The position numbers and the translations under genes are program-made. The notes under the pieces were generated by a model, which saw nothing but the letters and a program-made list of their open reading frames with translations, was not told where the DNA came from and searched no databases. A stretch of DNA of 64,000 nucleotides from Thraustochytrium sp. TN22 (lineage: Eukaryota; Sar; Bigyra; Thraustochytrida; Thraustochytriidae), in contig JABLUY010000114.1 of NCBI GenBank assembly GCA_013306675.1, positions 1 to 64,000 on the forward strand, in the 5' to 3' direction. This document shows positions 1-64,000 of this stretch, one piece after another. Within the stretch, counting starts at the first letter, position 1. Each line of letters opens with the position of its first letter.

Positions 1-581
1 AGCCCGGTGGCTGGCTGCTACGAAGCAGGCCTGCCGTGCCTGACGAGCTGGCCGCTCCCATGCGCATCGAATGAGCAGGCAACATCCTCTGAACAATCAA
101 TGACCTACTCAAGCTCCGTCGCGCCATTGTTAATCTTGCGAATCGCATCCTCGACGATGCGGCGCACCCTGTCGTCCATCCGTACAATCTCGTGATCACC
201 TCCGTGCCAGGGTTCCCTCGCGGATGACGGCCCTCTCGCCTTCCTCGCCTTGCGGGCCCGCGTCCCCGCCTGCGCCCCCGCCTTGCCGCCACGCGACCGT
301 CGATGCAGGTCTGCTCTGCCCTGCCGGGCCGTCGCGGCCGCTTCGGCGGCCGTGCACAGCTCGGCCCATTGTCGGGCACGCGCGGGCGTGCACCGCGACC
401 AGCGCCAGCGGAACCCATCCAGCCACTGCACCCATCGACCAGCGGCCTGCTGCTTGGCGGCCGCGGCCGGCCATGGCCGATGCCTCGGGAGCGAGCGCGG
501 CCGAGGGCGCGAGCGGCCGAGAGCGAGGGAGGTCAGAGAGGTCTGGCTGGCTGGGCGAGATCGTGCCTGGGTACTTGGGCC
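1..581. other. No assignable gene; left flank of hAT remnant
   Basis: GC-rich sequence with overlapping low-complexity open frames on both strands, none with recognisable domain content. It may hold the 3' part of the decayed hAT element on the minus strand, but I could not identify a hAT C-terminal dimerisation region here and the window ends. Confidence 0.4.
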
Positions 582-2268
582 TCAAGCCCTGCGCCGCAGC
601 CAGGTCGACGCGATCAAGGCCTGGGCTGCCGCTGGAAACGAGGCATACCGGACGGCCGTTCTCGCGGGAATACGTCTCGGGATAGATGTGATGTGGCCGA
701 GCGCCAAGCTCGACGTCCGTATGTGGCTGTACTGCTCGAACTTTGTGTCGGCTGTGGTTGCCACGACAATCTTCTTCGCATTGGAGGAGGCCTCTAGGAT
801 CAGTTTGAGGAAGCGGTCGGCTTCGACCTGCACCTGGCCGAGGCCAACGAGCTCGAAGGCGCTGGGGTCGAGCCTGCTCCCTGTGCCGAACAGAAAGCCG
901 TCCTCTACAACGAGGTGTAACCTGTGCGCCGCGCAGTGCACAGAGTCGCCAAATCCGGGAAGTTGATTGGCTCTCATGCAGTTGGCGGCGCCGTTGAAGA
1001 CGACGCTAGCGAGCTTCGACCTGAGGTCGCGGGTTTCAGTTTCGCCATCTGCGAATTCGTTGGCAGGAGAGATGGACGCATCAACTACGTCCTGCTGCGG
1101 ACCTTCATCGCTGCGCACCAGCTCGAGCTCCGCTCTCTCAGGAAGAGCGGTGCCGCACGCCTGGTCCACAACCGAGCAGAGCCAGGCCGCGATCTTCGCG
1201 GCAGTATGCTTGACCGTGACGAGCTTCATGGCGATGGTAGCCAGCCCCAGCTCGCCGGTCAATGAGATCCAGCGAGCCTGGACGCCGATGTACGCCTGCT
1301 TCGTGGCCGAGCTCCACAATTCATACTGCGGGGCGGTCATGGGCAGGTGCCAGTTTTTGGACGCGTCCTGCAACTTCGATGCAAGGAGCTTCTCCTGGAA
1401 TGCGCGGTCGAGACACACCAAGCGCTGGGAGCTCCTGGTGCTCGGAGGAACCCAGTTGACGCCGAGCGAGGTGAGCATGTTTCTTAAGTTTGCATCCTGG
1501 CCAGGGTGTGTGCGCAGACCCGGTTGAGATGATGAAGCGCGCGTAAACTTGGTCCGTTTGGCGCTTCGTCATCGTCGAGAGCTCGCGCAGCTTCTCGCCG
1601 ACGCCAAAGGCATTGGGGATTGTAGTCTTCGCCGTCGGATTTGCAAAGTCCGGCTCAGCTCTCGCCTTCAGCTCACTCCCTACCTTCGCCTCGGCGACTT
1701 CGAGATGCTTCTTGAACATCTTGGGATGCTTGAATTTGGAATGGCTGAGCAAGTTGCCCGTGCAGAGTGCACCATTGTCCTTGGTCCACATGTACTTGCA
1801 GGCGCGCGAAGGGCAAAGCTTGCAGACGTGCATCATTTTCAGGAGAGGCATGAGAAGCTCCTCGACGTGGTGCTCGGAGAGCAGGTTCACGATGAAACGG
1901 TTGACCATGCGCTTCTTCTCTTCGGCATGATCTTCTGCGGTCTCGAGCCGCGCGTAGCGATGATGCGATGCCTTCGTGATGCTCCCTGCCTTGAGCACTG
2001 CCACCGCTTTCATCTTCCTCGGCAAATGTGGAGACATGCTGTCTTCCGGGGCTATCAGAGCCTCGTCATGCAAGCCTGGGCTCGACGAACTGGCCGGGCT
2101 TGCCGAGGTGCCCGAAGCCGACGAAGTCGGCCTTTTCTCCGCGCGACGCGCCGTCTGCGTGTTGGTTGTTCCCAAGCACTTTTTGAAGCTGAGGATCGGC
2201 TTGGCATCGCAAGCTTGCACGTGTGGCTTAGGGGTGCGATGTCGGTCGCGCTGCACAGTGATCGTCAC
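582..2268 (-). mobile_element. Decayed hAT-family DNA transposon (transposase remnant)
   Basis: Two adjacent minus-strand frames read as one hAT-type transposase. The first (2268 to about 1520) holds a BED-type zinc finger: CKLC, then a spaced H-S-K-F-K-H. The second (about 1519 to 582) holds the RNase-H-like core, with LWSSATKQAYIGVQARW, an HTAAKIAAWL motif and CAAHRLHLVVEDG, all typical of hAT proteins. The frame changes by one base near 1519, within ACCGGGTCTGCG, where STG continues as LRTHPGQ in the other frame. Where hAT enzymes usually have D-x-W and a later V-T-D-N-A-A-N, this copy has E-L-W and V-F-N-G-A-A-N, so two catalytic aspartates appear lost. No C-terminal hATC domain or terminal inverted repeats were found. 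An intron at the frame change is possible but less likely, since the join occurs mid-motif with no GT-AG gap. Confidence 0.75.
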
Positions 2269-2556
2269 TCGTGGGGCGACCCGTTCCAGGCAGAGTGTCC
2301 CATCGAGCTAAAAATATTCTGCGCCTGCGCCAAGGTTGGCTCGACCACGGCTCGCGAGTCCGAGGTGGTCGCCAGAGCCGCTCGTAGTCGCCCCTCCAAG
2401 GTTTTGATCTTCGCTTCAGTTTGAGCAAAAATGAGTCGCTGGCACAGACCAGCTCCGGTGTGATCTGACCGTTCAGGAGAGCGAGCAGCAGCAGCGCCGC
2501 TGACGCACGGCGGCGCGGCGCAGACTCGGAGTCGGCGGGGCGCTGGCGGCGCGAGC

Positions 2557-4599
2557 ATGCGGCAGGCAGCGGCGGTGGCGGCGGTGGCGGCTCTGTGCGC
2601 TGTGTCGTGCTGTGATGCGGGCTTGGCGCGGTTCGAGGCGGTGGGCGGGGACGTGGCGGTGACGGCATCCGGGTACACGCGGCTGCCGGCGGAGAGCAAC
2701 GACCCAGTGCTGGAGAGCAAGCTGACGAGCGGCGACGACGCGCGGCGCGGCGGCTACAACTTCTTCACGTACGCGATCGGCATGCTGCTGGACCCGTGCA
2801 AGGGCCACCCCGAGGACTGCTGCATGGACGTTTTCGGCGAACCCGAGTACGTGCGGCGCGCGGGCGTGGTGCAGGCGGGGTACATTTGGGCGCTGGCGGC
2901 GGAGGACGGCGCGCTTTACAGGTGCCGGCAGCCGTGTTTGGGCAACTGGACCCTGGTCAACGACACACGAACGGTGCACGAGTACGCGGTGGACCAGCTG
3001 GACGCAGATGGGGACCACCTGTGGGGCCTAAGTATGAGCGAGGACAAGCTGTTTCGGCGAGCCTTGACGGGACTGGGCGGATGGGACTACGTCAGTGGCA
3101 CCTTCGTCAGCTGCACGGCCAGCGGCGCGTATGCGGTGTACGGAATTAACCGCGATGACCCGCTCGAGGTGCTCTCGTGCGTAAAGCCGTGCGAGGGCGA
3201 GTGGCACACGCCGAGCGAGGTGGCCGGGCATCCGACGGCGGGCGAGGCCTGGGAGGCGCTGGACCTGACGGGCACGGGCGCCAGTGCCCTGGTGTCTGTC
3301 AACGCGGACGACACGCACTTTTGGGTGGTCACGGACAATGGCCGCTTGTACCAGCGGCGCGTGATGCTGCCGCCGGACGAGCCGTGGCTGCGGTGGAAGG
3401 ACGTCTGGATCGAGGACAGTGCACTGGGGCAGTGGGTGGACGTGACGCCCTCGGGCTTCGCTGTGGCGACCGTGACGACCTCCGTGCAGGTGAGCATGGT
3501 TTGGGCGTTGACGCAGACCGGCGACGCGCTCGCGTGCACCAAGCCGTGTACGGACGCCGCCTGGGTGGAGATCACTGGGCCCCACGGCGTCGGCACGGTG
3601 CTGCAGAGCCTTGATGCGGATGACCAGTACGTCTGGGTGACGGTGGCGTCGAGCGGCGAGGTGTTCCGGCGCATCGCCGAGCTGTCCGTGGCCAGCACGC
3701 CCTGGACCAGCATTCCGCCCAGCGACACGGAGACCGAGGCCGTCCAGGAGGCGTGGCGCTCGGTGCCGAGCGGCGGCTTCAGCAAGATCACTGCGCCCGC
3801 CTTCATGCAGCGCACGGACACCTTCACGGAATACACGGTGGAGGAGTTCGGCCAGGACTGCGCGCTGGTGACGGACCAGGCAAGCTGCGAGCTCAAGCAG
3901 ACGGAGCTCTGCGTGTGGAACGTGGTCAAGCACGTCTGCGAGAAGGCGCTCGACTCGGACAACTCTCGCAAGCCAGATCTCGACGTGACGTTCGAGGACT
4001 CCACCTGCGTGATCGCCGAGGTGCTGGCCGAGGACGGGTCTGTGAGCCTGGAGCCCGGCTTCGCGCTCGTCAAGGAGCATGAGGACGTCCAGTACGAGCT
4101 TGTGCGCGACCCGGACTGCGTGGAGCAGGGCGTGCGCAAGTCCACCAGCGCCGTCATGCCGGCCTGCTGGGACAACAACGCGACGATTCATTCGGACGCG
4201 AACTGTACGGCGCCCGACGGCACGACTGGCACGACCTGCGTGGCGCTCGGCATCGCGTCCACGGCCGCCATCCCGGCCTGCGGGGGCGCCTTTGCGGACT
4301 CGTCCTCGTGCGGCGTCTTTATCGAACTGCACGCGCCGGGCGAGCCGGACATCATCAACGAGGTCAGGGTGACCTCGGAGGTGATGCTCACCTCGGGCTA
4401 CCAGACCATCACTATGCCGCTCAACTTTGCCAACGCCACGGATCGGGTCATTTGTCTCGGCGACTACGAGTTGTGGTGGACGCAGCGGACGCGCCGAAGG
4501 CACATTGTCGAGGCTGTCAAGCAGTTCCGTGTTACCTATCCACTCTGCGATTGGGACGTCGATGAGGACGTGTACCTGCGATACGCGACGCTATCGTAA
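2557..4599 (+). CDS. Secreted tectonin-like beta-propeller protein
   Basis: A 680-residue protein. It begins with a clear signal peptide (MRQAAAVAAVAALCAVSCCDA, residues 1-21). Residues about 100-410 form repeated blades of the tectonin/propeller type: YIWALAAEDGALYRC, HLWGLSMSEDKLFRR, HFWVVTDNGRLYQRR, MVWALTQTGDALACT and YVWVTVASSGEVFRR, each an x-W-x-hydrophobic strand followed by a G-x-L/V-x-R turn. The C-terminal 250 residues are cysteine-rich and include CALVTDQASCELKQTELC. Several N-glycosylation sequons (NWT, NDT, NAT, NCT) fit secretion. There is no membrane anchor. Tectonin domains often bind carbohydrates or lipopolysaccharide, so an extracellular or wall-binding lectin is possible but inferred. 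The ATG at 2557 is the first in frame and starts the signal peptide. Confidence 0.7.
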   Translation: MRQAAAVAAVAALCAVSCCDAGLARFEAVGGDVAVTASGYTRLPAESNDPVLESKLTSGDDARRGGYNFFTYAIGMLLDPCKGHPEDCCMDVFGEPEYVRRAGVVQAGYIWALAAEDGALYRCRQPCLGNWTLVNDTRTVHEYAVDQLDADGDHLWGLSMSEDKLFRRALTGLGGWDYVSGTFVSCTASGAYAVYGINRDDPLEVLSCVKPCEGEWHTPSEVAGHPTAGEAWEALDLTGTGASALVSVNADDTHFWVVTDNGRLYQRRVMLPPDEPWLRWKDVWIEDSALGQWVDVTPSGFAVATVTTSVQVSMVWALTQTGDALACTKPCTDAAWVEITGPHGVGTVLQSLDADDQYVWVTVASSGEVFRRIAELSVASTPWTSIPPSDTETEAVQEAWRSVPSGGFSKITAPAFMQRTDTFTEYTVEEFGQDCALVTDQASCELKQTELCVWNVVKHVCEKALDSDNSRKPDLDVTFEDSTCVIAEVLAEDGSVSLEPGFALVKEHEDVQYELVRDPDCVEQGVRKSTSAVMPACWDNNATIHSDANCTAPDGTTGTTCVALGIASTAAIPACGGAFADSSSCGVFIELHAPGEPDIINEVRVTSEVMLTSGYQTITMPLNFANATDRVICLGDYELWWTQRTRRRHIVEAVKQFRVTYPLCDWDVDEDVYLRYATLS

Positions 4600-4623
4600 C
4601 ATGATTCTCTACTCCAACGAACT

Positions 4624-4659
4624 AAAGTAAAGTGCAAACACAAAGTAAAGTGCAAACAC
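4624..4659. repeat. Perfect 18-bp tandem duplication
   Basis: The unit AAAGTAAAGTGCAAACAC occurs twice in direct succession in the short gap between the two convergent genes ending at 4599 and 4708. It may lie in the 3' UTR of either gene. Confidence 0.8.
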
Positions 4660-4707
4660 AGATGCCTCCATCCTTCTCTTTGCGGGTGGAACTTTTGGTT
4701 TCCAAGG

Positions 4708-7029
4708 TCACGGGTGTCCCGAGGACGCCGAGCCTCCGCGCATGTGCCAGTCTGCCCGCTCTTGGGCGGCGCGGCGGAGCGAGGGGTACGCGAAGCCGGC
4801 GTCCAGGGGTGGGCCCGCCGCGAGCCCGGCCTCCATGTCGTCGATACGGCGCTGCAGCTTGGCGGCGACGGCCAGGAGCTCCTCGCCTGGGTTGGCGTGG
4901 CGGCTCTGCGAGATGCGCGAGACGTGCTCCTCGACAAAGGACACAAGGTCGGCAGCGCACAGGTGCGCAAACTGTCGCACCTTGCGCGACCGCGCGAAGG
5001 CGACGAGCTCGGCCGCGGCCTCGGCCGGCAGGCCGGCATGGGAGGTCAGGTCGTCGGCGAGCTCTCGCGCGCGCACCGAGCGGCGGTCCCCGGCCGCGGT
5101 CGCGAAGAGCGCCTGCAGAAGCTGGGACTCGCGCGCCGTCACGGCCAGCGAGCGAGCCTTGGCGGCGGCCTCGCGCACGAAGACGAGCGTGCCGCGGTCC
5201 GCGAGCGCGGCCATCTCGAGCGCGAGCCGACCAAGGCAGGGCGTCTCCTCCACGAGCTGCACAAAGTCCGAGGGCAGAATGGGCTCGTACTGCTCGTGCG
5301 GCGGCCGGCGCAAGAGCGCCTTGACGCTCTCGTCCACGAGCTGGTCCAGCGCCGTCTTGCGCGCGCCCACGCGGCTTCGCCGCAGCTTTGACACCACCGA
5401 CGATACGGTCAGCGCCGCCTTGCTGCGACCCCGCAGGATGCGGTACAGGCGAAGCGCGGCCTCCGCGACCTGCTCGCGTTCGCGGGCACTCGGCTGCGCG
5501 GCGCGCTCCTCGGGGCGGCGCAGCGGCGGCCGCTGCGCCGCCACGGAAGGGTGCCGGCCGCCGCGGTCCGCGTAGCGCGTGCGCCGTTGCGTGAGCGGCG
5601 AGGGCGGGAGCTCCGCAACGCGGCGCGGCGCCTGCTGCGAGACGGTGCTCACGAGGCCAAGCGCCGGCCCGCGGCGCGCGGCCGCCGCGGCCGCCTCGTA
5701 CTGCTCCAGCTGCCGACGCAGCAGGCGGCGCGTGCGGTAGCCGCGCCACGCGGCCTGCACGAGTGCAGCGCGCTCGTCCCAGAACCTGCGCTTGACCTGC
5801 GCCGAGGTGGGCGGCCGCGCCAGGAGGCCGTGGGCACGCACGGCGTCGACTCGCGACGGCCGCACCGCCTCGAGCTGCAGCCCTTCGGACCGCAGCGCGA
5901 GCGAGGGCTGCGCGAGCTGCGCCCTCTCTGGCCGCTTCGGCGGCGCGCTGCGACTCGCCAGCCGCCGAGGCGAAACGTCGCCGCAGTGGAGCGTCTTGTA
6001 CAGCAGTGCGATTTGCGACGGCGTCAGCGAGGACACCTCCACGTTGCGGTCGTACGCCTCGTGCGTGTGGCCCGCAGCGCCCGCCAGCGCGCGCATCGTC
6101 TCCTTGGCGTGCTCCTCGAGCTTCTCCTCGAGGTGCTCGATGCGCTCGATGAGCGCGTCGGCGGACATGGAGCGCGCAGGCGCGGGCGCCTGCGGCGACC
6201 GGGCAGGGGCCTCTGCCTCGGCAGGCGCGCAGTCGTCGCCAACGAGCACGAAGCCGCCCGCTGGCGCTGTCGACTCCTCCGACGTCTCGGCCTGCTTGGT
6301 GTCGCCCGCCGCGTCAACGAGAACGAAGCCGCCAGGCGTGGCCGGCGGTGGCGGTGGCGGGCCCGGCGGCCGCGCCGCCTCGCCGGCCTCGTCAGGCGGC
6401 GGATCCTCGTCGGGCGGAGGCAGCACAAGTGGGTTGGTTCCCTCGGATGCATCGTCAGCGTCGGCATTTTCGGCATCGGCTGCGGCGTCGGCGGGCGGAT
6501 GATCTGGCGGCTTGAGAAGCGCGGACGTCACGGAGGAGGACGAGGAGGAGGAGGACGAGGAGGCCGCCGAGTTTGGGTGCTGCTGCAGCGCGTGCGGTTG
6601 CGGCGCCGCAGGCTGCTGCGTGTCCGCCGTAGCCTGGCTGGCCGCGTCCGAGTCCCACGGGAAGCTGCCCTCTGTGTGCCCCCTCTCGCGCAGCTCCGGC
6701 AGCTCCCTGAGCGCGTCCAGGTCGATGAGCCCTGGCGGCACGGACGCGCGGCGCTCCGCCGCGTCTTGCTCCGCGCCTCCAGCCCTCGCCGTCGGCGACT
6801 GGTGCTGCTTGCGCGCCAGCGGCCGCCGGCGCGCGCCGGGCAGCATCTCGTTCACGCGCGCCAGCATGGCCAGCCGCGCCGACGAGCGCCGGCTGCGCCG
6901 CCCGCCCTCGGCGCCGCCGCCGGCCTCGCTGCCGCCGGCCTCGCTGCCGCCGCCGTCGCCGCCATCGCCGCCGCCGCCCGCGCCGTCGCCATCGCCGCCG
7001 CCCGCGCGCGCGCGCGGGGCGCCCTCCAT
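4708..7029 (-). CDS. IQ-motif protein with two LIR-like FVLV motifs
   Basis: A 773-residue protein, mostly disordered and Ala/Gly/Pro/Glu-rich in its first 350 residues, with a poly-Ser run. Two near-identical motifs, GGFVLVDAAGD and GGFVLVGDDC (FVLV at residues 235-238 and 260-263), match the ATG8-interacting consensus [FWY]-x-x-[LIV] and sit beside acidic residues. A short coiled coil (IERIEHLEEKLEEHAKE) follows. One IQ motif, VQAAWRGYRTRRLLRRQ, lies near residue 425. The C-terminal 250 residues are helical and without a family match I recognise. I chose the ATG at 7029, because upstream in-frame sequence reads as low-complexity promoter. It is divergent from the piggyBac-derived gene. A calmodulin-binding scaffold is likely; the autophagy link is inference from the motif alone. 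Confidence 0.6.
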   Translation of the reverse strand: MEGAPRARAGGGDGDGAGGGGDGGDGGGSEAGGSEAGGGAEGGRRSRRSSARLAMLARVNEMLPGARRRPLARKQHQSPTARAGGAEQDAAERRASVPPGLIDLDALRELPELRERGHTEGSFPWDSDAASQATADTQQPAAPQPHALQQHPNSAASSSSSSSSSSVTSALLKPPDHPPADAAADAENADADDASEGTNPLVLPPPDEDPPPDEAGEAARPPGPPPPPPATPGGFVLVDAAGDTKQAETSEESTAPAGGFVLVGDDCAPAEAEAPARSPQAPAPARSMSADALIERIEHLEEKLEEHAKETMRALAGAAGHTHEAYDRNVEVSSLTPSQIALLYKTLHCGDVSPRRLASRSAPPKRPERAQLAQPSLALRSEGLQLEAVRPSRVDAVRAHGLLARPPTSAQVKRRFWDERAALVQAAWRGYRTRRLLRRQLEQYEAAAAAARRGPALGLVSTVSQQAPRRVAELPPSPLTQRRTRYADRGGRHPSVAAQRPPLRRPEERAAQPSAREREQVAEAALRLYRILRGRSKAALTVSSVVSKLRRSRVGARKTALDQLVDESVKALLRRPPHEQYEPILPSDFVQLVEETPCLGRLALEMAALADRGTLVFVREAAAKARSLAVTARESQLLQALFATAAGDRRSVRARELADDLTSHAGLPAEAAAELVAFARSRKVRQFAHLCAADLVSFVEEHVSRISQSRHANPGEELLAVAAKLQRRIDDMEAGLAAGPPLDAGFAYPSLRRAAQERADWHMRGGSASSGHP

Positions 7030-7250
7030 TGCGGTTTCGCGCCTCTCGCGCGGCGGCCAAAAATTCAAAAATTCAAATTCGAATTCGAATTGGAGTTCAA
7101 ACGCGCCGCGCGGGCGCGGGAAAAACAATCAATCCATCAATCAATCGCGCCGCTGCAGCCGCGCCGCCAAGGCCCGAAGCGGCGGCGGCCCCTGCGCGGC
7201 GCCTGGGCGGCGGCCGCGGCGAGCCGAGGGAGGGGACCGGGCTCGCGGCG

Positions 7251-7288
<38 letters not shown>

Positions 7289-7300
7289 GCGGCGGCCGCC
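7030..7300. promoter_or_regulatory. Divergent promoter between IQ protein and piggyBac-derived gene
   Basis: A 271-bp gap between two divergent start codons. It holds an AT-rich patch (about 7060-7105) of TTCAAA/TTCGAA repeats, including the palindrome TTCGAATTCGAA, then CAATCAATC repeats (7127-7147), then a GCG tract just before the ATG at 7301. The string TTCAAACGCGC at 7096 also occurs just before the ATG of the ZIP gene at 41997. Shared regulation is a guess. Confidence 0.45.
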
Positions 7301-9343
7301 ATGAGGGCGGGCATGCGCGTGGCGGCGGCGGGCGGCGGCGGGCGGCTGGGCGAGGCGACGGGCCGCGTGGTGCGCGTGGCGCCCGGCGGCGGCAGCAGCG
7401 GGTCGCAGGCGCCCCGCGTGGAGGTGGCCTTCGACGGCGAGGAGGGCGTCAGCGTGGTGGGCGCAGACGAGCTCGTGGTGCTGCAGCAGGGCCCGCGCAA
7501 GCGCAGGCGGCGCGAGGCGGAGGGCGGCGACGGGCTGGCGGCACCGCACCAGCAAGGCCAACAGCAGCAAGGGCAGCAGCAGAAGCACGAGGAAACTGAG
7601 CCGACGCCGTGCCCGCACGCGGTGCGCACGGGGCCCAGGACGTGGACGCTGCGCGCGACGGCGGCGGACGAGCGCGGGCCAAGCCTGGTGTCGCTGGGCG
7701 CGATGCTCTTGCCTGGCGCGCAGCACGCGCAGACGTTAGAGGCGCCCTTGAACTGCTTCACGGCAGTGCTGTGGGACATGGATACGCTGGGGGAGGTGAT
7801 GATGTGGACGAACCGCAAGCTGGCGCGGCGGCGCGAGCCAGAGCTGGAGATGGAGGAGTTCTACCGATTCATGGGCCTCCTCATCCAGCGCGCGCGCTTC
7901 CCGAGCCACTCGGAGGAGGACTTGTGGGCGCCCAGCTGGGGCGCCGGCGACGTGCGCTTCGCTGAAGCCATGGCGCTGCCCCGCTTTCGCGCGCTGCTGA
8001 GCTGCCTCAGCTTTGCGGACGACCCCGTCGCGGCCCAAGCTCTTCTCGACTCGAGGGATCCGGCCACGCGCGCGCGCGAGCAAGTGGCCTGCGCCGGCTA
8101 CCCGGCGCTGGCGCGCATTCTCAACGAGCGCCGGAGGAACCTCTTTGTGGCGGGCAAGCGCATCTGCATCGACCGATACTCTCGCGCCTGGCGGGGCGAG
8201 GCGGTTCCGCAGGCGCCCGTGGATGTCTACGCGGCCGTATGTTGCGACACGGGCGTTGTGCTGGGGCTTTCGGTGCAGCTCGAGACGGAGACGGCGACCG
8301 CCGAGGGCCGGGCCGCCACCGCGGCTGCGCTCCTGCAGGCCTGCCCAGCCGGGCCGGGCCGCACCGTGTACGCCGGGGAGGCGATTGCAGGCGTGGAGAG
8401 CGCGCTGCGCGTGCGCGGCGAGCGGCGCATGGACTTTGTGGGCCGCGTGTCACGCGGCGCGGCGCAAGAGGAGGACTTTCCAGGCGAGACGCTGCGCGCC
8501 GCGCTGGCCGACGGCCCGCCTGGCCGCAGCCTCCTCATGGAGTCCGGCGAGGGCGACGCGCACTTGTTTGCGGCCGCGTGGACCGACGGCGCGCACACGC
8601 AGACGCTCGTCTCCACCACGGCCAACACGGCGGAGGGGCCGCCCGAGGTCCCGCGTGACGCGCACGACGTGTGGGCCGCCGTGGTCGCGACGCGCCACGC
8701 GCCACGCGACATACTCACGGCCGAGTTCGCCGCGGGGAGCGGCGCCGTGACCGCGCACGCGCGCACGCGCGACTCCGTGCTCGCGGTGGAGATGGCCGTG
8801 CAGCCGGCGAACTGGCCCGCGCGCCTCTTTTGCGCGCTCCTCGGCATTTGCGTGCAGGACGCCTTCGTGCTCCACGGGCTCCGAATGGCGCAGCAGGCGG
8901 GCGCCGCGGCCCAGGCCCGCCAGCCTCAGCAGCAGATGAGCGACTTTGTGTCGCAGCTCGTGCGCTCGCTCGTGCGCGGTCTCTCGAACTCGGCTCCGGC
9001 GTCGCACGCGGCCTCTTCGCCGCCCTCCGCGACCGCGACCGCGAATGCGCCCACCGCCGCGCTGCGCGGCGCGGCCTCGTCCCTCACGCCGACGCACGAG
9101 ATCCGCGGCATGACACGCTTCAATCGCGAGGCCAAGATTTGGAAGCAAAAGAACCCCAAGCTGCGCTGCTCCGAGTGCAAGCGCCGCGGCCGCACACCGG
9201 CCTTCAAGGCGTGCAACCTTTGCCTCACCTGTTCGATTGCGCTCAAGGGATCCAGCCCTCAGTGGAAGTCCGAGCTCGTTGTTCGTCTCTGCAAGGCTTG
9301 TATCCCGCTGCATTACCGCGACAACGGCGTATTTCCTTCGTGA
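7301..9343 (+). CDS. PiggyBac transposase-derived protein, probably domesticated
   Basis: A 680-residue protein. Residues about 12-55 resemble a Tudor/agenet-like barrel (GEATGRVVRVAPG ... VEVAFDGEEGVSVV). A basic RKRRRREAE patch and a Gln-rich linker follow. From about residue 150 it matches the piggyBac DDE domain: FTAVLWDMDTLGEVMMWTN, EMEEFYRFMGLLI and ALPRFRALLSCLSFAD. The C-terminus (about 620-670) is a piggyBac-type cysteine-rich finger: CSECKRRGRTPAFKACNLC, then CLTC and CKAC. The first catalytic Asp seems kept in ICIDRYSRAWRGE. The second (normally x-D-N-F-F-T-S) reads VYAGEAIAG, and the third (GGVDxxD) reads GSGAVTAHA. The frame is intact from start to stop. An open frame without catalytic residues suggests a host DNA- or chromatin-binding role. 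Terminal repeats were not seen. Confidence 0.7.
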   Translation: MRAGMRVAAAGGGGRLGEATGRVVRVAPGGGSSGSQAPRVEVAFDGEEGVSVVGADELVVLQQGPRKRRRREAEGGDGLAAPHQQGQQQQGQQQKHEETEPTPCPHAVRTGPRTWTLRATAADERGPSLVSLGAMLLPGAQHAQTLEAPLNCFTAVLWDMDTLGEVMMWTNRKLARRREPELEMEEFYRFMGLLIQRARFPSHSEEDLWAPSWGAGDVRFAEAMALPRFRALLSCLSFADDPVAAQALLDSRDPATRAREQVACAGYPALARILNERRRNLFVAGKRICIDRYSRAWRGEAVPQAPVDVYAAVCCDTGVVLGLSVQLETETATAEGRAATAAALLQACPAGPGRTVYAGEAIAGVESALRVRGERRMDFVGRVSRGAAQEEDFPGETLRAALADGPPGRSLLMESGEGDAHLFAAAWTDGAHTQTLVSTTANTAEGPPEVPRDAHDVWAAVVATRHAPRDILTAEFAAGSGAVTAHARTRDSVLAVEMAVQPANWPARLFCALLGICVQDAFVLHGLRMAQQAGAAAQARQPQQQMSDFVSQLVRSLVRGLSNSAPASHAASSPPSATATANAPTAALRGAASSLTPTHEIRGMTRFNREAKIWKQKNPKLRCSECKRRGRTPAFKACNLCLTCSIALKGSSPQWKSELVVRLCKACIPLHYRDNGVFPS

Positions 9344-10529
9344 ATGATGCTCCAAAGTGTTTTGTTTTGCGTTACGGCGGACGCACTCGAGGCTGCCTGC
9401 GCTGGAGCAAGAAGCCACACTGCAGCACCCAAAGCCAAGTGCGACAGACGTCAAGAGCGGCATCTCGCACGACACCGACCACGTGCTGAGCAAATCAAAG
9501 AGTGCGCTCGGCCGCGAGTTGGGCCCGGCTCCACCCTGCGACCCATAGCTCTTCATTACCTTCGTAGCCTCCACAAGTTGATCGCCTCGAACTCGGCGCC
9601 CTCTTCATCCTCCCTCCATCTCCTTGAAGTTTGCAACGTGCGTGTGCGAGGCTGCGAGCCCTTGGGCGGCCCAGCTCGGCGCCTCGGTTTTCCCTTCCGA
9701 GACTCCGAGCAGGCCGCCGCACACGCGCTGCCGCCGGGCCTGCCTCGCACCGTGCATCCCCTGCGGCGCTGCGCCGCGCCGCGCTCCTCCTCCGCTCGCA
9801 GCGCAGCGCAGCCCGCGCGGCGCCCTCGCCCTCCCCGCGCGCCTCTCGCGGCCGGCGTGCAGCCCGCCCCACCGAAGCCGCAGCGTGGCAGAGCACCACT
9901 GCGCTCGCAAAACACGCGTGTGCGCAGCGCCCCGCCCGGCCGAGCCCGCGCCCGTGCCCGCGCCCGAGCCCGAGCCCACGGCCCGGGGCACAGGCTCGGC
10001 CGCGCCCTCCGCGCGCGCCGGCGGCCTGCGCGCCGCGCCGCGCCGCGCGCCCGCGCCGCGCCGCGCGCCGCGCGGCGCTCCGAGCCGGGCGCGCGTGCCT
10101 CGGGCTGGCACGCGCGCCCGGCCAGCCAGGTTGACCAGGACCAAATCCCATCTCGCCCGGCCTCCTTCCCTCGCTGCCGGGCGCAGCGAGCGGCGCGGGC
10201 TGCGCGCGAGCGCGGCGCGGCGGCGGCGGCGGCGGCGGCCTCGGCGGCGCGGCGGCGGCGGCGCGCCGCCCGCTCGCCGGCGCGGCGGCGGGCGCGGCGG
10301 GGTTCCCGCGCCGTGGTTTCTTGGCCTCGCCTCGATCGATCCATCCGCTCGCGCCTTCCCTGCCCTGCCCTGCGCGGCGTCCATCTGGCCATCCACCCGT
10401 CCACCCGCGCGCGCTCGCCCCGGCCGGCCGCGCCGCGCCGCCGCGCGCCCCGCGCCGCGCCGGCGCCGACCCGGCCCGGCCCGGCCCGGCGCCGCCCGCG
10501 AGGCCGCCGGCCGAGTCGGCCCGGCCGGC
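9344..10529. other. Long GC-rich leader/promoter region
   Basis: About 1.2 kb between the piggyBac-derived gene and the ankyrin/zinc-finger gene. The first 250 bp are moderate in GC and may be 3' UTR. From about 9780 it is dominated by GCGC/CCGCGC runs with CGATCGATCC near 10332. Open frames here on both strands are Arg/Ala/Pro-rich and look non-coding. No gene is supported. Confidence 0.5.
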
Positions 10530-13106
10530 ATGGGCGCCTCGGGCGGCGAGGCGCGCGCGCGCGCGGGCAAGGGCGCGGCGGCGCATCTCGCGCAGGCGAA
10601 CGCGCAGGCGAGCGCGCAGGCGCAGGCGGCGCAGGCGGCGCAGCAGGGCCAGGCGGGCGGCGGCGCGCGCGCGGAGAAGAAGCGCGGCGAGCTGCGGCTG
10701 GAGGGCGCGACGAGGCCGAGCGGGTCGGCCTCGTCGCTGTCGTCCGCGGCGTCCACGGCGTCGTCGGCGTCGTCGGCGGCGGCCGCGGCGGCGGAGAATG
10801 AGGCCCGCGAAGAGCGGCAGGCGAGAGAGGCGCGCGAGGAGGAGACCGAGGTGGCGCACGAGCCCGCGCGAGAGGTGCCGCGCACGAGCGGCAGCGCGGC
10901 GCGCTTCCACCGCCGCGAGACGAGCGACGGCGTGGAGGCGGACCTGGTGCGCGAGCTCGTGTCGGCGGTGTCGGCCGGAGACCTGGTGACGGTGCGCGAG
11001 CTGCTGGAGCGCGGCGTGGCCGCGGACGCGAGCGTGTCGGCGAGCAGGTCGGCGTGGAGCCTCCTGCACGTGGGCTGCTCCGAGAACCGCGGCGACAGCG
11101 AGGTGGTGCGGCTGCTGCTGGAGCACGGCGCCGACCCGAACGCGAGCACCACCGAGGGCATGACGCCGCTGCACTTTTGCGCCATGGAGGCGCACGTGGA
11201 CTGCGCGCGCGCGCTTCTGGACCACGGCGCCGACCCGAACCAGCTCGACAACGAGGGCCTCAACCCGCTGCTGCGCGGCTGCATGGCGCGTCAGGTCCGA
11301 GCCGACCTGGTGGACCTGCTCATCCAGCGCGGCACGCACGTGGACTACGCCGACCCGGAGGGCTGGACGGCGCTGCACATGGCGGCGCGCAGCAGCCTGG
11401 ACCGCGTGGCGGCGCTCGTCCTGTCGGCGGGCGCGCCAGCCGACGTCGCCATCCCGTCCAACCTGTGGACGCCGCTCATGCTCTGCTGCACCGAGGGCGC
11501 CGGCTCGAGGAGCATCTTGGAGATGCTCATCAAGGCCGGCGCCGATGTGGAGAGCCGCTCCGACGCCGGCATCACGGCGCTGCACATTGCCTGCTACAAC
11601 AACTTCCCGGACCTCGTCGGCCTGCTGCTGGACGCCGGCGCCGACATGGCGGTGCGCGACAAGCACGGCCGCTCCGTGCTGCACAAGGCCTGCCTCGCGG
11701 CGCAGCCCAGCATCGCCTCGGCGCGCCTCCTCGTGGACCGCGGCGTCGATGTGCGCGCGCGCGACAACCAGGGCCAGACGCCGCTGCACTACGCGGCGGC
11801 CGCCGGCTCGGAGCCCTTTTGCAAGCTGCTCCTCGTGCGCGACGCCTCGCGCGGCCGCGGCAGCAACTCCAAGGAGGTCCTGGTCGACATGGAGGACGCC
11901 GAGGGCCGCACGCCGCTGCTCGCCACGTGCGCGGCGCGCGTCGACGCGCCCAGCGTTGTGCGCCTGCTGCTCTCCTACGGCGCGGACCCGGGCCACACCG
12001 ACAAGACGCAGGCCTCCGCGCTCAACCTGGCCGTGCGCGCCGGCAGCCTCGGCGCCGCGCACATGCTTCTCGAGCAGGCGCCCTGCGACGTCAACCAGGC
12101 CGACGAGGCCGGTCGCACGCCGCTGCACATGGCGCTCACCTCGCCGCTCCCCTGGGACCCGACCATGGCCTCCCTGCTGCTCGAGCACCGCGCCGACGCC
12201 GACCGCCAGGATGCTGCCGGCAACACCTGCCTGCACTACTGCGCGCAGCGCGACCTGCCCGAGGCCGTCGACCTGCTCCTGCAGGACGCGCAGCCCTCGC
12301 CCTCGCTTGAGGTGCGCGACGAGGCCGGCCAGACGCCCCTGCTCGTCGCCTGCGCGCTTGGCATGCTCTCCGTGGCGCAGACGCTGCTCAAGGCCGGCGC
12401 CTCTGCCAGCGTCGTCGACAACGAGGGTCTCTCGGCATTGCGCCTCGCGGCGCTCGGCGGCCACGAGAGCCTCGTCGCGCTCCTCCTGCAACGCAGCTCC
12501 AGCAGCCGCGGGCCCGACGACCTGCAAACGCTCGTCGACGCTTGCGCGCTCGACAGCCCCGCCATTGCGCTGCAGCTGCTCGACGCGCGCTTCCGCACGC
12601 TGGACCGCCTTGACGGCGCCTCGCTCGGCAGCCCGCTCTTGGCCGCGGTGCGCAAGGGCCACCTCGTGCTCGTCAAGCGTCTGGCGGCCACCTCCATGCC
12701 GCGCCGCGGCGACCTTGCCTCGGCCTGCCCGCAGGGTCACAAGCTCGTTGCCTTCGCGGGTGACGAGACGTACACCTGCAACCTGTGTGGCGTCGTGCCG
12801 GACACCGCGGACCTGCGCGCTGGCTTTCGCTCCTGCCGCGACTGCTCAGAGCCTTTTGACATTTGCGGTGACTGCATCGCGTCCGCCTCCGGGCGCGGCC
12901 TTGACCCGGTCAAGTTTGCGCGCCGGGTCGGCGCCTCTTCGGAGATCGTCGATGTCATTGCCAGTACCCGCGTTGCCTCGGATGATGACAATGATGACCA
13001 AGAGGAGGAGGACGACAACGACGAAGAGGAGGACACTGACAGCGACGCGAGGGCACATCAGAGGCAACAGCAAGGGCAGCAGCAACAACAGCAGCAGCAG
13101 CGCTTG

Positions 13107-13144
<38 letters not shown>

Positions 13145-13490
13145 GCCACTTCAACGTACCTTATCATCTGGCGCAGCGGTCCGTGTGACTGCGGCTGCCG
13201 CGACGGTGCCGCCTTCGCCTCCGTCCCCTTCGCAGGAGCATCGTCCCACGCGCCAGCCGCGCAGCATCGTGAGTCGTCTCACGTGTAACGTGGTCAAGCC
13301 GGGCCGCAAGAGTGCGGCACGGAACAACTCGAGCCGGTCCGGCTCGGTGGCGCCCCCGCCGCCCCCGCCGCCGCCCTCGGAGTCACCTCCGAATGGCCGT
13401 CGCGGCCGAACTGGCAGCAGCGCAATCTCTGCGGCGGGGCGTCGTATGAGTCACCGTCTGCGTGGAAGTGCCTCTGCTGCAAGCCGCTGA
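10530..13490 (+). CDS. Ankyrin-repeat protein with C-terminal treble-clef zinc finger
   Basis: A 986-residue protein starting at the ATG that follows the GC-only leader. Residues 1-130 are Ala/Gln/Ser-rich and disordered. Residues about 135-720 are around 16-18 ankyrin repeats, for example EVVRLLLEHGADPNASTTEG, MTPLHFCAMEAHVDCARALL and QGQTPLHYAAAAGSEPFCKL. Residues about 732-780 form a zinc-binding module with the spacing CPQGHKL, TCNLC, CRDC, CGDC, close to DC1/ZZ-type fingers. An acidic stretch, a poly-Gln tract and a Pro-rich, basic tail follow. Ankyrin arrays bind partner proteins, and a ZZ/DC1-like finger could bind a peptide or lipid. No catalytic domain is visible, so it is probably a scaffold. 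Confidence 0.75.
13063..13147 (+). repeat. CAG/CAA repeat encoding poly-Gln
   Basis: An interrupted CAG/CAA tract inside the ankyrin/zinc-finger gene, encoding a Gln-rich linker just after the acidic stretch. Its length probably varies between strains. Confidence 0.85.
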
Positions 13491-13702
13491 TGTGTATGTC
13501 GTGTGCTGTATGACTTTTTTTTTGCTTGTGACCAAAAAGAAACAAACAACGTGACGATTTTGACATTCCTTCTTTGGTTTCTTACAGCTTGGATGGCGTC
13601 GTTTGACATTCAATTCGTTCGTTCATTCACATTCATTCAATGATAGCTTACAGCTTGAGTCGCTCACCATGCCAGCCAGGCGGGCGGCGCGGCGATGCCT
13701 AC

Positions 13703-16486
13703 TTAGTACTTGGCAACCATGTCGATGTCATCCTCAGGCGCGGCCACGACATCGTAGCGCAGCCCAGACGTAGCCGAGTGCGAAGGGTGCGAGATGGCGA
13801 CGGCCGAAGTCTTGGGCTCGTCCTTGACGGCAATGGTGACAGTGGCAGACTCGCCAATGGCGCCGGCCAGCACAAGGCGGCCAATGTCGGTGCCGACGTG
13901 GCGCTCGAGCCAGCGGCGCAGCGGGCGCGCGCCGTAGGCCGGATCGAAGGCGACGTCGACGATGTGGTCGAGCGTGGGACGCGTGGCGACGACGGAGATG
14001 TTGCGGTCGACCTTGAGCTGGCGCACGAGGACGTCGAGCTGCTGCTGCGCAATGGCGTGGAGCTGCGACTGCGCGAGCGGCTCAAAGACGATGACGTCGT
14101 CGAGGCGGTTGAGCAGCTCGGGGCGGAAGTGCGCGCGCACGTCGCGCATGACGCTGGCCTTGGCCTCGTCCATGGTGACGTCGTCGTGGCCCTGACGGCC
14201 GTCCGAGTCGGAGTCCGAGTCGGCCTCGGGCCGCTTGGCGGGCGCCGCCACGCGGCGCCGCTTGCGCGCCTGCGAGGCGGCCGCGTCAATCAGGTACTGG
14301 CTGCCGATGTTGGAGGTCATGATGATGATGGTGTTGCGGAAGTCCACCACGGTGCCCTGGCCGTCGGTGAGGCGGCCGTCGTCGAGCACCTGCAGCAGCA
14401 CGTTGAAGACGTCGCGGTGTGCCTTCTCCACCTCGTCCAGGAGGATGACCGTGTACGGACGGCGCTTGACGGCCTCGGTGAGCTGGCCGCCCTCCTCGTA
14501 GCCAATGTAGCCCGGGGCGGCGCCGATGAGGCGCGATACCGCGTGCTTCTCCATGTACTCGGACATGTCAATGCGCACCATGGAGTTGGGGTCGTCGAAG
14601 AGCTCCTGCGCCAGCGCCTTGACGGACTCGGTCTTGCCGACGCCCGTGGGGCCGAGGAAGAGGAAGCTGGCGATGGGCCGCGACTCGGGCGCCAGGCCGG
14701 CACGCGCGCGGATGATGCTGTCGGCGACGGCGTCGATGGCCATGTCCTGGCCGATGACGCGCTGCTTGAGGCGGTCGGCCAGCTTGAGCAGCTTGTCGGA
14801 CTCGGAGCTCTGCAGGCGGTCGACCGGGATGCCGGTCCAGCGGCTGACGACCATGGCGATGTCCTGCGGGCCGATGATCTCGGTGAGCAGGCGGTCGTCG
14901 GCTTGCTCACGCTTGCGCTTGGCGTCCTCCACGGTCAGGCGCTCGAGCTGAGCCTCGAGCTCCGGGATGGCGCCGTAGCGCAGGTCGGCCACCTTGGTCA
15001 GGTCGCGGTCGCGCTCGGCCTGCGCGATCTTGAGGTGGACCTCCTTGATCTTGGTGCGCAGGCGGCGCAGCTCGTCGACGCGCGACTTCTCCTCCTCGTG
15101 CTTGAGGCGCAGCGGGCGCAGCTCCTCCTCGATCTGGCTCAGCTCGCGCTGGCACGCCTTGAGGCGCTCCTTGCTCTGCGCGTCCTTCTCCTGCTTGAGC
15201 GCCGTCTCCTCCACCTCGAGCTGCAGCTTGCGGCGCTCAAGGCGATCGATCTCCTCCGGCTGCGAGTCCAGCTGCACGCGCACGTGCGCCGCGGCCTCGT
15301 CCAGCAGGTCGATCGCCGAGTCCGGCAGCCGGCGCTGCGTCACGTAGCGCTTGGCCAGCTTGGCGGCCAGCACGACCGCGCCGTCCTGGATGGTGACGCC
15401 GTGGTGCGACTGGTAGCTGTCCTTGATGCCGCGCAGGATGCTGACCGTGTCCTCCACAGAAGGCTCCAGCACGTCCACCTTTTGGAAGCGGCGCGAGAAG
15501 GCCTTGTCCTTCTCGATGTGCTTCTGGTACTCGTCCAGCGTCGTGGCGCCGATGCACTTGAGCCCGCGCGCGAGCGCCGGCTTGAGGATGTTGGCGGCGT
15601 CCGCCGCGCCCTGGCCGCCGCCGGCGCCCATGAGCAGGTGGACCTCGTCCACGAAGAGGATGATCTGGCCGTCGGACTCCTCAATCTCCTTGAGCACGGA
15701 CTTGAGTCGCTCCTCGAACTCGCCGCGGTGCGAGGCGCCCGCCAGCAGCGCAGCCACGTCCAGCTCCCACAACCTGCACGAGGCGATGGACTCCGGGACG
15801 TCGCCCTGCACGATGCGCGTGGCGAACATGGTGCAGATGGCGGTCTTGCCGACGCCTGGCGGGCCGACGAGGATGGCGTTCGACTTGGTCTTGCGCGAGA
15901 GGATCTGCACCACGCGCGCCACCTCGCGGTCGCGGCCAATGACCGGGTCCAGCTTGCCGTCCATGGCCATCTGCGTCAGGTCGCGGCCGTACTTGGACAG
16001 CGCCTCGAAGTTCTGCTCGCCGCTGCGGCTGTGCACCTGCTTGTTGCCCGAGCCGCGCGCCGCCTTGGCGGCCTCCTCGATCTTGGCGGCCGTCAGCCCC
16101 GCCGCCTTGAAGGCCGTCTTGAGCGAGGCGTCGCCCGCCAGCGCCTTGAGCAGGCTGTCCAGCGTCAGGTACGAGTCGCCCTGCTTCTTCTGAAAGTTCG
16201 CCGCGGCCCGCAGCACGCCCAGCATGCCTGCCGACGGCGCCAGCTGTGCTGGCGCCGGGCTCTGCGACGGCATCTTGTTCACCAGCATCGTCAGCTCGTG
16301 CACCAGCCCGCTGCGGTCGCCGCCCGCGCGGTCCACCAGCCGTGCGCCCAGCGAGGCCCCGTGCTCCAGCATGGTCAGCGCCACGGCCGCCGGCGTCAGC
16401 TGCGCATGGCCCTTGCTCACGCCCAGCTCGTGCGCCGCGTTGATCACCTTGACGGTCTCATCGCTCCACGTTGAAGAGTCCGTCAT
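13703..16486 (-). CDS. HSP101: HSP101/HSP104-type disaggregase (ClpB family)
   Basis: A 927-residue AAA+ chaperone that pulls aggregated proteins apart with Hsp70/Hsp40. The order is: Clp N-domain (1 to about 145); AAA-1 with Walker [10 protein letters not shown] and Walker [11 protein letters not shown]; the coiled-coil middle domain (about 400-530) that defines disaggregases; and AAA-2 with [20 protein letters not shown] and the sensor region [15 protein letters not shown]. No transit peptide precedes the N-domain and no ClpP loop is seen, so it is cytosolic or nuclear. Between [10 protein letters not shown] and VMRDVRAHF there is an extra segment of roughly 30 residues with [13 protein letters not shown] followed by a Ser-Asp run, near residues 739-770, resembling a nuclear localisation signal. 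The C-terminus has EDDID, recalling the acidic tail of yeast Hsp104. It is divergent from a DnaJ gene across heat-shock elements. Confidence 0.95.
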
Positions 16487-16505
16487 CGTGCTCTCTGCTC
16501 GCTTG

Positions 16506-16532
16506 CTCTCTCTCTCTCTCTCTCTCTCTCTC
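16506..16532. repeat. (CT)n tract in the HSP101 5' leader
   Basis: About 27 bp of uninterrupted CT dinucleotides 20 bp upstream of the HSP101 start, reading as GAGAGA on that gene's strand. It could be a promoter-opening element or simply a microsatellite. Confidence 0.8.
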
Positions 16533-16792
16533 GCTTGTGCTCGCTTCTACTCGTACAGTTAGAGGTTTGCCTCCCCGCCGCCGCCGCCGTCCGGCCCGTC
16601 CCGCGCGTCCCGGTCGTCTGGATGTTCGCGAGCGTCGCGAAGCGTCCCTCGAACTCCGCCTTTTTTTCCCGCGCCTCCCGCGCCTCCGAAGTTGCCCCGC
16701 CGTCCCGAAAGGCTCTGTGCTCCCGCAGCGAATTCATCCACACAGCCGCCCACACAGCGCCTTCTGGAGACTCCGGGGCCCAAGCCCCCTCA

Positions 16793-16807
16793 GTTCGCGA
16801 AGCTTCT
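16793..16807. promoter_or_regulatory. Heat-shock element, three perfect units
   Basis: The sequence reads as contiguous alternating pentamers gTTCg cGAAg cTTCt, exactly the nTTCn/nGAAn consensus bound by an HSF trimer. It lies midway between the divergent HSP101 and DnaJ start codons. Confidence 0.85.
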
Positions 16808-16897
16808 CGGGCGGAGGGGGGATGTGGGAACCGCGGTCTGCGAGTGCGGGGGCCGCGAGCTGGCGGCTTCGGGATTATTCCCGCAGCGCGGCCCGGA

Positions 16898-16927
16898 CTT
16901 CTGGAATCTTCGGGAAGCTCCGGAAAG
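16898..16927. promoter_or_regulatory. Heat-shock element, four perfect units plus two weak ones
   Basis: Contiguous pentamers cTTCt gGAAt cTTCg gGAAg, then the imperfect cTCCg gAAAg. Four perfect alternating units in phase are very unlikely by chance. It lies 133 bp upstream of the DnaJ ATG and 411 bp upstream of the HSP101 ATG, so it could drive both. Confidence 0.92.
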
Positions 16928-17059
16928 GGCGCGGCGGCGCGGGGAGGGCCGAGCAGAACTCGAACCAAGACTCCGGACAGGAGACCGAGAGAAGAGACAG
17001 CAGGAAAGGAAAGCGGCGAGAGCGGCAGCAGTAGCAGCAGCCGCGCAGAGAAGGAAAGC

Positions 17060-18193
17060 ATGGTGCAAGCGCGCGGGCGCGACTTTTATGCGATCCTGGG
17101 CGTGGGGCGCGACGCCAAGGAGGCGGAGCTCAAGAAGGCATACAAGAAGCTCGCGCTCAAGTACCACCCGGACAAGTGCAAGGGTGACGACAGCAAGTTC
17201 AAGGAGATCGCCGAGGCGTACGCCGTGCTGTCGGACGATGACAAGCGCAAGGTCTACGACCGCTTCGGCGAGGAGGGCCTCAAGGCCGGCATGACCGGCG
17301 AGCAGGCCGACAACATGGGCGGCATGGGCGGCATGCCCGGCGGCATGGGCGGCGGCAGCGGCGGCTTCTCCATGCCGCCCGAGTTCGCGGAGAACCTCTT
17401 CGCGCAGTTCTTTGGCGGTGGCGGCGGCATGGGCGGCGGCATGGGCGGCATGCCCGGCGGCGGCGGCCGCACCTTCGTCTTCTCGTCGCGCCCCGGCCAG
17501 GGCGGCGGCCGCTCCGCCGGCTTTGGCGGCATGCCTGGCGGTATGGGCGGCGGCATGCCGGCTGGCTTCGGGGGCATGGGCGGCATGCACGGCGGCATGC
17601 ATGGCGGCATGGACGGCATGGATGTCGACTACGACGACAACCCGCAGACCCCGGCGCCCTCGCGCAAGCGCCCGGCCATCGAGAAGGACTTCGCTGTCTC
17701 GCTCGAGGACCTCTTCAACAGCGCCACCAAGAAGCTCAAGGTCACGCGCAAGCTCTACGACGGGCCCAGCGGCCGCTACACGGACGCCGCCCAAGTCGTT
17801 GAGCTCAAGCTCAAGCCGCAGATGAAGGAGGGCACCAAGTTCACCTTCAAGAACCTCGGCTCCGAGGAGCCCGGCTACGAGCCCGCCGACATGATCTTCA
17901 AACTCAAGGAGAAGCCGCACCCGCGCTTCTCCCGCAAGGGCGACGACCTCTTCGTCACTGTCGACATTGCGCTGCGCGATGCCCTTCTCGGCGGCACCGC
18001 CATCGTCGAGACTCTCGACAAGCATCACATTCGCGTGCCCTACGGCCAGCTCCGCGACTCCAACCAGGAGGTCCTCCTGCGCGAGCGCGGTATGCCAAAC
18101 ACCAAGACGGGCAAGCGCGGCGACCTCCACGTGCGCTTCAACATCAAGTTCCCCGACGACGCTTCCAAGCGCGCCGAGCTCGCCCGCGTCTAA
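17060..18193 (+). CDS. DNAJB: Class B DnaJ/HSP40 co-chaperone
   Basis: A 377-residue Hsp40 that stimulates Hsp70 ATPase and delivers clients. The J-domain spans residues 6-70 with the HPD motif at 36-38 in [15 protein letters not shown] long Gly/Met-rich linker (about 80-190) is built of GGMGGMPGG-type units and replaces the zinc finger of class A proteins. Two C-terminal beta-sandwich domains follow (about 215-370), with [39 protein letters not shown] and [10 protein letters not shown], close to DNAJB1/Sis1. The ATG at 17060 directly precedes the J-domain, and upstream in-frame sequence is promoter. It shares a heat-shock promoter with the divergent HSP101 gene, the enzyme it would work with. 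Confidence 0.95.
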
Positions 18194-18317
18194 GCATGTG
18201 GCGAAACGACATGGCGCAACGATATGTAACCTAACAGCTGCGAACATAACTCCATCAGCTCTGTGTGTGTAATACTTTCATGTACTTGATTACAATCAGC
18301 CAGCAGAGAGCAGCGCG

Positions 18318-20453
18318 TCACGCAAAGGCGTCCTCATCGTCCTCCAACCAGCAGTCGTCATTGAAGGAAGACGCTTGCGTGCCGCCCTTGTCTTCCTTGT
18401 CTTGTACTTGCGAAGCGAACGCCGACTCCACCACGGCGGAGTGCGACTGGGACTTGGCCGAGGCCGCCAAGGCCGACTGCGACTGATCTTCCTGCGTGAC
18501 CCGCTTGTCCTGCTTGTCGGGCACCTTCGCTGGGGAACTGGGAGAGGTCATGGGGACCTCCGACTTCTTGCTGCCTTGTGATGCAAATGCCGCATCCACC
18601 ACTGCCGCCGAATGCGAGTGCCTACCTTGCGACGCAAAGGCAGCCTCAATCAAGTCGGATTGTGATCTCTGCAAGTCGCTTTGTGCTGAGACCTGCGTCT
18701 CGCAACGCTCCCCATGCAACTGTCGCAGCTCGTTGCGTCCTGCTGGCAATCCTTGCCTCCTGTCGCGCTCGCTTCCTTGCGACGACTTTCTCGCCCCAAT
18801 GGGACCTGAGCCTTGCGCCGGGTGGTCTTGCAGTGGTGACGCATTGCCTTGCGAGGCGACCTTGAGGCCTTGCGATACCTCGGCTGAGGCCATCTCATGG
18901 CCTTGCGATGCCTCGGCATCGGCAAGCATGGCCTCCAGTTGCCGCATCCGGGACTGTCCACTGTTCGCAGGTGCCGTCTTTGCGGCCTCTGGAGCCTCAT
19001 CAGGTGTGGCTTGAGAAGCGATGAGCCGCTCGAGCTGCCGCATACGCGATGTAGAAGACTGGCCTGATGTCACGGCACGAGACTCGCTTGGAGCATGCAA
19101 CACGGCGCGAGACTCGCTCGGAGCATTCAACACGGCGCGAGTCGCGCGCGAAGCATGCGCAACAGAAGCGCCAGCAGAAGCCGCGTCTTCGGCAGCGTTG
19201 CCAGAAAGCCATCCGACGAGGTCGTCTTCTTCCTCCTCCTCCTCCTCCTCGACCTCCACCTGCCCGCATGTTCTCTTCGTGCTGGCCTTGTCACCGCCTT
19301 CAGAGGCGGCCTCGCGAATGGCGCGCAGCGAAGGCTGCTCCTGTGTGTCGGTGCGCTCATTCGCCCCAAAGACGCGGTCAATGTTGCGCAGCATGATGAT
19401 GGCAGAGTGGCTGGCGTAGCCCTCGCGGTTGAAGTGCGCGCGAAAGACCGTAATGTCCTTGAGCACAACGGCGGCACCCTCGGCGAAGTCGAAGTCGTCC
19501 GCCGCCAGGACGGCAGGGTGCACCTCGGACTCCATCTCGCCAGTGGGGTCCGCGATGACGCACATGGCACCCTCCTCGAGGTAGTGCGACTTGATGATGA
19601 CCACCGCGAGTGCGGGCACCTTGCGCGCGTTGCCAAGGCGATTCTCCAAGATGGCGGCGATCGAGTAGTCTTCCACCACGGACGGGAAGCGACGCAGCAC
19701 CATGCGCCAGGGTGCCGCTTCGAAGGGGCTCAGGTGGGCGGCGTGGTTGCTGGCGTCCGCGTCGGCGCCCAGCGCCACGGCGAGCGCGGCCTCGCCGTCC
19801 GCGTCAAGCAGGCCGGGCTCCGCCGGCACCACCACGTCGAAGCACGGGCTGGTGCGCACCCGCTTGCGCGTCCTCGCCTGCGCCTCGAAGTCGATCGTGG
19901 TCTGCACGTAGTTGTGTTCCGCGTCGGCTGTTTCCTGGTTCTGGCGCGCCCGCGGAACCGGTGGCGGCGGCATGGGCTCCTGCGCCCGCGGCGCGCGCTG
20001 CGAGGCCTGCGACTCGAAGATGGTGCCGCGCATGCGCTCGCGCGGGTCGCTCGCCGCCGCTGCCGCGGCGCTGACCTTTTCCATCCTACGCGGCGGGCGG
20101 AAGTCCCTGCGCAGCCCGAGCTTGTCCACCTCGCCCATGGCCGCGGCCTCCTGCGAGTTCAACTTGAGGCAGAAGTTGCTGCTGATGGCTGCGTTGGCCG
20201 AGGTCGCCCAGAACACGTGCGACTTGCGCACCTTGCGCCCGCCCACGCCGGCCGCCGCCTCGGGCTCGCGCGCCGCCGCGGGCGGTGGATCCTCGCGCTG
20301 TGCGCCGCCCGCCGCATCATGATGCGCCCCTTGCGCCGCCGGCGCCGCGCGCTCGCCCTGGCTTTGCGCCGAGAACTCCAGGTTCCCGTACGAGAACGAC
20401 GACGCCTGCGAGGCGCCGCCGCCCTCGTCGCCGCCGCGCGCGTCGCCCGCCAT
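18318..20453 (-). CDS. HROB: HROB-like (MCM8IP) homologous recombination OB-fold protein
   Basis: A 711-residue protein from the ATG at 20453; an in-frame ATG at 20636 would add 61 Arg/Gly-rich residues. The diagnostic part is an OB-fold at about 278-357: KVPALAVVIIKSHYLEEGA, VIADPTGEMESEVHPAVL, EGAAVVLKDITVF and IIMLRNIDRVF. These match the domain of metazoan and plant HROB, which activates the MCM8-MCM9 helicase in recombination repair. Flanking regions are disordered. The C-terminal third has many SQ dipeptides, a repeated AAFASQ-type motif at least three times, and a duplicated RMRQLE motif. The end, CWLEDDEDAFA, is acidic with aromatics, as RPA-binding motifs are. HROB identity rests on the OB-fold; partner binding is inferred. 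Confidence 0.75.
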   Translation of the reverse strand: MAGDARGGDEGGGASQASSFSYGNLEFSAQSQGERAAPAAQGAHHDAAGGAQREDPPPAAAREPEAAAGVGGRKVRKSHVFWATSANAAISSNFCLKLNSQEAAAMGEVDKLGLRRDFRPPRRMEKVSAAAAAASDPRERMRGTIFESQASQRAPRAQEPMPPPPVPRARQNQETADAEHNYVQTTIDFEAQARTRKRVRTSPCFDVVVPAEPGLLDADGEAALAVALGADADASNHAAHLSPFEAAPWRMVLRRFPSVVEDYSIAAILENRLGNARKVPALAVVIIKSHYLEEGAMCVIADPTGEMESEVHPAVLAADDFDFAEGAAVVLKDITVFRAHFNREGYASHSAIIMLRNIDRVFGANERTDTQEQPSLRAIREAASEGGDKASTKRTCGQVEVEEEEEEEEDDLVGWLSGNAAEDAASAGASVAHASRATRAVLNAPSESRAVLHAPSESRAVTSGQSSTSRMRQLERLIASQATPDEAPEAAKTAPANSGQSRMRQLEAMLADAEASQGHEMASAEVSQGLKVASQGNASPLQDHPAQGSGPIGARKSSQGSERDRRQGLPAGRNELRQLHGERCETQVSAQSDLQRSQSDLIEAAFASQGRHSHSAAVVDAAFASQGSKKSEVPMTSPSSPAKVPDKQDKRVTQEDQSQSALAASAKSQSHSAVVESAFASQVQDKEDKGGTQASSFNDDCWLEDDEDAFA

Positions 20454-20617
20454 CGCGCCGCGCGCAGCGCCGCGGTGGTTGGGTCCTTGCTGTGCGAGCG
20501 CTCCCACGGCGCCTGCGTTGCGCAGACCGCGGCGCGCCAGGCTCCTGTGCGGCTGGGACTCGCGGCATCCGTGCGAGGTTCCAACTCCCTGAGCCCGGGA
20601 TCCGGGTCGACCTGCCA

Positions 20618-20672
20618 CTGACACGAAGCGCTTCATTCCGATTCGATGCGGCTGACACGAAGCGCTTCATTC
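20618..20672. repeat. 21-bp direct repeat in divergent promoter
   Basis: CTGACACGAAGCGCTTCATTC occurs at 20618 and 20652 (34-bp offset), at the promoter end of the HROB-like gene. Each copy contains the palindrome GAAGCGCTTC. It may be a paired transcription-factor site. Confidence 0.6.
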
Positions 20673-21472
20673 GACGCGGCTTTTAGTCCACGGCCGGCTG
20701 GCCGCCACTGACCCGGAAAGCGTCCCTGCTTGATCCTCAGCCTGCGCCGGTCGCTTCGCGGTTGCGGCCCTGGAGCTGCCTGTCGGTCATTCGGTCTCTA
20801 CGCTTCACGCTGTTGAGTTCGCCGCGAGCCTGTCATCTACGCTCGTCTTGACGGTGTTATCTCGCACCCCTGGCAGCTCATCGTTCCGGGTCACGCCGCT
20901 CGCCGGTCGCTCAGCCTCTCGTTCAGCTCGCGCCTCGCGCTGGCTGCTCGGAGGCTCTTGCAGGAGCTCATCCTCGCGCGGGATGGCCGCTGGCCAAGCG
21001 CGCCTCGCCTCGCCTCTCTCTGCCCCTGCTTTGCCGCGCTGCTCCATCTTCAGGTTGCCAGACTCCAACACCGACGCCGTGACGAAGATGACCGACGGCG
21101 AGCACTGCGAGCACTGCGAAAGGCGCTTGCCGTCGCGCCCTCCAAACATCCCGCAGCCAGGGCGGGCGCCTCCGCGCGGAAGCAGCGCCGCCGGGTCCCC
21201 GCGCGAGCGCGCGCAGCCAGAGCGCGCAGGGGGGACAGGGCGCGCGCGTCGGAGGCCCGCACCTGGTCCCGCAGCGACAGCGGGCGGGCCCGGCCGCGCG
21301 CACCGAGACGAGCGCGCAAGCGGCAAACTCGCTCATACGTCAAAGCGCCGCGCCGCCAAAGCCCGGCCGCCGCGCCGCCGCCGCCGCCGGCCGCCGCGCG
21401 CGAGCAGGCCGCGAGGCGCCGGGCCGCGCGCGGGCGCTGCCGCCGCCGGCGCCGCCGCCGTGGGCCCGCGCC
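20673..21472. other. Divergent intergenic region, no gene seen
   Basis: About 800 bp between the HROB-like gene and the membrane monooxygenase-like gene. It is moderate in GC to about 21150, then GC-rich. Open frames on both strands are Arg/Ala-rich and lack a recognisable domain. Confidence 0.4.
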
Positions 21473-23641
21473 ATGGCCGCCGGCGTCCGCCCCGCCGGGG
21501 ACAGCGAGGCCGTCAAGCTGGAGGTGGCGGAGCTGCTGCCGGAGGAGGACGAGGAGGACGGCGCGAGCTTCGAGGGCTTCGAGGAGATGGAGGAGCACGG
21601 CCTCGTGCGCGAGCTGACGGCCCGGCTGGAGGCTGCCAGGCTGCGGCGCAGCAGGCGGCTCTGGGCGGTCGTGCTGGGGATGGTCGCGCTCGCCGGCGGG
21701 CTGCTGGTCGCGCTGGCGACCCAGCTCAGCGCGGTGCCGGCCGCCGCTGAGGGCACGGCGAGCGAGGAGACGAAGCCGAGGCCGGAGATGATGCCGGCGC
21801 CACCATCGGCGCCATTGGCGCCATCGGCGAGAGGGACGCCGGCACCGGTGGTGGTGACCAGGGTGAAGCTGCCGGAGCCGGAGCGCGGGGACGCGCCCGA
21901 GGGGGAGTGGAAGTTGTATTTCCAGGACCGCGAGAGTGAGCATCTGGGCCGCGGTCATGGGTTCAACATCGCGGTGCGCGACGCGCTGCAGCTGTCGCGC
22001 AAGCAGGCGCGCTTCGAGGAGATCATGGAGGCACGCAAGAAGCACTGCGGCGAATTCGAGCGGCACCTGGAGCTCGCCGCGGACGGCTTCGTCCAGGCGA
22101 AGGCAGACGAGACGGGCTGGCAGCAGCTGCATCGGTCGGGCCACGAGCGCGAGTTCCGCTGGTGCCCCCGGCCACACAAGGATTGCGAGTTGCTCACGCC
22201 GCAGCAGCAGGTCTGCGAGTTTCCGGACCCTTCGCGGCCCGGCGTGCGGGTGACCATCGACCGCGCAGGGCCCTTCAAGATGCCGGGCAGCTACGACTGG
22301 ATCTCAGGCAGGTGGCGCAACGTGGGCGGTCTCATGGACCGGTACAAGAACAAGTCGCTCACGGTATTGGGCGGCGCCTTTCTGCCGACGTGGGCCAATG
22401 GCACACTGATCGGCTATCCGCCCGTGCACATCCACCATGCGCACCTCTTTGGGTACGGCGACACGGGTGAGCGCACGGCAAAGACCTACCACGGCTATCA
22501 GCACGAGACGGACAGTCACCATGTGCTGATCCAGGCGCACGGCGACAGCGAGTGCCGCGCGGCCGAAGGCGGCCTCGCCTGCCTGTGGCAGGAGCTCACG
22601 GGTGAGGGCGAGGGACACTGGATCTACAAGCAGCAGTCCGGGTTTTCTGTGGACTTTGACCTCAACAACGTCCTGAACGAGCCGCTCGAGGGGGTCTACC
22701 TCGACCTCGTCATGTTGCACGCGCCCGCGCCTCCCGCCAAGCCAGTCACCTATATGCACTTCGGCAACGGCTGCTTCGGGATTGGCTACTGTACCTTTGA
22801 CATTCCGGCGGACCCGAGCTCCTCCGCCATGTGGCAGCGATTCGAGGTCCCCTTTGCCGGCACGGCGCGCGACTTTCACATCCATACGCACCAGACAATT
22901 CATGACTCAACCTTTGTCTTCAAGGGCGAGAACGTCTTTGATGCACTGGAGCCCTTGCGCTCCGGCGGCCCTCTCCCGGTGATTCTCGACTGCATGGGCG
23001 GCGGGGACCCCGGGCCCGACCCGCGCAAGCCCTTTCTGGACGCCGCGATGGCAGCGCCGGGGGCGCAGCTCGTGTGCGAGCTCACCAAGCCGGGTCTCAT
23101 GCTGGACTGCGCCAACGCCTCCTCCACAGCCGACGGAGAATGCCTGCCGTACGACAAGCGCGCGGCCATCAACTGCGTCCAGTCGCTGCACCTCGAGCGC
23201 GGCGACGTGCTCACACTCATCTCCTTCAACCGCGCTGCGCCGCGCCGCTGGATCTCGCGCAAGTCGCCGGCCTTTCTCAAGCAGCTGGAAGGCCCGGCCT
23301 ATGCCCTGAAGCAGCATGCTATTCTGCGCATGCAGTTCCATCACGACGCGCCGCCGAATGTCGAGGACCCGGGCATGCAGCCGCCGGCACTGTACCACTA
23401 TCACACCCTTCCACAGGGCAGGGGCGCGAACCCCGACAACGACTTGCCGCCAGAGGCCAAGATGGCCCTTCCGCCCGAGGCGCGCCACGACGCAGCGCCT
23501 GGCGGAGCGGACATACCTTCGGTCGCGCAGATGGCCTCGCACAATTCCTTCAAGCTCTCCGCCGCACACCTCGCCGTCACCGCCAAGTGCCCCGCCACCA
23601 TCTCTTACGACATGCACCAGATCGCGGAGCGAGCGCCCTGA
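21473..23641 (+). CDS. Type II membrane protein resembling copper type II monooxygenases
   Basis: A 722-residue protein. An acidic cytosolic N-terminus (1-60) precedes one membrane span (about 62-85, LWAVVLGMVALAGGLLVALA), leaving a large lumenal or extracellular domain. That domain has two His clusters: PPVHIHHAHLFGYGDTG with HETDSHHVLIQAHGDSEC around residues 320-360, and FHIHTHQTIHD near 470, followed later by a Met in ILRMQFHHD. Peptidyl-glycine and dopamine monooxygenases use an HH...H site and a separate HTH...M site in the same order, so a copper oxidase is plausible. Whole-domain similarity could not be confirmed. Conserved Cys pairs (CFGIGYC) and sequons (NKS, NGT) support a secretory location. 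A broken copy of its C-terminal region lies at about 27.34-27.61 kb, so it belongs to a family. Confidence 0.5.
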   Translation: MAAGVRPAGDSEAVKLEVAELLPEEDEEDGASFEGFEEMEEHGLVRELTARLEAARLRRSRRLWAVVLGMVALAGGLLVALATQLSAVPAAAEGTASEETKPRPEMMPAPPSAPLAPSARGTPAPVVVTRVKLPEPERGDAPEGEWKLYFQDRESEHLGRGHGFNIAVRDALQLSRKQARFEEIMEARKKHCGEFERHLELAADGFVQAKADETGWQQLHRSGHEREFRWCPRPHKDCELLTPQQQVCEFPDPSRPGVRVTIDRAGPFKMPGSYDWISGRWRNVGGLMDRYKNKSLTVLGGAFLPTWANGTLIGYPPVHIHHAHLFGYGDTGERTAKTYHGYQHETDSHHVLIQAHGDSECRAAEGGLACLWQELTGEGEGHWIYKQQSGFSVDFDLNNVLNEPLEGVYLDLVMLHAPAPPAKPVTYMHFGNGCFGIGYCTFDIPADPSSSAMWQRFEVPFAGTARDFHIHTHQTIHDSTFVFKGENVFDALEPLRSGGPLPVILDCMGGGDPGPDPRKPFLDAAMAAPGAQLVCELTKPGLMLDCANASSTADGECLPYDKRAAINCVQSLHLERGDVLTLISFNRAAPRRWISRKSPAFLKQLEGPAYALKQHAILRMQFHHDAPPNVEDPGMQPPALYHYHTLPQGRGANPDNDLPPEAKMALPPEARHDAAPGGADIPSVAQMASHNSFKLSAAHLAVTAKCPATISYDMHQIAERAP

Positions 23642-24180
23642 CTTTGAGGGCCTGCGCAGCACAAGCCTCTGACATCTTTTGTGAACTTTGTGATAATGAT
23701 TGAAATGCCCCTTGCCTGTTCCATCATAGATTCCACTGCCGGTGCAACTTGCGCTCTTCCGCGTCACCTGGTCGCTGGGCACGTGCTCCCCTGGCAGCAC
23801 GCTGACGTGGACGCCGCCGCCGCTGGGTCAGTGGCCGCCATTAGCAGCCTGACTCGGACTCGGACTCACTCACTGTCAGTGCTGTCAATTTGGCTATTGG
23901 CCACACCGTGGCCGGGCGGTGTGCAGCGCGGCGCGGCGCGTCGCAGCGACGCAACGTGGCGACGTACTGCAAGCGCAAGCGCGCAAAGCGATAAAGCTGC
24001 AGGCAGAACGTCGGGCTGCGGCGCGCCGTGCCGCGCCGCGCCGCACCGTCGGCGCCACCAGCTCGAAGTACAGCGCGCGCGAAGCGAGCTCCGAGGGTCG
24101 GGCCGCCGCGGCGAGACGAACGCGCGTGCAGCCGCCGGACTCGCAAAAGGTCGCGTCGGCGTGGCCTGCCTTGTCGCGAC
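23642..24180. other. Intergenic, no gene seen
   Basis: About 540 bp between two same-strand genes. It has CGGACTCGGACTCACTCACT near 23850 and an inverted CCAAT (CTATTGGCC) near 23892. The distal half is GC-rich and runs into the ankyrin gene's leader. Confidence 0.4.
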
Positions 24181-26994
24181 ATGCTGGCTGTATGGCGTCT
24201 GCTATGGTGGATCGGCATCTCCAAGCCGAACATGAAGGTGTTGATCGAGAAGAAGGACGTGGAGGCTCTGAAGGCCGCCATCGAGCACAAAGCGGACCTG
24301 TTGAACGCAGCAGTGACGTCACAAGGTGATACACCGCTGATCTGGGCTGTTCGCAAGTGCGAGAGGACCGCGGTGGCCAGCTGGCTTCTCGACGCCGGCG
24401 CTGATGTCAATGCACGAAACGAGGAAGGCGTGACCGCGCTCATGGCTGCAAACCTTGACTCCAGTCCCAGCGACGGCTCTGACCAGAGCGCTCTCGTCGA
24501 GCTGCTCATTGAGCACGGCGCATCACTCGATGAACAGGACGCCGCCGGAGACACCGCCCTCTTGCGCGCCAGTCGTCAAGGCCTCAGGGTGAACCTGAAA
24601 ACCCTGCTGGAGGCGGGGGCGTGTCCGAATCTCTTCAATGAACGGGGCGACACGGTGCTCACGGAGGCTTGTCGAACGGGCGATGCTGACTGCGTAAACC
24701 TCTTGCTTGCACATGGCACTCCAGAAAACCAGCGGATGAAGGGCAGTGGACCCTCTGCGCTTTTGCTCGCGTGCAGGGAGGGACATTCCCAAATTGCGCA
24801 TTGGCTCATTGAGCGCGGGGCCAACGTGAACCTACGAGACCGGGAAGGCTCAACAGCTCTATTGCATTCATGCTCTCGTGGTTTTCAAAGCATTGTAGAG
24901 CTCCTTCTCAAGAATGGAGCGAAGATGGACTTCAAGCGGAAGAGTGATGGCTGCAGTGCGCTCCACGCTGCGTGCCGTTCACAACATATGGAGGCGGCGC
25001 AAGCATTGATCAAGCAGGGTGCGAATCTCGATGCACAGGATCGGCAGGGTGTCACCCCGCTCATGCTTGCATGTCAGAACGGCTGGCCAGGGCTTGCGCG
25101 CCTGATGCTTCAGCAAAGTCGCGCCGGCGTGAACGTGCAGGACGCCAAGGGCTCGACCGCGCTCATTTTCGCATGTCGTAACGGGTCGTACAACATCGCG
25201 AAATCGCTTGTGGCATCCGGTGCCGACTTGGAACTTCGAGACGACGCTGAACAGACTGCTCTTTTCATTGCCTCCGTACATGGGCACCGAGACATCGTCC
25301 AGTTCCTGTGTCAGAGCGGTGCAGACATGGACATATCGGATAGGGAACGTCTCACCGCGCTCATGCACGCATGCAAAGCAAACAACCATGACATGGTGGA
25401 GGTGCTCCTTCAGGCTGGGGCAAACCCCAATGTGCGCACGCTTAATCAGGAACCTGCGATCCTGATGGCCTGCCAAAAGTCTGATTTCAAGACTGCGCAA
25501 CGACTCGCTGAGTACGGAGCGAACGTCAACCTCCAATCGACGAATGGTCGTGCGACAGCTCTCATGTACGCCTGTAGGTCCGGCGAGCGTCCCCTAGTGC
25601 AGGCGCTACTTGATGCCGGTGCTTCGCTGGACCTTATTGACAACGACGGTTTGACCGCACTTCTACATGCCTGCCGCGCTTCGCACCTTCGCATTGCGCA
25701 GCTGCTCGCGGAGATTGGTGCTAATGTCAATCAACGACCTGCCGACGGCTGGAGTGCACTCATGCTCGCCTGCGACAAGTCCGACCATTCGTTGGTAGAC
25801 GCTTTGCTGCGCTCCGGCGCTGCGGCAAACATTCGCGTGGAGCCGGGCGTTACCCCGCTGCTCCTCGCCTGCCGCCATGCAAAGCCCGCCATCGTTCGTG
25901 CGCTACTTGCCAAGGGCGCTCCCGTAAACGTCCTGGGGACGGCCGGCTGTACTGCCCTGATGGCCGCTAGCCAGGCGAGCTGCATCCAGTGTGTCAGGGT
26001 TGTGTTGGACGCTGGTGCTCAGGTAGACGTCCAAGATTTCCGGGGCAACACAGCGCTCATGATTGCGTGCGGAAATGGGAGTATCGACATCATCAAGCTG
26101 CTCTTACTGAAGTGGGCCGACCCGAATATGCAAGACCTCAATGGCGAGAGCCCATTCTTGCGTGTGTCCCGGCTTGGTCAACATGGTGCAGCTCTCGTGC
26201 TCCTCGACAGGGCCAACCTTCAAGTGCGCGACAAGCACGGGCGTACAGCACTCATGCACGCGTGCGAGCATCCAGAGACGGACCTTGCCGTGCGAATCAT
26301 CAACAAGATTTTTGCAACGGCCGACCCAACTGGAACCTGGCGGGGAGGCATCGTCAACGGGACGAACAACGAGGGGGAAACAGCGCTAATGCTCGCCTGT
26401 CGCAGCAACACAACTGAAGCAGCTATTGCCCTCATCCAGCGCGGCGCCAACATCAAGCTGCGTGACAATGAGAAGCGCACAGCGCTCATGCATGCATGTC
26501 ACGCAGGAGCATATCGGGTTGTTAAAGAATTTCTGGGATGCGGCGCCTCGCTCAACGCACGCGACCAGTACGGCGCCACGGCCCTCATGCATGCATGCAT
26601 GAAGTCACCAGATTCCCGGACAGGAGAGGATATGCTGGAGTGTCTCAAGCTGTGCTGGGCAGAGAACGCAAATGTCATGGCAGGCGGAATCCACGCCCAG
26701 GACGTGGCGCAGCAGAATGGACGCCAGGACGCAATACATTTTCTCAACTTCGCTGCGTCTGGAGTTGTGTCTTCCCTGTGCGGGGACCTGAGACAACCGC
26801 GCTCTGTGGCAGTGTCCTTCTACGAGCGCCGGATCTGGTCCGAAGAAGACTGCTTTTACGTCACGCTCTCTGACCTAATATCGTTCGGCGTCAGGTCAAC
26901 AATGGACCGCCATAGCATCACTCGCTACTTCTCGAACAAGCGCAAGCGGCATCAGCAATGGGGACGGAGAGTCAGGCAGCGTGTATATTATTGA
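24181..26994 (+). CDS. Long ankyrin-repeat protein (about 23 repeats)
   Basis: A 937-residue protein from the ATG at 24181; an ATG at 24232 (MKVLIEKKDVEALK) is an equally good start. Almost the whole length is ankyrin repeats, about 23, with the consensus G-x-TALMHAC-x-x-G-x-x-x-I-V-x-LL-x-x-GANVN-x-x-D. The tail of about 100 residues (from NFAASGVVSSL) is not ankyrin and ends in the very basic SNKRKRHQQWGRRVRQRV. No signal peptide or enzymatic domain is evident. Codon use is clearly less G/C-biased than in neighbouring genes, with many A/T third positions. This suggests a recently expanded or weakly expressed family. Likely a protein-binding scaffold; partner unknown. Confidence 0.75.
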   Translation: MLAVWRLLWWIGISKPNMKVLIEKKDVEALKAAIEHKADLLNAAVTSQGDTPLIWAVRKCERTAVASWLLDAGADVNARNEEGVTALMAANLDSSPSDGSDQSALVELLIEHGASLDEQDAAGDTALLRASRQGLRVNLKTLLEAGACPNLFNERGDTVLTEACRTGDADCVNLLLAHGTPENQRMKGSGPSALLLACREGHSQIAHWLIERGANVNLRDREGSTALLHSCSRGFQSIVELLLKNGAKMDFKRKSDGCSALHAACRSQHMEAAQALIKQGANLDAQDRQGVTPLMLACQNGWPGLARLMLQQSRAGVNVQDAKGSTALIFACRNGSYNIAKSLVASGADLELRDDAEQTALFIASVHGHRDIVQFLCQSGADMDISDRERLTALMHACKANNHDMVEVLLQAGANPNVRTLNQEPAILMACQKSDFKTAQRLAEYGANVNLQSTNGRATALMYACRSGERPLVQALLDAGASLDLIDNDGLTALLHACRASHLRIAQLLAEIGANVNQRPADGWSALMLACDKSDHSLVDALLRSGAAANIRVEPGVTPLLLACRHAKPAIVRALLAKGAPVNVLGTAGCTALMAASQASCIQCVRVVLDAGAQVDVQDFRGNTALMIACGNGSIDIIKLLLLKWADPNMQDLNGESPFLRVSRLGQHGAALVLLDRANLQVRDKHGRTALMHACEHPETDLAVRIINKIFATADPTGTWRGGIVNGTNNEGETALMLACRSNTTEAAIALIQRGANIKLRDNEKRTALMHACHAGAYRVVKEFLGCGASLNARDQYGATALMHACMKSPDSRTGEDMLECLKLCWAENANVMAGGIHAQDVAQQNGRQDAIHFLNFAASGVVSSLCGDLRQPRSVAVSFYERRIWSEEDCFYVTLSDLISFGVRSTMDRHSITRYFSNKRKRHQQWGRRVRQRVYY

Positions 26995-27339
26995 ACTTCG
27001 AGGATCTTGTGTAGACATGCGTCAGGCGTTCTGGCGGGACTGATTAGCGTCAGAATCACATGGTTTTGGCTGGTTCAACGGACTGCGAGCGGGCGCTCTT
27101 TGCCATGTCGCGGCTCCTGATCGAGCATGCTTAGGAGCAGGCCTAGTGCCGCAAACTTTGTTCCAAGACACTATCCGCTACAACCCGACCACCTCCGACC
27201 TTTTATCTGATTTCCGATATCAGCAAGGTCACTTCCAGCTGGAGGTCTTGGCGAGGGCACGGGCCGCAGGAGCTCATGCAGTTCAGGGCATCGTCACGAT
27301 CTGCTCTGCAGTGGGGTTTGTGCGGCTTGGCTGTGAAGA

Positions 27340-27618
27340 CACCGCTGCCAGCCGATGCCGCAGTCAGACCCTCCTGCTGGTATGGTGGTATTCTCCAGGT
27401 GCAAATCAGCTGCATGCGCGATGGCATCTCGAGAAGGGTGCCGTGTTCACGCCCATCTGATCCCGCGCATGTCGCAAGGTTTTTTCGAGCCGCTTCAGGG
27501 CCCGGCCTGCGCTATTCTGCACACGCAGATCCAAACCGACATGACGCAGAATGTTGAGGACCTGGGCGTGCAGCCGCCTGCTCTGTACTGTACCACTATC
27601 TCGCAAGCAGGCCCGTAA
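27340..27618 (+). pseudogene. Relic copy of the monooxygenase-like gene's C-terminal region
   Basis: Translated pieces match the gene at 21473-23641. QLHARWHLEKGAVFTPI resembles its VQSLHLERGDVLTLIS, and SQGFFEPLQGPACAILHTQI followed by NVEDLGVQPPALY resembles its FLKQLEGPAYALKQHAILRM and NVEDPGMQPPALY. The DNA also aligns, with an 18-bp gap after GGCCCGGCCT. The match is split by an in-frame stop at 27458-27460 and a frame change, and nothing else of the gene is present. It is a dead fragment of this gene or of an unseen paralogue. Confidence 0.7.
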
Positions 27619-27692
27619 CATGACGCGCCCGTGCAGCCGCCTGCTCTGTACTGTACCACTATCTCGCAAGCAGGCCCGTAACATGACGCGCC
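27567..27692. repeat. 63-bp perfect tandem duplication
   Basis: The 63-bp block beginning CGTGCAGCCGCCTGCTCTGT is present twice back to back (27567-27629 and 27630-27692). It starts inside the relic gene fragment, so the duplication happened after that fragment arose. Identity appears complete, so it is recent. Confidence 0.85.
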
Positions 27693-28636
27693 AGCGACCT
27701 CCTCTTGGCAGTCGCCCTCGCATGCGCCCCGACCACACCGCTCCGCTTGATCTTCGTCTTCGCTGTCAATTTGCGCGGCGTATTTCCTCGCACCCTTGTG
27801 CGAATCATGAAGCACCGTGTTGATTGCGCTTTGATCTTCGCGTGCCTTGGGTCCGAGTCACTCTCCTGGTGCGTGGGTAGGTTTCAGTTTGGCCCTGCAA
27901 CTTGAAGTGATGGTCTCCTGGCCGCGCGGCACGGCCGGTCAATGTGACGCCGCATCACACCTCACGATGAAAGCAAGCGAGGAAAGTGCGCACCTGAAGC
28001 ACTCTCAGGCGTGGTTTCGAGAGAATAACAAATGATGAAGCACTAATCCAGGCAGAAAAGGGAAAGAGATGGACAGGTCTTGGAAACGCAAGGAAGCCCC
28101 GCCCCCGCGCCGGCCAAAGGGGCAAGACGAGGAACGGGGTGGAAAGGATAGTGATGCAGCCGAGATCTGAAAGTCAGGTCGAGCCGAGTTGCGAGTCTGC
28201 CGATGCCGCGGGAAGGCTTGGCGCCAGACTGATGGGGTTGCGAGGCCTGGGCAGTGATGCTGCCTAGGAGCTTTGTACGGGTTACAAAGTGATGAGCGCC
28301 TTGGTTGGCGCAGAGCTGCGCAGGGAGCAGCTCGTGGACCTGCGCGATCAGGCACTGGGGGCCTTCACGGCAGCTTGCGGAGCAAGAATGAACAAGAGCA
28401 ACGACCTTTCAGAGCTTCCACGCGGAGCACTCTAAGGGCAGGCCAGGACAGCAGCCTGAGACGTATAGATCATGCTTCTGTGCGGGTTTGAGGTTTCGAT
28501 AATCGGTCCGCCATGACTCTGACTCTGCCAGTGCCACGCTCCGAGAGACAAACTGCTGACTGTGAGTCACGGGCAGAAGCGTGGCACGGCACTTGGCATC
28601 CGGCGCGGCATACCTTGGACGGCGCGGCGCGGGTCG
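27693..28636. other. Intergenic, no gene seen
   Basis: Moderate-GC sequence between the relic and the first TIR-like/TPR gene. Short open frames on both strands show no domain. I see no further relic sequence of the monooxygenase-like family. Confidence 0.4.
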
Positions 28637-30787
28637 ATGGCGAGCAGAGGGAGCCGCAGGAGCTCGGGCTGGCGGCGGCTGAGTGCCCGCTTGCTGAGCG
28701 GCAGCAGCGGCAGGGGCAAGACCGCAAGCTACCGCGCGGAGGAGGAGCGCATCCTCGACTACCGCGGCGTGAGCTTGCAGCTGCTGGCGGACGTGCTGGC
28801 GGACGTGCTGGCGGGGGAGCTGGCCGAGGGCGTGAAGCTCGTGGTCGCGACGAAGGCGCTGGACGCGGAAATCCCAGAGGGCGCGACGCTCAAGCTCGTG
28901 GCGGACCTGGGCGATGGCGTCTTCCGGGCCAAAGCAGCTCGTGCCCCGCAGCAGGTCGTGTTGACGATGGGCGAGGATGCCATCGAAAAGCAGCGCGAAG
29001 ACTGGACCACCGAGGACATTGTCGAGCACGTGGTGATGCCGCTGGCGCTGATGCTGCCCCCGGACAAGGCCATCTACCTGAACATTGCGCCGCCCCAACA
29101 CGTGGGCCGCCCCTTTCATGGCACCTTCGTGAGCCAGGCACGCGCATATAAATTCGCAGGCCTCGTCAGCACGCTTCTGAGCTATTTTGAGGGCCAGGGC
29201 CAAGACCCCAGCTCGGTCTTCGTGTGGTTCGACTTTTTCTGCGCGAATCAGCCTCTGCTCTCCAGGAAGGACTCGCCGGCTGAGGATCTGCAAGAGTTGC
29301 GCGAAAGGATTCTGACGGCTGGCCTGCACGAGGCCATTGCAAAGTTCGATCAAGTGCTGCTCGTCCTGGATCGCTGGGACGGGCCGGTGGCTCTGCAGCG
29401 CGCATGGTGCGCGTGGGAGGTCTATGGCGCTGTTCTACAGCAACGGCCGCTCCACGTGGCGTTCACTCCCGGGGAGGAAGACCGCTTCCTGGAGACTCTG
29501 GTCCAGGACGTTGATCGGATCGCCATCAGCATGGCAAGCGAGATGGACTTGCGCAAAGCGACCTGCTTTGTGGCTCGGGACCGGCGCATGATCGAGCGCG
29601 CCATCCTCGCGCTTCCCGGCGGGTACACGACGCTCAACATGCAGGTGCAAGGTCTCAGCCGAGACTGGCTCATGAACCTTGCGCGCAAACGGGCCGAGTG
29701 GGCAATGTCTGCGGATGCTGACCAGGCGGGGGAGGCGGGGCTCTTCCTTCACCAGGCGGGCTTCCTGATGATGACGCAGGGCAAGCTGGATGAGGCGCTC
29801 GTCTACCTTCATGCGGCGCGGCGGGCAAAGGAGGAGGCTACGGGGTCCCGCGATAATCTTGTCGTCGCGTCCACCTTGAGCGTTATCGGCCAGGCGTGTG
29901 CCGCGCTCAGCCGCTTCGAGGAGTCGCTTCAGTACCACGAGGAGGCGCTGGAGATCAAGCGGCGCGTCCTGGGGCCGCGCGACCACTCCGTGGCGGTCTC
30001 GCTCAACAACGTGGGCGAGACGTCTGCAAACATGGGCCTAGTCGATAGGGCGTTGCAGTGCTACGAGGAGGCACTGGAGATTTACATGGAGCTCGACTGT
30101 CAGGACAAGGAGGTAGCCACCACGCGCAACAACCTTGCATTCCTGCTCAAGTCGCAAGGTCGACTTGATGAGGCCCTTGAGCAGTACGTGATTGCGCTGG
30201 ACATTAACAAGAGGGCTTACGGGGAGCGCCACGCCATCGTTGCTACAATCCTCAACAACATGGCCGCCGTGCTCGACGATGCAGGCCGCCACGACGAGGC
30301 AATGACCATCTACGAAGAAGCTCTGGCCATCTTTCGGGAAGCGCATGGCTCCCGGCACGTGGACGTCGCCAATGTCCTCAACAACATGGGCAACGTGAGA
30401 AAGGGCCAAGACCGCCTTCCTGAGGCGCTCGCGCTTTTCAAGGACGCTCTTGAGATTTATCAAGACGTCTTCCAGCAGCCCCACCACGCTGTGGCGAGAG
30501 TCCTTGGCAATATCGCGACCACCTACTTCGATCTTGGCGACAAGCACCAGGCACTTCAGTACATGGAGTCCGCTCTCGAGGTATGCAAGGCTGCCCTCGG
30601 CCCTCAAGACCCCTCTGTGGCCGACATTCACATGGCGCTTGGCGACATGTGCATCGAGAACAGTATCTCCGCCGCCCTGGAGCATTACCAGCAGGCCGCC
30701 AGCGTCCGCCTCGTCGTCTTCGGCGCCAGCGACCCGCGCACACTCGAGGTCCTCGAGCTTGTCCGCACGTTACGCAGTGCGCGGTGA
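28637..30787 (+). CDS. TIR-like/TPR protein A
   Basis: A 716-residue protein. After a basic N-terminus, residues about 160-290 have a TIR-like layout: GTFVSQARAYKFAGLVSTLL as the first strand and helix, VFVWFDFFCANQPLL as the second, LHEAIAKFDQVLLVLDRW, then ALQRAWCAWEVYGA. The last carries the W-C-x-x-E arrangement in which plant and animal TIR domains place their NADase glutamate. Residues about 370-700 are 7-8 kinesin-light-chain-type TPRs with 42-residue spacing (EALEIKRRVLGPRDHSVAVS and similar). There is no NB-ARC or NACHT ATPase between them. I start at 28637 because it aligns with the paralogue 697 bp downstream. A sensor/effector or scaffold role is inferred. Confidence 0.7.
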   Translation: MASRGSRRSSGWRRLSARLLSGSSGRGKTASYRAEEERILDYRGVSLQLLADVLADVLAGELAEGVKLVVATKALDAEIPEGATLKLVADLGDGVFRAKAARAPQQVVLTMGEDAIEKQREDWTTEDIVEHVVMPLALMLPPDKAIYLNIAPPQHVGRPFHGTFVSQARAYKFAGLVSTLLSYFEGQGQDPSSVFVWFDFFCANQPLLSRKDSPAEDLQELRERILTAGLHEAIAKFDQVLLVLDRWDGPVALQRAWCAWEVYGAVLQQRPLHVAFTPGEEDRFLETLVQDVDRIAISMASEMDLRKATCFVARDRRMIERAILALPGGYTTLNMQVQGLSRDWLMNLARKRAEWAMSADADQAGEAGLFLHQAGFLMMTQGKLDEALVYLHAARRAKEEATGSRDNLVVASTLSVIGQACAALSRFEESLQYHEEALEIKRRVLGPRDHSVAVSLNNVGETSANMGLVDRALQCYEEALEIYMELDCQDKEVATTRNNLAFLLKSQGRLDEALEQYVIALDINKRAYGERHAIVATILNNMAAVLDDAGRHDEAMTIYEEALAIFREAHGSRHVDVANVLNNMGNVRKGQDRLPEALALFKDALEIYQDVFQQPHHAVARVLGNIATTYFDLGDKHQALQYMESALEVCKAALGPQDPSVADIHMALGDMCIENSISAALEHYQQAASVRLVVFGASDPRTLEVLELVRTLRSAR

Positions 30788-31484
30788 GACCGGGCCTCTG
30801 ACGGCGTGACACCCGTGACACGAGGCTCCAGCAGCCGGGCCGAGATCCTGGAAGTGCTGCGCGCGACGCGCGGCTCCAAGGCTCCAAGCGGCTCCAAGCT
30901 CGCTCGAGCGTTCCCATCCTGCTCGTGATTGCCCGCGGGTTGCCATAGCAGGTAAGTAACCTAAGCGAGCGACTTCTACTCGCTGCCGCACGCCAGTGAC
31001 AGTGGTGAATGATATGATCCGCTTGGCCACGGCCGTGCCGGGGGCCTGGCAGCCCACTGCCGGCGTTTCTTTGCGTTTGCTGCTCGCACTGCTCGCACGC
31101 CCAGGCTGGCTGCCCCTGCCAGTGCAGAGCTGGCCGTAATCGGCGTAGATCATCGTAATTTCATACAGCCTGCCTGACGGTCGTGAGTTGCCTTTGCTCG
31201 CTGCAGTGGCCATTGCTCGGTCGCGTGGCGCTGCACGCGCCGCGCTGCACACGCTCGCTCGCGCAGACCTCGCAGACCTCCAAGTCAACTCCTCAATCTG
31301 GGGGAAATCGCGGGCGGCGCGGCGCGCGCGGCGGGTCGGCGCGCGGCGGCGCGGCGCGGCGCGGGTCCGCCCCCGGCACGGCGGCCTGCAGAGGCGCGGC
31401 GCGGCGCGGCGCGGCGCGGTCCCGGCAGATCGGGAGATCGGCAGGCAGGCAGGCAGGCAGGCAGGGCGGCGGCCGGCGAGGGAA
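30788..31484. other. Intergenic between the TIR-like/TPR paralogues
   Basis: About 700 bp. It is GC-rich in the last 200 bp, with GCGGCGCGGCGC runs and a (GGCA)n microsatellite at 31441-31465, 20 bp before the next ATG. No coding sequence is supported. Confidence 0.45.
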
Positions 31485-33512
31485 ATGGCGTCTGCGATGG
31501 CGTCGGTCCGCAAGGGCGTGCGGCGCAGCCTGGGGCGGCTGAGCGCGGGCGGCAGGCGAGAGGCGGCGTTCAAGGAGGAGGAGGCGCTGCTGCTGGACTA
31601 CCGCAGCGTGAGCCTGCAGGTGCTGCACGATATCATGGCCGGCGTGCTGGCGGGCGAGCTGGCCGAGGGCGTGGAACTGCTCGTGGCCACGCGCAGGCTG
31701 AGCGAGCACGTGGTCGAGGGCGACACGCTGGAGCGGCTCACGGACCTTGGCGACGGCCTGATGCAGGCCAAGGCGACGTACGTGGAGGAGGAGCTCTACG
31801 TGGCGCTGGGCCAGGACGTGGTGGTCAAGGCGCGCGCCGACTGGAGCACGGAGGATGTCGCCGAGCACGTGGTCTTGCCGCTCGCGGAGCACCTGCCGCC
31901 CGAGCAGGCCGTGTACCTGAACATCGTGCCGCCCGAGGCTGTGGGCAACAAGTACCAGGGCACCTTTGTGAGCCAGGCGCGCAAGGGCCGCTTTGCGGAT
32001 CTGGTGGGCGCGCTCTTCAAGCACTACGAGGGCCGCAACCCGAACAAGGTCTTTTTGTGGCTTGACGTCTTTTGCGCCAACCAGCCGCTCTTGACGGCCA
32101 GGGACCGCCCGGAAGCGCGCGTGCGCGAGCTGCGCGGCCGCGTCCTCACCGAGGGCCTGCACGACGCCATCCACAAGTTCGACGACGCCCTCGTCGTCCT
32201 GGACCGCTGGGACGACCCGGCGGCCCTCAAGCGCGCGTGGTGCGCCTGGGAGATTTACGGCGCGCTGCGCGGCGGCCGGCGCGTCGACGTCGCGTTTGCG
32301 CCGGGCGAGGAGGAGCGCTTCATGCAGACGCTGCTGCGCGACGCGGACCAGATCGCCACCTCCATGGCCGGCGGCTTGGACCTGAGCTCGGCACAGTGCC
32401 GCCTCGAGTCTGACAAGGAGATGATCGATCGGGCTGTGCAGGCCGTGCCCGGCGGCTACAGCACGCTCAACGCCGAGGTGCAGAGCCGCAGCCGCGCGTG
32501 GATCACGGACATCGCGCGCGCCAAGGTGGCCGAGGTCAGGCGCGAGCGCGGCGACGACCTGCAGGCCGTCGCCTTTTACGTCCACCAGCTCGGCTATCTG
32601 CTCTACGCGCAGGGCGAGTACGACGAGGCGCTGCAAAACTACGAGGAGGCGCTCGCCATCTTCAAGGACGTGCATGGGCCCAAGCACCTGCAGGTGGCCA
32701 CCACGCTCAGCAACATCGCTGGCGTGCACAACGACCAGGGTCACTACGAGGAGGCGCTGCGCACCTTTCAGGCCGCGCTCGAGGTCTTCGAGGACGCCCT
32801 AGGCCCGCGCCATCCGGACGTCGCGACTGTGCTCAACAACATTGCGCTGGTCTACGAGGACCAGGGCCGCTACGCCGAGGCGCTCGAGCGCTTCGAGCAG
32901 GCGCTTGATATCCGCCGGGAGACGCTCGGCGCCCTGCACCCGGCCGTGGCTACCACGCTCTACAACGCCGGCCACGTGCACTTCAGGGAGGAGCGCTACG
33001 CGAAGGCACTCGAGATGTACCAGGAGGCACTCGATATCCGCAAGGAGATTTTCGGCTTGCGTCACCCCTCCGTAGCAGCCGTGCTCCACAGTATCGCTGC
33101 CGTCCATGAGGCCCAGGGCGACCATGACGTCGCGCTCGAAGTTTACCGGGAAGCCCTCGACATCCGCACCGAGGCCTTGGGCCCGCAGCATGCGCTCGTC
33201 GCCCAGACGCTCAACAACATCGCGCTGGTGTACCAGGCACAGGACCGCCTCGACGAGGCCCTGGAGCTCTTCGAGGAGGCCCTCTCCATTCGCAAGGGCG
33301 CCTTGGGCGACGAGCATCCGGACGTCGCCACCTCGCTCAACAATCTCGCCCTGTTCCACAGCGCGCGCAAGGACTACCAGACCGCCTTGCCCCTCTTGGA
33401 GCAGGCCAGCGCCATTTATACTCACGCGCTCGGCCCCGACCACCCGAACTCGGTCGCCGTGCAGACCTCCATTCGCGTCTGCCGCGCCGAGCTCTTCCCG
33501 CCTGAGCTCTGA
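31485..33512 (+). CDS. TIR-like/TPR protein B (tandem paralogue)
   Basis: A 675-residue protein, clearly paralogous to the gene just upstream along its whole length. The TIR-like region (about 150-285) reads YQGTFVSQARKGRFADLVG, VFLWLDVFCANQPLL, LHDAIHKFDDALVVLDRW, then ALKRAWCAWEIYGA, again with W-C-x-x-E near residue 250. The TPR half has 7-8 regular 42-residue units, for example GHYEEALRTFQAALEVFEDA and EALDIRKEIFGLRHPSVAAV, more regular than in protein A. Codon use is more G/C-biased than in A. The 5' leader carries a (GGCA)n tract. The N-terminal block around MASVRKGVRRSLGRLSAGG is shared in pattern with A. Confidence 0.72.
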   Translation: MASAMASVRKGVRRSLGRLSAGGRREAAFKEEEALLLDYRSVSLQVLHDIMAGVLAGELAEGVELLVATRRLSEHVVEGDTLERLTDLGDGLMQAKATYVEEELYVALGQDVVVKARADWSTEDVAEHVVLPLAEHLPPEQAVYLNIVPPEAVGNKYQGTFVSQARKGRFADLVGALFKHYEGRNPNKVFLWLDVFCANQPLLTARDRPEARVRELRGRVLTEGLHDAIHKFDDALVVLDRWDDPAALKRAWCAWEIYGALRGGRRVDVAFAPGEEERFMQTLLRDADQIATSMAGGLDLSSAQCRLESDKEMIDRAVQAVPGGYSTLNAEVQSRSRAWITDIARAKVAEVRRERGDDLQAVAFYVHQLGYLLYAQGEYDEALQNYEEALAIFKDVHGPKHLQVATTLSNIAGVHNDQGHYEEALRTFQAALEVFEDALGPRHPDVATVLNNIALVYEDQGRYAEALERFEQALDIRRETLGALHPAVATTLYNAGHVHFREERYAKALEMYQEALDIRKEIFGLRHPSVAAVLHSIAAVHEAQGDHDVALEVYREALDIRTEALGPQHALVAQTLNNIALVYQAQDRLDEALELFEEALSIRKGALGDEHPDVATSLNNLALFHSARKDYQTALPLLEQASAIYTHALGPDHPNSVAVQTSIRVCRAELFPPEL

Positions 33513-33523
33513 CCAGCGAGCCG

Positions 33524-33542
33524 GCTAGCTAGCTAGCTAGCT
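33524..33542. repeat. (GCTA)n microsatellite
   Basis: GGCTAGCTAGCTAGCTAGCT starting 12 bp after the stop of TIR-like/TPR protein B. A near-identical run sits at 54879-54897 beside the P450 start codon. Confidence 0.85.
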
Positions 33543-33699
33543 GGACAGGCCGCCAGTGTCGTCTTGACCTTTCCAACGATGTTTTTTTATCCTGTGCGTT
33601 TCTTGGCGCGCTGCGCCGCCGTGGCGAAGCTGCTGCGGGGCAAGCAGCTGCGGCCTTGCAAGAAGCTGCGGCCCGGGCGAAGCTTCGGCCGGGCAAGCA

Positions 33700-33970
33700 C
33701 GCCGCGTTGATGCGGCGCTTTCGCTGCAGACGAGTGAACAAAGTAGCCCCGACGTGTATCGAAGCGTGCGCTTCCTCGAGGTCACCTTCACGACGCTGTC
33801 CGCACATTCTGCAGATTCGCCGCCGGCCCAGCGCGCCGAGCTGATGCGGCCCTTTCGCTGCAGAAGAGTAAACAAAGGAGCACCGGCGTGTTGGCTTGAA
33901 GCGCGCGCGCTCCCTCGAAATTGCCGTCAACACGCTCTCCGCCCTGGACCGCACATCGTGCAGAGCAGAG
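33700..33970. repeat. Two diverged direct repeats, period about 134 bp
   Basis: Blocks beginning GATGCGGCGCTTTCGCTGCAG (33709) and GATGCGGCCCTTTCGCTGCAG (33843) continue in parallel through AGTGAACAAAG/AGTAAACAAAG and CGCACATTCTGCAGA/CGCACATCGTGCAGA. The repeats lie between the TPR gene and DHFR-TS. Open frames through them exist on both strands with no family resemblance, so I treat them as non-coding. Confidence 0.65.
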
Positions 33971-34240
33971 TTGTCCTGCGTGATGCTCGCGACACTCGCG
34001 GTCCACTCGCGCTCGCGCAGAGGCGAATTACCCGTCCTTCGTCACGGTGCTCCTCCACGCGCGCGGCGCGCTCGCCGCACCAACCTAACGACGGTGGTTA
34101 GATGCGCTGGCCCGCCGGCGGTCGGCGATTGGACAAGTCGCCAGGCCAGCGGCAAGTCCCGTTGCCCAAGCAAACTCCGTTCGAGCCGCGCGAAGAAGCA
34201 GGCAGGCGAGCGAGCGAGCAAGCGCGCGGCAGCGGGCGCG

Positions 34241-35869
34241 ATGAGCGGCAAGGCGGCGAGCGTGCCGGTGAGCCTGGTGGTGGCGGCGGCGGAGAACGGC
34301 GGCGGCATCGGCATCGACGGGCGGCTGCCGTGGAGGCTGCGCAAGGAGCTGGCGGTCTTCCGCGAGCTGACGTGCGCGGTGCGCGGCGCCGGTAAGCGCA
34401 ATGCGGTCATCATGGGCCGCAAGACATGGAGCAGCATCCCGGCCAAGACGCGGCCGCTCGCGGGCCGCGTCAACGTGGTGCTGACGCGGCGCGCCTGCGA
34501 CGCCTCCGGCATCGAGGCGGTGCGCGCCGAGCTGGACATCCCGGCCGAGGTGGCGGTCTGCCCGAGCCTAGACGCGGCGCTCGAGGAGTTGTCCGCGCGT
34601 GCGGACGTGGAACGCGCCTTCGTCATCGGCGGCGCCAGCGTCTACGCCGAGGCGCTCGCCTCGTGCGAGTCGGTCTTTCTGACGCGCGTCTACGGCGACT
34701 TCGTCTGCGACACCTTCTTTCCGGCGCTCGACGAGGTGGTCTTTCGGTGCACGGGGTCGCCGGAGCTCGCCCCGCAGGGCCGCCAGGAGGAGGACGGCAT
34801 CGCGTACGAGTTCCTGCACTTCGAGCGCTGCGCCGATCCGACGGCCGACTCCGGCAGTGGACCGTGCGGGGCCGCGCGCGAGGCGAGCGCCGAGGCGGAC
34901 GCGGATGCTGATGCGGAGGCGGACCCTGCGGCCGAAACGCCGGCGCCCGAGGCAGCGCGCGAGGTGAGCGCGCCGGCGGCGCCCAAGGCGGCGCCGGTGC
35001 GCCGGCACGAGGAGTACCAGTACCTGGAGATGGTGCGCTACGTGCTGGAGCACGGCGACGACCGCGGCGACCGCACGGGCACCGGCACGCTGTCAACCTT
35101 TGGCACGACGATGCGCTTCAGCCTGCGCGACGGAACGCTGCCGCTGCTGACGACCAAGCGCGTGTTCTGGCGGGGCGTGGCGGAGGAGCTGCTCTGGTTC
35201 ATCTCCGGCAGTACGAGCGCCAAGGAGCTCCAGGAGAAGAACATCCACATTTGGGACGGCAACGGGTCGCGCGCCTATCTGGACAAGCTTGGCCTGACTG
35301 ACCGCGAGGAGGGCGACCTGGGCCCGGTCTACGGCTTCCAGTGGCGCCATTTTGGCGCCGAGTACAAGACGATGCACGACGACTACGCGGGCCAGGGCGT
35401 GGACCAGCTCGCGCAGCTCGTGCACACCATCAAGACCAACCCGAACGACCGCCGCATGATTCTGTCCGCCTGGAACCCGGCCGCCTTTCACCTCATGGCG
35501 CTGCCGCCCTGCCATATGTTTGCGCAGTTTTACGTCTCGCGCGGGGAGCTCTCGTGCCAAATGTACCAGCGCTCGGGCGACATCGGCCTCGGCGTGCCCT
35601 TCAACATTGCGTCATACGCGCTGCTCACACACCTGCTGGCCAAGTGTACGGGCCTGCGCGCCGGCGAGTTCATCCACGTCATTGGGGACTGCCACATTTA
35701 CAAGAACCACGTTGACGCGCTGCGCGAGCAGCTTGATCGCGAGCCGCGGCCCTTTCCCACGCTCAACATCAACACGGACAACACGGACATCGACGGTTTC
35801 ACATACGCGGACCTTGAGCTCGTCGGCTACAGCCCGCACAAGACCATCAAGATGGAAATGTCCGTTTGA
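34241..35869 (+). CDS. DHFR-TS: Bifunctional dihydrofolate reductase-thymidylate synthase
   Basis: A 542-residue fused enzyme. TS methylates dUMP using methylene-tetrahydrofolate, and DHFR regenerates tetrahydrofolate. DHFR (about 1-200) shows [28 protein letters not shown] and [14 protein letters not shown] linker of about 45 residues is rich in Ala, Glu and Asp and is probably disordered. TS (about 255-542) shows [14 protein letters not shown], the active-site Cys near residue 423 in [11 protein letters not shown], and [20 protein letters not shown]. The ATG at 34241 directly precedes the DHFR fold. Fusion of the two is typical of plants and many protists and absent in animals and fungi. 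The last codons and stop lie in a 20-bp tandem repeat. Confidence 0.97.
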
Positions 35870-35915
35870 GAGGGACCATGTCCGTCCGAGAGGGACCATG
35901 TCCGCCCGAGAGGAA
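35858..35915. repeat. 20-bp tandem repeat spanning the DHFR-TS stop
   Basis: Three copies of ATGTCCGTYYGAGAGGGACC-like units begin at 35858, 35878 and 35898. The first supplies the final Met-Ser-Val codons and the TGA; the others lie in the 3' UTR. Confidence 0.85.
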
Positions 35916-36037
35916 CGACTCGACACAGACAACATATGCCATTCTACAGTAAAGAAAGAAATCGTACGAGAGCATGCATGATACGGGTACCGCCTTGTGC
36001 TACACACGCATGTGCCATTTGTCATCCTCCCACACCG

Positions 36038-36565
36038 TCAGATGGCTGGCAAAAAGTGTGCCGACATGAGGCCGCCAATCCAGAGCACACCGAGGACAGC
36101 CGGGGTGAAGAGGCCAAACTCGGGCCAGAAGCCAATAATAAGAAAGAGACCGCTCAGCAGCGAGGCGGTGCCCGTGACCGGGAGCATGTTGGGGCTGTAG
36201 ACAGCCGGCTCCAGGTCACACTTGAGCACGCGCGGCACGTAGACGGCCATGTACAGCACGAGGCAGGCCGCCACGACGAAGCAAAAGACGCCCAGGTTGA
36301 ACCAGAAGCGGTTGATGCGCGCACTCTCGCGCGCCACCGTGATGATGTCTGTGTACCAAGCGATGCTGCCCGCGGCCGCCACCCAGAGCGCCGCGTGCAT
36401 CTTGACGGCATAGTCCTCGGCGCGCGCCGACCTCGCGGCGCGCGCCTTGGCTCGCACGGTCTTGGACCTGCTGCTCTGGCTCGCGGTGTCCTCCGTTGCG
36501 GCCTCGCTCGACCCGCCCTCTGTGCTCACACGCGCATATTGCGCCCTGCGTGGCCGGCTCGACAT
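36038..36565 (-). CDS. TMEM128-like four-helix membrane protein
   Basis: A 175-residue protein. The N-terminal 55 residues are polar and Ser/Arg-rich. Four membrane helices follow: AALWVAAAGSIAWYTDIITV, FWFNLGVFCFVVAACLVLYM, MLPVTGTASLLSGLFLIIGF and LFTPAVLGVLWIGGLMSAHF. The WYTD motif at the end of helix 1, PVTGTAS before helix 3 and FWPEFGLFTP before helix 4 resemble animal TMEM128, an ER protein of unknown function and similar length. The match is from memory of the family pattern. A CAG-rich 5' leader abuts the ATG. The gene is divergent from the EF-hand gene. Confidence 0.6.
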   Translation of the reverse strand: MSSRPRRAQYARVSTEGGSSEAATEDTASQSSRSKTVRAKARAARSARAEDYAVKMHAALWVAAAGSIAWYTDIITVARESARINRFWFNLGVFCFVVAACLVLYMAVYVPRVLKCDLEPAVYSPNMLPVTGTASLLSGLFLIIGFWPEFGLFTPAVLGVLWIGGLMSAHFLPAI

Positions 36566-36603
<38 letters not shown>

Positions 36604-36622
36604 TTTCTGTTGCTGCTGTTGT
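36566..36622. repeat. CTG/CAG repeat abutting the TMEM128-like start
   Basis: About 11 uninterrupted CTG units and then interrupted ones, reading as a CAG tract that ends 2 bp before the ATG on the gene's strand. It would form part of the mRNA leader. Confidence 0.85.
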
Positions 36623-37029
36623 GCTCCACCTCCTTCACCCGCTGCTGCGCGTCGTACGTGCTGCTGCTTCACCTCCTCGTCCCCGTACGTCGCCACCAGC
36701 TTGGCACCGCGACGCACAGCACCCGGTCACAGCGTCGCTGCGAGCCCGCCGCAGGAGGAGGAGGCGGCGCCGGCGCGGGCGCTCCGGCACGCAGCACTGC
36801 GCCGTCCGGGAGCTGCCGCGCGCGCGGGACGGAGACGGAGTTGAAGGTTTTCGCGTGAAACTCGGCAACGGTGCCGCGCCGCGGCGTGCGCAACCCTTCC
36901 GTCCGTTACGGCTGTGGAGAGCGAGCGCATGGCGACCGCGCGGAGTGACTGACGGCTCAAGGACTCGGCTCCGAGTCCGTAGTACGCGCGTGCGCGGGGG
37001 CGGCGCAGAGCGCAGCGCCAAGCAAGAAG

Positions 37030-37030
<1 letters not shown>

Positions 37031-37060
<30 letters not shown>

Positions 37061-37088
37061 TGTGGACGTGCGTGCGGACGTGCGTGCG
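37031..37088. repeat. (GCGT)n-rich tract in the EF-hand 5' leader
   Basis: CGTG/GCGT tetranucleotides repeated with few interruptions, ending about 20 bp before the ATG at 37109. Confidence 0.75.
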
Positions 37089-37108
37089 AGCGCGGGCAGC
37101 TGGCCAGG

Positions 37109-37901
37109 ATGGACGGCGAAGGGTCCAAGTCCATCTCGCAGAATGAGGAGAAGGAGCTCCTGCGCGTGTACAACACAATGAGCGGGTATCACCCGAAAAG
37201 TAAGCTGTACGCGCGGCTGCAACCGAAGCGCTCGCGGCGAGACCGGCTCCTGGCGCGCAAGAAGGCGCCAGATAGCGTGGTGGTGACCAACAAGGAGGGC
37301 GAGGTCATGTCCCCGGAGGAGGTCGACGCAGAGTACGAGGCACTGCGCCTTGAGATCGCCGCGCTGGAGAAGGAGGTCACGGCGCTCGACACGGACCCGC
37401 AGCGCCGAATCCGCGCCGCGGACCTCGCAGAGTGCCTCAAGACGCTCGGCAAACCGACGCCCAAGAAGGAGATCGAGGAGATGATCTGGGAGGTTGACGA
37501 GAATTTGGACGGTCTCGTGGACTGGGAGGAGTTCAAACTCACCTATCAGCGCAACCTTGCCGATACCACCGGCCTGGAGCCCTGCCAGCTCTTCAACGTT
37601 ATTCAGTTCATGATTTACGACAAGGACGGCAGCGGCCGGGTCACCGTCGACGAGACCATGCACATGCTCTACACGCGGTACGGCCGCGACAGGCTCGAAG
37701 GGGTACGTGATGAAAATTCTTGTGCGACAGGCGCCTATACTGACGTTGTTGTTTTTCGGTCGTGCGACACAGCAAATGAAGCTCCTCTTTGGCGAGGACC
37801 TCAGCACGCAGGACGGCGACGGAGAGCTGTCTTTTTCGGAGTACTGCGTTGCCATCCAGCGCACCAACAAGGGCCGTCAGCCCGGTGCGCCGCACGCCTA
37901 A
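37109..37901 (+). CDS. EF-hand calcium-binding protein, two exons
   Basis: Exon 1 is 37109-37702 and exon 2 is 37773-37901, separated by a 70-bp intron (GTACGT donor, ACACAG acceptor, phase 0). The spliced protein is 240 residues: RYGRDRLEG joins QMKLLFGEDL. Without splicing the frame runs into an unrelated basic tail. A coiled segment (YEALRLEIAALEKEVTALD) precedes three EF-hand loops: DENLDGLVDWEE, DKDGSGRVTVDE (canonical) and TQDGDGELSFSE (Thr instead of Asp at position 1). The block MIWEVDENLDG...DTTGLEPCQLFNVIQFM is strongly conserved-looking, and I recall similar proteins in apicomplexans and algae, but I cannot name the family. It is likely a calmodulin-like calcium sensor. Confidence 0.78.
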
Positions 37902-38039
37902 TTTTGAACTACCACAGACATGCGCGCGATCGTAAATCACCACACGGAAAATATCAAAAAGGTCACCACTCTGCATCTTACATCTATCGGGCCGGGCAGA
38001 AAGAGCCGCCCTGTTCTTCTCCAGCGTAAACATGTTCCC

Positions 38040-39404
38040 TCACTCTTGCACGTTTGCTGATGCGTCCGCCGACAAGGCGTGTAGTACAGCGAGCTTGTGC
38101 TGCGCAGCCTGCGCTGCCGAAATGCGGTCGAGCTGCGCAAGGCGTGCCTCGAGCGACTCGTCCGCGCGCTTGCGCGCCTTGGCCCTGAGCTCCTCCAGGC
38201 GTACGAGGTTCGGGTGGCGCGTCACGAGGCGACCCGTTTTTAGGTGCAAGAAGCGCTGGCCAGCCTCGATTGCTGCCTCTCGCTCCTGCTCGCCATCCTC
38301 GAGCTGCGCCTCGACACGCTGACCGCCGCCGTTGCCTTCGCCGTCACCAGCGAGCACCCACCCAGGCGGCAGCTTTGCGCGCCGCAGGTGGTGCGCGGCA
38401 CGCTTCTCGTAGGTGCGCAACTGCTGCGCGCAGGCGCGGGCCTCGGCAGCCTTGAGCACCTCCATCTCGAGCGAGCCCTTGCAAAGGTCAAGCTCGGACT
38501 GCACAAGGTCGGCCAGCGGAAGCGCGCCGAGTGTGGAGCGAGCGGCGCGCCATTCGCGGGAGAGGCGGCCCTCCGCGAGCTGGCGAGTCTCCCAGCGCAG
38601 CTGGCGGAGCTGCGCTTGAGCGGCCCAGGCACGCGCCACGCTCTGCAGTGCCACGACAGCACGCAAGCGGTCCGGGTCGGGGCTCTGGAGCGCCAGCCAG
38701 GGCCCGGCGGCGGCGACCTGCCTCCGCCGCAGGACACGTCGTCTCCAGCGCTGCAGCCTTCGGGCAAGGCCGACGGCCCGCAGCTGCCGCAGACGAGCTG
38801 CGCGGCGCGCAAGGCGGCGCCACCAGCGTGCGAGGCGCCTGGCCGCGGCCACACGAGCTGCGAGCAAACGGGCCAGCAGGCCGCGCACGTTGCGCTGCAG
38901 GACCTGCGCGCTGTACTGGCGGCGCGATTCCTGCGCGCGGTGGCGGCGGCGCTGCTCCCACACCAGGCCGGGCTTGCACGCCGCCTTGCCCTCGAGCAGC
39001 GCCTCCAAGTAGTCGCGCCCGGTGCGCACGAGCGCCGCGAGGCCCTCCTCTTCGGTCTCTGCGGCCAGGTCCGGCCACGCACGCAGGCAGAGCAGGTCCC
39101 CGTCGCTGTCCTCCGCGGCCGTGGCGCCGCGCACGTGCTGCTTGAGCGCGTGCACCTCCGCGCCCGCCAGCGCCCGAGGCGCGCACTTGGCGAGCGTGCG
39201 GTCCTCGACCCCTCTGCGCCACTGCTCCCGCTTCCTCACTGCGCGCCGCAGGCTGTCGTCGCCCCGGTCCCCGTCCTCCTTCGCGTCGCGCGCGTCCTCG
39301 AGCGCTCGCGCGTCCCGCGCGCGCCGCGCCTCCATGCGCAGCAGCTCGTCCAGGTCCAGCCGCACGAGCGGCGCCGCCGCCGCCGGGGCCTCGGCGGCCT
39401 CCAT
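38040..39404 (-). CDS. IQ-motif protein with a WW-like domain
   Basis: A 454-residue protein from the ATG at 39404. An ATG at 39548 would add 48 low-complexity residues, which I consider leader. The centre is Arg/Ala/Leu-rich helix with two IQ-like motifs, VLQRNVRGLLARLLAARV and VVALQSVARAWAAQAQLR. Near residues 340-400 a WW-type fold is suggested: LPPGWVLAG, a long acidic insertion, then GQRFLHLKTGRLVTRHPNL, which keeps the first Trp and the final Pro but lacks the usual second Trp. The C-terminus is coiled coil. A calmodulin-binding cytoskeletal or flagellar adaptor is plausible. It overlaps no neighbour and is divergent from the next gene. Confidence 0.6.
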   Translation of the reverse strand: MEAAEAPAAAAPLVRLDLDELLRMEARRARDARALEDARDAKEDGDRGDDSLRRAVRKREQWRRGVEDRTLAKCAPRALAGAEVHALKQHVRGATAAEDSDGDLLCLRAWPDLAAETEEEGLAALVRTGRDYLEALLEGKAACKPGLVWEQRRRHRAQESRRQYSAQVLQRNVRGLLARLLAARVAAARRLARWWRRLARRAARLRQLRAVGLARRLQRWRRRVLRRRQVAAAGPWLALQSPDPDRLRAVVALQSVARAWAAQAQLRQLRWETRQLAEGRLSREWRAARSTLGALPLADLVQSELDLCKGSLEMEVLKAAEARACAQQLRTYEKRAAHHLRRAKLPPGWVLAGDGEGNGGGQRVEAQLEDGEQEREAAIEAGQRFLHLKTGRLVTRHPNLVRLEELRAKARKRADESLEARLAQLDRISAAQAAQHKLAVLHALSADASANVQE

Positions 39405-39733
39405 GGCCGCGCCGCCGCCGCCGCCGCCGCGCCTGCCGCCGCCGCCGCCTCGCGCGCGCGCGCCGGCGGATGGACTCAACGGTCTGTCGCGGCGCGCGGA
39501 GCGCTGCGCCGCGACTCGACTCGACGCCGCCTCGGACTCTCGTTTCATCACTCTCTCAGGTCAAAGAGACAATCCGAACCAAACCGCGGCGGCGCGCGGC
39601 GGTGGTTGGGCGCGCAGTCGCTTAAGGCGGGCGCGGGCGCGGCGCGGGCGCGGGCGCGGGCGCGGGCGAGGCCGCGCGGTGCGGCGCGCGAGGAGCGAGC
39701 GGCCGCAAGGCCGCAGCGCCTCGGCGCGGCGGC

Positions 39734-40645
39734 ATGGAGGCGGCGCTGGAGCACGTGCGGCGCGCGCTGGCGGAGGAGCTGGCGCTGGAGCGCGAGCGGC
39801 ACGCGGAGGAGCTCGAGGCCGTGCGGCGCGAGCACGAGGAGATCGTGCAGCGGCTCGTGGAGGAGAACCGGAGGCTTGTGGATGAGCGCAACGCGCTGCT
39901 GGAGCAGGCGAGCCAGGGACGCCGCGGGTGGCCGCCGGCCGCGGCCGCGGCGAGCTCGCCCTCGCAGGCGCGGCGCAACAGCGCCGCGCCGGCCTCCTCC
40001 TCGCGCGGGCGCTGGCAGGATGGCAGCCAGGCGTGGAACGTGAGCCCGCGCAGCAGCTTTTCGTCGACCATGCGCATGTCGGTGGCGGACTTTAACGGGC
40101 CGGATGCCGCGCATGATCGAAACCACCACGCCGAGCTCTTGGCAGAGATCGACGACCGCCTTAGCGTGGCGCACGACTCGTTACGGCGGCCGCGCCACTA
40201 CGTGCGCGCGCCCGCGTCTCCGTTGCCACCACCACCGTTCGTGCCGTCGCCGCGCGCGGCGCAGACGGCCCAGAGGCCGCGCACCGGCTACGAGGAGTTA
40301 AGCGCTGCACCGATGATGCAGCCGCAGCAGCAGCAGCAGCAGCAGCAATACTTGGCGCCGCCTCAGGCGCGATCTCGCGATCACTCGCCCGGGTCGCCGC
40401 CGTCCACCCTGGGCGCCGACCCGGAGGAGCTCTCGCGAAGAGGGCGCGACTTCTTCCGCAAAGCGCGCGCAAGACTGTCTGAGGAGGACTTTGGCGCGCT
40501 GCTCGCGAACATGAAAGCCCTGAACCGCGGCCAGGTAGGGCGCGCTGATGTGGTGGCCATGGCGACCCGGCTGCTGGAGGCGGCCGGCGCCCCGGAGCTT
40601 GCGCGCCCGTTCGAGCTGCTGCTGAATGGCCAGCTACCCCCCTGA
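39734..40645 (+). CDS. Coiled-coil protein like plant At4g15545
   Basis: A 303-residue protein. Residues 1-60 are a coiled coil (ELALERERHAEELEAVRREH). The middle is disordered, with Ser/Pro and a poly-Gln run at about 197-205. The C-terminal 65 residues carry DFFRKARARLSEEDFGALL and FELLL at the end. This closely follows the conserved tail of the plant protein At4g15545 (F-F-R-Q-A-R-S-R-L-S-Y-E-Q-F-x-x-F-L-A-N-x-K-x-L-N). The plant proteins likewise have an N-terminal coiled coil, a disordered middle and this tail. Molecular function is unknown to me. Identity rests on the tail and layout. Confidence 0.6.
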   Translation: MEAALEHVRRALAEELALERERHAEELEAVRREHEEIVQRLVEENRRLVDERNALLEQASQGRRGWPPAAAAASSPSQARRNSAAPASSSRGRWQDGSQAWNVSPRSSFSSTMRMSVADFNGPDAAHDRNHHAELLAEIDDRLSVAHDSLRRPRHYVRAPASPLPPPPFVPSPRAAQTAQRPRTGYEELSAAPMMQPQQQQQQQQYLAPPQARSRDHSPGSPPSTLGADPEELSRRGRDFFRKARARLSEEDFGALLANMKALNRGQVGRADVVAMATRLLEAAGAPELARPFELLLNGQLPP

Positions 40646-41016
40646 TAGATTTGCTATCCCGGTCATCCGGCCGAGCGAGCGGCCGGTGTCAAGTATCTCG
40701 TCACTGATCTGATGCCCCCAAACCAAAAAGAGGTCATTCAATATTCCATGATGATGCGCGCCTTGCTCTCTCCACTCTACAAGAAGAGAGGGTTCACATG
40801 CTGGGGAAAAAGGAAAACTAGCCGTGGCCGTGCAGTCAGGTAGGTCGGCCGTGCAAAGCGCGGTGGTCGTTTGCGTTCACAATGAGATACAGGAGGACGC
40901 AGGGCAGGACAAAAGGTCCAGTCTGGCCTGCCAGCGTCCGGAGTGCGAAGAATGAGGGAGAGCGTGCGCCGCGCAGTCACTCGCTTACTCTCTCGCTCTC
41001 TCGCTCGCTCGCTCGC
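40646..41016. other. Convergent 3' intergenic region
   Basis: About 370 bp of moderate GC between two convergent stops, with a CTCGCTCGCTCGCT run near 40985-41015. No gene seen. Confidence 0.45.
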
Positions 41017-41997
41017 TTACATGGTGCGTATTGACATCTGCAGAAAGCCCATGGCAATCATGGATGCGGCCATGACCGCGTAGGCGCGGCCGGCGCTGAG
41101 CGAGGCCATGGCCTCGGGCATGAGCTCAAAGTATGCGACCATGAGCATTGCGCTGGCGGCGAAGCCAAAGCCGAGCGGAATGATACAGGAGAAGGTCTCC
41201 ACGAAGATAAAGGCCGGCACGGCCATGATAGGCTGCGGCAGGCTGGAGACCAGACAGAGCAGCGAGGTGGCAGCCCAGGAGAAGCCGCGCGGAATGAGCA
41301 CCACGGCCACGGCCATGCCCTCCGGGATGTTGTGGAGCGCAAGAGAGGCGCTGACGACGGAGCCTAGCGCCTGCGTGCGGTAGGCCACGCCGATGCCCAC
41401 GCCCTCGGCGAAGGCGTGCAGCGTCATGGCGGTCATGATGACGGCGACCCTGCGCCAGCTCTTGGCCTCGGCCAGGTCGAGCGCCTCGGCGCCATGGAAG
41501 AGGTACTCGGACGCCTTCATGAAGCCCGCGCCCAGGTACATGCCCACCAGCACCTTGATGGACGGCTCAAAGGCCGTGTCCGGCGTCGTGGGCTCCATGA
41601 GCCCCTCGCCGATGAGCCCGAGCGAGGCGGCCGTCATGACGCCGGCCGCCATCGCGTTGCCCACGGCAGCCACCGAGTCCGGGTCGCGCACGAAGAAGAA
41701 CGGCACGATGCCCAGCACCGTGCATGCCGCCGTCACCCACGCGGCGCTCCAGACCAGCAGCACGCCCTGCGTCTCGCTCCTCTGCAGCGCCTGCACGCTG
41801 TGCGCCGTCAGCAGCGCCACGCCGACCAGCAGCGCCGCCTGCCACGCCCGCTCCAGCACGCCGTCCTTCTTGCTCTTGGCGCGCTGCTCCCTGTCCTCGC
41901 CCCCCTTCTCCTTTCCCCTGTCCCTCTCCGCCGCGTACTTGGCCGCCGCGCCCACGTCCACCTGCGCGCCCTCCTCCAGGTCCGCCAGCGCCGCCAT
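41017..41997 (-). CDS. ZIP-family metal transporter A
   Basis: A 326-residue, eight-helix transporter that would move zinc or a related divalent metal into the cytosol. The basic cytosolic N-terminus (1-50) is followed by helices. The two signature helices are clear: LHAFAEGVGIGVAYRTQALG (helix 4, H-x-x-x-E-G) and LALHNIPEGMAVAVVLIPRG (helix 5, H-N-x-P-E-G), which form the binuclear metal site. The spacing and PEGMAVAV sequence are like the GufA/ZupT branch. The next gene on the same strand is a close paralogue. The leader has TTCAAACGCGC. Confidence 0.9.
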   Translation of the reverse strand: MAALADLEEGAQVDVGAAAKYAAERDRGKEKGGEDREQRAKSKKDGVLERAWQAALLVGVALLTAHSVQALQRSETQGVLLVWSAAWVTAACTVLGIVPFFFVRDPDSVAAVGNAMAAGVMTAASLGLIGEGLMEPTTPDTAFEPSIKVLVGMYLGAGFMKASEYLFHGAEALDLAEAKSWRRVAVIMTAMTLHAFAEGVGIGVAYRTQALGSVVSASLALHNIPEGMAVAVVLIPRGFSWAATSLLCLVSSLPQPIMAVPAFIFVETFSCIIPLGFGFAASAMLMVAYFELMPEAMASLSAGRAYAVMAASMIAMGFLQMSIRTM

Positions 41998-42889
41998 GGC
42001 GCCCGTTCAAATTTCAAACGCGCGCCGCCGCCGCCGCCGCCTGCCTCGCCGCGCGCCGCCGCCGCGCCGCGCTCCGCCGCGCTCCGCCGCGCTTCGGTGC
42101 CTGCCCGCCCGCCTGCCTGCTGCCGCGGCGCCGCGCGCGCTTGCGCCTCTCCGTCACGCGCCGCGGCGCGGCGCGGCCGCGGCTGGCTAGTGGCACTAGT
42201 GCCACTGCCGGCGGCGGCGCAGAAAAACTCGGCCGAGGCGCGGAAACACTCGGCGGCAGGGCGCAGAAACACTGGTCCAGTCCAACTGCCCGCTTTGCCG
42301 GAGGCGCAGTCAGTCACGGTCAGGCTGACACAGGCAGGCTACCGGCCCTCGCCCGGACGGCGGACGCTTCCGGTCCGCGGCCGGCCGGCTTCTCGCGCGG
42401 AGGGCCGGCCGGCCGGCCTGCCGCGCTCGCGACCGGTCTGCCGGCGGCGGCGGCGGGCGGCGGGGCGAGCTCGGGCGGAGGCCGCTGGGAGGGCGAGGAC
42501 GCAGGCTGGAGGCAACGCCGCGCAGAAGCTGCCTGGCGGCCCTGGCCTGTCGTAGTACAAGTGCCTCGCAGGCCGAGTCAAGATGGCGGCGCGCCGCGGT
42601 GGTCGGGGGAGACTGAGGGCAAACGGAAGCCACTGTCCGAGACTACGAGTCCGGGTGAGTTCACCAAACTGGCAGCGGCGGCACGGTGCTCGCGCCTGGG
42701 CGTGAAGGAATGAGGAGATCGCAGAGCCTGACGACACTGGCACTTGGCGGCTGGCAGTCTCTGCAGAGTCGTGGTCGGCAGGCAGACAGAGAGGAACAGA
42801 GGTGGTTTATTACTCGTACATGTCAGGGTCAGGCTGGCCAATTCGTCGCCTGGCCGGCTTTTGCTGGGTCTGCGTCCCTGCAGGCAGCG
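41998..42889. other. Intergenic between the two ZIP genes
   Basis: About 890 bp, containing the promoter of ZIP A and the 3' UTR of ZIP B. It is GC-rich, with the palindrome GGCCGGCCGGCC near 42404-42415 and a CAGGCTGACACAGGCAGGCT patch near 42320. Open frames are low complexity. No gene supported. Confidence 0.45.
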
Positions 42890-44119
42890 TCAGTCCATGG
42901 CCTGGTCGCGGAGCGCGAGCTGGATGGAACCCATGACGAGCATGGCGAGGAGCATGACGAGGGCGGCGTCGCGGGAGGATAGGTGGTCCTGGGCCTCGGA
43001 GAGGAGCTCGAAAAGCGACACGTAGCCCATGGCGCCGGCGGAGAAGCCAAAGCCGATGGGCGTGATGAAGCGAAAGTAGTCGACGAAGAGATAGGCGGGG
43101 ACGGCCATGAGGGGCTGCGGCAGGCTGGAGAAGATGCACCAGAGCGAGGTGGCCAGCACGGAGAAGCCGCGCGGGATGAGCACAATGGCCACGGCGATGC
43201 CCTCGGGCACGTTGTGCACGGCCAGCGTGGCGGAGATGAAGCCGCCGAGCGACTGCGAGTGGTACGAGACGCCGATGCCGACGCCCTCGGTAAAGGAGTG
43301 CAGCGTCATGACGGCCATGATGACCATGGCGCGGCGCATGTCGACTTGAGCCGGCTCGACGCGCGCCATGTCCCGTAGCATCTCGGTCGGGTCGCTGTCC
43401 GAGACCATGTAGCCAGAGAGCTTGACGAAGCCGACGCCCATGTAAAGCCCAACGAGGACGCGCACGGCGGGGAAAAACACGGTGTCGGGCGTGGTGGGCT
43501 CCAGGCAGCCCTCGGCCACCAAGCCCAGCGCGGCCGCCATCATCATGCCGGCGGCCGTGGCGTTACAGACGGCCACGAGCCGTGGGCTGAGCTCTCGGAC
43601 GAGCACAAAAGGCAGCGCGCCGAGGCCCGTGGAGGCGGCCGTGATCCAGCCCGAGCTCCACACGACGCCCACCGACTCGCGCAGCGGCGCCTCGTGCAGC
43701 TTGAAGTCCTCGCCGCCGCCGGGCCCTAGCGTTTCCATGAGCGTGTACACGGCGTGCGCCGTCAGCGCGAGCGCGAGCCCGAGGAGCGCCACCTGCCGCC
43801 CTCGCGTCAGGTGTCTGCCCAGACTCGTGCCGCTGCTGCTACGAATCAGCTGCATCTTGCCATCTTTACTGCTCGCCGACGCCGGGCTCAGCGCGCCCGA
43901 CCCCGTGCGCGCGCGCGCCGCATTCGCCTCGGGCTCCAGCGCCGGCGCCGCCTTGGCGCGCTGCTGCATCGCGCTGCTTGCCGCCTCCTTCGGCCGCCGT
44001 CGCCGCGCTGCCACCGACGCCGCGGGCGCCGCCGACGACTCAGAGAAAGACCCAGAAGAAGGAGTCGAAGACAAGGACGACGAGGGTGCCGCCGCCGCCT
44101 CCTCCGCGCCGTCGCGCAT
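42890..44119 (-). CDS. ZIP-family metal transporter B
   Basis: A 409-residue paralogue of the adjacent ZIP gene, sharing for example EPTTPDT, VGFVKLSGY and SSLPQPLMAVPA. It has a longer Ser/Ala-rich N-terminus of about 100 residues. Signature helices are LHSFTEGVGIGVSYHSQSLG and LAVHNVPEGIAVAIVLIPRG, with all four metal-ligand positions kept. The pair on one strand reflects a tandem duplication. The different N-terminal tails suggest different targeting or control. Confidence 0.9.
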   Translation of the reverse strand: MRDGAEEAAAAPSSSLSSTPSSGSFSESSAAPAASVAARRRRPKEAASSAMQQRAKAAPALEPEANAARARTGSGALSPASASSKDGKMQLIRSSSGTSLGRHLTRGRQVALLGLALALTAHAVYTLMETLGPGGGEDFKLHEAPLRESVGVVWSSGWITAASTGLGALPFVLVRELSPRLVAVCNATAAGMMMAAALGLVAEGCLEPTTPDTVFFPAVRVLVGLYMGVGFVKLSGYMVSDSDPTEMLRDMARVEPAQVDMRRAMVIMAVMTLHSFTEGVGIGVSYHSQSLGGFISATLAVHNVPEGIAVAIVLIPRGFSVLATSLWCIFSSLPQPLMAVPAYLFVDYFRFITPIGFGFSAGAMGYVSLFELLSEAQDHLSSRDAALVMLLAMLVMGSIQLALRDQAMD

Positions 44120-44985
44120 GCTCCGCCCGCGCGCGCCGCTGCTCCGCCGGGTCCCTCCAAGCTGGTACGGAGGGATGGCTGCCCGCCCACCCGCCTCAGC
44201 TGCCTCGCGCGGGATGGACCCTCCCGGGCGGCGCAGCCCTGCGCAGCGCCGGCGCGCGAGGCCGCCGCCGCCGGTCGGCCGGCAGCCAGCAGCGAGGCCG
44301 GCCCGCCGCCGCCCGCCGCCCGCCCGCGGCCCGCCCGCGCGCCGCCCGCGGGGCTCCCGCGAGAAGTTGCCGGTTTGCTCCTGGGCCTGACCGGCGCGGC
44401 GCCCTCAGGCGCCCTCAGGCTGGGTGGCAAAGCCGGGAGCAAGCTGGGAGTGCGTGCTAGGGGCAGGGGGAGCAAGGCGCGAGGAGCGCGACGAGCGAGG
44501 CTCCAGCACGATGGGAGAGATGTCAGCACGGCGTGCACGACGAGCAAGACGTCAGCACGACGGCGCGAGGAGTCTCGAGCTCGGCCCGGCGCTGCAAGTG
44601 CATTGGCACTGCACACTTGAGCTTGTTGGGCCTTTAAATAGGACAATTGCTGCAAGGCGTGCCAGTGGGCGAGGCGACGACGCCAAGAACGCTTCATGTC
44701 TGGCCAAGCTTGGGCCCAAGAGCGGCCATCGCACATGAAGTCTCGTCACGCCCAGGATGGGCAGCGACAGCAATAACCAGCAGAGACAATCTCGCTTGCA
44801 CTACTCAATTCGCTCCACTAGCAACAGCAGCAGCAGCAGCAGTAGCAGCAATCGCATGCATCAGCAGGGGACCTCCCGCGCAGGCTGGTAAGCTAAAACC
44901 GACTCGGCGCAGGAGACTGCCAGAAGCAGCTCCGGCTACGGGCAGGCCGCCAGCTACTCGTGGGCGAGCGAGCAAGGCGCGCCGC
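44120..44985. other. Upstream region of ZIP B, no gene seen
   Basis: About 870 bp. It is very GC-rich next to ZIP B and moderate from 44550. CAGCAGCAGCAG occurs at about 44823-44850. Open frames show no recognisable domain. Confidence 0.4.
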
Positions 44986-45153
44986 TTAGTGGTGCTGGGG
45001 GATCGGGTCGTGCTTGTGGTGGTAGTGCTGCTTGGCATGCAGAAGCACGCCGGTGCCGAAGAGGACGCCCATGACGTGGAAGACCGGGGCGCCGCTGCCC
45101 GTGCGGATGTACCGCCGGCTGTAGTCCTTGATGAAGTTATCGAACATCGACAT
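44986..45153 (-). CDS. Mitochondrial ATP synthase subunit f-like miniprotein
   Basis: A 55-residue open frame, short enough to be missed by length filters. It reads MSMFDNFIKDYSRRYIRTG, then SGAPVFHVMGVLFGTGVLL, then HAKQHYHHKHDPIPQHH. The Y-R-R-Y-I-R-x-G-S-G-A-P-x-F-H-V block, one membrane helix and a His-rich, H-H-K-H tail are the pattern of F1Fo ATP synthase subunit f/ATP17-type small proteins, which sit in the stator membrane part of the enzyme. Codon use is strongly G/C-ending like its neighbours. It could alternatively be another small inner-membrane subunit. Confidence 0.6.
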   Translation of the reverse strand: MSMFDNFIKDYSRRYIRTGSGAPVFHVMGVLFGTGVLLHAKQHYHHKHDPIPQHH

Positions 45154-45731
45154 GGTGCCTGTCTGCGCGTCCAGTTCGTCTGCGTCGCTTCCGCCCGCCG
45201 TCAGTCGTCCGCTCCCGCCGCGCGCCTCTGCCCGCCCGCCCGCCCGCGCTCACGCGCGCGAGGATACACGCGGCGCCGCGCGGCCTCCAGCCGTCCATCC
45301 AACCATCCATCCATCCCGATCCATCCATCCTGCCCCTCCACCGCGCCGCGCCGCCGCGCGCGCGCGCGGCGGCGGCGGGCGGCGCCCGCGGGCCGCCCGC
45401 CCGCCGCGCCGCGCCGCCGCGCCCGCGCGCCGGCCCGACCGCGAGCACCTACCGGAGAAGAAGCGCGGCCGAGGCGGTCTGCTCGAGCGCAGCGCCTGCA
45501 GGCCGCTGCTGGGTGGCGCGAGACAAGGGGGCAAGCAGGACGAGGCGAGGAGGAGGAGGAGCAGGAGGAGGAGGAGGAGGAGGAGGGGGAGGAGGAGGAG
45601 GAGGGGGAGGGGGAGGAGCGGAGCGGAGCGGGACAAAAGGCGGAGGCAGGTCGTAAAGAGCAGTCAAGCGGATGATGGTTTTAGAGGGGCTGAGGGAGCT
45701 AGGGCGCCGGCCGCGCGACTCGGAAGGCGGT
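45154..45731. other. Intergenic, purine-rich tract
   Basis: About 580 bp. It holds ATCCATCC repeats (45295-45330), GC-only runs, then a GGA-rich tract (about 45545-45625) with many GG and GGGG runs that could form a G-quadruplex. No gene supported. Confidence 0.5.
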
Positions 45732-46607
45732 TTAGCCGGTCCAGGTGGCGCCGAAGTCGTCGGGGGCGAGGTCGTCGTCGTCGAAGACCTGCTCGACGTC
45801 GTTGACCTCGTCGACCATGTGCACGAGGAGGTTCTTGATGCTGAAGCGGAGGGTGACGGTGGAGCTCGGGCAGGAGACGCAGGCGCCGACGAGGCGCAGC
45901 TTGACGGTGCCGGTGGCCGCGTCGAAGCCGCGGTACTCGAGGTCGCCGCCGTCCATGATGAGGTTGGGCCTTATTCGCTCGTCGAGAATCTCCTTGATGA
46001 GCTCCTCGACCTCGTCGCCCTCCTCCTCCGCCGCCTCGCTGTCTTCTGGGTCGGCGCCGCCCGCCGCGTTCGCGGTCCCCTCCGCGTCAGCGGCGTCGAC
46101 GCCAGCGTCGTCCGCCTCGTCGCCCAGCACCTCGCGCCATTTGCCGTCGCCGAGGTCTGCCTCGAGCGAGGTCTCCAGGTCGGCGCCGAGGGCGTCCCAG
46201 CCGTCGTCGTCGAGCTCCTCGCGCAGCGTCACGGACACGAAGTCGGGCGCCACGAGCGCGTTCGCCACGGCCTCGCCGCGCTTGCGCAACTCCGCCAGCA
46301 GCGAGGGCGCCGTCAACTTGGCGGCTGCCGCCGCATCGCCCTCGACAGCGGCGCCGGCGCTGCTGCCGCCGCGCACCTGCACCGTGCCGCCGCGCGCCGC
46401 GCGCAGCAGGCGCAGCCTGCCGTCGCTCGGCACGAACTTGACGCAGCGCGGATTCGGGGTGGGCTCGCGCAGCAGCTCGAAGCTCGCGATGCCGCGCCGC
46501 CGGGGCCAGGCCGCCGCTGCGCTGCGCGCTGCTTCGCTGCGCGCTGCCCACGCGCCGCGCAGCAGCGAGCCCTGCGGCCCGCGCCGCCCCAGCGCCGCGC
46601 CCAACAT
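45732..46607 (-). CDS. NFU1: NFU1-type iron-sulfur cluster scaffold, mitochondrial
   Basis: A 291-residue protein that carries a 4Fe-4S cluster to enzymes such as lipoate synthase. Residues 1-45 are Arg/Ala-rich with no acids until late, as a mitochondrial presequence. The Nfu N-terminal domain starts at EPTPNPRCVKFVPS and includes a Ser/Gly/Ala-rich insertion. A long acidic linker follows. The C-terminal NifU domain (about 210-285) reads IRPNLIMDGGDLEYRGFD and LVGACVSCPSSTVTL, with the C-x-x-C cluster ligands. An upstream in-frame TTG is not needed; the ATG at 46607 fits the presequence. Confidence 0.92.
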   Translation of the reverse strand: MLGAALGRRGPQGSLLRGAWAARSEAARSAAAAWPRRRGIASFELLREPTPNPRCVKFVPSDGRLRLLRAARGGTVQVRGGSSAGAAVEGDAAAAAKLTAPSLLAELRKRGEAVANALVAPDFVSVTLREELDDDGWDALGADLETSLEADLGDGKWREVLGDEADDAGVDAADAEGTANAAGGADPEDSEAAEEEGDEVEELIKEILDERIRPNLIMDGGDLEYRGFDAATGTVKLRLVGACVSCPSSTVTLRFSIKNLLVHMVDEVNDVEQVFDDDDLAPDDFGATWTG

Positions 46608-46819
46608 CCTGGCCTTGGAGTTTGTTTGCTTGGACTTCAAGTTGTTGCCCGGCGTGCAGCCTGACTACTCGGAGGACCGCGGCGCGTACGAGCTCAGGCT
46701 TCGGCGCGCGGCAGTCATCCATCGCGGCGCTCGCCATGCACCGCTGCTGCAGCGAGGATGGGCACGATACGGTGCTCGGCGCTTGCGGGGATGGTGGTGA
46801 ACGGCACGGTCGCGCCGCC

Positions 46820-47657
46820 TCAGGCGTAGTACATGCCGCCCGGGTCCTCGTGGTGCACCGGCGGCGGGACGATGCGCACGACGAAGAAGAGGAGCATGCC
46901 AGTGTCGAGCAGCATGAGGCCGACAAAGACGCAATAGGTGCGCAGCAAATCGGTGACGGACTCGATGATGTACTCGGCCAGGTAGTCCTTGCAGGTGTCC
47001 TCGTAGCTGCAGCGCGCCGCGGCCGGGTTCTGCTCCTCGACCGTGGTGGAATCGTATCCGCAGCAGCGACCTTCGTTCTGGACGTCGGAGACAAAGGTGA
47101 AGAGGTCAGCGGCGTCGTCGCGGTTTTCTGTGATGCCGCGCATGACGTCCATCCAGCCGTGGCGGATGTTATTGTCCTCCACCTTGAGCTGGTCCGGGTT
47201 GCGCAGGCCGGAGAGCAGAATGGCACCCACCGCCTGAAAGAGCGCAATGAGCAGGCCCATGAAGAGGAAAGCCTTGACGACGCTCCGGCGCCGGTACAGT
47301 GTCCCGAAGAGGCCCAGCATGCTATTCGCCGCGGCCGCGCCTGCCACCACACTAATGATGAGGCCAGCGCTGCCGCCGGCGGTGTACACCATGGTGAAGA
47401 GCACCTCGTGGTTGGTGTAGTACTGCGCCTGCGCCAGCACGAAGCATGCCATGATGAGCTGCACGACGCTCGACCCAAGGAGCAGCAGGCGATTGCACGC
47501 CAGGCTCTGCGCGTGTCCGGTCCCTCGTCAGTTCCACCGCGCCTACTCCTCTTGAGCCTCTCCCTCGCGCTCTCCAAGGAGGGGCAGTCCAACCTACAGT
47601 CTGCATGCTGCGGCACTTGAGGCCCGCCGCGCCGCGCCCTTCGCCCTTGACGTCCAT
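46820..47657 (-). CDS. Tetraspanin-like protein, two exons
   Basis: Exon 1 is 47598-47657 and exon 2 is 46820-47506, with a 91-bp intron (GTAGGT donor, CGCGCAG acceptor, phase 0). The inferred 248-residue protein starts MDVKGEGRGAAGLKCRSMQT and continues SLACNRLLLLGSSVVQLIM. Without splicing, exon 2 has an upstream stop and no ATG before helix 1. Four membrane helices, a short first loop and a large second loop with RCCGYDS (the tetraspanin CCG motif), plus later cysteines (C-S-Y-E-D-T-C), support the family. Tetraspanins organise membrane protein assemblies. The splice model is inferred. Confidence 0.65.
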
Positions 47658-48149
47658 GTTGCCGCGCGCGGCGAGCACGAGCACTTCAGCCCTCAACAAC
47701 AGCAACAACAGAAAACGCTGCGAAGCCAGCTACCTCACGCGAACTCGGAGCCGCCGCCCGGCCTCGACGCCGCGCCTCGAGCCGGGGCCGGAGCCGCGTC
47801 GGGGTTTGCCCAAGGCGAGTCTTCGGCCTCGGATGGGCCAGCTCGACTCGGGCTCGAAGTTGCCTTCAGGTTCAAGCTGGCTGCTGGCGGCGCCTGGCGG
47901 CGCGAACCGTTACGCTCCGTTGATCACTCCAAGTTCCCGTGTTTACTGATAAGTTAGAACACGCTGCGACTCGGTCCGGGCGCGACAGGCAGACGACGAA
48001 CAGTCCCAGTCTCCCTTCGCGCAGGTCCATCACCGCCGGCGCCGCCACCGCGAGCAGGCTCGAGCGGGGGTGGGCGCTCGCCGCGCCGCGCCGCGCCGCG
48101 CCGCGCCGCCGCGCAAGCAGGTGCGAGCGGCTGAGTGGGTCGAGCGAGG
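47658..48149. other. Divergent promoter region, no gene seen
   Basis: About 490 bp between the tetraspanin-like gene and the small membrane protein. It is moderate in GC, then GC-rich with CGCCGCGCCGCGCC near 48085. No coding sequence supported. Confidence 0.45.
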
Positions 48150-48555
48150 ATGGCGGCGCTGCGGCAGGCCGTGGCGCGCGCGGTGCTCTTGCTCGTGTTC
48201 GTGCTCGTGCTCGTGGCGACCCTGGGTACGTCGAGGCACCTCATGGTGGGATGCGGAGGAGGACTGACGTAGGCCACACTCGCTTGTGCGCTTGTGCGCT
48301 TGTGCGCTCGTGTGCATGTGTGCCTGCAGGGGAGGGCAAACGTCAGAAGCGCAGCAATATGGGCAAGTCGCTGGCAAGCTACGAGCCGAAGCTGCGCATG
48401 CTGGGCATCGCGATTTTTGCACCGCTGCTACTGTGGTTTTTTATAGCCTCGCGCGCGACCCAGCGCTGCCAATGCTCATGAAGCGGATGGGATTCGCAAT
48501 CCGAGACCGCTTCGCCATGTATTTGGGACCGACGCCAAAGTACAAGCGCAGGTAA
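48150..48555 (+). CDS. Small two-helix membrane protein, spliced, with a frame problem
   Basis: Exon 1 (48150-48225) encodes MAALRQAVARAVLLLVFVLV and more hydrophobic residues. A 104-bp intron (GTACGT donor, CTGCAG acceptor, 48226-48329) leads into GEGKRQKRSNMGKSLASYEP, then KLRMLGIAIFAPLLLWF. The frame then stops at 48481, yet the overlapping frame continues sensibly as SLARDPALPMLMKRMGF and IRDRFAMYLGPTPKYKRR to 48555. The switch falls at a run of six Ts (about 48441-48446). One extra T would join them, so an indel in the assembly or a real short form are both possible. The full form would be about 100 residues with an N-terminal signal anchor and a second helix. I do not recognise the family. 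Confidence 0.45.
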
Positions 48556-48596
48556 CAAGCTCCGGCTGGCAAAATGTGTCTTAGATTGTTCAGTTT

Positions 48597-48670
48597 GACA
48601 GGCAGGCAGAGAGACAGAAAGAGTGACAGAGAGGCAGATAAACAGACAAACAGACAGGCAGACAGGCGGA
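48597..48670. repeat. Degenerate GACA/GGCA repeat
   Basis: GACAGGCAGGCAGAGAGACAG and similar tetranucleotide-based units fill the short gap between two convergent genes. Confidence 0.7.
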
Positions 48671-48677
48671 GGGCCCA

Positions 48678-50984
48678 TCACGGGTCGCCAGCGACCTTGG
48701 GCGCAGGCTCCGATCGTGTAGAGAGCGGCGCTGGCGCGACGCGTTCGCTAGCAGCCGCGCCCTCGCCGCCCTCATTGCTCCCGGCGCCCTCGTCATCTTC
48801 AATGATGACATGCTGAGAGGTATCCCCAGTCCTCTCCTTGACGCCCTTGCGCAGGCGCGAGGTGAAGGTCTTTACAATGCGCACGATGCTGTAGGGGTCG
48901 ACTGCGGCTGCCTCGGCCTGCGCGCTCTCCAAGAGCATCTCCTTGGCGATGGCAGTCTTTTTGAACCTGCGCAGGTTCTCAGCGTGCGGCGACTTGAGGA
49001 AGCGAGGGTAGTTGTCGCGCTCGAGTTGCTTGTAAATCTCGCGGCGTGCTTCGTCGTAGACGTCCAACGTAAGCAGCGTTGGGTCTGCGCGTAGTAGGTT
49101 GCGGCGCTGCGTGTCGTTGATGTTGACCTGGAAGGAGCCGCTCTCCTCAATGTAGCGTCGTAGCATGGTCTCATGCAGGCGGTGCAGCGAGGTCCAGTCT
49201 GATTTGTAGCTGTCGACCTGCTCCACGAAGAGGAGGCTCTCGACAGCGAACTCGGAGGTGAGGAAAATTTTGAAGAACTGAAGACCCTGCTTGTCTTCGA
49301 AGAGTGCCTCGAAAGACCGGAGGCTCGGTACCTCATCGTCGCTGATACTGGCGATGGCACGAATCAGTGACGGGTCCTCTGCGGGAACATCCAGGACGCT
49401 GTCCTCGTTGTCGTTGTCGTCATTCTCCTTCCCGCCGGCCGGGTGCACTTTGGAGTCCATGGCGGACTCTGGGGTTACGCCGCCACCAGGGGCCTTCCTT
49501 GAGGCCTTTTTGTCGACGTTGAAGAATGATACGAGCTGGTCGACGATGGAGTCGATGAAGTGGCTCTCGAGCATGGCCTCATCATCCATGCTCTTGCCGC
49601 GGTTGTCGTCCTCCTGCGAGAGCAGGTAGAGCGTGCGTGCGAGCTTGCGCACGACGACAGTGGTCTTGCGAATGGGCCGCACGACGTTGCGCTGTACGTC
49701 TCGATTAAAGAAGAAGGACGAGAGCGCGAGCATCACGATAAGTACGAAGGTGAGGATCATGTTGAGGCGCGCTTGCGCCTGTTCGAAGGGCGTGTCATCG
49801 AGCACGGCCAGACTGAGACCAGAATCGGACCTGACGGATACCAGAAAGGCGGGTCGCGTCACCTGGAGGCGAGGCTCGTCCAGGAAGACGTCCTCGCCGC
49901 GTCCAGCCAGGTCAAGCGCAACGAGGTAGTCGGACTGCTGGTCGATGAAGAGCTCCACCTGGACACGCTCGAGAGTAGTGAGCCCCGGGTCTGATGAAAT
50001 GGACGAGGATGCGTTTGTGATGGTCTCGAGCAGCTCGAGCCCATGCTCCGGGGAAAAGTCGTAGCGCGCGACCTCGAGGTAGGGCAGCACAAGGAGCAGG
50101 GTAATGGTGCCGAGGATGACGCGCTTGCCGAGGAGGTCGGCGAGGCGTAGGCCGAGCTTGTTCGGGGCCTGCGTAGACTCATCACCGCGCACGGGGAGGT
50201 AGCGGCGCGCGTAGAAGATGCGAATGAGACGGATGAGACGGAAGATGCGCATGATTCTGGCGAATCGCACGATGCGGAGCAGGCGCAGCGCGCGTGTGGT
50301 CCTGGTGCCGGTCCGAACGAGTCGGCCGGCGCGAAGGATGGCAAGGTGGTCCTGCTCGTCGCCCGTGACGCTGGCCTCCGTACTGACGATGCGCTCCCAG
50401 ATGAAAGATACATCCGGCAAGATACTGACGAGTGCGATGAAGTCGAGCCAGAAGTAAAAGGACCAGCGGTAGTGCTTCCGGTAGACGACACTGACGCAGA
50501 GCTCGAGGCTGAAGAGTACAAAGGCGGTGAACATGAGAGCGTCGAGCGCCGGTACGGTGTTGACGTCACCGTAGATGATGGCGAGATCCGGCGCGAAGAG
50601 AACCACGAGTGTAGCGAGCACGATGAGCGCCTGTACGATACGGCTGTCGAGCCAGGCCACGATCTTCTCCTGGAGGGTCTTGGGCTTCTCTGAAGCCTTC
50701 TTGGTGTCCTGTTTGCCGCCGGTGGCCATCCTGTAGGCCAGGGCCTTGAAGGAGTCATCGTTGGTCTGTGGCGCAGCGAAGGGCGCGAGGATGGTGCGCT
50801 TTAATCGCACCATCCCGACCGAGTTGCGGCGGCCAGAAGAGGAAGTCAAACTCGAGTTGCGCCGCGCAACCGAGACGATGCTCTTCACCTCGGCCTGGAT
50901 TTCCTTGCGCGTTTTGCGCATGGATGCAGTCCGCAAGTCACCCACATCCGGCAGCTCCTCCTCATCTTGCTCGCGCTGCTCCAT
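48678..50984 (-). CDS. Voltage-sensor protein with C-terminal RGS domain
   Basis: A 768-residue protein from the ATG at 50984. A basic N-terminus (1-110) precedes a four-helix voltage sensor: IVQALIVLATLVVLFAPDLA, LDALMFTAFVLFSLELCVSV, FYFWLDFIALVSILPDVSF, then a long S4 (about 220-262) with arginines at every third position, for example RIVRFARIMRIFRLIRLIRI. No pore loop follows. Instead there is a helix (VILGTITLLLVLPYLEVA), an extracytosolic loop of about 120 residues, another helix (MILTFVLIVMLALSSFFF), a HAMP-like linker, an acidic linker and an RGS domain (about 554-663; SLRSFEALFEDKQGLQFFKI to YPRFLKSP). RGS domains speed GTP hydrolysis by G-alpha. Stramenopile and alveolate cyclases have the same front half, here joined to RGS. 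Confidence 0.85.
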   Translation of the reverse strand: MEQREQDEEELPDVGDLRTASMRKTRKEIQAEVKSIVSVARRNSSLTSSSGRRNSVGMVRLKRTILAPFAAPQTNDDSFKALAYRMATGGKQDTKKASEKPKTLQEKIVAWLDSRIVQALIVLATLVVLFAPDLAIIYGDVNTVPALDALMFTAFVLFSLELCVSVVYRKHYRWSFYFWLDFIALVSILPDVSFIWERIVSTEASVTGDEQDHLAILRAGRLVRTGTRTTRALRLLRIVRFARIMRIFRLIRLIRIFYARRYLPVRGDESTQAPNKLGLRLADLLGKRVILGTITLLLVLPYLEVARYDFSPEHGLELLETITNASSSISSDPGLTTLERVQVELFIDQQSDYLVALDLAGRGEDVFLDEPRLQVTRPAFLVSVRSDSGLSLAVLDDTPFEQAQARLNMILTFVLIVMLALSSFFFNRDVQRNVVRPIRKTTVVVRKLARTLYLLSQEDDNRGKSMDDEAMLESHFIDSIVDQLVSFFNVDKKASRKAPGGGVTPESAMDSKVHPAGGKENDDNDNEDSVLDVPAEDPSLIRAIASISDDEVPSLRSFEALFEDKQGLQFFKIFLTSEFAVESLLFVEQVDSYKSDWTSLHRLHETMLRRYIEESGSFQVNINDTQRRNLLRADPTLLTLDVYDEARREIYKQLERDNYPRFLKSPHAENLRRFKKTAIAKEMLLESAQAEAAAVDPYSIVRIVKTFTSRLRKGVKERTGDTSQHVIIEDDEGAGSNEGGEGAAASERVAPAPLSTRSEPAPKVAGDP

Positions 50985-51616
50985 GGAGGTCGACGTGGCC
51001 GGCGCCACAGTCGAGCTGCCCGCGCCCCCGACAGCGCTGCGCGTCTGCTCAGCCTCGCTCGCGTGCGCCGCAAGCAAGAGCGCTGCGCTGCAGCGCAGTG
51101 CAATTCTACCAAGTGCAATGCTTGCTCTGCACAATGCAGTACGGTGTGAATGCAGCGCATTACGACGACACTAACTAATTATGAAGTCTGGCGCGCAGTG
51201 GATGAGGTGCCATTGCCAGTATTTGTGAATTCGAGGCCGGGTTTGACCCTTTGCGGCGACCACCGGCTCTATCGCCCAATTCGCAGAGTCGTTAGACCAC
51301 TTTGTGCTCACCCTTGAGATGTGAGCAAAGCTTTCCCGCTGAGACCACTGACAACTCATCACACAGCGTACAGCGCTCAAGGCGGGACCACGAGGACGAC
51401 ACTCAGGCTGGCCCTTTCCCGGCGCATTTGGCGATGATTGGCTGAGGGGTACCTGACTCGGACTTGGTGGCGGGTCAGCAAGACCAACGTAAAGGCTGAT
51501 CACTTGCAGTGCGCTCGCCGCGCGGGCACGCGGACGGGCTGCCGCGCGAGCCGTCGGTCGGTCGGTCGGGCGGGCGGGCGGGCGGCGGGCTAGCGGGCAG
51601 GTTTCCGCGCAAGCGA
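50985..51616. promoter_or_regulatory. Divergent promoter between RGS and 7TM genes
   Basis: About 630 bp. The RGS-side part up to 51134 is open in frame upstream of the ATG and could be 5' UTR. The rest is of mixed composition, with GTCGGTCGGTCGG/GGCGGGCGGGC near 51553-51590. No gene seen. Confidence 0.4.
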
Positions 51617-52801
51617 ATGACGGCATTTTGTGTCGATGCCTTGGCCAACGGCGAGGCGGCGGTCACGTGCAGGCATGGGGTCTGTGATGCGTCGGCCGTG
51701 TGCGTTTGCGAGTCCGGGTACGAGCACATGCAGCTGATACTGCTGTACGAAGGGTGTCAGATTACAACGCAAAGCAAGACGGCCATGCTCTGGATATTTC
51801 TGTTTGCGTCCTTTTTGCCGCTGCCGCTAACCCTGACCCAGCTACGACGTCCTGGCGGAAACCGGAATCTACGCATGGCAGCCTGGCAATCGTGCGTTGC
51901 ATCTTGCTGTGCTACGGCCCTATTTGCGATGCTCCTGGTGACTCGCAAGACGAACGTCATTGGCTTCGCGTTGATTTCAGCGGTATACGTGCTGATGCAA
52001 TACAAGTCGGCCAACACGATCCGGGCAGTGCTCTTGCCGGTCCGGCGCCTGACACAAAAGCAGGTTGGTTGGTTCCACACTCGTCACATGTACCTCGTGG
52101 TTGGCATGTCCGCCTTGGCACAGTTCATCTTGATCGTCGTTCTCGTGGCACACTTCAAGAGTGAGCGACTTCCTCAACTCTTCGAAGCGGGGATCAACTT
52201 CACCTACGTGGGCATCATGCTGAACTCCCTCTACCTGTACCTCGTCCTTCGAGTATTCACCCGCTTGCTAAGCAAGGCTCTGCGGGACCACCTAGAGAAC
52301 CAAGACGAGTCACTGCGTCGCGGACGAAGCTTTGCGAGGATGGATCAACTTTGCAGTCGGCTTCGCAGGTATCAGTATGGCGCAGCCTTCAATGCAGTGC
52401 TTCTTATCGCCATCTCGCTGGTGGGGGTCGGTCTAAATCTCACTGGCCGACGCGTGCCGGAGGAGCTTTTCCTTTACTTCGTCTTTGCGTTTCCTGGGAT
52501 CGCAATCACTCCCCTCGTGATGCTCGTGAAGAACACTGACGGCCCTCGACGAGCCTCAGAGCGTATGGTGCTGATGCGAATGCACTCGAGAAATTCCCAC
52601 AACAAGGCCAGCAGGTTCGAGCTCTTTCGAAGCTTGATGACTCACTTCAGCAAGTCTTCCGGCGATACCGCAAGTACGCATCCTGGTGAAAATGCGAACA
52701 CCGGAATGACGTCACTTAACCCGACAGACGCTGAGAGCCACAGCAACACGGGCATGTCCGATCAAGCTTGCGCGAACGGCTCGAGTACTGGAATGCCATG
52801 A
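51617..52801 (+). CDS. Seven-helix receptor-like protein with EGF-like N-terminus
   Basis: A 394-residue protein. Residues 1-48 hold an EGF-like signature, TCRHGVCDASAVCVCESGYE (C-x3-G-x-C pattern shifted to C-R-H-G-V-C), plus further Cys. Seven hydrophobic segments follow: MLWIFLFASFLPLPLTLTQL, CVASCCATALFAMLLVT, IGFALISAVYVLMQY, MYLVVGMSALAQFILIVVLV, GIMLNSLYLYLVLRVF, AFNAVLLIAISLVGVGLNL and LFLYFVFAFPGIAITPLVML. A Ser/Thr-rich cytosolic tail (from about 315) would suit phosphorylation. The order (extracellular EGF, 7TM, Ser-rich tail) is that of a receptor. I see no DRY or NPxxY, so it is an orphan type. Codon use is less G/C-rich than in neighbours. It is divergent from the RGS gene. Confidence 0.6.
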   Translation: MTAFCVDALANGEAAVTCRHGVCDASAVCVCESGYEHMQLILLYEGCQITTQSKTAMLWIFLFASFLPLPLTLTQLRRPGGNRNLRMAAWQSCVASCCATALFAMLLVTRKTNVIGFALISAVYVLMQYKSANTIRAVLLPVRRLTQKQVGWFHTRHMYLVVGMSALAQFILIVVLVAHFKSERLPQLFEAGINFTYVGIMLNSLYLYLVLRVFTRLLSKALRDHLENQDESLRRGRSFARMDQLCSRLRRYQYGAAFNAVLLIAISLVGVGLNLTGRRVPEELFLYFVFAFPGIAITPLVMLVKNTDGPRRASERMVLMRMHSRNSHNKASRFELFRSLMTHFSKSSGDTASTHPGENANTGMTSLNPTDAESHSNTGMSDQACANGSSTGMP

Positions 52802-53167
52802 GTGCGAGGCATACGAGAGAGAAGGCGATTCCCCTCGACAATTTTGTTCTCTTCTCGCTGCCAGTGTTGTGATCTCGGGCCAATGAACAATGCACAGCCT
52901 CTCGCGTCCAGCCACCTGCGCTGATGGCCATGCCAACTGGGCAGCCTGGGCACTGCCATCGCCGCCGCTCAGAGTATAGTAGCCAGGCGGCTCAACTCGA
53001 GGTCACCTGCCCGATACAATGCAAGGTCGCCTGCCCATTATTCATCATCCAATCATCATCATCATGTCTGGTTGATGCGACACGACAGCCAGCAGCTGCG
53101 CTTGAGTGGTTTTTAAAAAGTTAGCTTAGGGTGTCAGAGTTGTCCCACGGTCCCAAGATCATCGCGA
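52802..53167. other. Convergent intergenic region
   Basis: About 370 bp of unusually low GC for this window, with ATCATCATCATC near 53055-53065. It is probably the 3' UTRs of both neighbours. Confidence 0.45.
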
Positions 53168-54865
53168 TTAGCGCGAGCGAACGCTGAGGGGCAGGCCATG
53201 CTTGGGGCCCAACGTGACGTCGCTCTGGACGTAGAGCTCTTGGTTGGCAGGCATGTCGAGCTTGAAGTCGATGTTCTTGACGATGCTGGAGAGGATCATG
53301 ACACCCTCAATCATGGCGAGGCGCGCGCCGGCGCAAGTGCGGGCGCCAGCGCCAAAGGGCAAAAAGGCGTACTGGAGCTCTTTGTTGCCCGGGACGCCGA
53401 TGGGCTTGGTGGGGTGAAGCTCGGGGAGGTCATCAAAGCGCTCGGGGCGGAAGGCGTTGGGCTCGTCCCAGATGCGAGGATCGCGGTTCATGGGGAACTG
53501 GGAGACGAAGATAAGCGAGCCCTTGGGGATCTTGTAGCCGCTGAGCTCCGTGTCGCAGGAGCACTCGCGCGGGAAGGATGGGACAGTGGGGAAGAGACGG
53601 AGGGTCTCAAACATGACTTGGTAGGCGTACTTGAGCGAGCGCGCCTCCTCGTAGGTGGTGGTGTCGCCGGAGACGATGGCGTCGACCTCCTCGCGCAGCT
53701 TGGCGAGCTTGTCCGGGTTCTCCTGCAGCAGCTTGAGCATGAAGCAAATGGTGTTGGAGGTGGTCTCGTGGCCGGCGCCGCGGATGGTCTTGAACTCCTC
53801 ATTGGCCTCCTTCTCGGTGAGCGCGAGCGAGCCGTCATCGTTCTTGGCGGTGAGCAGGGCGTCAAGCATGGAGTTGGGGATGCGCTTCTCCTTGGCGATC
53901 TGCACGGCACGGTCAAAGGTGGCGTCCATGCGCGCCTTGATGTCGACGATCTTTTGGTTGTGCGGGATGAGGTCCATGAGCGGGATGGCAGTGCGCATGA
54001 CGATGTCCTGCAGGCCGTAGTCGAGGTCGTGCGCGAAGGTGTTCTCCTCCTCCGGGATGGACTGCTGCGAGGAGAGGTCGTTGTACTCGCCCGTGCCGAC
54101 GTTCATGATGATGTCGAGCGTGAGCATGGACATGTCGTAGTAGCAGTTGATGTTGCGGCCCTCCTGGCCGGCCTTGCGCCACTTGCCGAGCAGGATGCTG
54201 ATCTGGCTCTGAATGGCCGGCGCGTACTCGCGCAGATGCTTCTCGCTGAGAAAGGTGCTCACCACGCGGCGGTGCCGCATCCACTTGGGGCCGGTGGGCA
54301 GGCCGAGGAGGCCGTCGCCGACATGCTCCGTGAAGCCGGTGTGACCGCGCGTGTTGTAGGTGACCTTGTCCGTAAGCACCTTCTTGACGGCGTCCGGGTC
54401 GCTCACAAAGACGACTGGGACGGCCAGGCTCCAGTCCGTGCTGCTGAAGGGGCGGATGAAGGTGAAGACCGGGCCCATCTCCTCGGCCAGCGACTTCTCC
54501 AGCTCGTGCCGCTTCCACGGGCCGAACTTGTGCAGCGCGCGCGCGATGGAATCCACTGGGACCACGGGCGGCAGCGCCGTGCCGGCCTTGCCCCACATGG
54601 CGCGGCGCGCCACGTACTGGAACAGCGTCAGCGCCGGCAGGCCCTTGGCGGGCCGCATCTTGACCACCGCCAGCACCAGCGCCACGGCGCGCACCAGCTT
54701 ACCCTTGGCCGCCAGCCGCGCGGCGTGCAGCACGGTCAGCGCGTTGAGCGCCACTTTGCGCTGCGCCTTGAAGGGTCCCGAGCCGAGGTTCACGTTCGTC
54801 CCGTACGCGTTGCCCCACGCCGCCAAGGCCAGCGCCCACTTCAGCACGCGCTCCATGTTGCTCAT
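53168..54865 (-). CDS. Cytochrome P450 monooxygenase
   Basis: A 565-residue P450. A hydrophobic N-terminal region (about 1-90, with amphipathic helices) probably holds it on the ER. Key motifs: I-helix GAGHETTSN near residue 367, the E-x-x-R pair ETLR near 418, the PERF region FRPERFDDL, and the heme loop FLPFGAGARTCAGARLAM with the ligand Cys near 509. The heme loop and I-helix match CYP4/CYP97-like families; substrate cannot be told. Length is normal, with an extended N-terminus. A (GCTA)n tract lies 14 bp upstream of the ATG. Confidence 0.93.
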   Translation of the reverse strand: MSNMERVLKWALALAAWGNAYGTNVNLGSGPFKAQRKVALNALTVLHAARLAAKGKLVRAVALVLAVVKMRPAKGLPALTLFQYVARRAMWGKAGTALPPVVPVDSIARALHKFGPWKRHELEKSLAEEMGPVFTFIRPFSSTDWSLAVPVVFVSDPDAVKKVLTDKVTYNTRGHTGFTEHVGDGLLGLPTGPKWMRHRRVVSTFLSEKHLREYAPAIQSQISILLGKWRKAGQEGRNINCYYDMSMLTLDIIMNVGTGEYNDLSSQQSIPEEENTFAHDLDYGLQDIVMRTAIPLMDLIPHNQKIVDIKARMDATFDRAVQIAKEKRIPNSMLDALLTAKNDDGSLALTEKEANEEFKTIRGAGHETTSNTICFMLKLLQENPDKLAKLREEVDAIVSGDTTTYEEARSLKYAYQVMFETLRLFPTVPSFPRECSCDTELSGYKIPKGSLIFVSQFPMNRDPRIWDEPNAFRPERFDDLPELHPTKPIGVPGNKELQYAFLPFGAGARTCAGARLAMIEGVMILSSIVKNIDFKLDMPANQELYVQSDVTLGPKHGLPLSVRSR

Positions 54866-54878
54866 CTCGTTTCGGCTG

Positions 54879-54897
54879 GCTAGCTAGCTAGCTAGCT
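54879..54897. repeat. (GCTA)n microsatellite
   Basis: GCTAGCTAGCTAGCTAGCT starting 14 bp upstream of the P450 ATG. It has the same unit as the run at 33524-33542. Confidence 0.85.
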
Positions 54898-55695
54898 CTT
54901 GCTGCCGCTGAGCGCGTGGAGCGAGCTCGAGCTCGGTTGAGGTTCTGCTGCAGCGCTCGGCGCCGCCACCCCCCGCCTCGCGCCGGCCGTTCGCTCGCAC
55001 CCACGCAACGCAGGTTCGCGTCGCGTCACGTCGCGTCTCTCCCGTCGCGCGCCCGCGCGCCGCCCCAGCCCTGCCTGCCCTACGCGCGCCAGCGTACGCC
55101 AGCGTGCGTCTGGCCTCGATGGCCTCGCCGATTCCTCTTTGTCGCAGGGACTCGGAAGGCGGCTTCTGCCGTCCGCCCGCGCCGCGCGACCCAAGCGATG
55201 CGCGAACGAACGTGGGCCACGGGTCCGGCCGCCGGCGCCTACCAGCCGCGGCTGCGCCGCCACGGGCCCTCCGCGGCCGGCGGGCACGCTGCGCACCGCC
55301 GCGCGCGCCCGCGCCCTCGCGCCTCGCCGTCCAAGGGCACGCGCGGCCCCACACCAGGCGTGCACGCGCGCGCTGCCCCCGTGCTCGACCTGGCGTGACC
55401 CGGCCCGGCCTCTACTAGGCTAGCTCGTAGTACGGCGTGGAGTTTAGGGCTGCCTCCAGGCGCTCGCGCGCGACCGGCCAGGGCTGCGCGGCCGGGCCCG
55501 CCGGGCGAGCCCCTGGCGAGGGGCAGCAGGGCTGCGCGCCGCCTCGCGCGCCGCTGCAGGCCGTGAAGGGCCCAATCCGACCCGATTCGATTCGATTCGA
55601 TGCGATGCGAGCGGAGAGGTGAAGGACCGGGCCGCAGTCGTGGTGCGTCGGGATGGAGGTGAACGAGCGCCAGACCTGCCCGGGCCTTGCCTGCG

Positions 55696-55763
55696 TGCAG
55701 TGCAGTGCAGTGCAGTGCAGTGCAGTGCAGTGCAGTGCAGTGCAGTGCAGTGCAGTGCAGTGC
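55696..55763. repeat. (TGCAG)n pentanucleotide repeat, about 13 units
   Basis: Perfect TGCAG units from 55696 to 55760, ending in TGC. A five-base unit is open in all frames, which creates spurious open frames here. Confidence 0.95.
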
Positions 55764-56126
55764 TCGCTCGCGTCCACGTGCTCGGCGCGTAGCGCAGCGC
55801 AGCGCAGCGTGATCAGCAGGGCAGGCGAGCGTCAGGACGTTTTGCGGTGAACGAGGCGCGCTCGTGGCGGAGCGCGGCATGTCCAAACTTGCAAGGCCTG
55901 AACTGCAGCAACGCCAGCGAAGCGTCATCGTGCGAGGCCGCGCGAGCTTGGCCCACCGGCTTGCGGCGAGGGTCGCACCCGGGTCGTCGGCGACACGCGC
56001 AAGCCTGCGCGCGGCGCTACTACCACCCGGGCCTCAGGCTACGTCACACTGCACGCTGCCACCGCCGCGCCCACAACTTGAAGGAAAATCTCGCGGTGCG
56101 TCGCTTTCGTAGTTAGGTTACTTAAC

Positions 56127-58132
56127 TTAGGCGTCCTCCTCTTCGGGCGGCTTGCGATACGGGACAAGCAAGGGCTCGGGCTGCTTGCCGTGCTGCGCGA
56201 TCTGCCAGCCATCGAGGGGCGGCTTATCGGAGTCGCCGCGCTCGATGTTGACGTAGTAATAGCGCTTGGAGGTAAGCTGGTCAGTAGCGCCGCCCGACGC
56301 GCCGTCGCTCGCGGCGCTGGTTGCCGTGGTAGGTCTGCGGCCGCTGGCGCTGGCGATACCGGGCTGGTCCTCCTCATCAGTGAGCTTCATGACGAGGGAG
56401 CCGATGATGAGCCAGATGCGGCGGTCCGACCAGCGCGTGCGCAAGAGCAGAAAGGTGGAGTCGCCCTTCTGCAAGACGAAGCGCGGCACGCCGTCTTCGA
56501 GTCCAGACTGCAAGAAGCGACCGTGGATTTCGGGGCAGCCGGAGTCCGTGACGAAAATGGCGGCGCGTTTGAGCACCTCCATGTTCTTGAGATAGCTGTC
56601 GGAGGACTTGCACACGAGCGTGGGCCCCGGGTTTCGACCCGCCAAGGGTTCCCAGTTCCGCGTGGGCGGCTTCAATGAGGGGCCGTCGACCTGGTTCACG
56701 TACAGCAGCACGGTCTCCCCGGACGCCTTGACCAGCTTGAGCGTCCAGACCGGGAGCTGGCCCTCGTGCACCTCGGTGCGCTCAATCAGGTACGAGTCGT
56801 CCGAAGCCTCGCTGGTCATAATGTACTTGGCCACGTCCGAGACGGCCATTTGCTCGTACGAGCCACAGGCCGCGCGCGTGCCGGCGCCGGAGACGTTGAC
56901 GCGCGTGATGCTCTTGAGGATGTGACGCTTGCGCTCGACTAGCTGCCTCATGGCGCGATGCGCGCGGAAGGCAGCCTGCAGGCGGACGGCCGCCTTGAAG
57001 ACGATCTCCTGCACGCGTCGCTCGAAGCGCGCCTGCTCCTGGCGCGAGCGAACCTTGCTCTGAATGAGCGTCGCCGCGACGCGCGACTCGCGCAGCGTGC
57101 GCCGCGCCTGCATGGCGCGCGCCTGCGCCTGTAGGAGCATCGCCGCGTCGCGCATGCGGACCATATTGGTGACGCGGCGCTTGGCGTGCAGCTGGCGGAA
57201 ATGGGCCTGAAGCTTGGTCGCAGCCAGGTTCACCTGCACGCGAGGCCGCTCCATGCACGCCTGGACAACCAGCGAATTCACGTAGCGCTGCGCCACGCGG
57301 GCCAGAGCCAGCCTCAGCAGGGCGCGCCGTCTGGGCGGCACCATCCTCGCAAAGGCGCAGACGCGCACAGCCGCGGCCTTTTGCGCCACAAGTCGCTTCT
57401 GCGCTGCGTGCGACCGCAGCTTCGCCTGCAGCACGGTGGCGGCCTCCGCGCGACGGGCTTCGCGCCGCCGTAGCTCTCGCCGCCGCGGCGCCACCATCCT
57501 GCAAAACGCCTGCATACGCACAACAGCGGCACGTCGCACGCCATACTTGACCTCGGCTGCCTTCTTGCGCACGTTGCGCTGCACAAGCGTAGCGGCGCGT
57601 TCCCGACACGCCTCACGCCGGCTCAGCTCGCGCCGCCGCGGCCCCACCATTCTGCAGAAGGCCTGCACGCGCACGACCGCGCTTTGGCGCGTCAACACCT
57701 GATTCCGCGCGCTCAGTCGCCGCGCCTGGCGCTGCAGGACCACAGCGGCCCCCTCTTGCAGGACCTTCTCCTCCGCGCTCAGCGGCGGCGCTCCGGGCAC
57801 ACCCAAAGCCCCGAAGGGAAAAAGCATCGTCTGCGCTTGATACGTGGTGAGCACCTCGAGGTTGCGCACAAAAGGGTCGTCTTCGCTGTTCTCCGCGCGC
57901 AAGGCTTCGGGGTCGTCTTGGCCCACGGGGAGCCTGCTCGACGTTTCATATGTGTAGGTCCAGAGCAGCTGGCGCCGGCGCAATCGCGCATCGTCTTCGG
58001 GCCGCAGGTTGCCCCCCGCCTCTGGCGGCACGCGCATCTTGCGCAGCAGCTCGCGATTGCTCGCGTTCGTCAGGGGCATCGCCTTGCGGTGCTCCACCTC
58101 CGGCGACAGCCTACCGTGTTGTTGTCGTTGTG

Positions 58133-58169
<37 letters not shown>

Positions 58170-59987
58170 CTGATGATGATGATCATGATGATGGTGCACA
58201 GGTCGTCGATACGGATTTTGGCTCCCGTTGGACCTGCCCCCCCGCTTTGGGGGCGACAATGGCTGCATGGGCGACTCTTGCTTCTGCTGCTTGGGCGGCG
58301 AGCCCGTAGTTGCCTTTTCGGCGCGCTCAAAGCTGATGCTGAGAAGCGACGACCGGGTTGATGCCTTGCTAAGGAGCAGATGCTTCCGCTTGAGTGCCTC
58401 GATCTCCTCCTCGTATGTTGTGCGCTGCGTCGTTGTGGCGCTGCACCAGGACTGGCGCTTGGGCGCGCGCGGCGACAGGTCTCCTGGGCGCCGCTGCCGC
58501 TTGGGACTCTCGCGCAATTGGCGACCAGGGCGAGGAGAGGCGCGTGCCTCAATGCGAAAGGAAGGCGGCCTGAAACCCGACCCGGACGTGTCCACAACCA
58601 GCTCGCTGTTCAGGTAGTCGCGCACGAGGCGCTGCGTGCGGCGCAAATGCGCGTCGTTTAGCTTCTGCTTGGATCGACTCTTGCCCAGCTTCCGGGTGCT
58701 CCCGCCACCGCCGCCGCCATTGGCAGCTGCCGAGGCTGCCCCAGGGCTAGTCGGCGAGGTCCTTCCTCCGCGCGCCGGAGGCGCTTGCGGGGAGGCCGGA
58801 ACGGAGAAGTCGACGTCCATAACGCTCTCGCGGCTGAGGCCCGCCGCGTTGCGCGCAATAATGGCAAAGGTGCAGTTATAGCGCACCGCGCGGAGCGAGA
58901 CCATGGCACTCAATACACAAGCGGTGGACGCTGTGCGGTACACAATCTTCCAGGTCGGCTCGCTCGCGCTGCGGCGCTGGACGATGTACTCTTGAATATC
59001 CGCGCCGCGGTCGTCGCCCGCGCGCCAGCGCAGCTTGATAAACATGTGCCTGCCGCGCTGCGTGGACAGGTCGTCATATAGTGTGTACGAGGCGTCCAAG
59101 TCGAGGGGCGGCAGTGGCCGCGCCGCCGGCGTGCGCACCGCAACCATCGGGCTATAGCTCACTGCGTCCAGGCTGCTGTCGTCCTCGGTGCTGCATGCCG
59201 CTGCGTGCGCCTGCTCGCGGCGGACGCGCACCCAATACCAGGTCCCGGGATCGAGCAGATTGAAAACCAGGTCGCGTTCTTCAGGTCCCGACACCCGGCG
59301 CTCGCGAGCGCGCAGAAAGCCGCCCGGCCGGCTCGGCAGGGCGGCCTTGGGCCCCGCTTCGTCGCGTCCGATCTCCACGACACAGCCCACCGGCACGGGC
59401 TGCGACGATGGCCAGCGCAGCGTCAGCACGCTGGACCTCCCGCCCACGACCGTAGGCGGTGGCGGCGCCGCAAGATAGTCGCACGGCTCGGATAGCGTGC
59501 GCTCTGAGAGCGCGAGACTCGGCGCAGACCCTGCTCTGGCGAAGACGACGCCCACTGCCATGTGCACGTTGCGCGGGTACTTGAGTGCGAAGTCAATTCG
59601 CGCCTCGGGTCGCGGCGGCAGCTCCCGCGGCTTCCTCGACTCGTCGCTCTCCACTTCCGTGGGCACATACTGCACGAGCACGTCCACGCCGGCCGGGACC
59701 TTTAGAGAAGGCCAGGCGAACTCGAGGTCCGCGGTTGTATGGTCCCCGTGCTTGACGGTGTGCAGCACCGGTCTGGGCATCCGCGTGCTCACCAGCAGAG
59801 CGCGCCCGCTCTGCGCGAAGCGCACCTCGTACAGACTGCCGATCTCGAGGCCTTCAACGCGCAGTCGCTTGCGGCCTGCGGCGGCGACCACGGCCGTCCG
59901 AATTGCGCCGCGCGGCCCGACTACCTCCGCCTCGCGGTCATCCTCCTCGGTCTCCACCTCCACCCAGTCCGCACCGCACGACCACAT
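56127..59987 (-). CDS. Large FN3 and IQ-repeat protein
   Basis: A 1286-residue protein. About three fibronectin-III folds occupy residues 1-430, recognisable by strands such as GTWYWVRVR, IKLRWRAGDDRGADIQEYIV and NCTFAIIARNAAG. A disordered stretch follows with poly-His/poly-Gln. From about 735 to 1020 there are around ten IQ-like motifs. Three tandem units of about 50 residues repeat VRVQAFCRMVGPRRREL, VRMQAFCRMVAPRRREL and VRVCAFARMVPPRRRAL. The C-terminus has two copies of a fold with a Y/G-rich start and a W near the end; the second ends PPLDGWQIAQHGKQPEP, a pattern common in algal and protist proteins. A calmodulin-rich cytoskeletal or flagellar scaffold is likely. Ligands are unknown. 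Confidence 0.75.
58136..58195. repeat. CTG-type repeat encoding poly-Gln and His-rich tract
   Basis: An interrupted CTG tract then GATGATGATGAT on the plus strand, coding poly-Gln and poly-His/Asp on the minus strand within the FN3/IQ gene. Confidence 0.8.
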
Positions 59988-60060
59988 CCTGCGCAGCCGC
60001 AGCCGAGCGCGTGAGCGAGTGTGCGGCCGGGCGGGCGGGCCGGGCTATGCCCGCGCCGCG

Positions 60061-60124
60061 CCTCGCCTCGCCTCGCGTCGCCTCGCCTTGCCTCGCGTCG
60101 CCTCGCCTCGCGTCGCCTCGCCGC
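60061..60124. repeat. (CCTCG/CGTCG)n repeat
   Basis: Alternating CCTCG and CGTCG pentamers in the 323-bp gap (59988-60310) upstream of the FN3/IQ gene. Nothing else is seen in that gap. Confidence 0.8.
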
Positions 60125-60310
60125 GAGTCGAGTCCGGGAGTCCGAGTCACCTCACAGTCATTACCCGGCGCGTGCTGGGAATCCGAGCCGCGTCGCGCGG
60201 ACACCGACAGGTCACACGAGAAGGGACAACGGCTCGTTGCCAAGGGCAGAACGAGATCGAACCATTCGTTCCAGCTTTTGCTAACTAAAGCTACTTCAGC
60301 ACGTGGAGCG

Positions 60311-60775
60311 CTACTTGAGCAGGTGGGGCGAGCAAAAGTTGTAGGCCAGGGCGAGCGTAGCGGCAAAGCCCAAGTCGAAGGAGAGCGTGCGAAAGGGCTG
60401 CAGCGCAAAGAGATAGCACGGCACGTAGATCGTGCGCGCGACCGCAAAGACCGTGACCGCCGTGCAGTGCAGCTTGGGGTTCCCGCCGAAGAACAGGCTA
60501 AGGAGCACGAGGGCGAGTCCGAACGGCAGGTTCTCCGCGTCGTTGCGCGAAATGCAACGCCAGCGGCGAAGCCTGGAAGACTTGGCCTCCGGTGCGAAGA
60601 CCTGGTCCGCCCGCGTAATGATACCCTTGACGAGGTTGTCTTCCGGCGGGTTGCAGCCCTCCGACAAGGACGTCAGACCCGAGCCCAGGCCCACGCCCAC
60701 AAAGCGCAGCGCCAGTACGCCCATGCTCCACGCCGTCGCGCGCACCGCCTCCTCGCTCACATTGGCAGCCAGCAT
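60311..60775 (-). CDS. MAPEG-family membrane enzyme, MGST1-like
   Basis: A 154-residue protein, the usual length of microsomal glutathione transferase 1. Four helices are apparent. The loop after helix 1 ends in RWRCISRNDAENLPFGLALV, matching the R-x-x-R-x-H-x-N-D-x-E-N motif with Ile-Ser in place of the usual Ala-His. Later ARTIYVPCYLFALQPFRTLS matches the R-x-x-Y/H-x-x-x-Y-x-x-x-x-Q-P-x-R region that lines the glutathione site. It probably conjugates or reduces lipid hydroperoxides with glutathione at the ER or outer mitochondrial membrane. Subfamily is inferred from motifs. Confidence 0.8.
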   Translation of the reverse strand: MLAANVSEEAVRATAWSMGVLALRFVGVGLGSGLTSLSEGCNPPEDNLVKGIITRADQVFAPEAKSSRLRRWRCISRNDAENLPFGLALVLLSLFFGGNPKLHCTAVTVFAVARTIYVPCYLFALQPFRTLSFDLGFAATLALAYNFCSPHLLK

Positions 60776-61567
60776 CTTGCAAAAGTCCCTTGCTTCTTCT
60801 CTTTTTGCTTCCTGCTTCTTCGGATTTCTTCAGGTTGCAGGTCTGCAGCTCCGAGGCCCGCCGTAGCGTAGTCTTGATCACCGCGCGAGCTGGGCCACCG
60901 ACCTCACCTCATCGTCCTGCCCGCGGTGACGGCCGCCGCACGCAACGCCGCCGCCGCCGCCGCCGCCGCCGCCGCTCAGGTCAGCTCAGCTCAGGCTGCC
61001 GCCGCGCCGCCTCGTCGTCCTCCGCCTCCTGCCATAGGACATCTTCGCTCAGTCCCCAGGCGTCATCCCGATGCGCGCTTTGACGCAGCGTAGGCTCGTC
61101 GTTCCTTGGCCCAGCGGGGCTTGTCATTGACAGTGAGACGAAGAGCCTCGCGGTGGCGCCGGCCGCGGGCAGGCTCGGCGCGCCCGGCGGGCGAGGGCGA
61201 CTCGGGCCGTGCGCAGAGAAGTGCAACGACGAGGGCGACTCGGACCGTCCGTACGCCGTGAATGAATAGACGGCGCTCGGTCTGTGATGGTGATGAGCCG
61301 GCCCGAGACTTCCTGCGCCTGTCCCCATGCACGTCATGCAGCTTCGTGGCCTGACGCCGAGGAGCGGCATCGTTCCCCGGAAACTCACTGACAGCGAGCG
61401 AGAGCGATCGGCTGCTGCGGCTAGCGGGTCGCTTCTGGGCTGCCTGGCTGCCTGGCGGCCTTGGCTGCGCCGACGGGACTGCGCCGTCAGCAAATCGCCA
61501 AACCGGTCTATCGCGCAATCGCCCTTATAAGGCTCCGTTCGAGTCCATGGAAGTGGTCTATACCCCT
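60776..61567. other. Upstream of tRNA; one weak open frame
   Basis: About 790 bp with a GCC/CGC run near 60948-60976. Apart from the weak minus-strand frame listed separately, nothing is supported. Confidence 0.4.
60981..61370 (-). CDS. Hypothetical protein, weak candidate
   Basis: A 129-residue open frame with no domain I recognise. The tail WGLSEDVLWQEAEDDEAARR looks protein-like (acidic, balanced composition) and sits just before the stop, and the frame lacks the Arg/Ala bias of spurious frames here. The start is uncertain: ATGs at 61370, 61337 and 61328 are possible. It could equally be chance. Confidence 0.22.
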   Translation of the reverse strand: MPLLGVRPRSCMTCMGTGAGSLGPAHHHHRPSAVYSFTAYGRSESPSSLHFSAHGPSRPRPPGAPSLPAAGATARLFVSLSMTSPAGPRNDEPTLRQSAHRDDAWGLSEDVLWQEAEDDEAARRQPELS

Positions 61568-61646
61568 GTAACGGTGGCCGAGTGGTTAAGGCGCTAGATT
61601 TAGGCTCTAGTGGGAAACCTCACGGGTTCAAATCCCGTCCGTTATA
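61568..61646 (+). tRNA. tRNA-Leu (anticodon UAG)
   Basis: A 79-nt class II tRNA without intron. Acceptor GTAACGG pairs with CCGTTAT (one G-U pair). The D stem is GCC/GGC with loop GAGTGGTTAA, the anticodon stem CTAGA/TCTAG with loop TTTAGGC (anticodon TAG), the variable arm TGGGAAACCTC and the T arm ACGGG/CCCGT with loop TTCAAAT. Internal promoters match A box TGGCCGAGTGG and B box GGTTCAAATCC. It reads codon CUA. Confidence 0.96.
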
Positions 61647-61648
61647 AC

Positions 61649-61655
61649 TTTTTTT
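61649..61655 (+). terminator. RNA polymerase III terminator
   Basis: Seven consecutive Ts starting 3 bp after the tRNA end. Confidence 0.85.
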
Positions 61656-61743
61656 CCTCCTGGTTCTGCCGGGTCGCAGATCCGTTGGACCGGTTGAGGC
61701 GGCAACGACGACGGACTGCCAGGCCGAGGCGTCGGCGAAGAGT

Positions 61744-61815
61744 GCATTGCATTACATTGCATTGCGTTGCGTTGCGTTGCGTTGCGTTGCGTTGTGTTGC
61801 GCTGCGATGCGCTGC
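61744..61815. repeat. (ATTGC)n/(GTTGC)n pentanucleotide repeat
   Basis: ATTGC units grade into GTTGC units, then degenerate GCTGCGATGC. It lies about 90 bp upstream of the kinase-fusion ATG. Confidence 0.85.
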
Positions 61816-61902
61816 GATGCACGAAGCAGCAAGAGCAACAACAGTTCGAGTCGGCGACGCTGGCGCTGGCGGCGGCGGTGAGCTAGCTGCACGCGAAGAA
61901 CG

Positions 61903-64000
61903 ATGGCGGAGGACGGCAGCGAGGCCGTGGAGGAGGTGGTCGAGGCGCTGGAGGAGAAGCAGCAGCTGCAGGAGGAGGACGAGATGAAGGATGAGGTGGA
62001 GGGCGAGGTGGAGGAGACGCTGTGCGTGCTGACGCCGTGCGTGACCGGGCGGCGGTGGCTCGTGGAGCTGGACGCGCGCGGCGCGGCGCAGGCCGGGGTC
62101 GAGGCTGACGCGGCGGCCGAGGAGGCTGAAGCCGGACAGGAGGAGGGCGAAGAGGCGGCGACGGCAAGTGGCGACGCGCCTCGCGTGCGCGAGCTGGCGG
62201 CCGACAAGGCGCGCGTGGCCGTGCAACGCATCGAGGATGCCGGCCTACGCGTGGTGGCACAGGAGCGTGCGGTGCTGAGCGCAACGCTGGCACGTGCGTT
62301 TGCGTCCATGCACGAGACGCATGAGGAGGACGCGCGCGAGCTGGCGCTGCATCTGCAGAGCGGGCCGGTGCTGCTGGTCCGCGTGTCGGGCGCTAACGCG
62401 GTGCAGCGGCTGCACGCTCTGGCCGGCGCCGAGGACCCACGCGCGGCGCGCGACGCAGATGTTGCCGCGCACGGCGCGGACGTGCGCCAGTGGTCGCTGC
62501 GCGGCGCCTTTGGCACCGTGGACCGCGCGCACCGGGGCGTGCTGTGCTCAGCGTCGCCGGCCGCGGCGGCGCGCGAGCTGGCGTTCTTCTTCCCCGGGCC
62601 GGAGAAGGCCGTCTGGCAGCGGTCCGTGGGCATTTTCGCGGCGAGTGCCGCCCCGCTACCTGCAGGCGGTGCGCGCGACCTGGTGGTCGTGGCGGAGCGC
62701 GCATGGACCGTGGAGGGCGAGCCGGCGGACTTGGCCCGCATGGGCCTGGAGGGCGCCGTAGGCGAGGACGTCCTGGTGCGCGTAGTGGAGGGCCACGGCG
62801 CCGTGCAGAAGCTGGCGCTGCTCTACGCGCCGGGCCAGGGCCTGCGGTATGCGTCGGCGACGGCAGCGGCTGCAGCGCTTGATGCCTCAGCCGTCCTGGG
62901 CGCGCGCGGGCTGGAGCTGGAGCGCCTGCTGGTCGTCTGCTTGGACGAGGCGCGGCGCGTGGCGACGGAGCACGCGCTGCGGCAGTACGGCTTCGAGATT
63001 CTGGCTCGCAAGCAGGTCGCCACCAAGCAGGTCATGTCGGTGGGCCATCACGCGCAGTTCGCACCGGCCTATGTGGTGGCCAAGGCCGGCGCGCATGCCA
63101 CATGCCAGCTGCTGCAGGTGCGCACCGGGCTGGACCTGTACATCTCGCCGGACTTTGGTCACGCCTTCCCGCAGCTGGAGCGTTGCCCCGAGCTGGACAG
63201 CGCGAGCGCCAAGCAATTCGTGCGCAAGTCTGTCACGCGCGGCAGCGAGGCCAGCGAGCCGCAGCTGCTGCAGTCGCTGCTCGTGTCGGCGCTCACTGAC
63301 CTGTGCAAGGTCAAGCCGGCCGGCCTGGACGCCGTGCGCTTCCTGGGCGAGTGGCTGCTGCGCAATAACCCGGACCGCGACGCGGCGCAGCGCGATACGC
63401 GCTGGCTGGCAGCGCGCAAGGCGCGCGCCGAGGCGCGCGCCGCCGCCGAGAAGGCGCCCGCGCGCATCCCGCTCGGCGGGCCGGCGCCGCCACAGCCGCC
63501 GCACCAGCATAGCAGCAGCAGCAACAAGGCGCTCGCGCTCGCGCATGCGCTTGACCAGCAGCGGGGCGCCGGCGCTGAAGATGACTCGGAGGCAGCCGTA
63601 TCGCCGCTCGTGTCCGGCGCCGCGACGCCCGAGATCGTCTTCGTGCTGGGCGGCCCAGGCTCCGGCAAGGGCACGGTGTGCGAGCAGCTGCGCGACAAGC
63701 TGGGCTTCGTGCACCTGAGCACGGGCGACCTGCTGCGCGCCGAAGTGGAGTGCGGCTCCAAGGACGGCGTGCGCATCATGGCCATCATGCAGGCCGGGGA
63801 CCTGGTGGACAACGAGACCATCGTGGGCCTGCTGCAACGCGCCATGCAGCGTCACAGCGGCGCACGCCGCTTCCTGATCGATGGCTACCCGCGCGAGATG
63901 AGCCAGGTAGCCGCCTTCGAGGAGGCCATCGCGCCCTGCGACTACGTGCTCTATATGGACTGCCCGCCCGACATGCTGCGCGAGCGCCTCGCCAAGCGCC
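61903..64000 (+). CDS. NDK-like/DPY30/adenylate kinase fusion (3' end beyond window)
   Basis: Open from the ATG at 61903 to the window edge (about 699 codons), so the C-terminus is missing. An acidic N-terminus precedes a nucleoside diphosphate kinase fold (about 100-232: QRIEDAGLRVVAQERAVLS, GPVLLVRVSGANAVQRL and SLRGAFGTVDRAH). The usual N-x-x-H-x-S active site reads RGVLCSAS, so the catalytic His is absent. A second, weaker NDK-like stretch follows (about 316-425). A DPY30-type helical pair (about 455-497, ending EWLLRNNPD) leads to adenylate kinase: P-loop GGPGSGKGT at 583-591, HLSTGDLLRAEV and FLIDGYPREMSQV, all intact. DPY30 plus nucleotide-kinase domains is typical of axonemal proteins (NME5/RSP23, AK7), so a flagellar ATP-buffering role is likely. 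Confidence 0.8.
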   Translation, partial: MAEDGSEAVEEVVEALEEKQQLQEEDEMKDEVEGEVEETLCVLTPCVTGRRWLVELDARGAAQAGVEADAAAEEAEAGQEEGEEAATASGDAPRVRELAADKARVAVQRIEDAGLRVVAQERAVLSATLARAFASMHETHEEDARELALHLQSGPVLLVRVSGANAVQRLHALAGAEDPRAARDADVAAHGADVRQWSLRGAFGTVDRAHRGVLCSASPAAAARELAFFFPGPEKAVWQRSVGIFAASAAPLPAGGARDLVVVAERAWTVEGEPADLARMGLEGAVGEDVLVRVVEGHGAVQKLALLYAPGQGLRYASATAAAAALDASAVLGARGLELERLLVVCLDEARRVATEHALRQYGFEILARKQVATKQVMSVGHHAQFAPAYVVAKAGAHATCQLLQVRTGLDLYISPDFGHAFPQLERCPELDSASAKQFVRKSVTRGSEASEPQLLQSLLVSALTDLCKVKPAGLDAVRFLGEWLLRNNPDRDAAQRDTRWLAARKARAEARAAAEKAPARIPLGGPAPPQPPHQHSSSSNKALALAHALDQQRGAGAEDDSEAAVSPLVSGAATPEIVFVLGGPGSGKGTVCEQLRDKLGFVHLSTGDLLRAEVECGSKDGVRIMAIMQAGDLVDNETIVGLLQRAMQRHSGARRFLIDGYPREMSQVAAFEEAIAPCDYVLYMDCPPDMLRERLAKR

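Follow-up and report, generated by a model that had tools for sequence, protein, structure and literature searches.

Can membrane voltage act on heterotrimeric G proteins through a single protein? This question was raised by a gene on the minus strand of a 64,000-nucleotide stretch of Thraustochytrium sp. TN22 DNA (hereafter the window), in which an earlier note had read a four-helix voltage sensor with a long arginine ladder, two helices flanking a sensor loop, a HAMP-like linker and an RGS domain. The gene runs from an ATG at 50984 to a stop at 48678 and comprises 768 codons without interruption; a TTG lies in frame upstream at 51134, and the ATG at 50984 agrees with the start of P0002, the closest homologue. 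The parts follow one another in the order voltage-sensor domain (VSD), TM5, outside loop, TM6, linker and RGS domain, with the following positions in the window:

48678..50984, minus strand: whole gene, 768 aa plus stop, a single unbroken frame
50655..50984, minus strand: N-terminal cytosolic region, residues 1-110, poorly conserved except for an [AS]PF motif
50577..50639, minus strand: S1, residues 116-136 (hydropathy, alignment)
50481..50543, minus strand: S2, residues 148-168, with F158-x-x-E161 (alignment)
50403..50465, minus strand: S3, residues 174-194, with D181 (alignment)
50211..50333, minus strand: S4 arginine ladder, residues 218-258 (R218, R221, R224, then R228-R255)
50115..50168, minus strand: S4-TM5 linker, residues 273-290, NKLGLRLADLLGKRVI, within the most conserved stretch
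50070..50126, minus strand: TM5, residues 287-305 (hydropathy)
49782..50069, minus strand: predicted extracytosolic loop, residues 306-401, with sequons and no K+ filter motif
49710..49769, minus strand: TM6, residues 406-425 (hydropathy)
49620..49709, minus strand: cytosolic linker with a VVRPIxKTT motif (the PI linker), residues 426-455, homologous to the cyclase-type chassis
49515..49589, minus strand: residues 466-490, within which lies the segment MLESHFIDSIVDQLVSFF, conserved in the RGS type
48987..49316, minus strand: RGS domain, residues 557-666 (Pfam PF00615, solved-structure search)

The first point to settle was whether these parts truly belong to one protein. The proposed union of a VSD, two further helices and an RGS domain was borne out by the single frame, and Pfam searches of the window protein (E≤10) gave matches to RGS and Ion_trans alone. 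A homologue search of 5.8 billion proteins, with scoring limited to the 7,995 candidates that had the most words in common with the query, revealed 10 homologues with 35-58% identity and 58-99% of the query covered, and PF00615 was present in nine of them in the same domain order as in the window protein, so that the search for homologues of identical order proposed in the earlier note met with success. The tenth, P0011, is a 595-aa protein devoid of RGS that was probably cut, because its contig spans 1,975 bp. All ten carried the precomputed annotation PF26726. P0002 belongs to Hondaea fermentalgiana (Thraustochytrida), the sole organism named among the ten, and is annotated merely as 'Regulator of G-protein signaling 13', while P0008 is a transcript ORF, listed as type complete, from MMETSP, which we take to be a transcriptome collection. 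An alignment-based search recovered nine homologues, P0010 missing, plus one cyclase-type protein (P0012). The presence of the Hondaea homologue and of the MMETSP transcript ORF makes it very unlikely that two genes were joined by assembly or annotation; no point supporting such an artefact was found, and the unbroken frame together with the order kept in nine separate protein records, a transcript ORF among them, led to its rejection. A search for prokaryotic relatives yielded 51 stretches that fitted a pattern, of which zero were confirmed. In the N-terminal region, P68 and F69 of the [AS]PF motif (residues 61-70, window 50775-50804, minus strand) were invariant in the 11 aligned proteins.

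The membrane part begins with a VSD whose S4 contains, from R228 to R255, ten arginines at exact i+3 spacing, against a maximum of seven reached in 5000 shuffles of the window protein. F158 and E161 in S2 and D181 in S3 were invariant in 11/11 RGS-type sequences, and the corresponding pattern, F/Y-x-x-E/D in S2 plus D in S3, is what we take to be the charge-transfer residues. The Ion_trans family (PF00520) matched residues 140-253 below its cut-off (E=0.0059, 16.3 bits vs 25), and it was above the cut-off in five of the 10 homologues (P0003, P0005, P0008, P0009 and P0010). Moreover, a profile was built from the VSDs of six RGS-type sequences (out of 11) and three cyclase-type ones; all nine matched Ion_trans at E≤1, and among solved structures the profile had its best match in Shaker (E=0.0026). 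The four-helix voltage sensor with its long ladder was accordingly upheld: S4 bears R/K at every third residue, and voltage gating is predicted. The ladder has ten steps in nine of the 11 RGS-type sequences, whereas P0008 has 9 and P0011 has 8. Measured by one common rule, 117 of 122 cyclase-type sequences had ladders of 7-9, single sequences reached 10 and 11, and three stayed below 4. Long S4 ladders belong to the whole chassis family, and by this rule the difference between the two types is small; known voltage-gated channels have 4-6 S4 charges, according to the accessible part of PMC10651576. It could be supposed that the membrane half does not respond to voltage, being an anchor that serves only to place RGS at the membrane (or flagellum), and that the VSD is a relic, which would be in line with an outside loop variable in length and sequence; however, the charge-transfer residues are invariant and the ladder is retained, even slightly longer than in the cyclase type, where decay would be expected of a relic, and we consider this improbable.

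Beyond S4, the highest mean column identity was found at residues 275-304, covering the S4-TM5 linker and TM5 (0.82), followed by TM6 with the PI linker (0.76), RGS (0.70), the linker at residues 456-495 (0.63) and S1-S4 (0.62). The S4-TM5 linker NKLGLRLADLLGKRVI is proposed as the coupling element. The outside loop, with a mean identity of 0.46 vs 0.82 for TM5, was the least conserved portion of the membrane half and about as variable as the tails. Two helices do flank a loop, as had been claimed, although the length given for it, about 120 residues, did not hold, since the loop has ~96 residues in the window protein and 80-137 across the 11 sequences. Cysteine is absent from it, and one or more N-glycosylation sequons were present in 11/11; summed over the 11 sequences, there were 28 sequons in 1,055 loop residues vs 33 in 7,116 elsewhere, a concentration that fits an extracytosolic position.

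The sensor role of the loop and the HAMP-like nature of the linker found no support. HAMP, Cache and CHASE produced no Pfam match at E≤10 in the window protein; its 10 homologues gave none at E≤1, and none was among the listed 25 of 28 families in 26 cyclase-side relatives. It is thus doubtful that the protein is a ligand receptor working through a Cache/CHASE-like outside loop, with the VSD merely modulating: the TM5-loop-TM6-linker layout, the loop of 80-137 residues and the ubiquitous sequons would suit such a receptor, but these family matches are absent and loop identity lies near that of the tails. A channel with a K+ pore was also rejected, given the variable loop and the absence of a K+ filter pattern (T-x-G-Y-G-like) from 133/133 chassis proteins in a scan directed at K+ filters alone. 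No Guanylate_cyc match was detected in the window protein, and the cyclase profile matched 0/10 RGS-bearing proteins; as far as K+ filters and class III cyclases are concerned, the earlier statement that pore and cyclase are lacking was correct.

The front half is not new, being a pore-less VSD chassis that otherwise bears a class III cyclase in stramenopiles and ciliates. The front half of such VSD-cyclases was described in Phytophthora in 2025, and by the description given in the accessible part of that report, PPTG_13136 and PPTG_13761 have a VSD without pore region, of the same front-half kind (PMC12223298). For the Phytophthora cyclase form, a flagellar location has been reported. The kinship with protist cyclases that the earlier note had mentioned was confirmed by comparison with 108 cyclase-type proteins, Phytophthora ones included, in which every E-value stands for one single comparison: E=2.3e-59 for the front half (residues 110-460, local profile comparison), 3.1e-47 for the VSD, 8.3e-12 for TM5, 1.3e-16 for TM6 with the PI linker, and 0.71 for RGS vs cyclase, the negative control. 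A global, end-to-end profile alignment of the 11 RGS-type sequences with the 108 gave E=4.8e-74. For the stretch between PI linker and RGS, the comparison with its cyclase-side counterpart, the cyclase linker, fell short of significance (E=0.045 and 0.1). Residues 466-490 were dropped as a homologue of the pre-cyclase helix, as they were not significant alone (E=0.045, probability 1.2), and the claim of homology to the chassis is therefore carried no further than about residue 455.

In the same genome (37.9 Mb, 453 contigs), two further front halves were found, on contigs C183 (E=2.6e-21 vs the window protein) and C398 (E=5.9e-20). The 1609-aa frame of C183 also holds a Guanylate_cyc match. 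A profile search gave no Guanylate_cyc match in C398; its frame contains an FGFCDIRNF stretch, a seed of the cyclase profile, and PF00211 is present in its relatives P0014, which shares 72% identity with it across the front, and P0015 from Hondaea (69%). With the C398 front half as query, 243 matches were returned, and among the 120 listed PF26726 was annotated in 120, PF00211 in 55 and PF00615 in none; the organisms named among the listed matches were Hondaea, Triparma and others whose names we group as oomycetes, ciliates and a pelagophyte. The output profiles assigned 122 of the 133 chassis proteins to the cyclase type and 10 to the RGS type; no protein matched the two profiles together, and P0011 matched neither one. 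The assignment is circular for the members that seeded the profiles (28 cyclase, 10 RGS).

An unrooted tree of 60 rows was computed from the 11 RGS-type sequences (P0011 counted among them although RGS is unseen in it), 48 of the 122 cyclase-type sequences and C183. The RGS type formed one side of a branch with support 100/100 (11 rows vs 49), which makes one swap between cyclase and RGS the simplest history; the tree has four long end branches, and C183, on a long branch (1.65), adjoins the RGS stem (1.43). Apparently, it was the cyclase that was exchanged for RGS on the shared membrane half, a direction that we infer, the tree being unrooted.

The C-terminal region gave the significant RGS match that had been expected: PF00615 aligned to residues 557-666 with E=7.9e-14 (52.5 bits, above the curated cut-off of 23.9), and the solved-structure search retrieved RGS16, RGS1, RGS2, RGS8 and RGS4 (best E=5.4e-11). 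The surface facing Gα is strongly conserved, with one position departing from expectation. The equivalents of RGS4 E83, E87, N128 (N621), L159, D163, R167 and F168 were kept in 10/10 RGS-bearing members; except for E87, N88, I114 and N128, the RGS4 positions used are presumed to be contact or catalytic positions. At 12 positions that we take to be Gα-contact sites (Ser583 included), mean identity was 0.95 vs 0.70 for the whole domain and 0/20,000 random sets were as high, and at the nine polar contact positions it was 0.944 vs 0.635 (p=0.00055), statistics in which the rows are related and the draws not independent. The departure is the equivalent of RGS4 N88, which was Ser (Ser583) in 10/10. 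This is the change found in dominant-negative RGS4: in an excerpt of PMC3688948, RGS4(N88S) is said to be unable to stimulate Gα GTPase, and mutating RGS4 E87, N88, I114 or N128 lowers GAP activity by more than 90%, according to an excerpt of PMC3434218.

Potential partners are encoded in the genome, where 24 Gα matches were found, 15 of them above the family cut-off, and 8 of the 12 loci inspected have a canonical switch I and a DVGGQRNER switch II. In the best 20 of the 45 RGS matches of the genome, the N88 position was occupied by Asn in 14, Ser in three, His in two and Leu in one, and the occurrence of Ser in these three other domains indicates that it may be tolerated with these Gα proteins. 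The same residue opens a rather unlikely alternative, in which the protein would be a voltage-controlled Gα binder without GAP activity that binds, sequesters or scaffolds active Gα, hydrolysis not being accelerated. The invariant Ser, as in dominant-negative RGS4, and the retention of the remaining contact face would agree with it; yet the seven kept equivalents listed above, N621 among them, fit selection for catalytic geometry, and one of the three other Ser-bearing domains belongs to L018, a protein with seven hydrophobic segments.

We therefore regard it as probable, judging from sequence, that the gene product is a membrane protein by which voltage regulates heterotrimeric G proteins, and voltage-to-Gα coupling is likely. 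Voltage would shift S4, and S4 would tug on the S4-TM5 linker; TM5, TM6 and the PI linker would relay the movement to RGS, presumably as they do to the cyclase in the sister proteins, and RGS access to Gα-GTP would be altered, the G-protein signal most likely being shortened in one voltage state. Because of Ser583, the output could be either faster GTP hydrolysis or Gα capture. Tentatively, and at slightly less than even likelihood, we propose that the protein may be a voltage-gated GAP for Gα, so that membrane potential would directly set G-protein signal lifetime, bypassing channels, receptors and second messengers. If this were true, the sister VSD-cyclases and the RGS proteins with cyclic-nucleotide-binding stretches would constitute a second, indirect voltage route to the same G proteins.

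Several known systems resemble this protein in part. VSD-cyclases have a class III cyclase as output, whereas the window family has RGS, forms a separate clade and possesses an S4 ladder mostly about one to three steps longer. Ci-VSP likewise combines a VSD and a cytosolic signaling output with no pore; however, its output is a phosphatase, for which the window protein showed no Pfam match (E≤10). In Ci-VSP the VSD runs straight into the phosphatase, unlike the window protein, in which TM5, loop and TM6 are placed between VSD and output, and no VSP was among the solved-structure matches of the nine-VSD profile. Protozoan fusions of K+ channel and adenylyl cyclase also join a VSD to a signaling enzyme in protists; these are described as having a K+ channel pore (Weber 2004, as cited in the accessible part of PMC10651576), in contrast to the chassis proteins, with a K+ filter in 0/133. 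Similarly, the plant 7TM-RGS proteins (PMC6033456) and fungal MoRgs7 (PMC6405168) unite a multi-helix membrane protein with RGS, but as far as the excerpts of these sources describe them, their input is seven-helix and receptor-like, where the window protein has a VSD. Vertebrate RGS16 and RGS4 resemble the window protein in the sequence of the RGS domain and in most Gα contacts, and differ from it in that its N88 position is Ser and its RGS domain sits in a membrane protein.

A literature search with thin coverage of subscription journals, and with sources seen in excerpt, found no description of a VSD-RGS fusion, and under the same thin coverage nothing on RGS domains of thraustochytrids. 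RGS is mentioned neither in the main text of PMC12223298 nor in the main texts of reviews on voltage sensors and voltage-controlled enzymes. A 2023 review intended to present every VSD protein reported by then (PMC10651576) names, besides ion channels and VSD-only proton channels, a Na+/H+ exchanger, a cyclase and a phosphatase. If the VSD does drive RGS, G-protein deactivation would join the list of VSD outputs, and electrical and G-protein signaling would be united in one molecule. The fusion also shows the protist VSD front half to be a reusable module. It offers a natural component from which tools for voltage control of G proteins could be built, and the reason for Ser at the N88 position becomes a testable question.

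RGS is a frequent output module of this genome. Among the 20 RGS loci scanned, four (L001, L010, L011 and L012) have an RGS domain preceded in the same frame by two or three cyclic-nucleotide-binding stretches, and in four (L003, L007, L008 and L018) a C-terminal RGS is combined with seven hydrophobic segments. Other combinations were EF-hand-RGS (L013), BAR-RGS-PH (L014) and tandem RGS-RGS (L015 and L017). Three membrane-RGS genes sit near one another on C310 (68-75 kb), and C407 holds two more. A 1712-aa frame on C111 (L063:549-5684, minus strand) contains three Ion_trans/Ion_trans_2 stretches with filter-like TTGFGD, AVGYGD and TAGFGN, along with two cyclic-nucleotide-binding stretches, and its C-terminal domain is RGS (E=3e-13); it is a second protein of the ion-channel type with RGS in the genome, and its front half is different from that of the window protein.

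Around the gene, at 45732-47464 and 53168-54865 (both minus strand), the neighbors comprise a NifU-like protein, a tetraspanin and a cytochrome P450, with no evident functional link to it. Elsewhere in the window, a fused dihydrofolate reductase-thymidylate synthase is encoded at 33896-35869 (plus strand), and a frame at 6512-9343 (plus strand) carries a DDE_Tnp_1_7 transposase domain, presumably of the piggyBac type.
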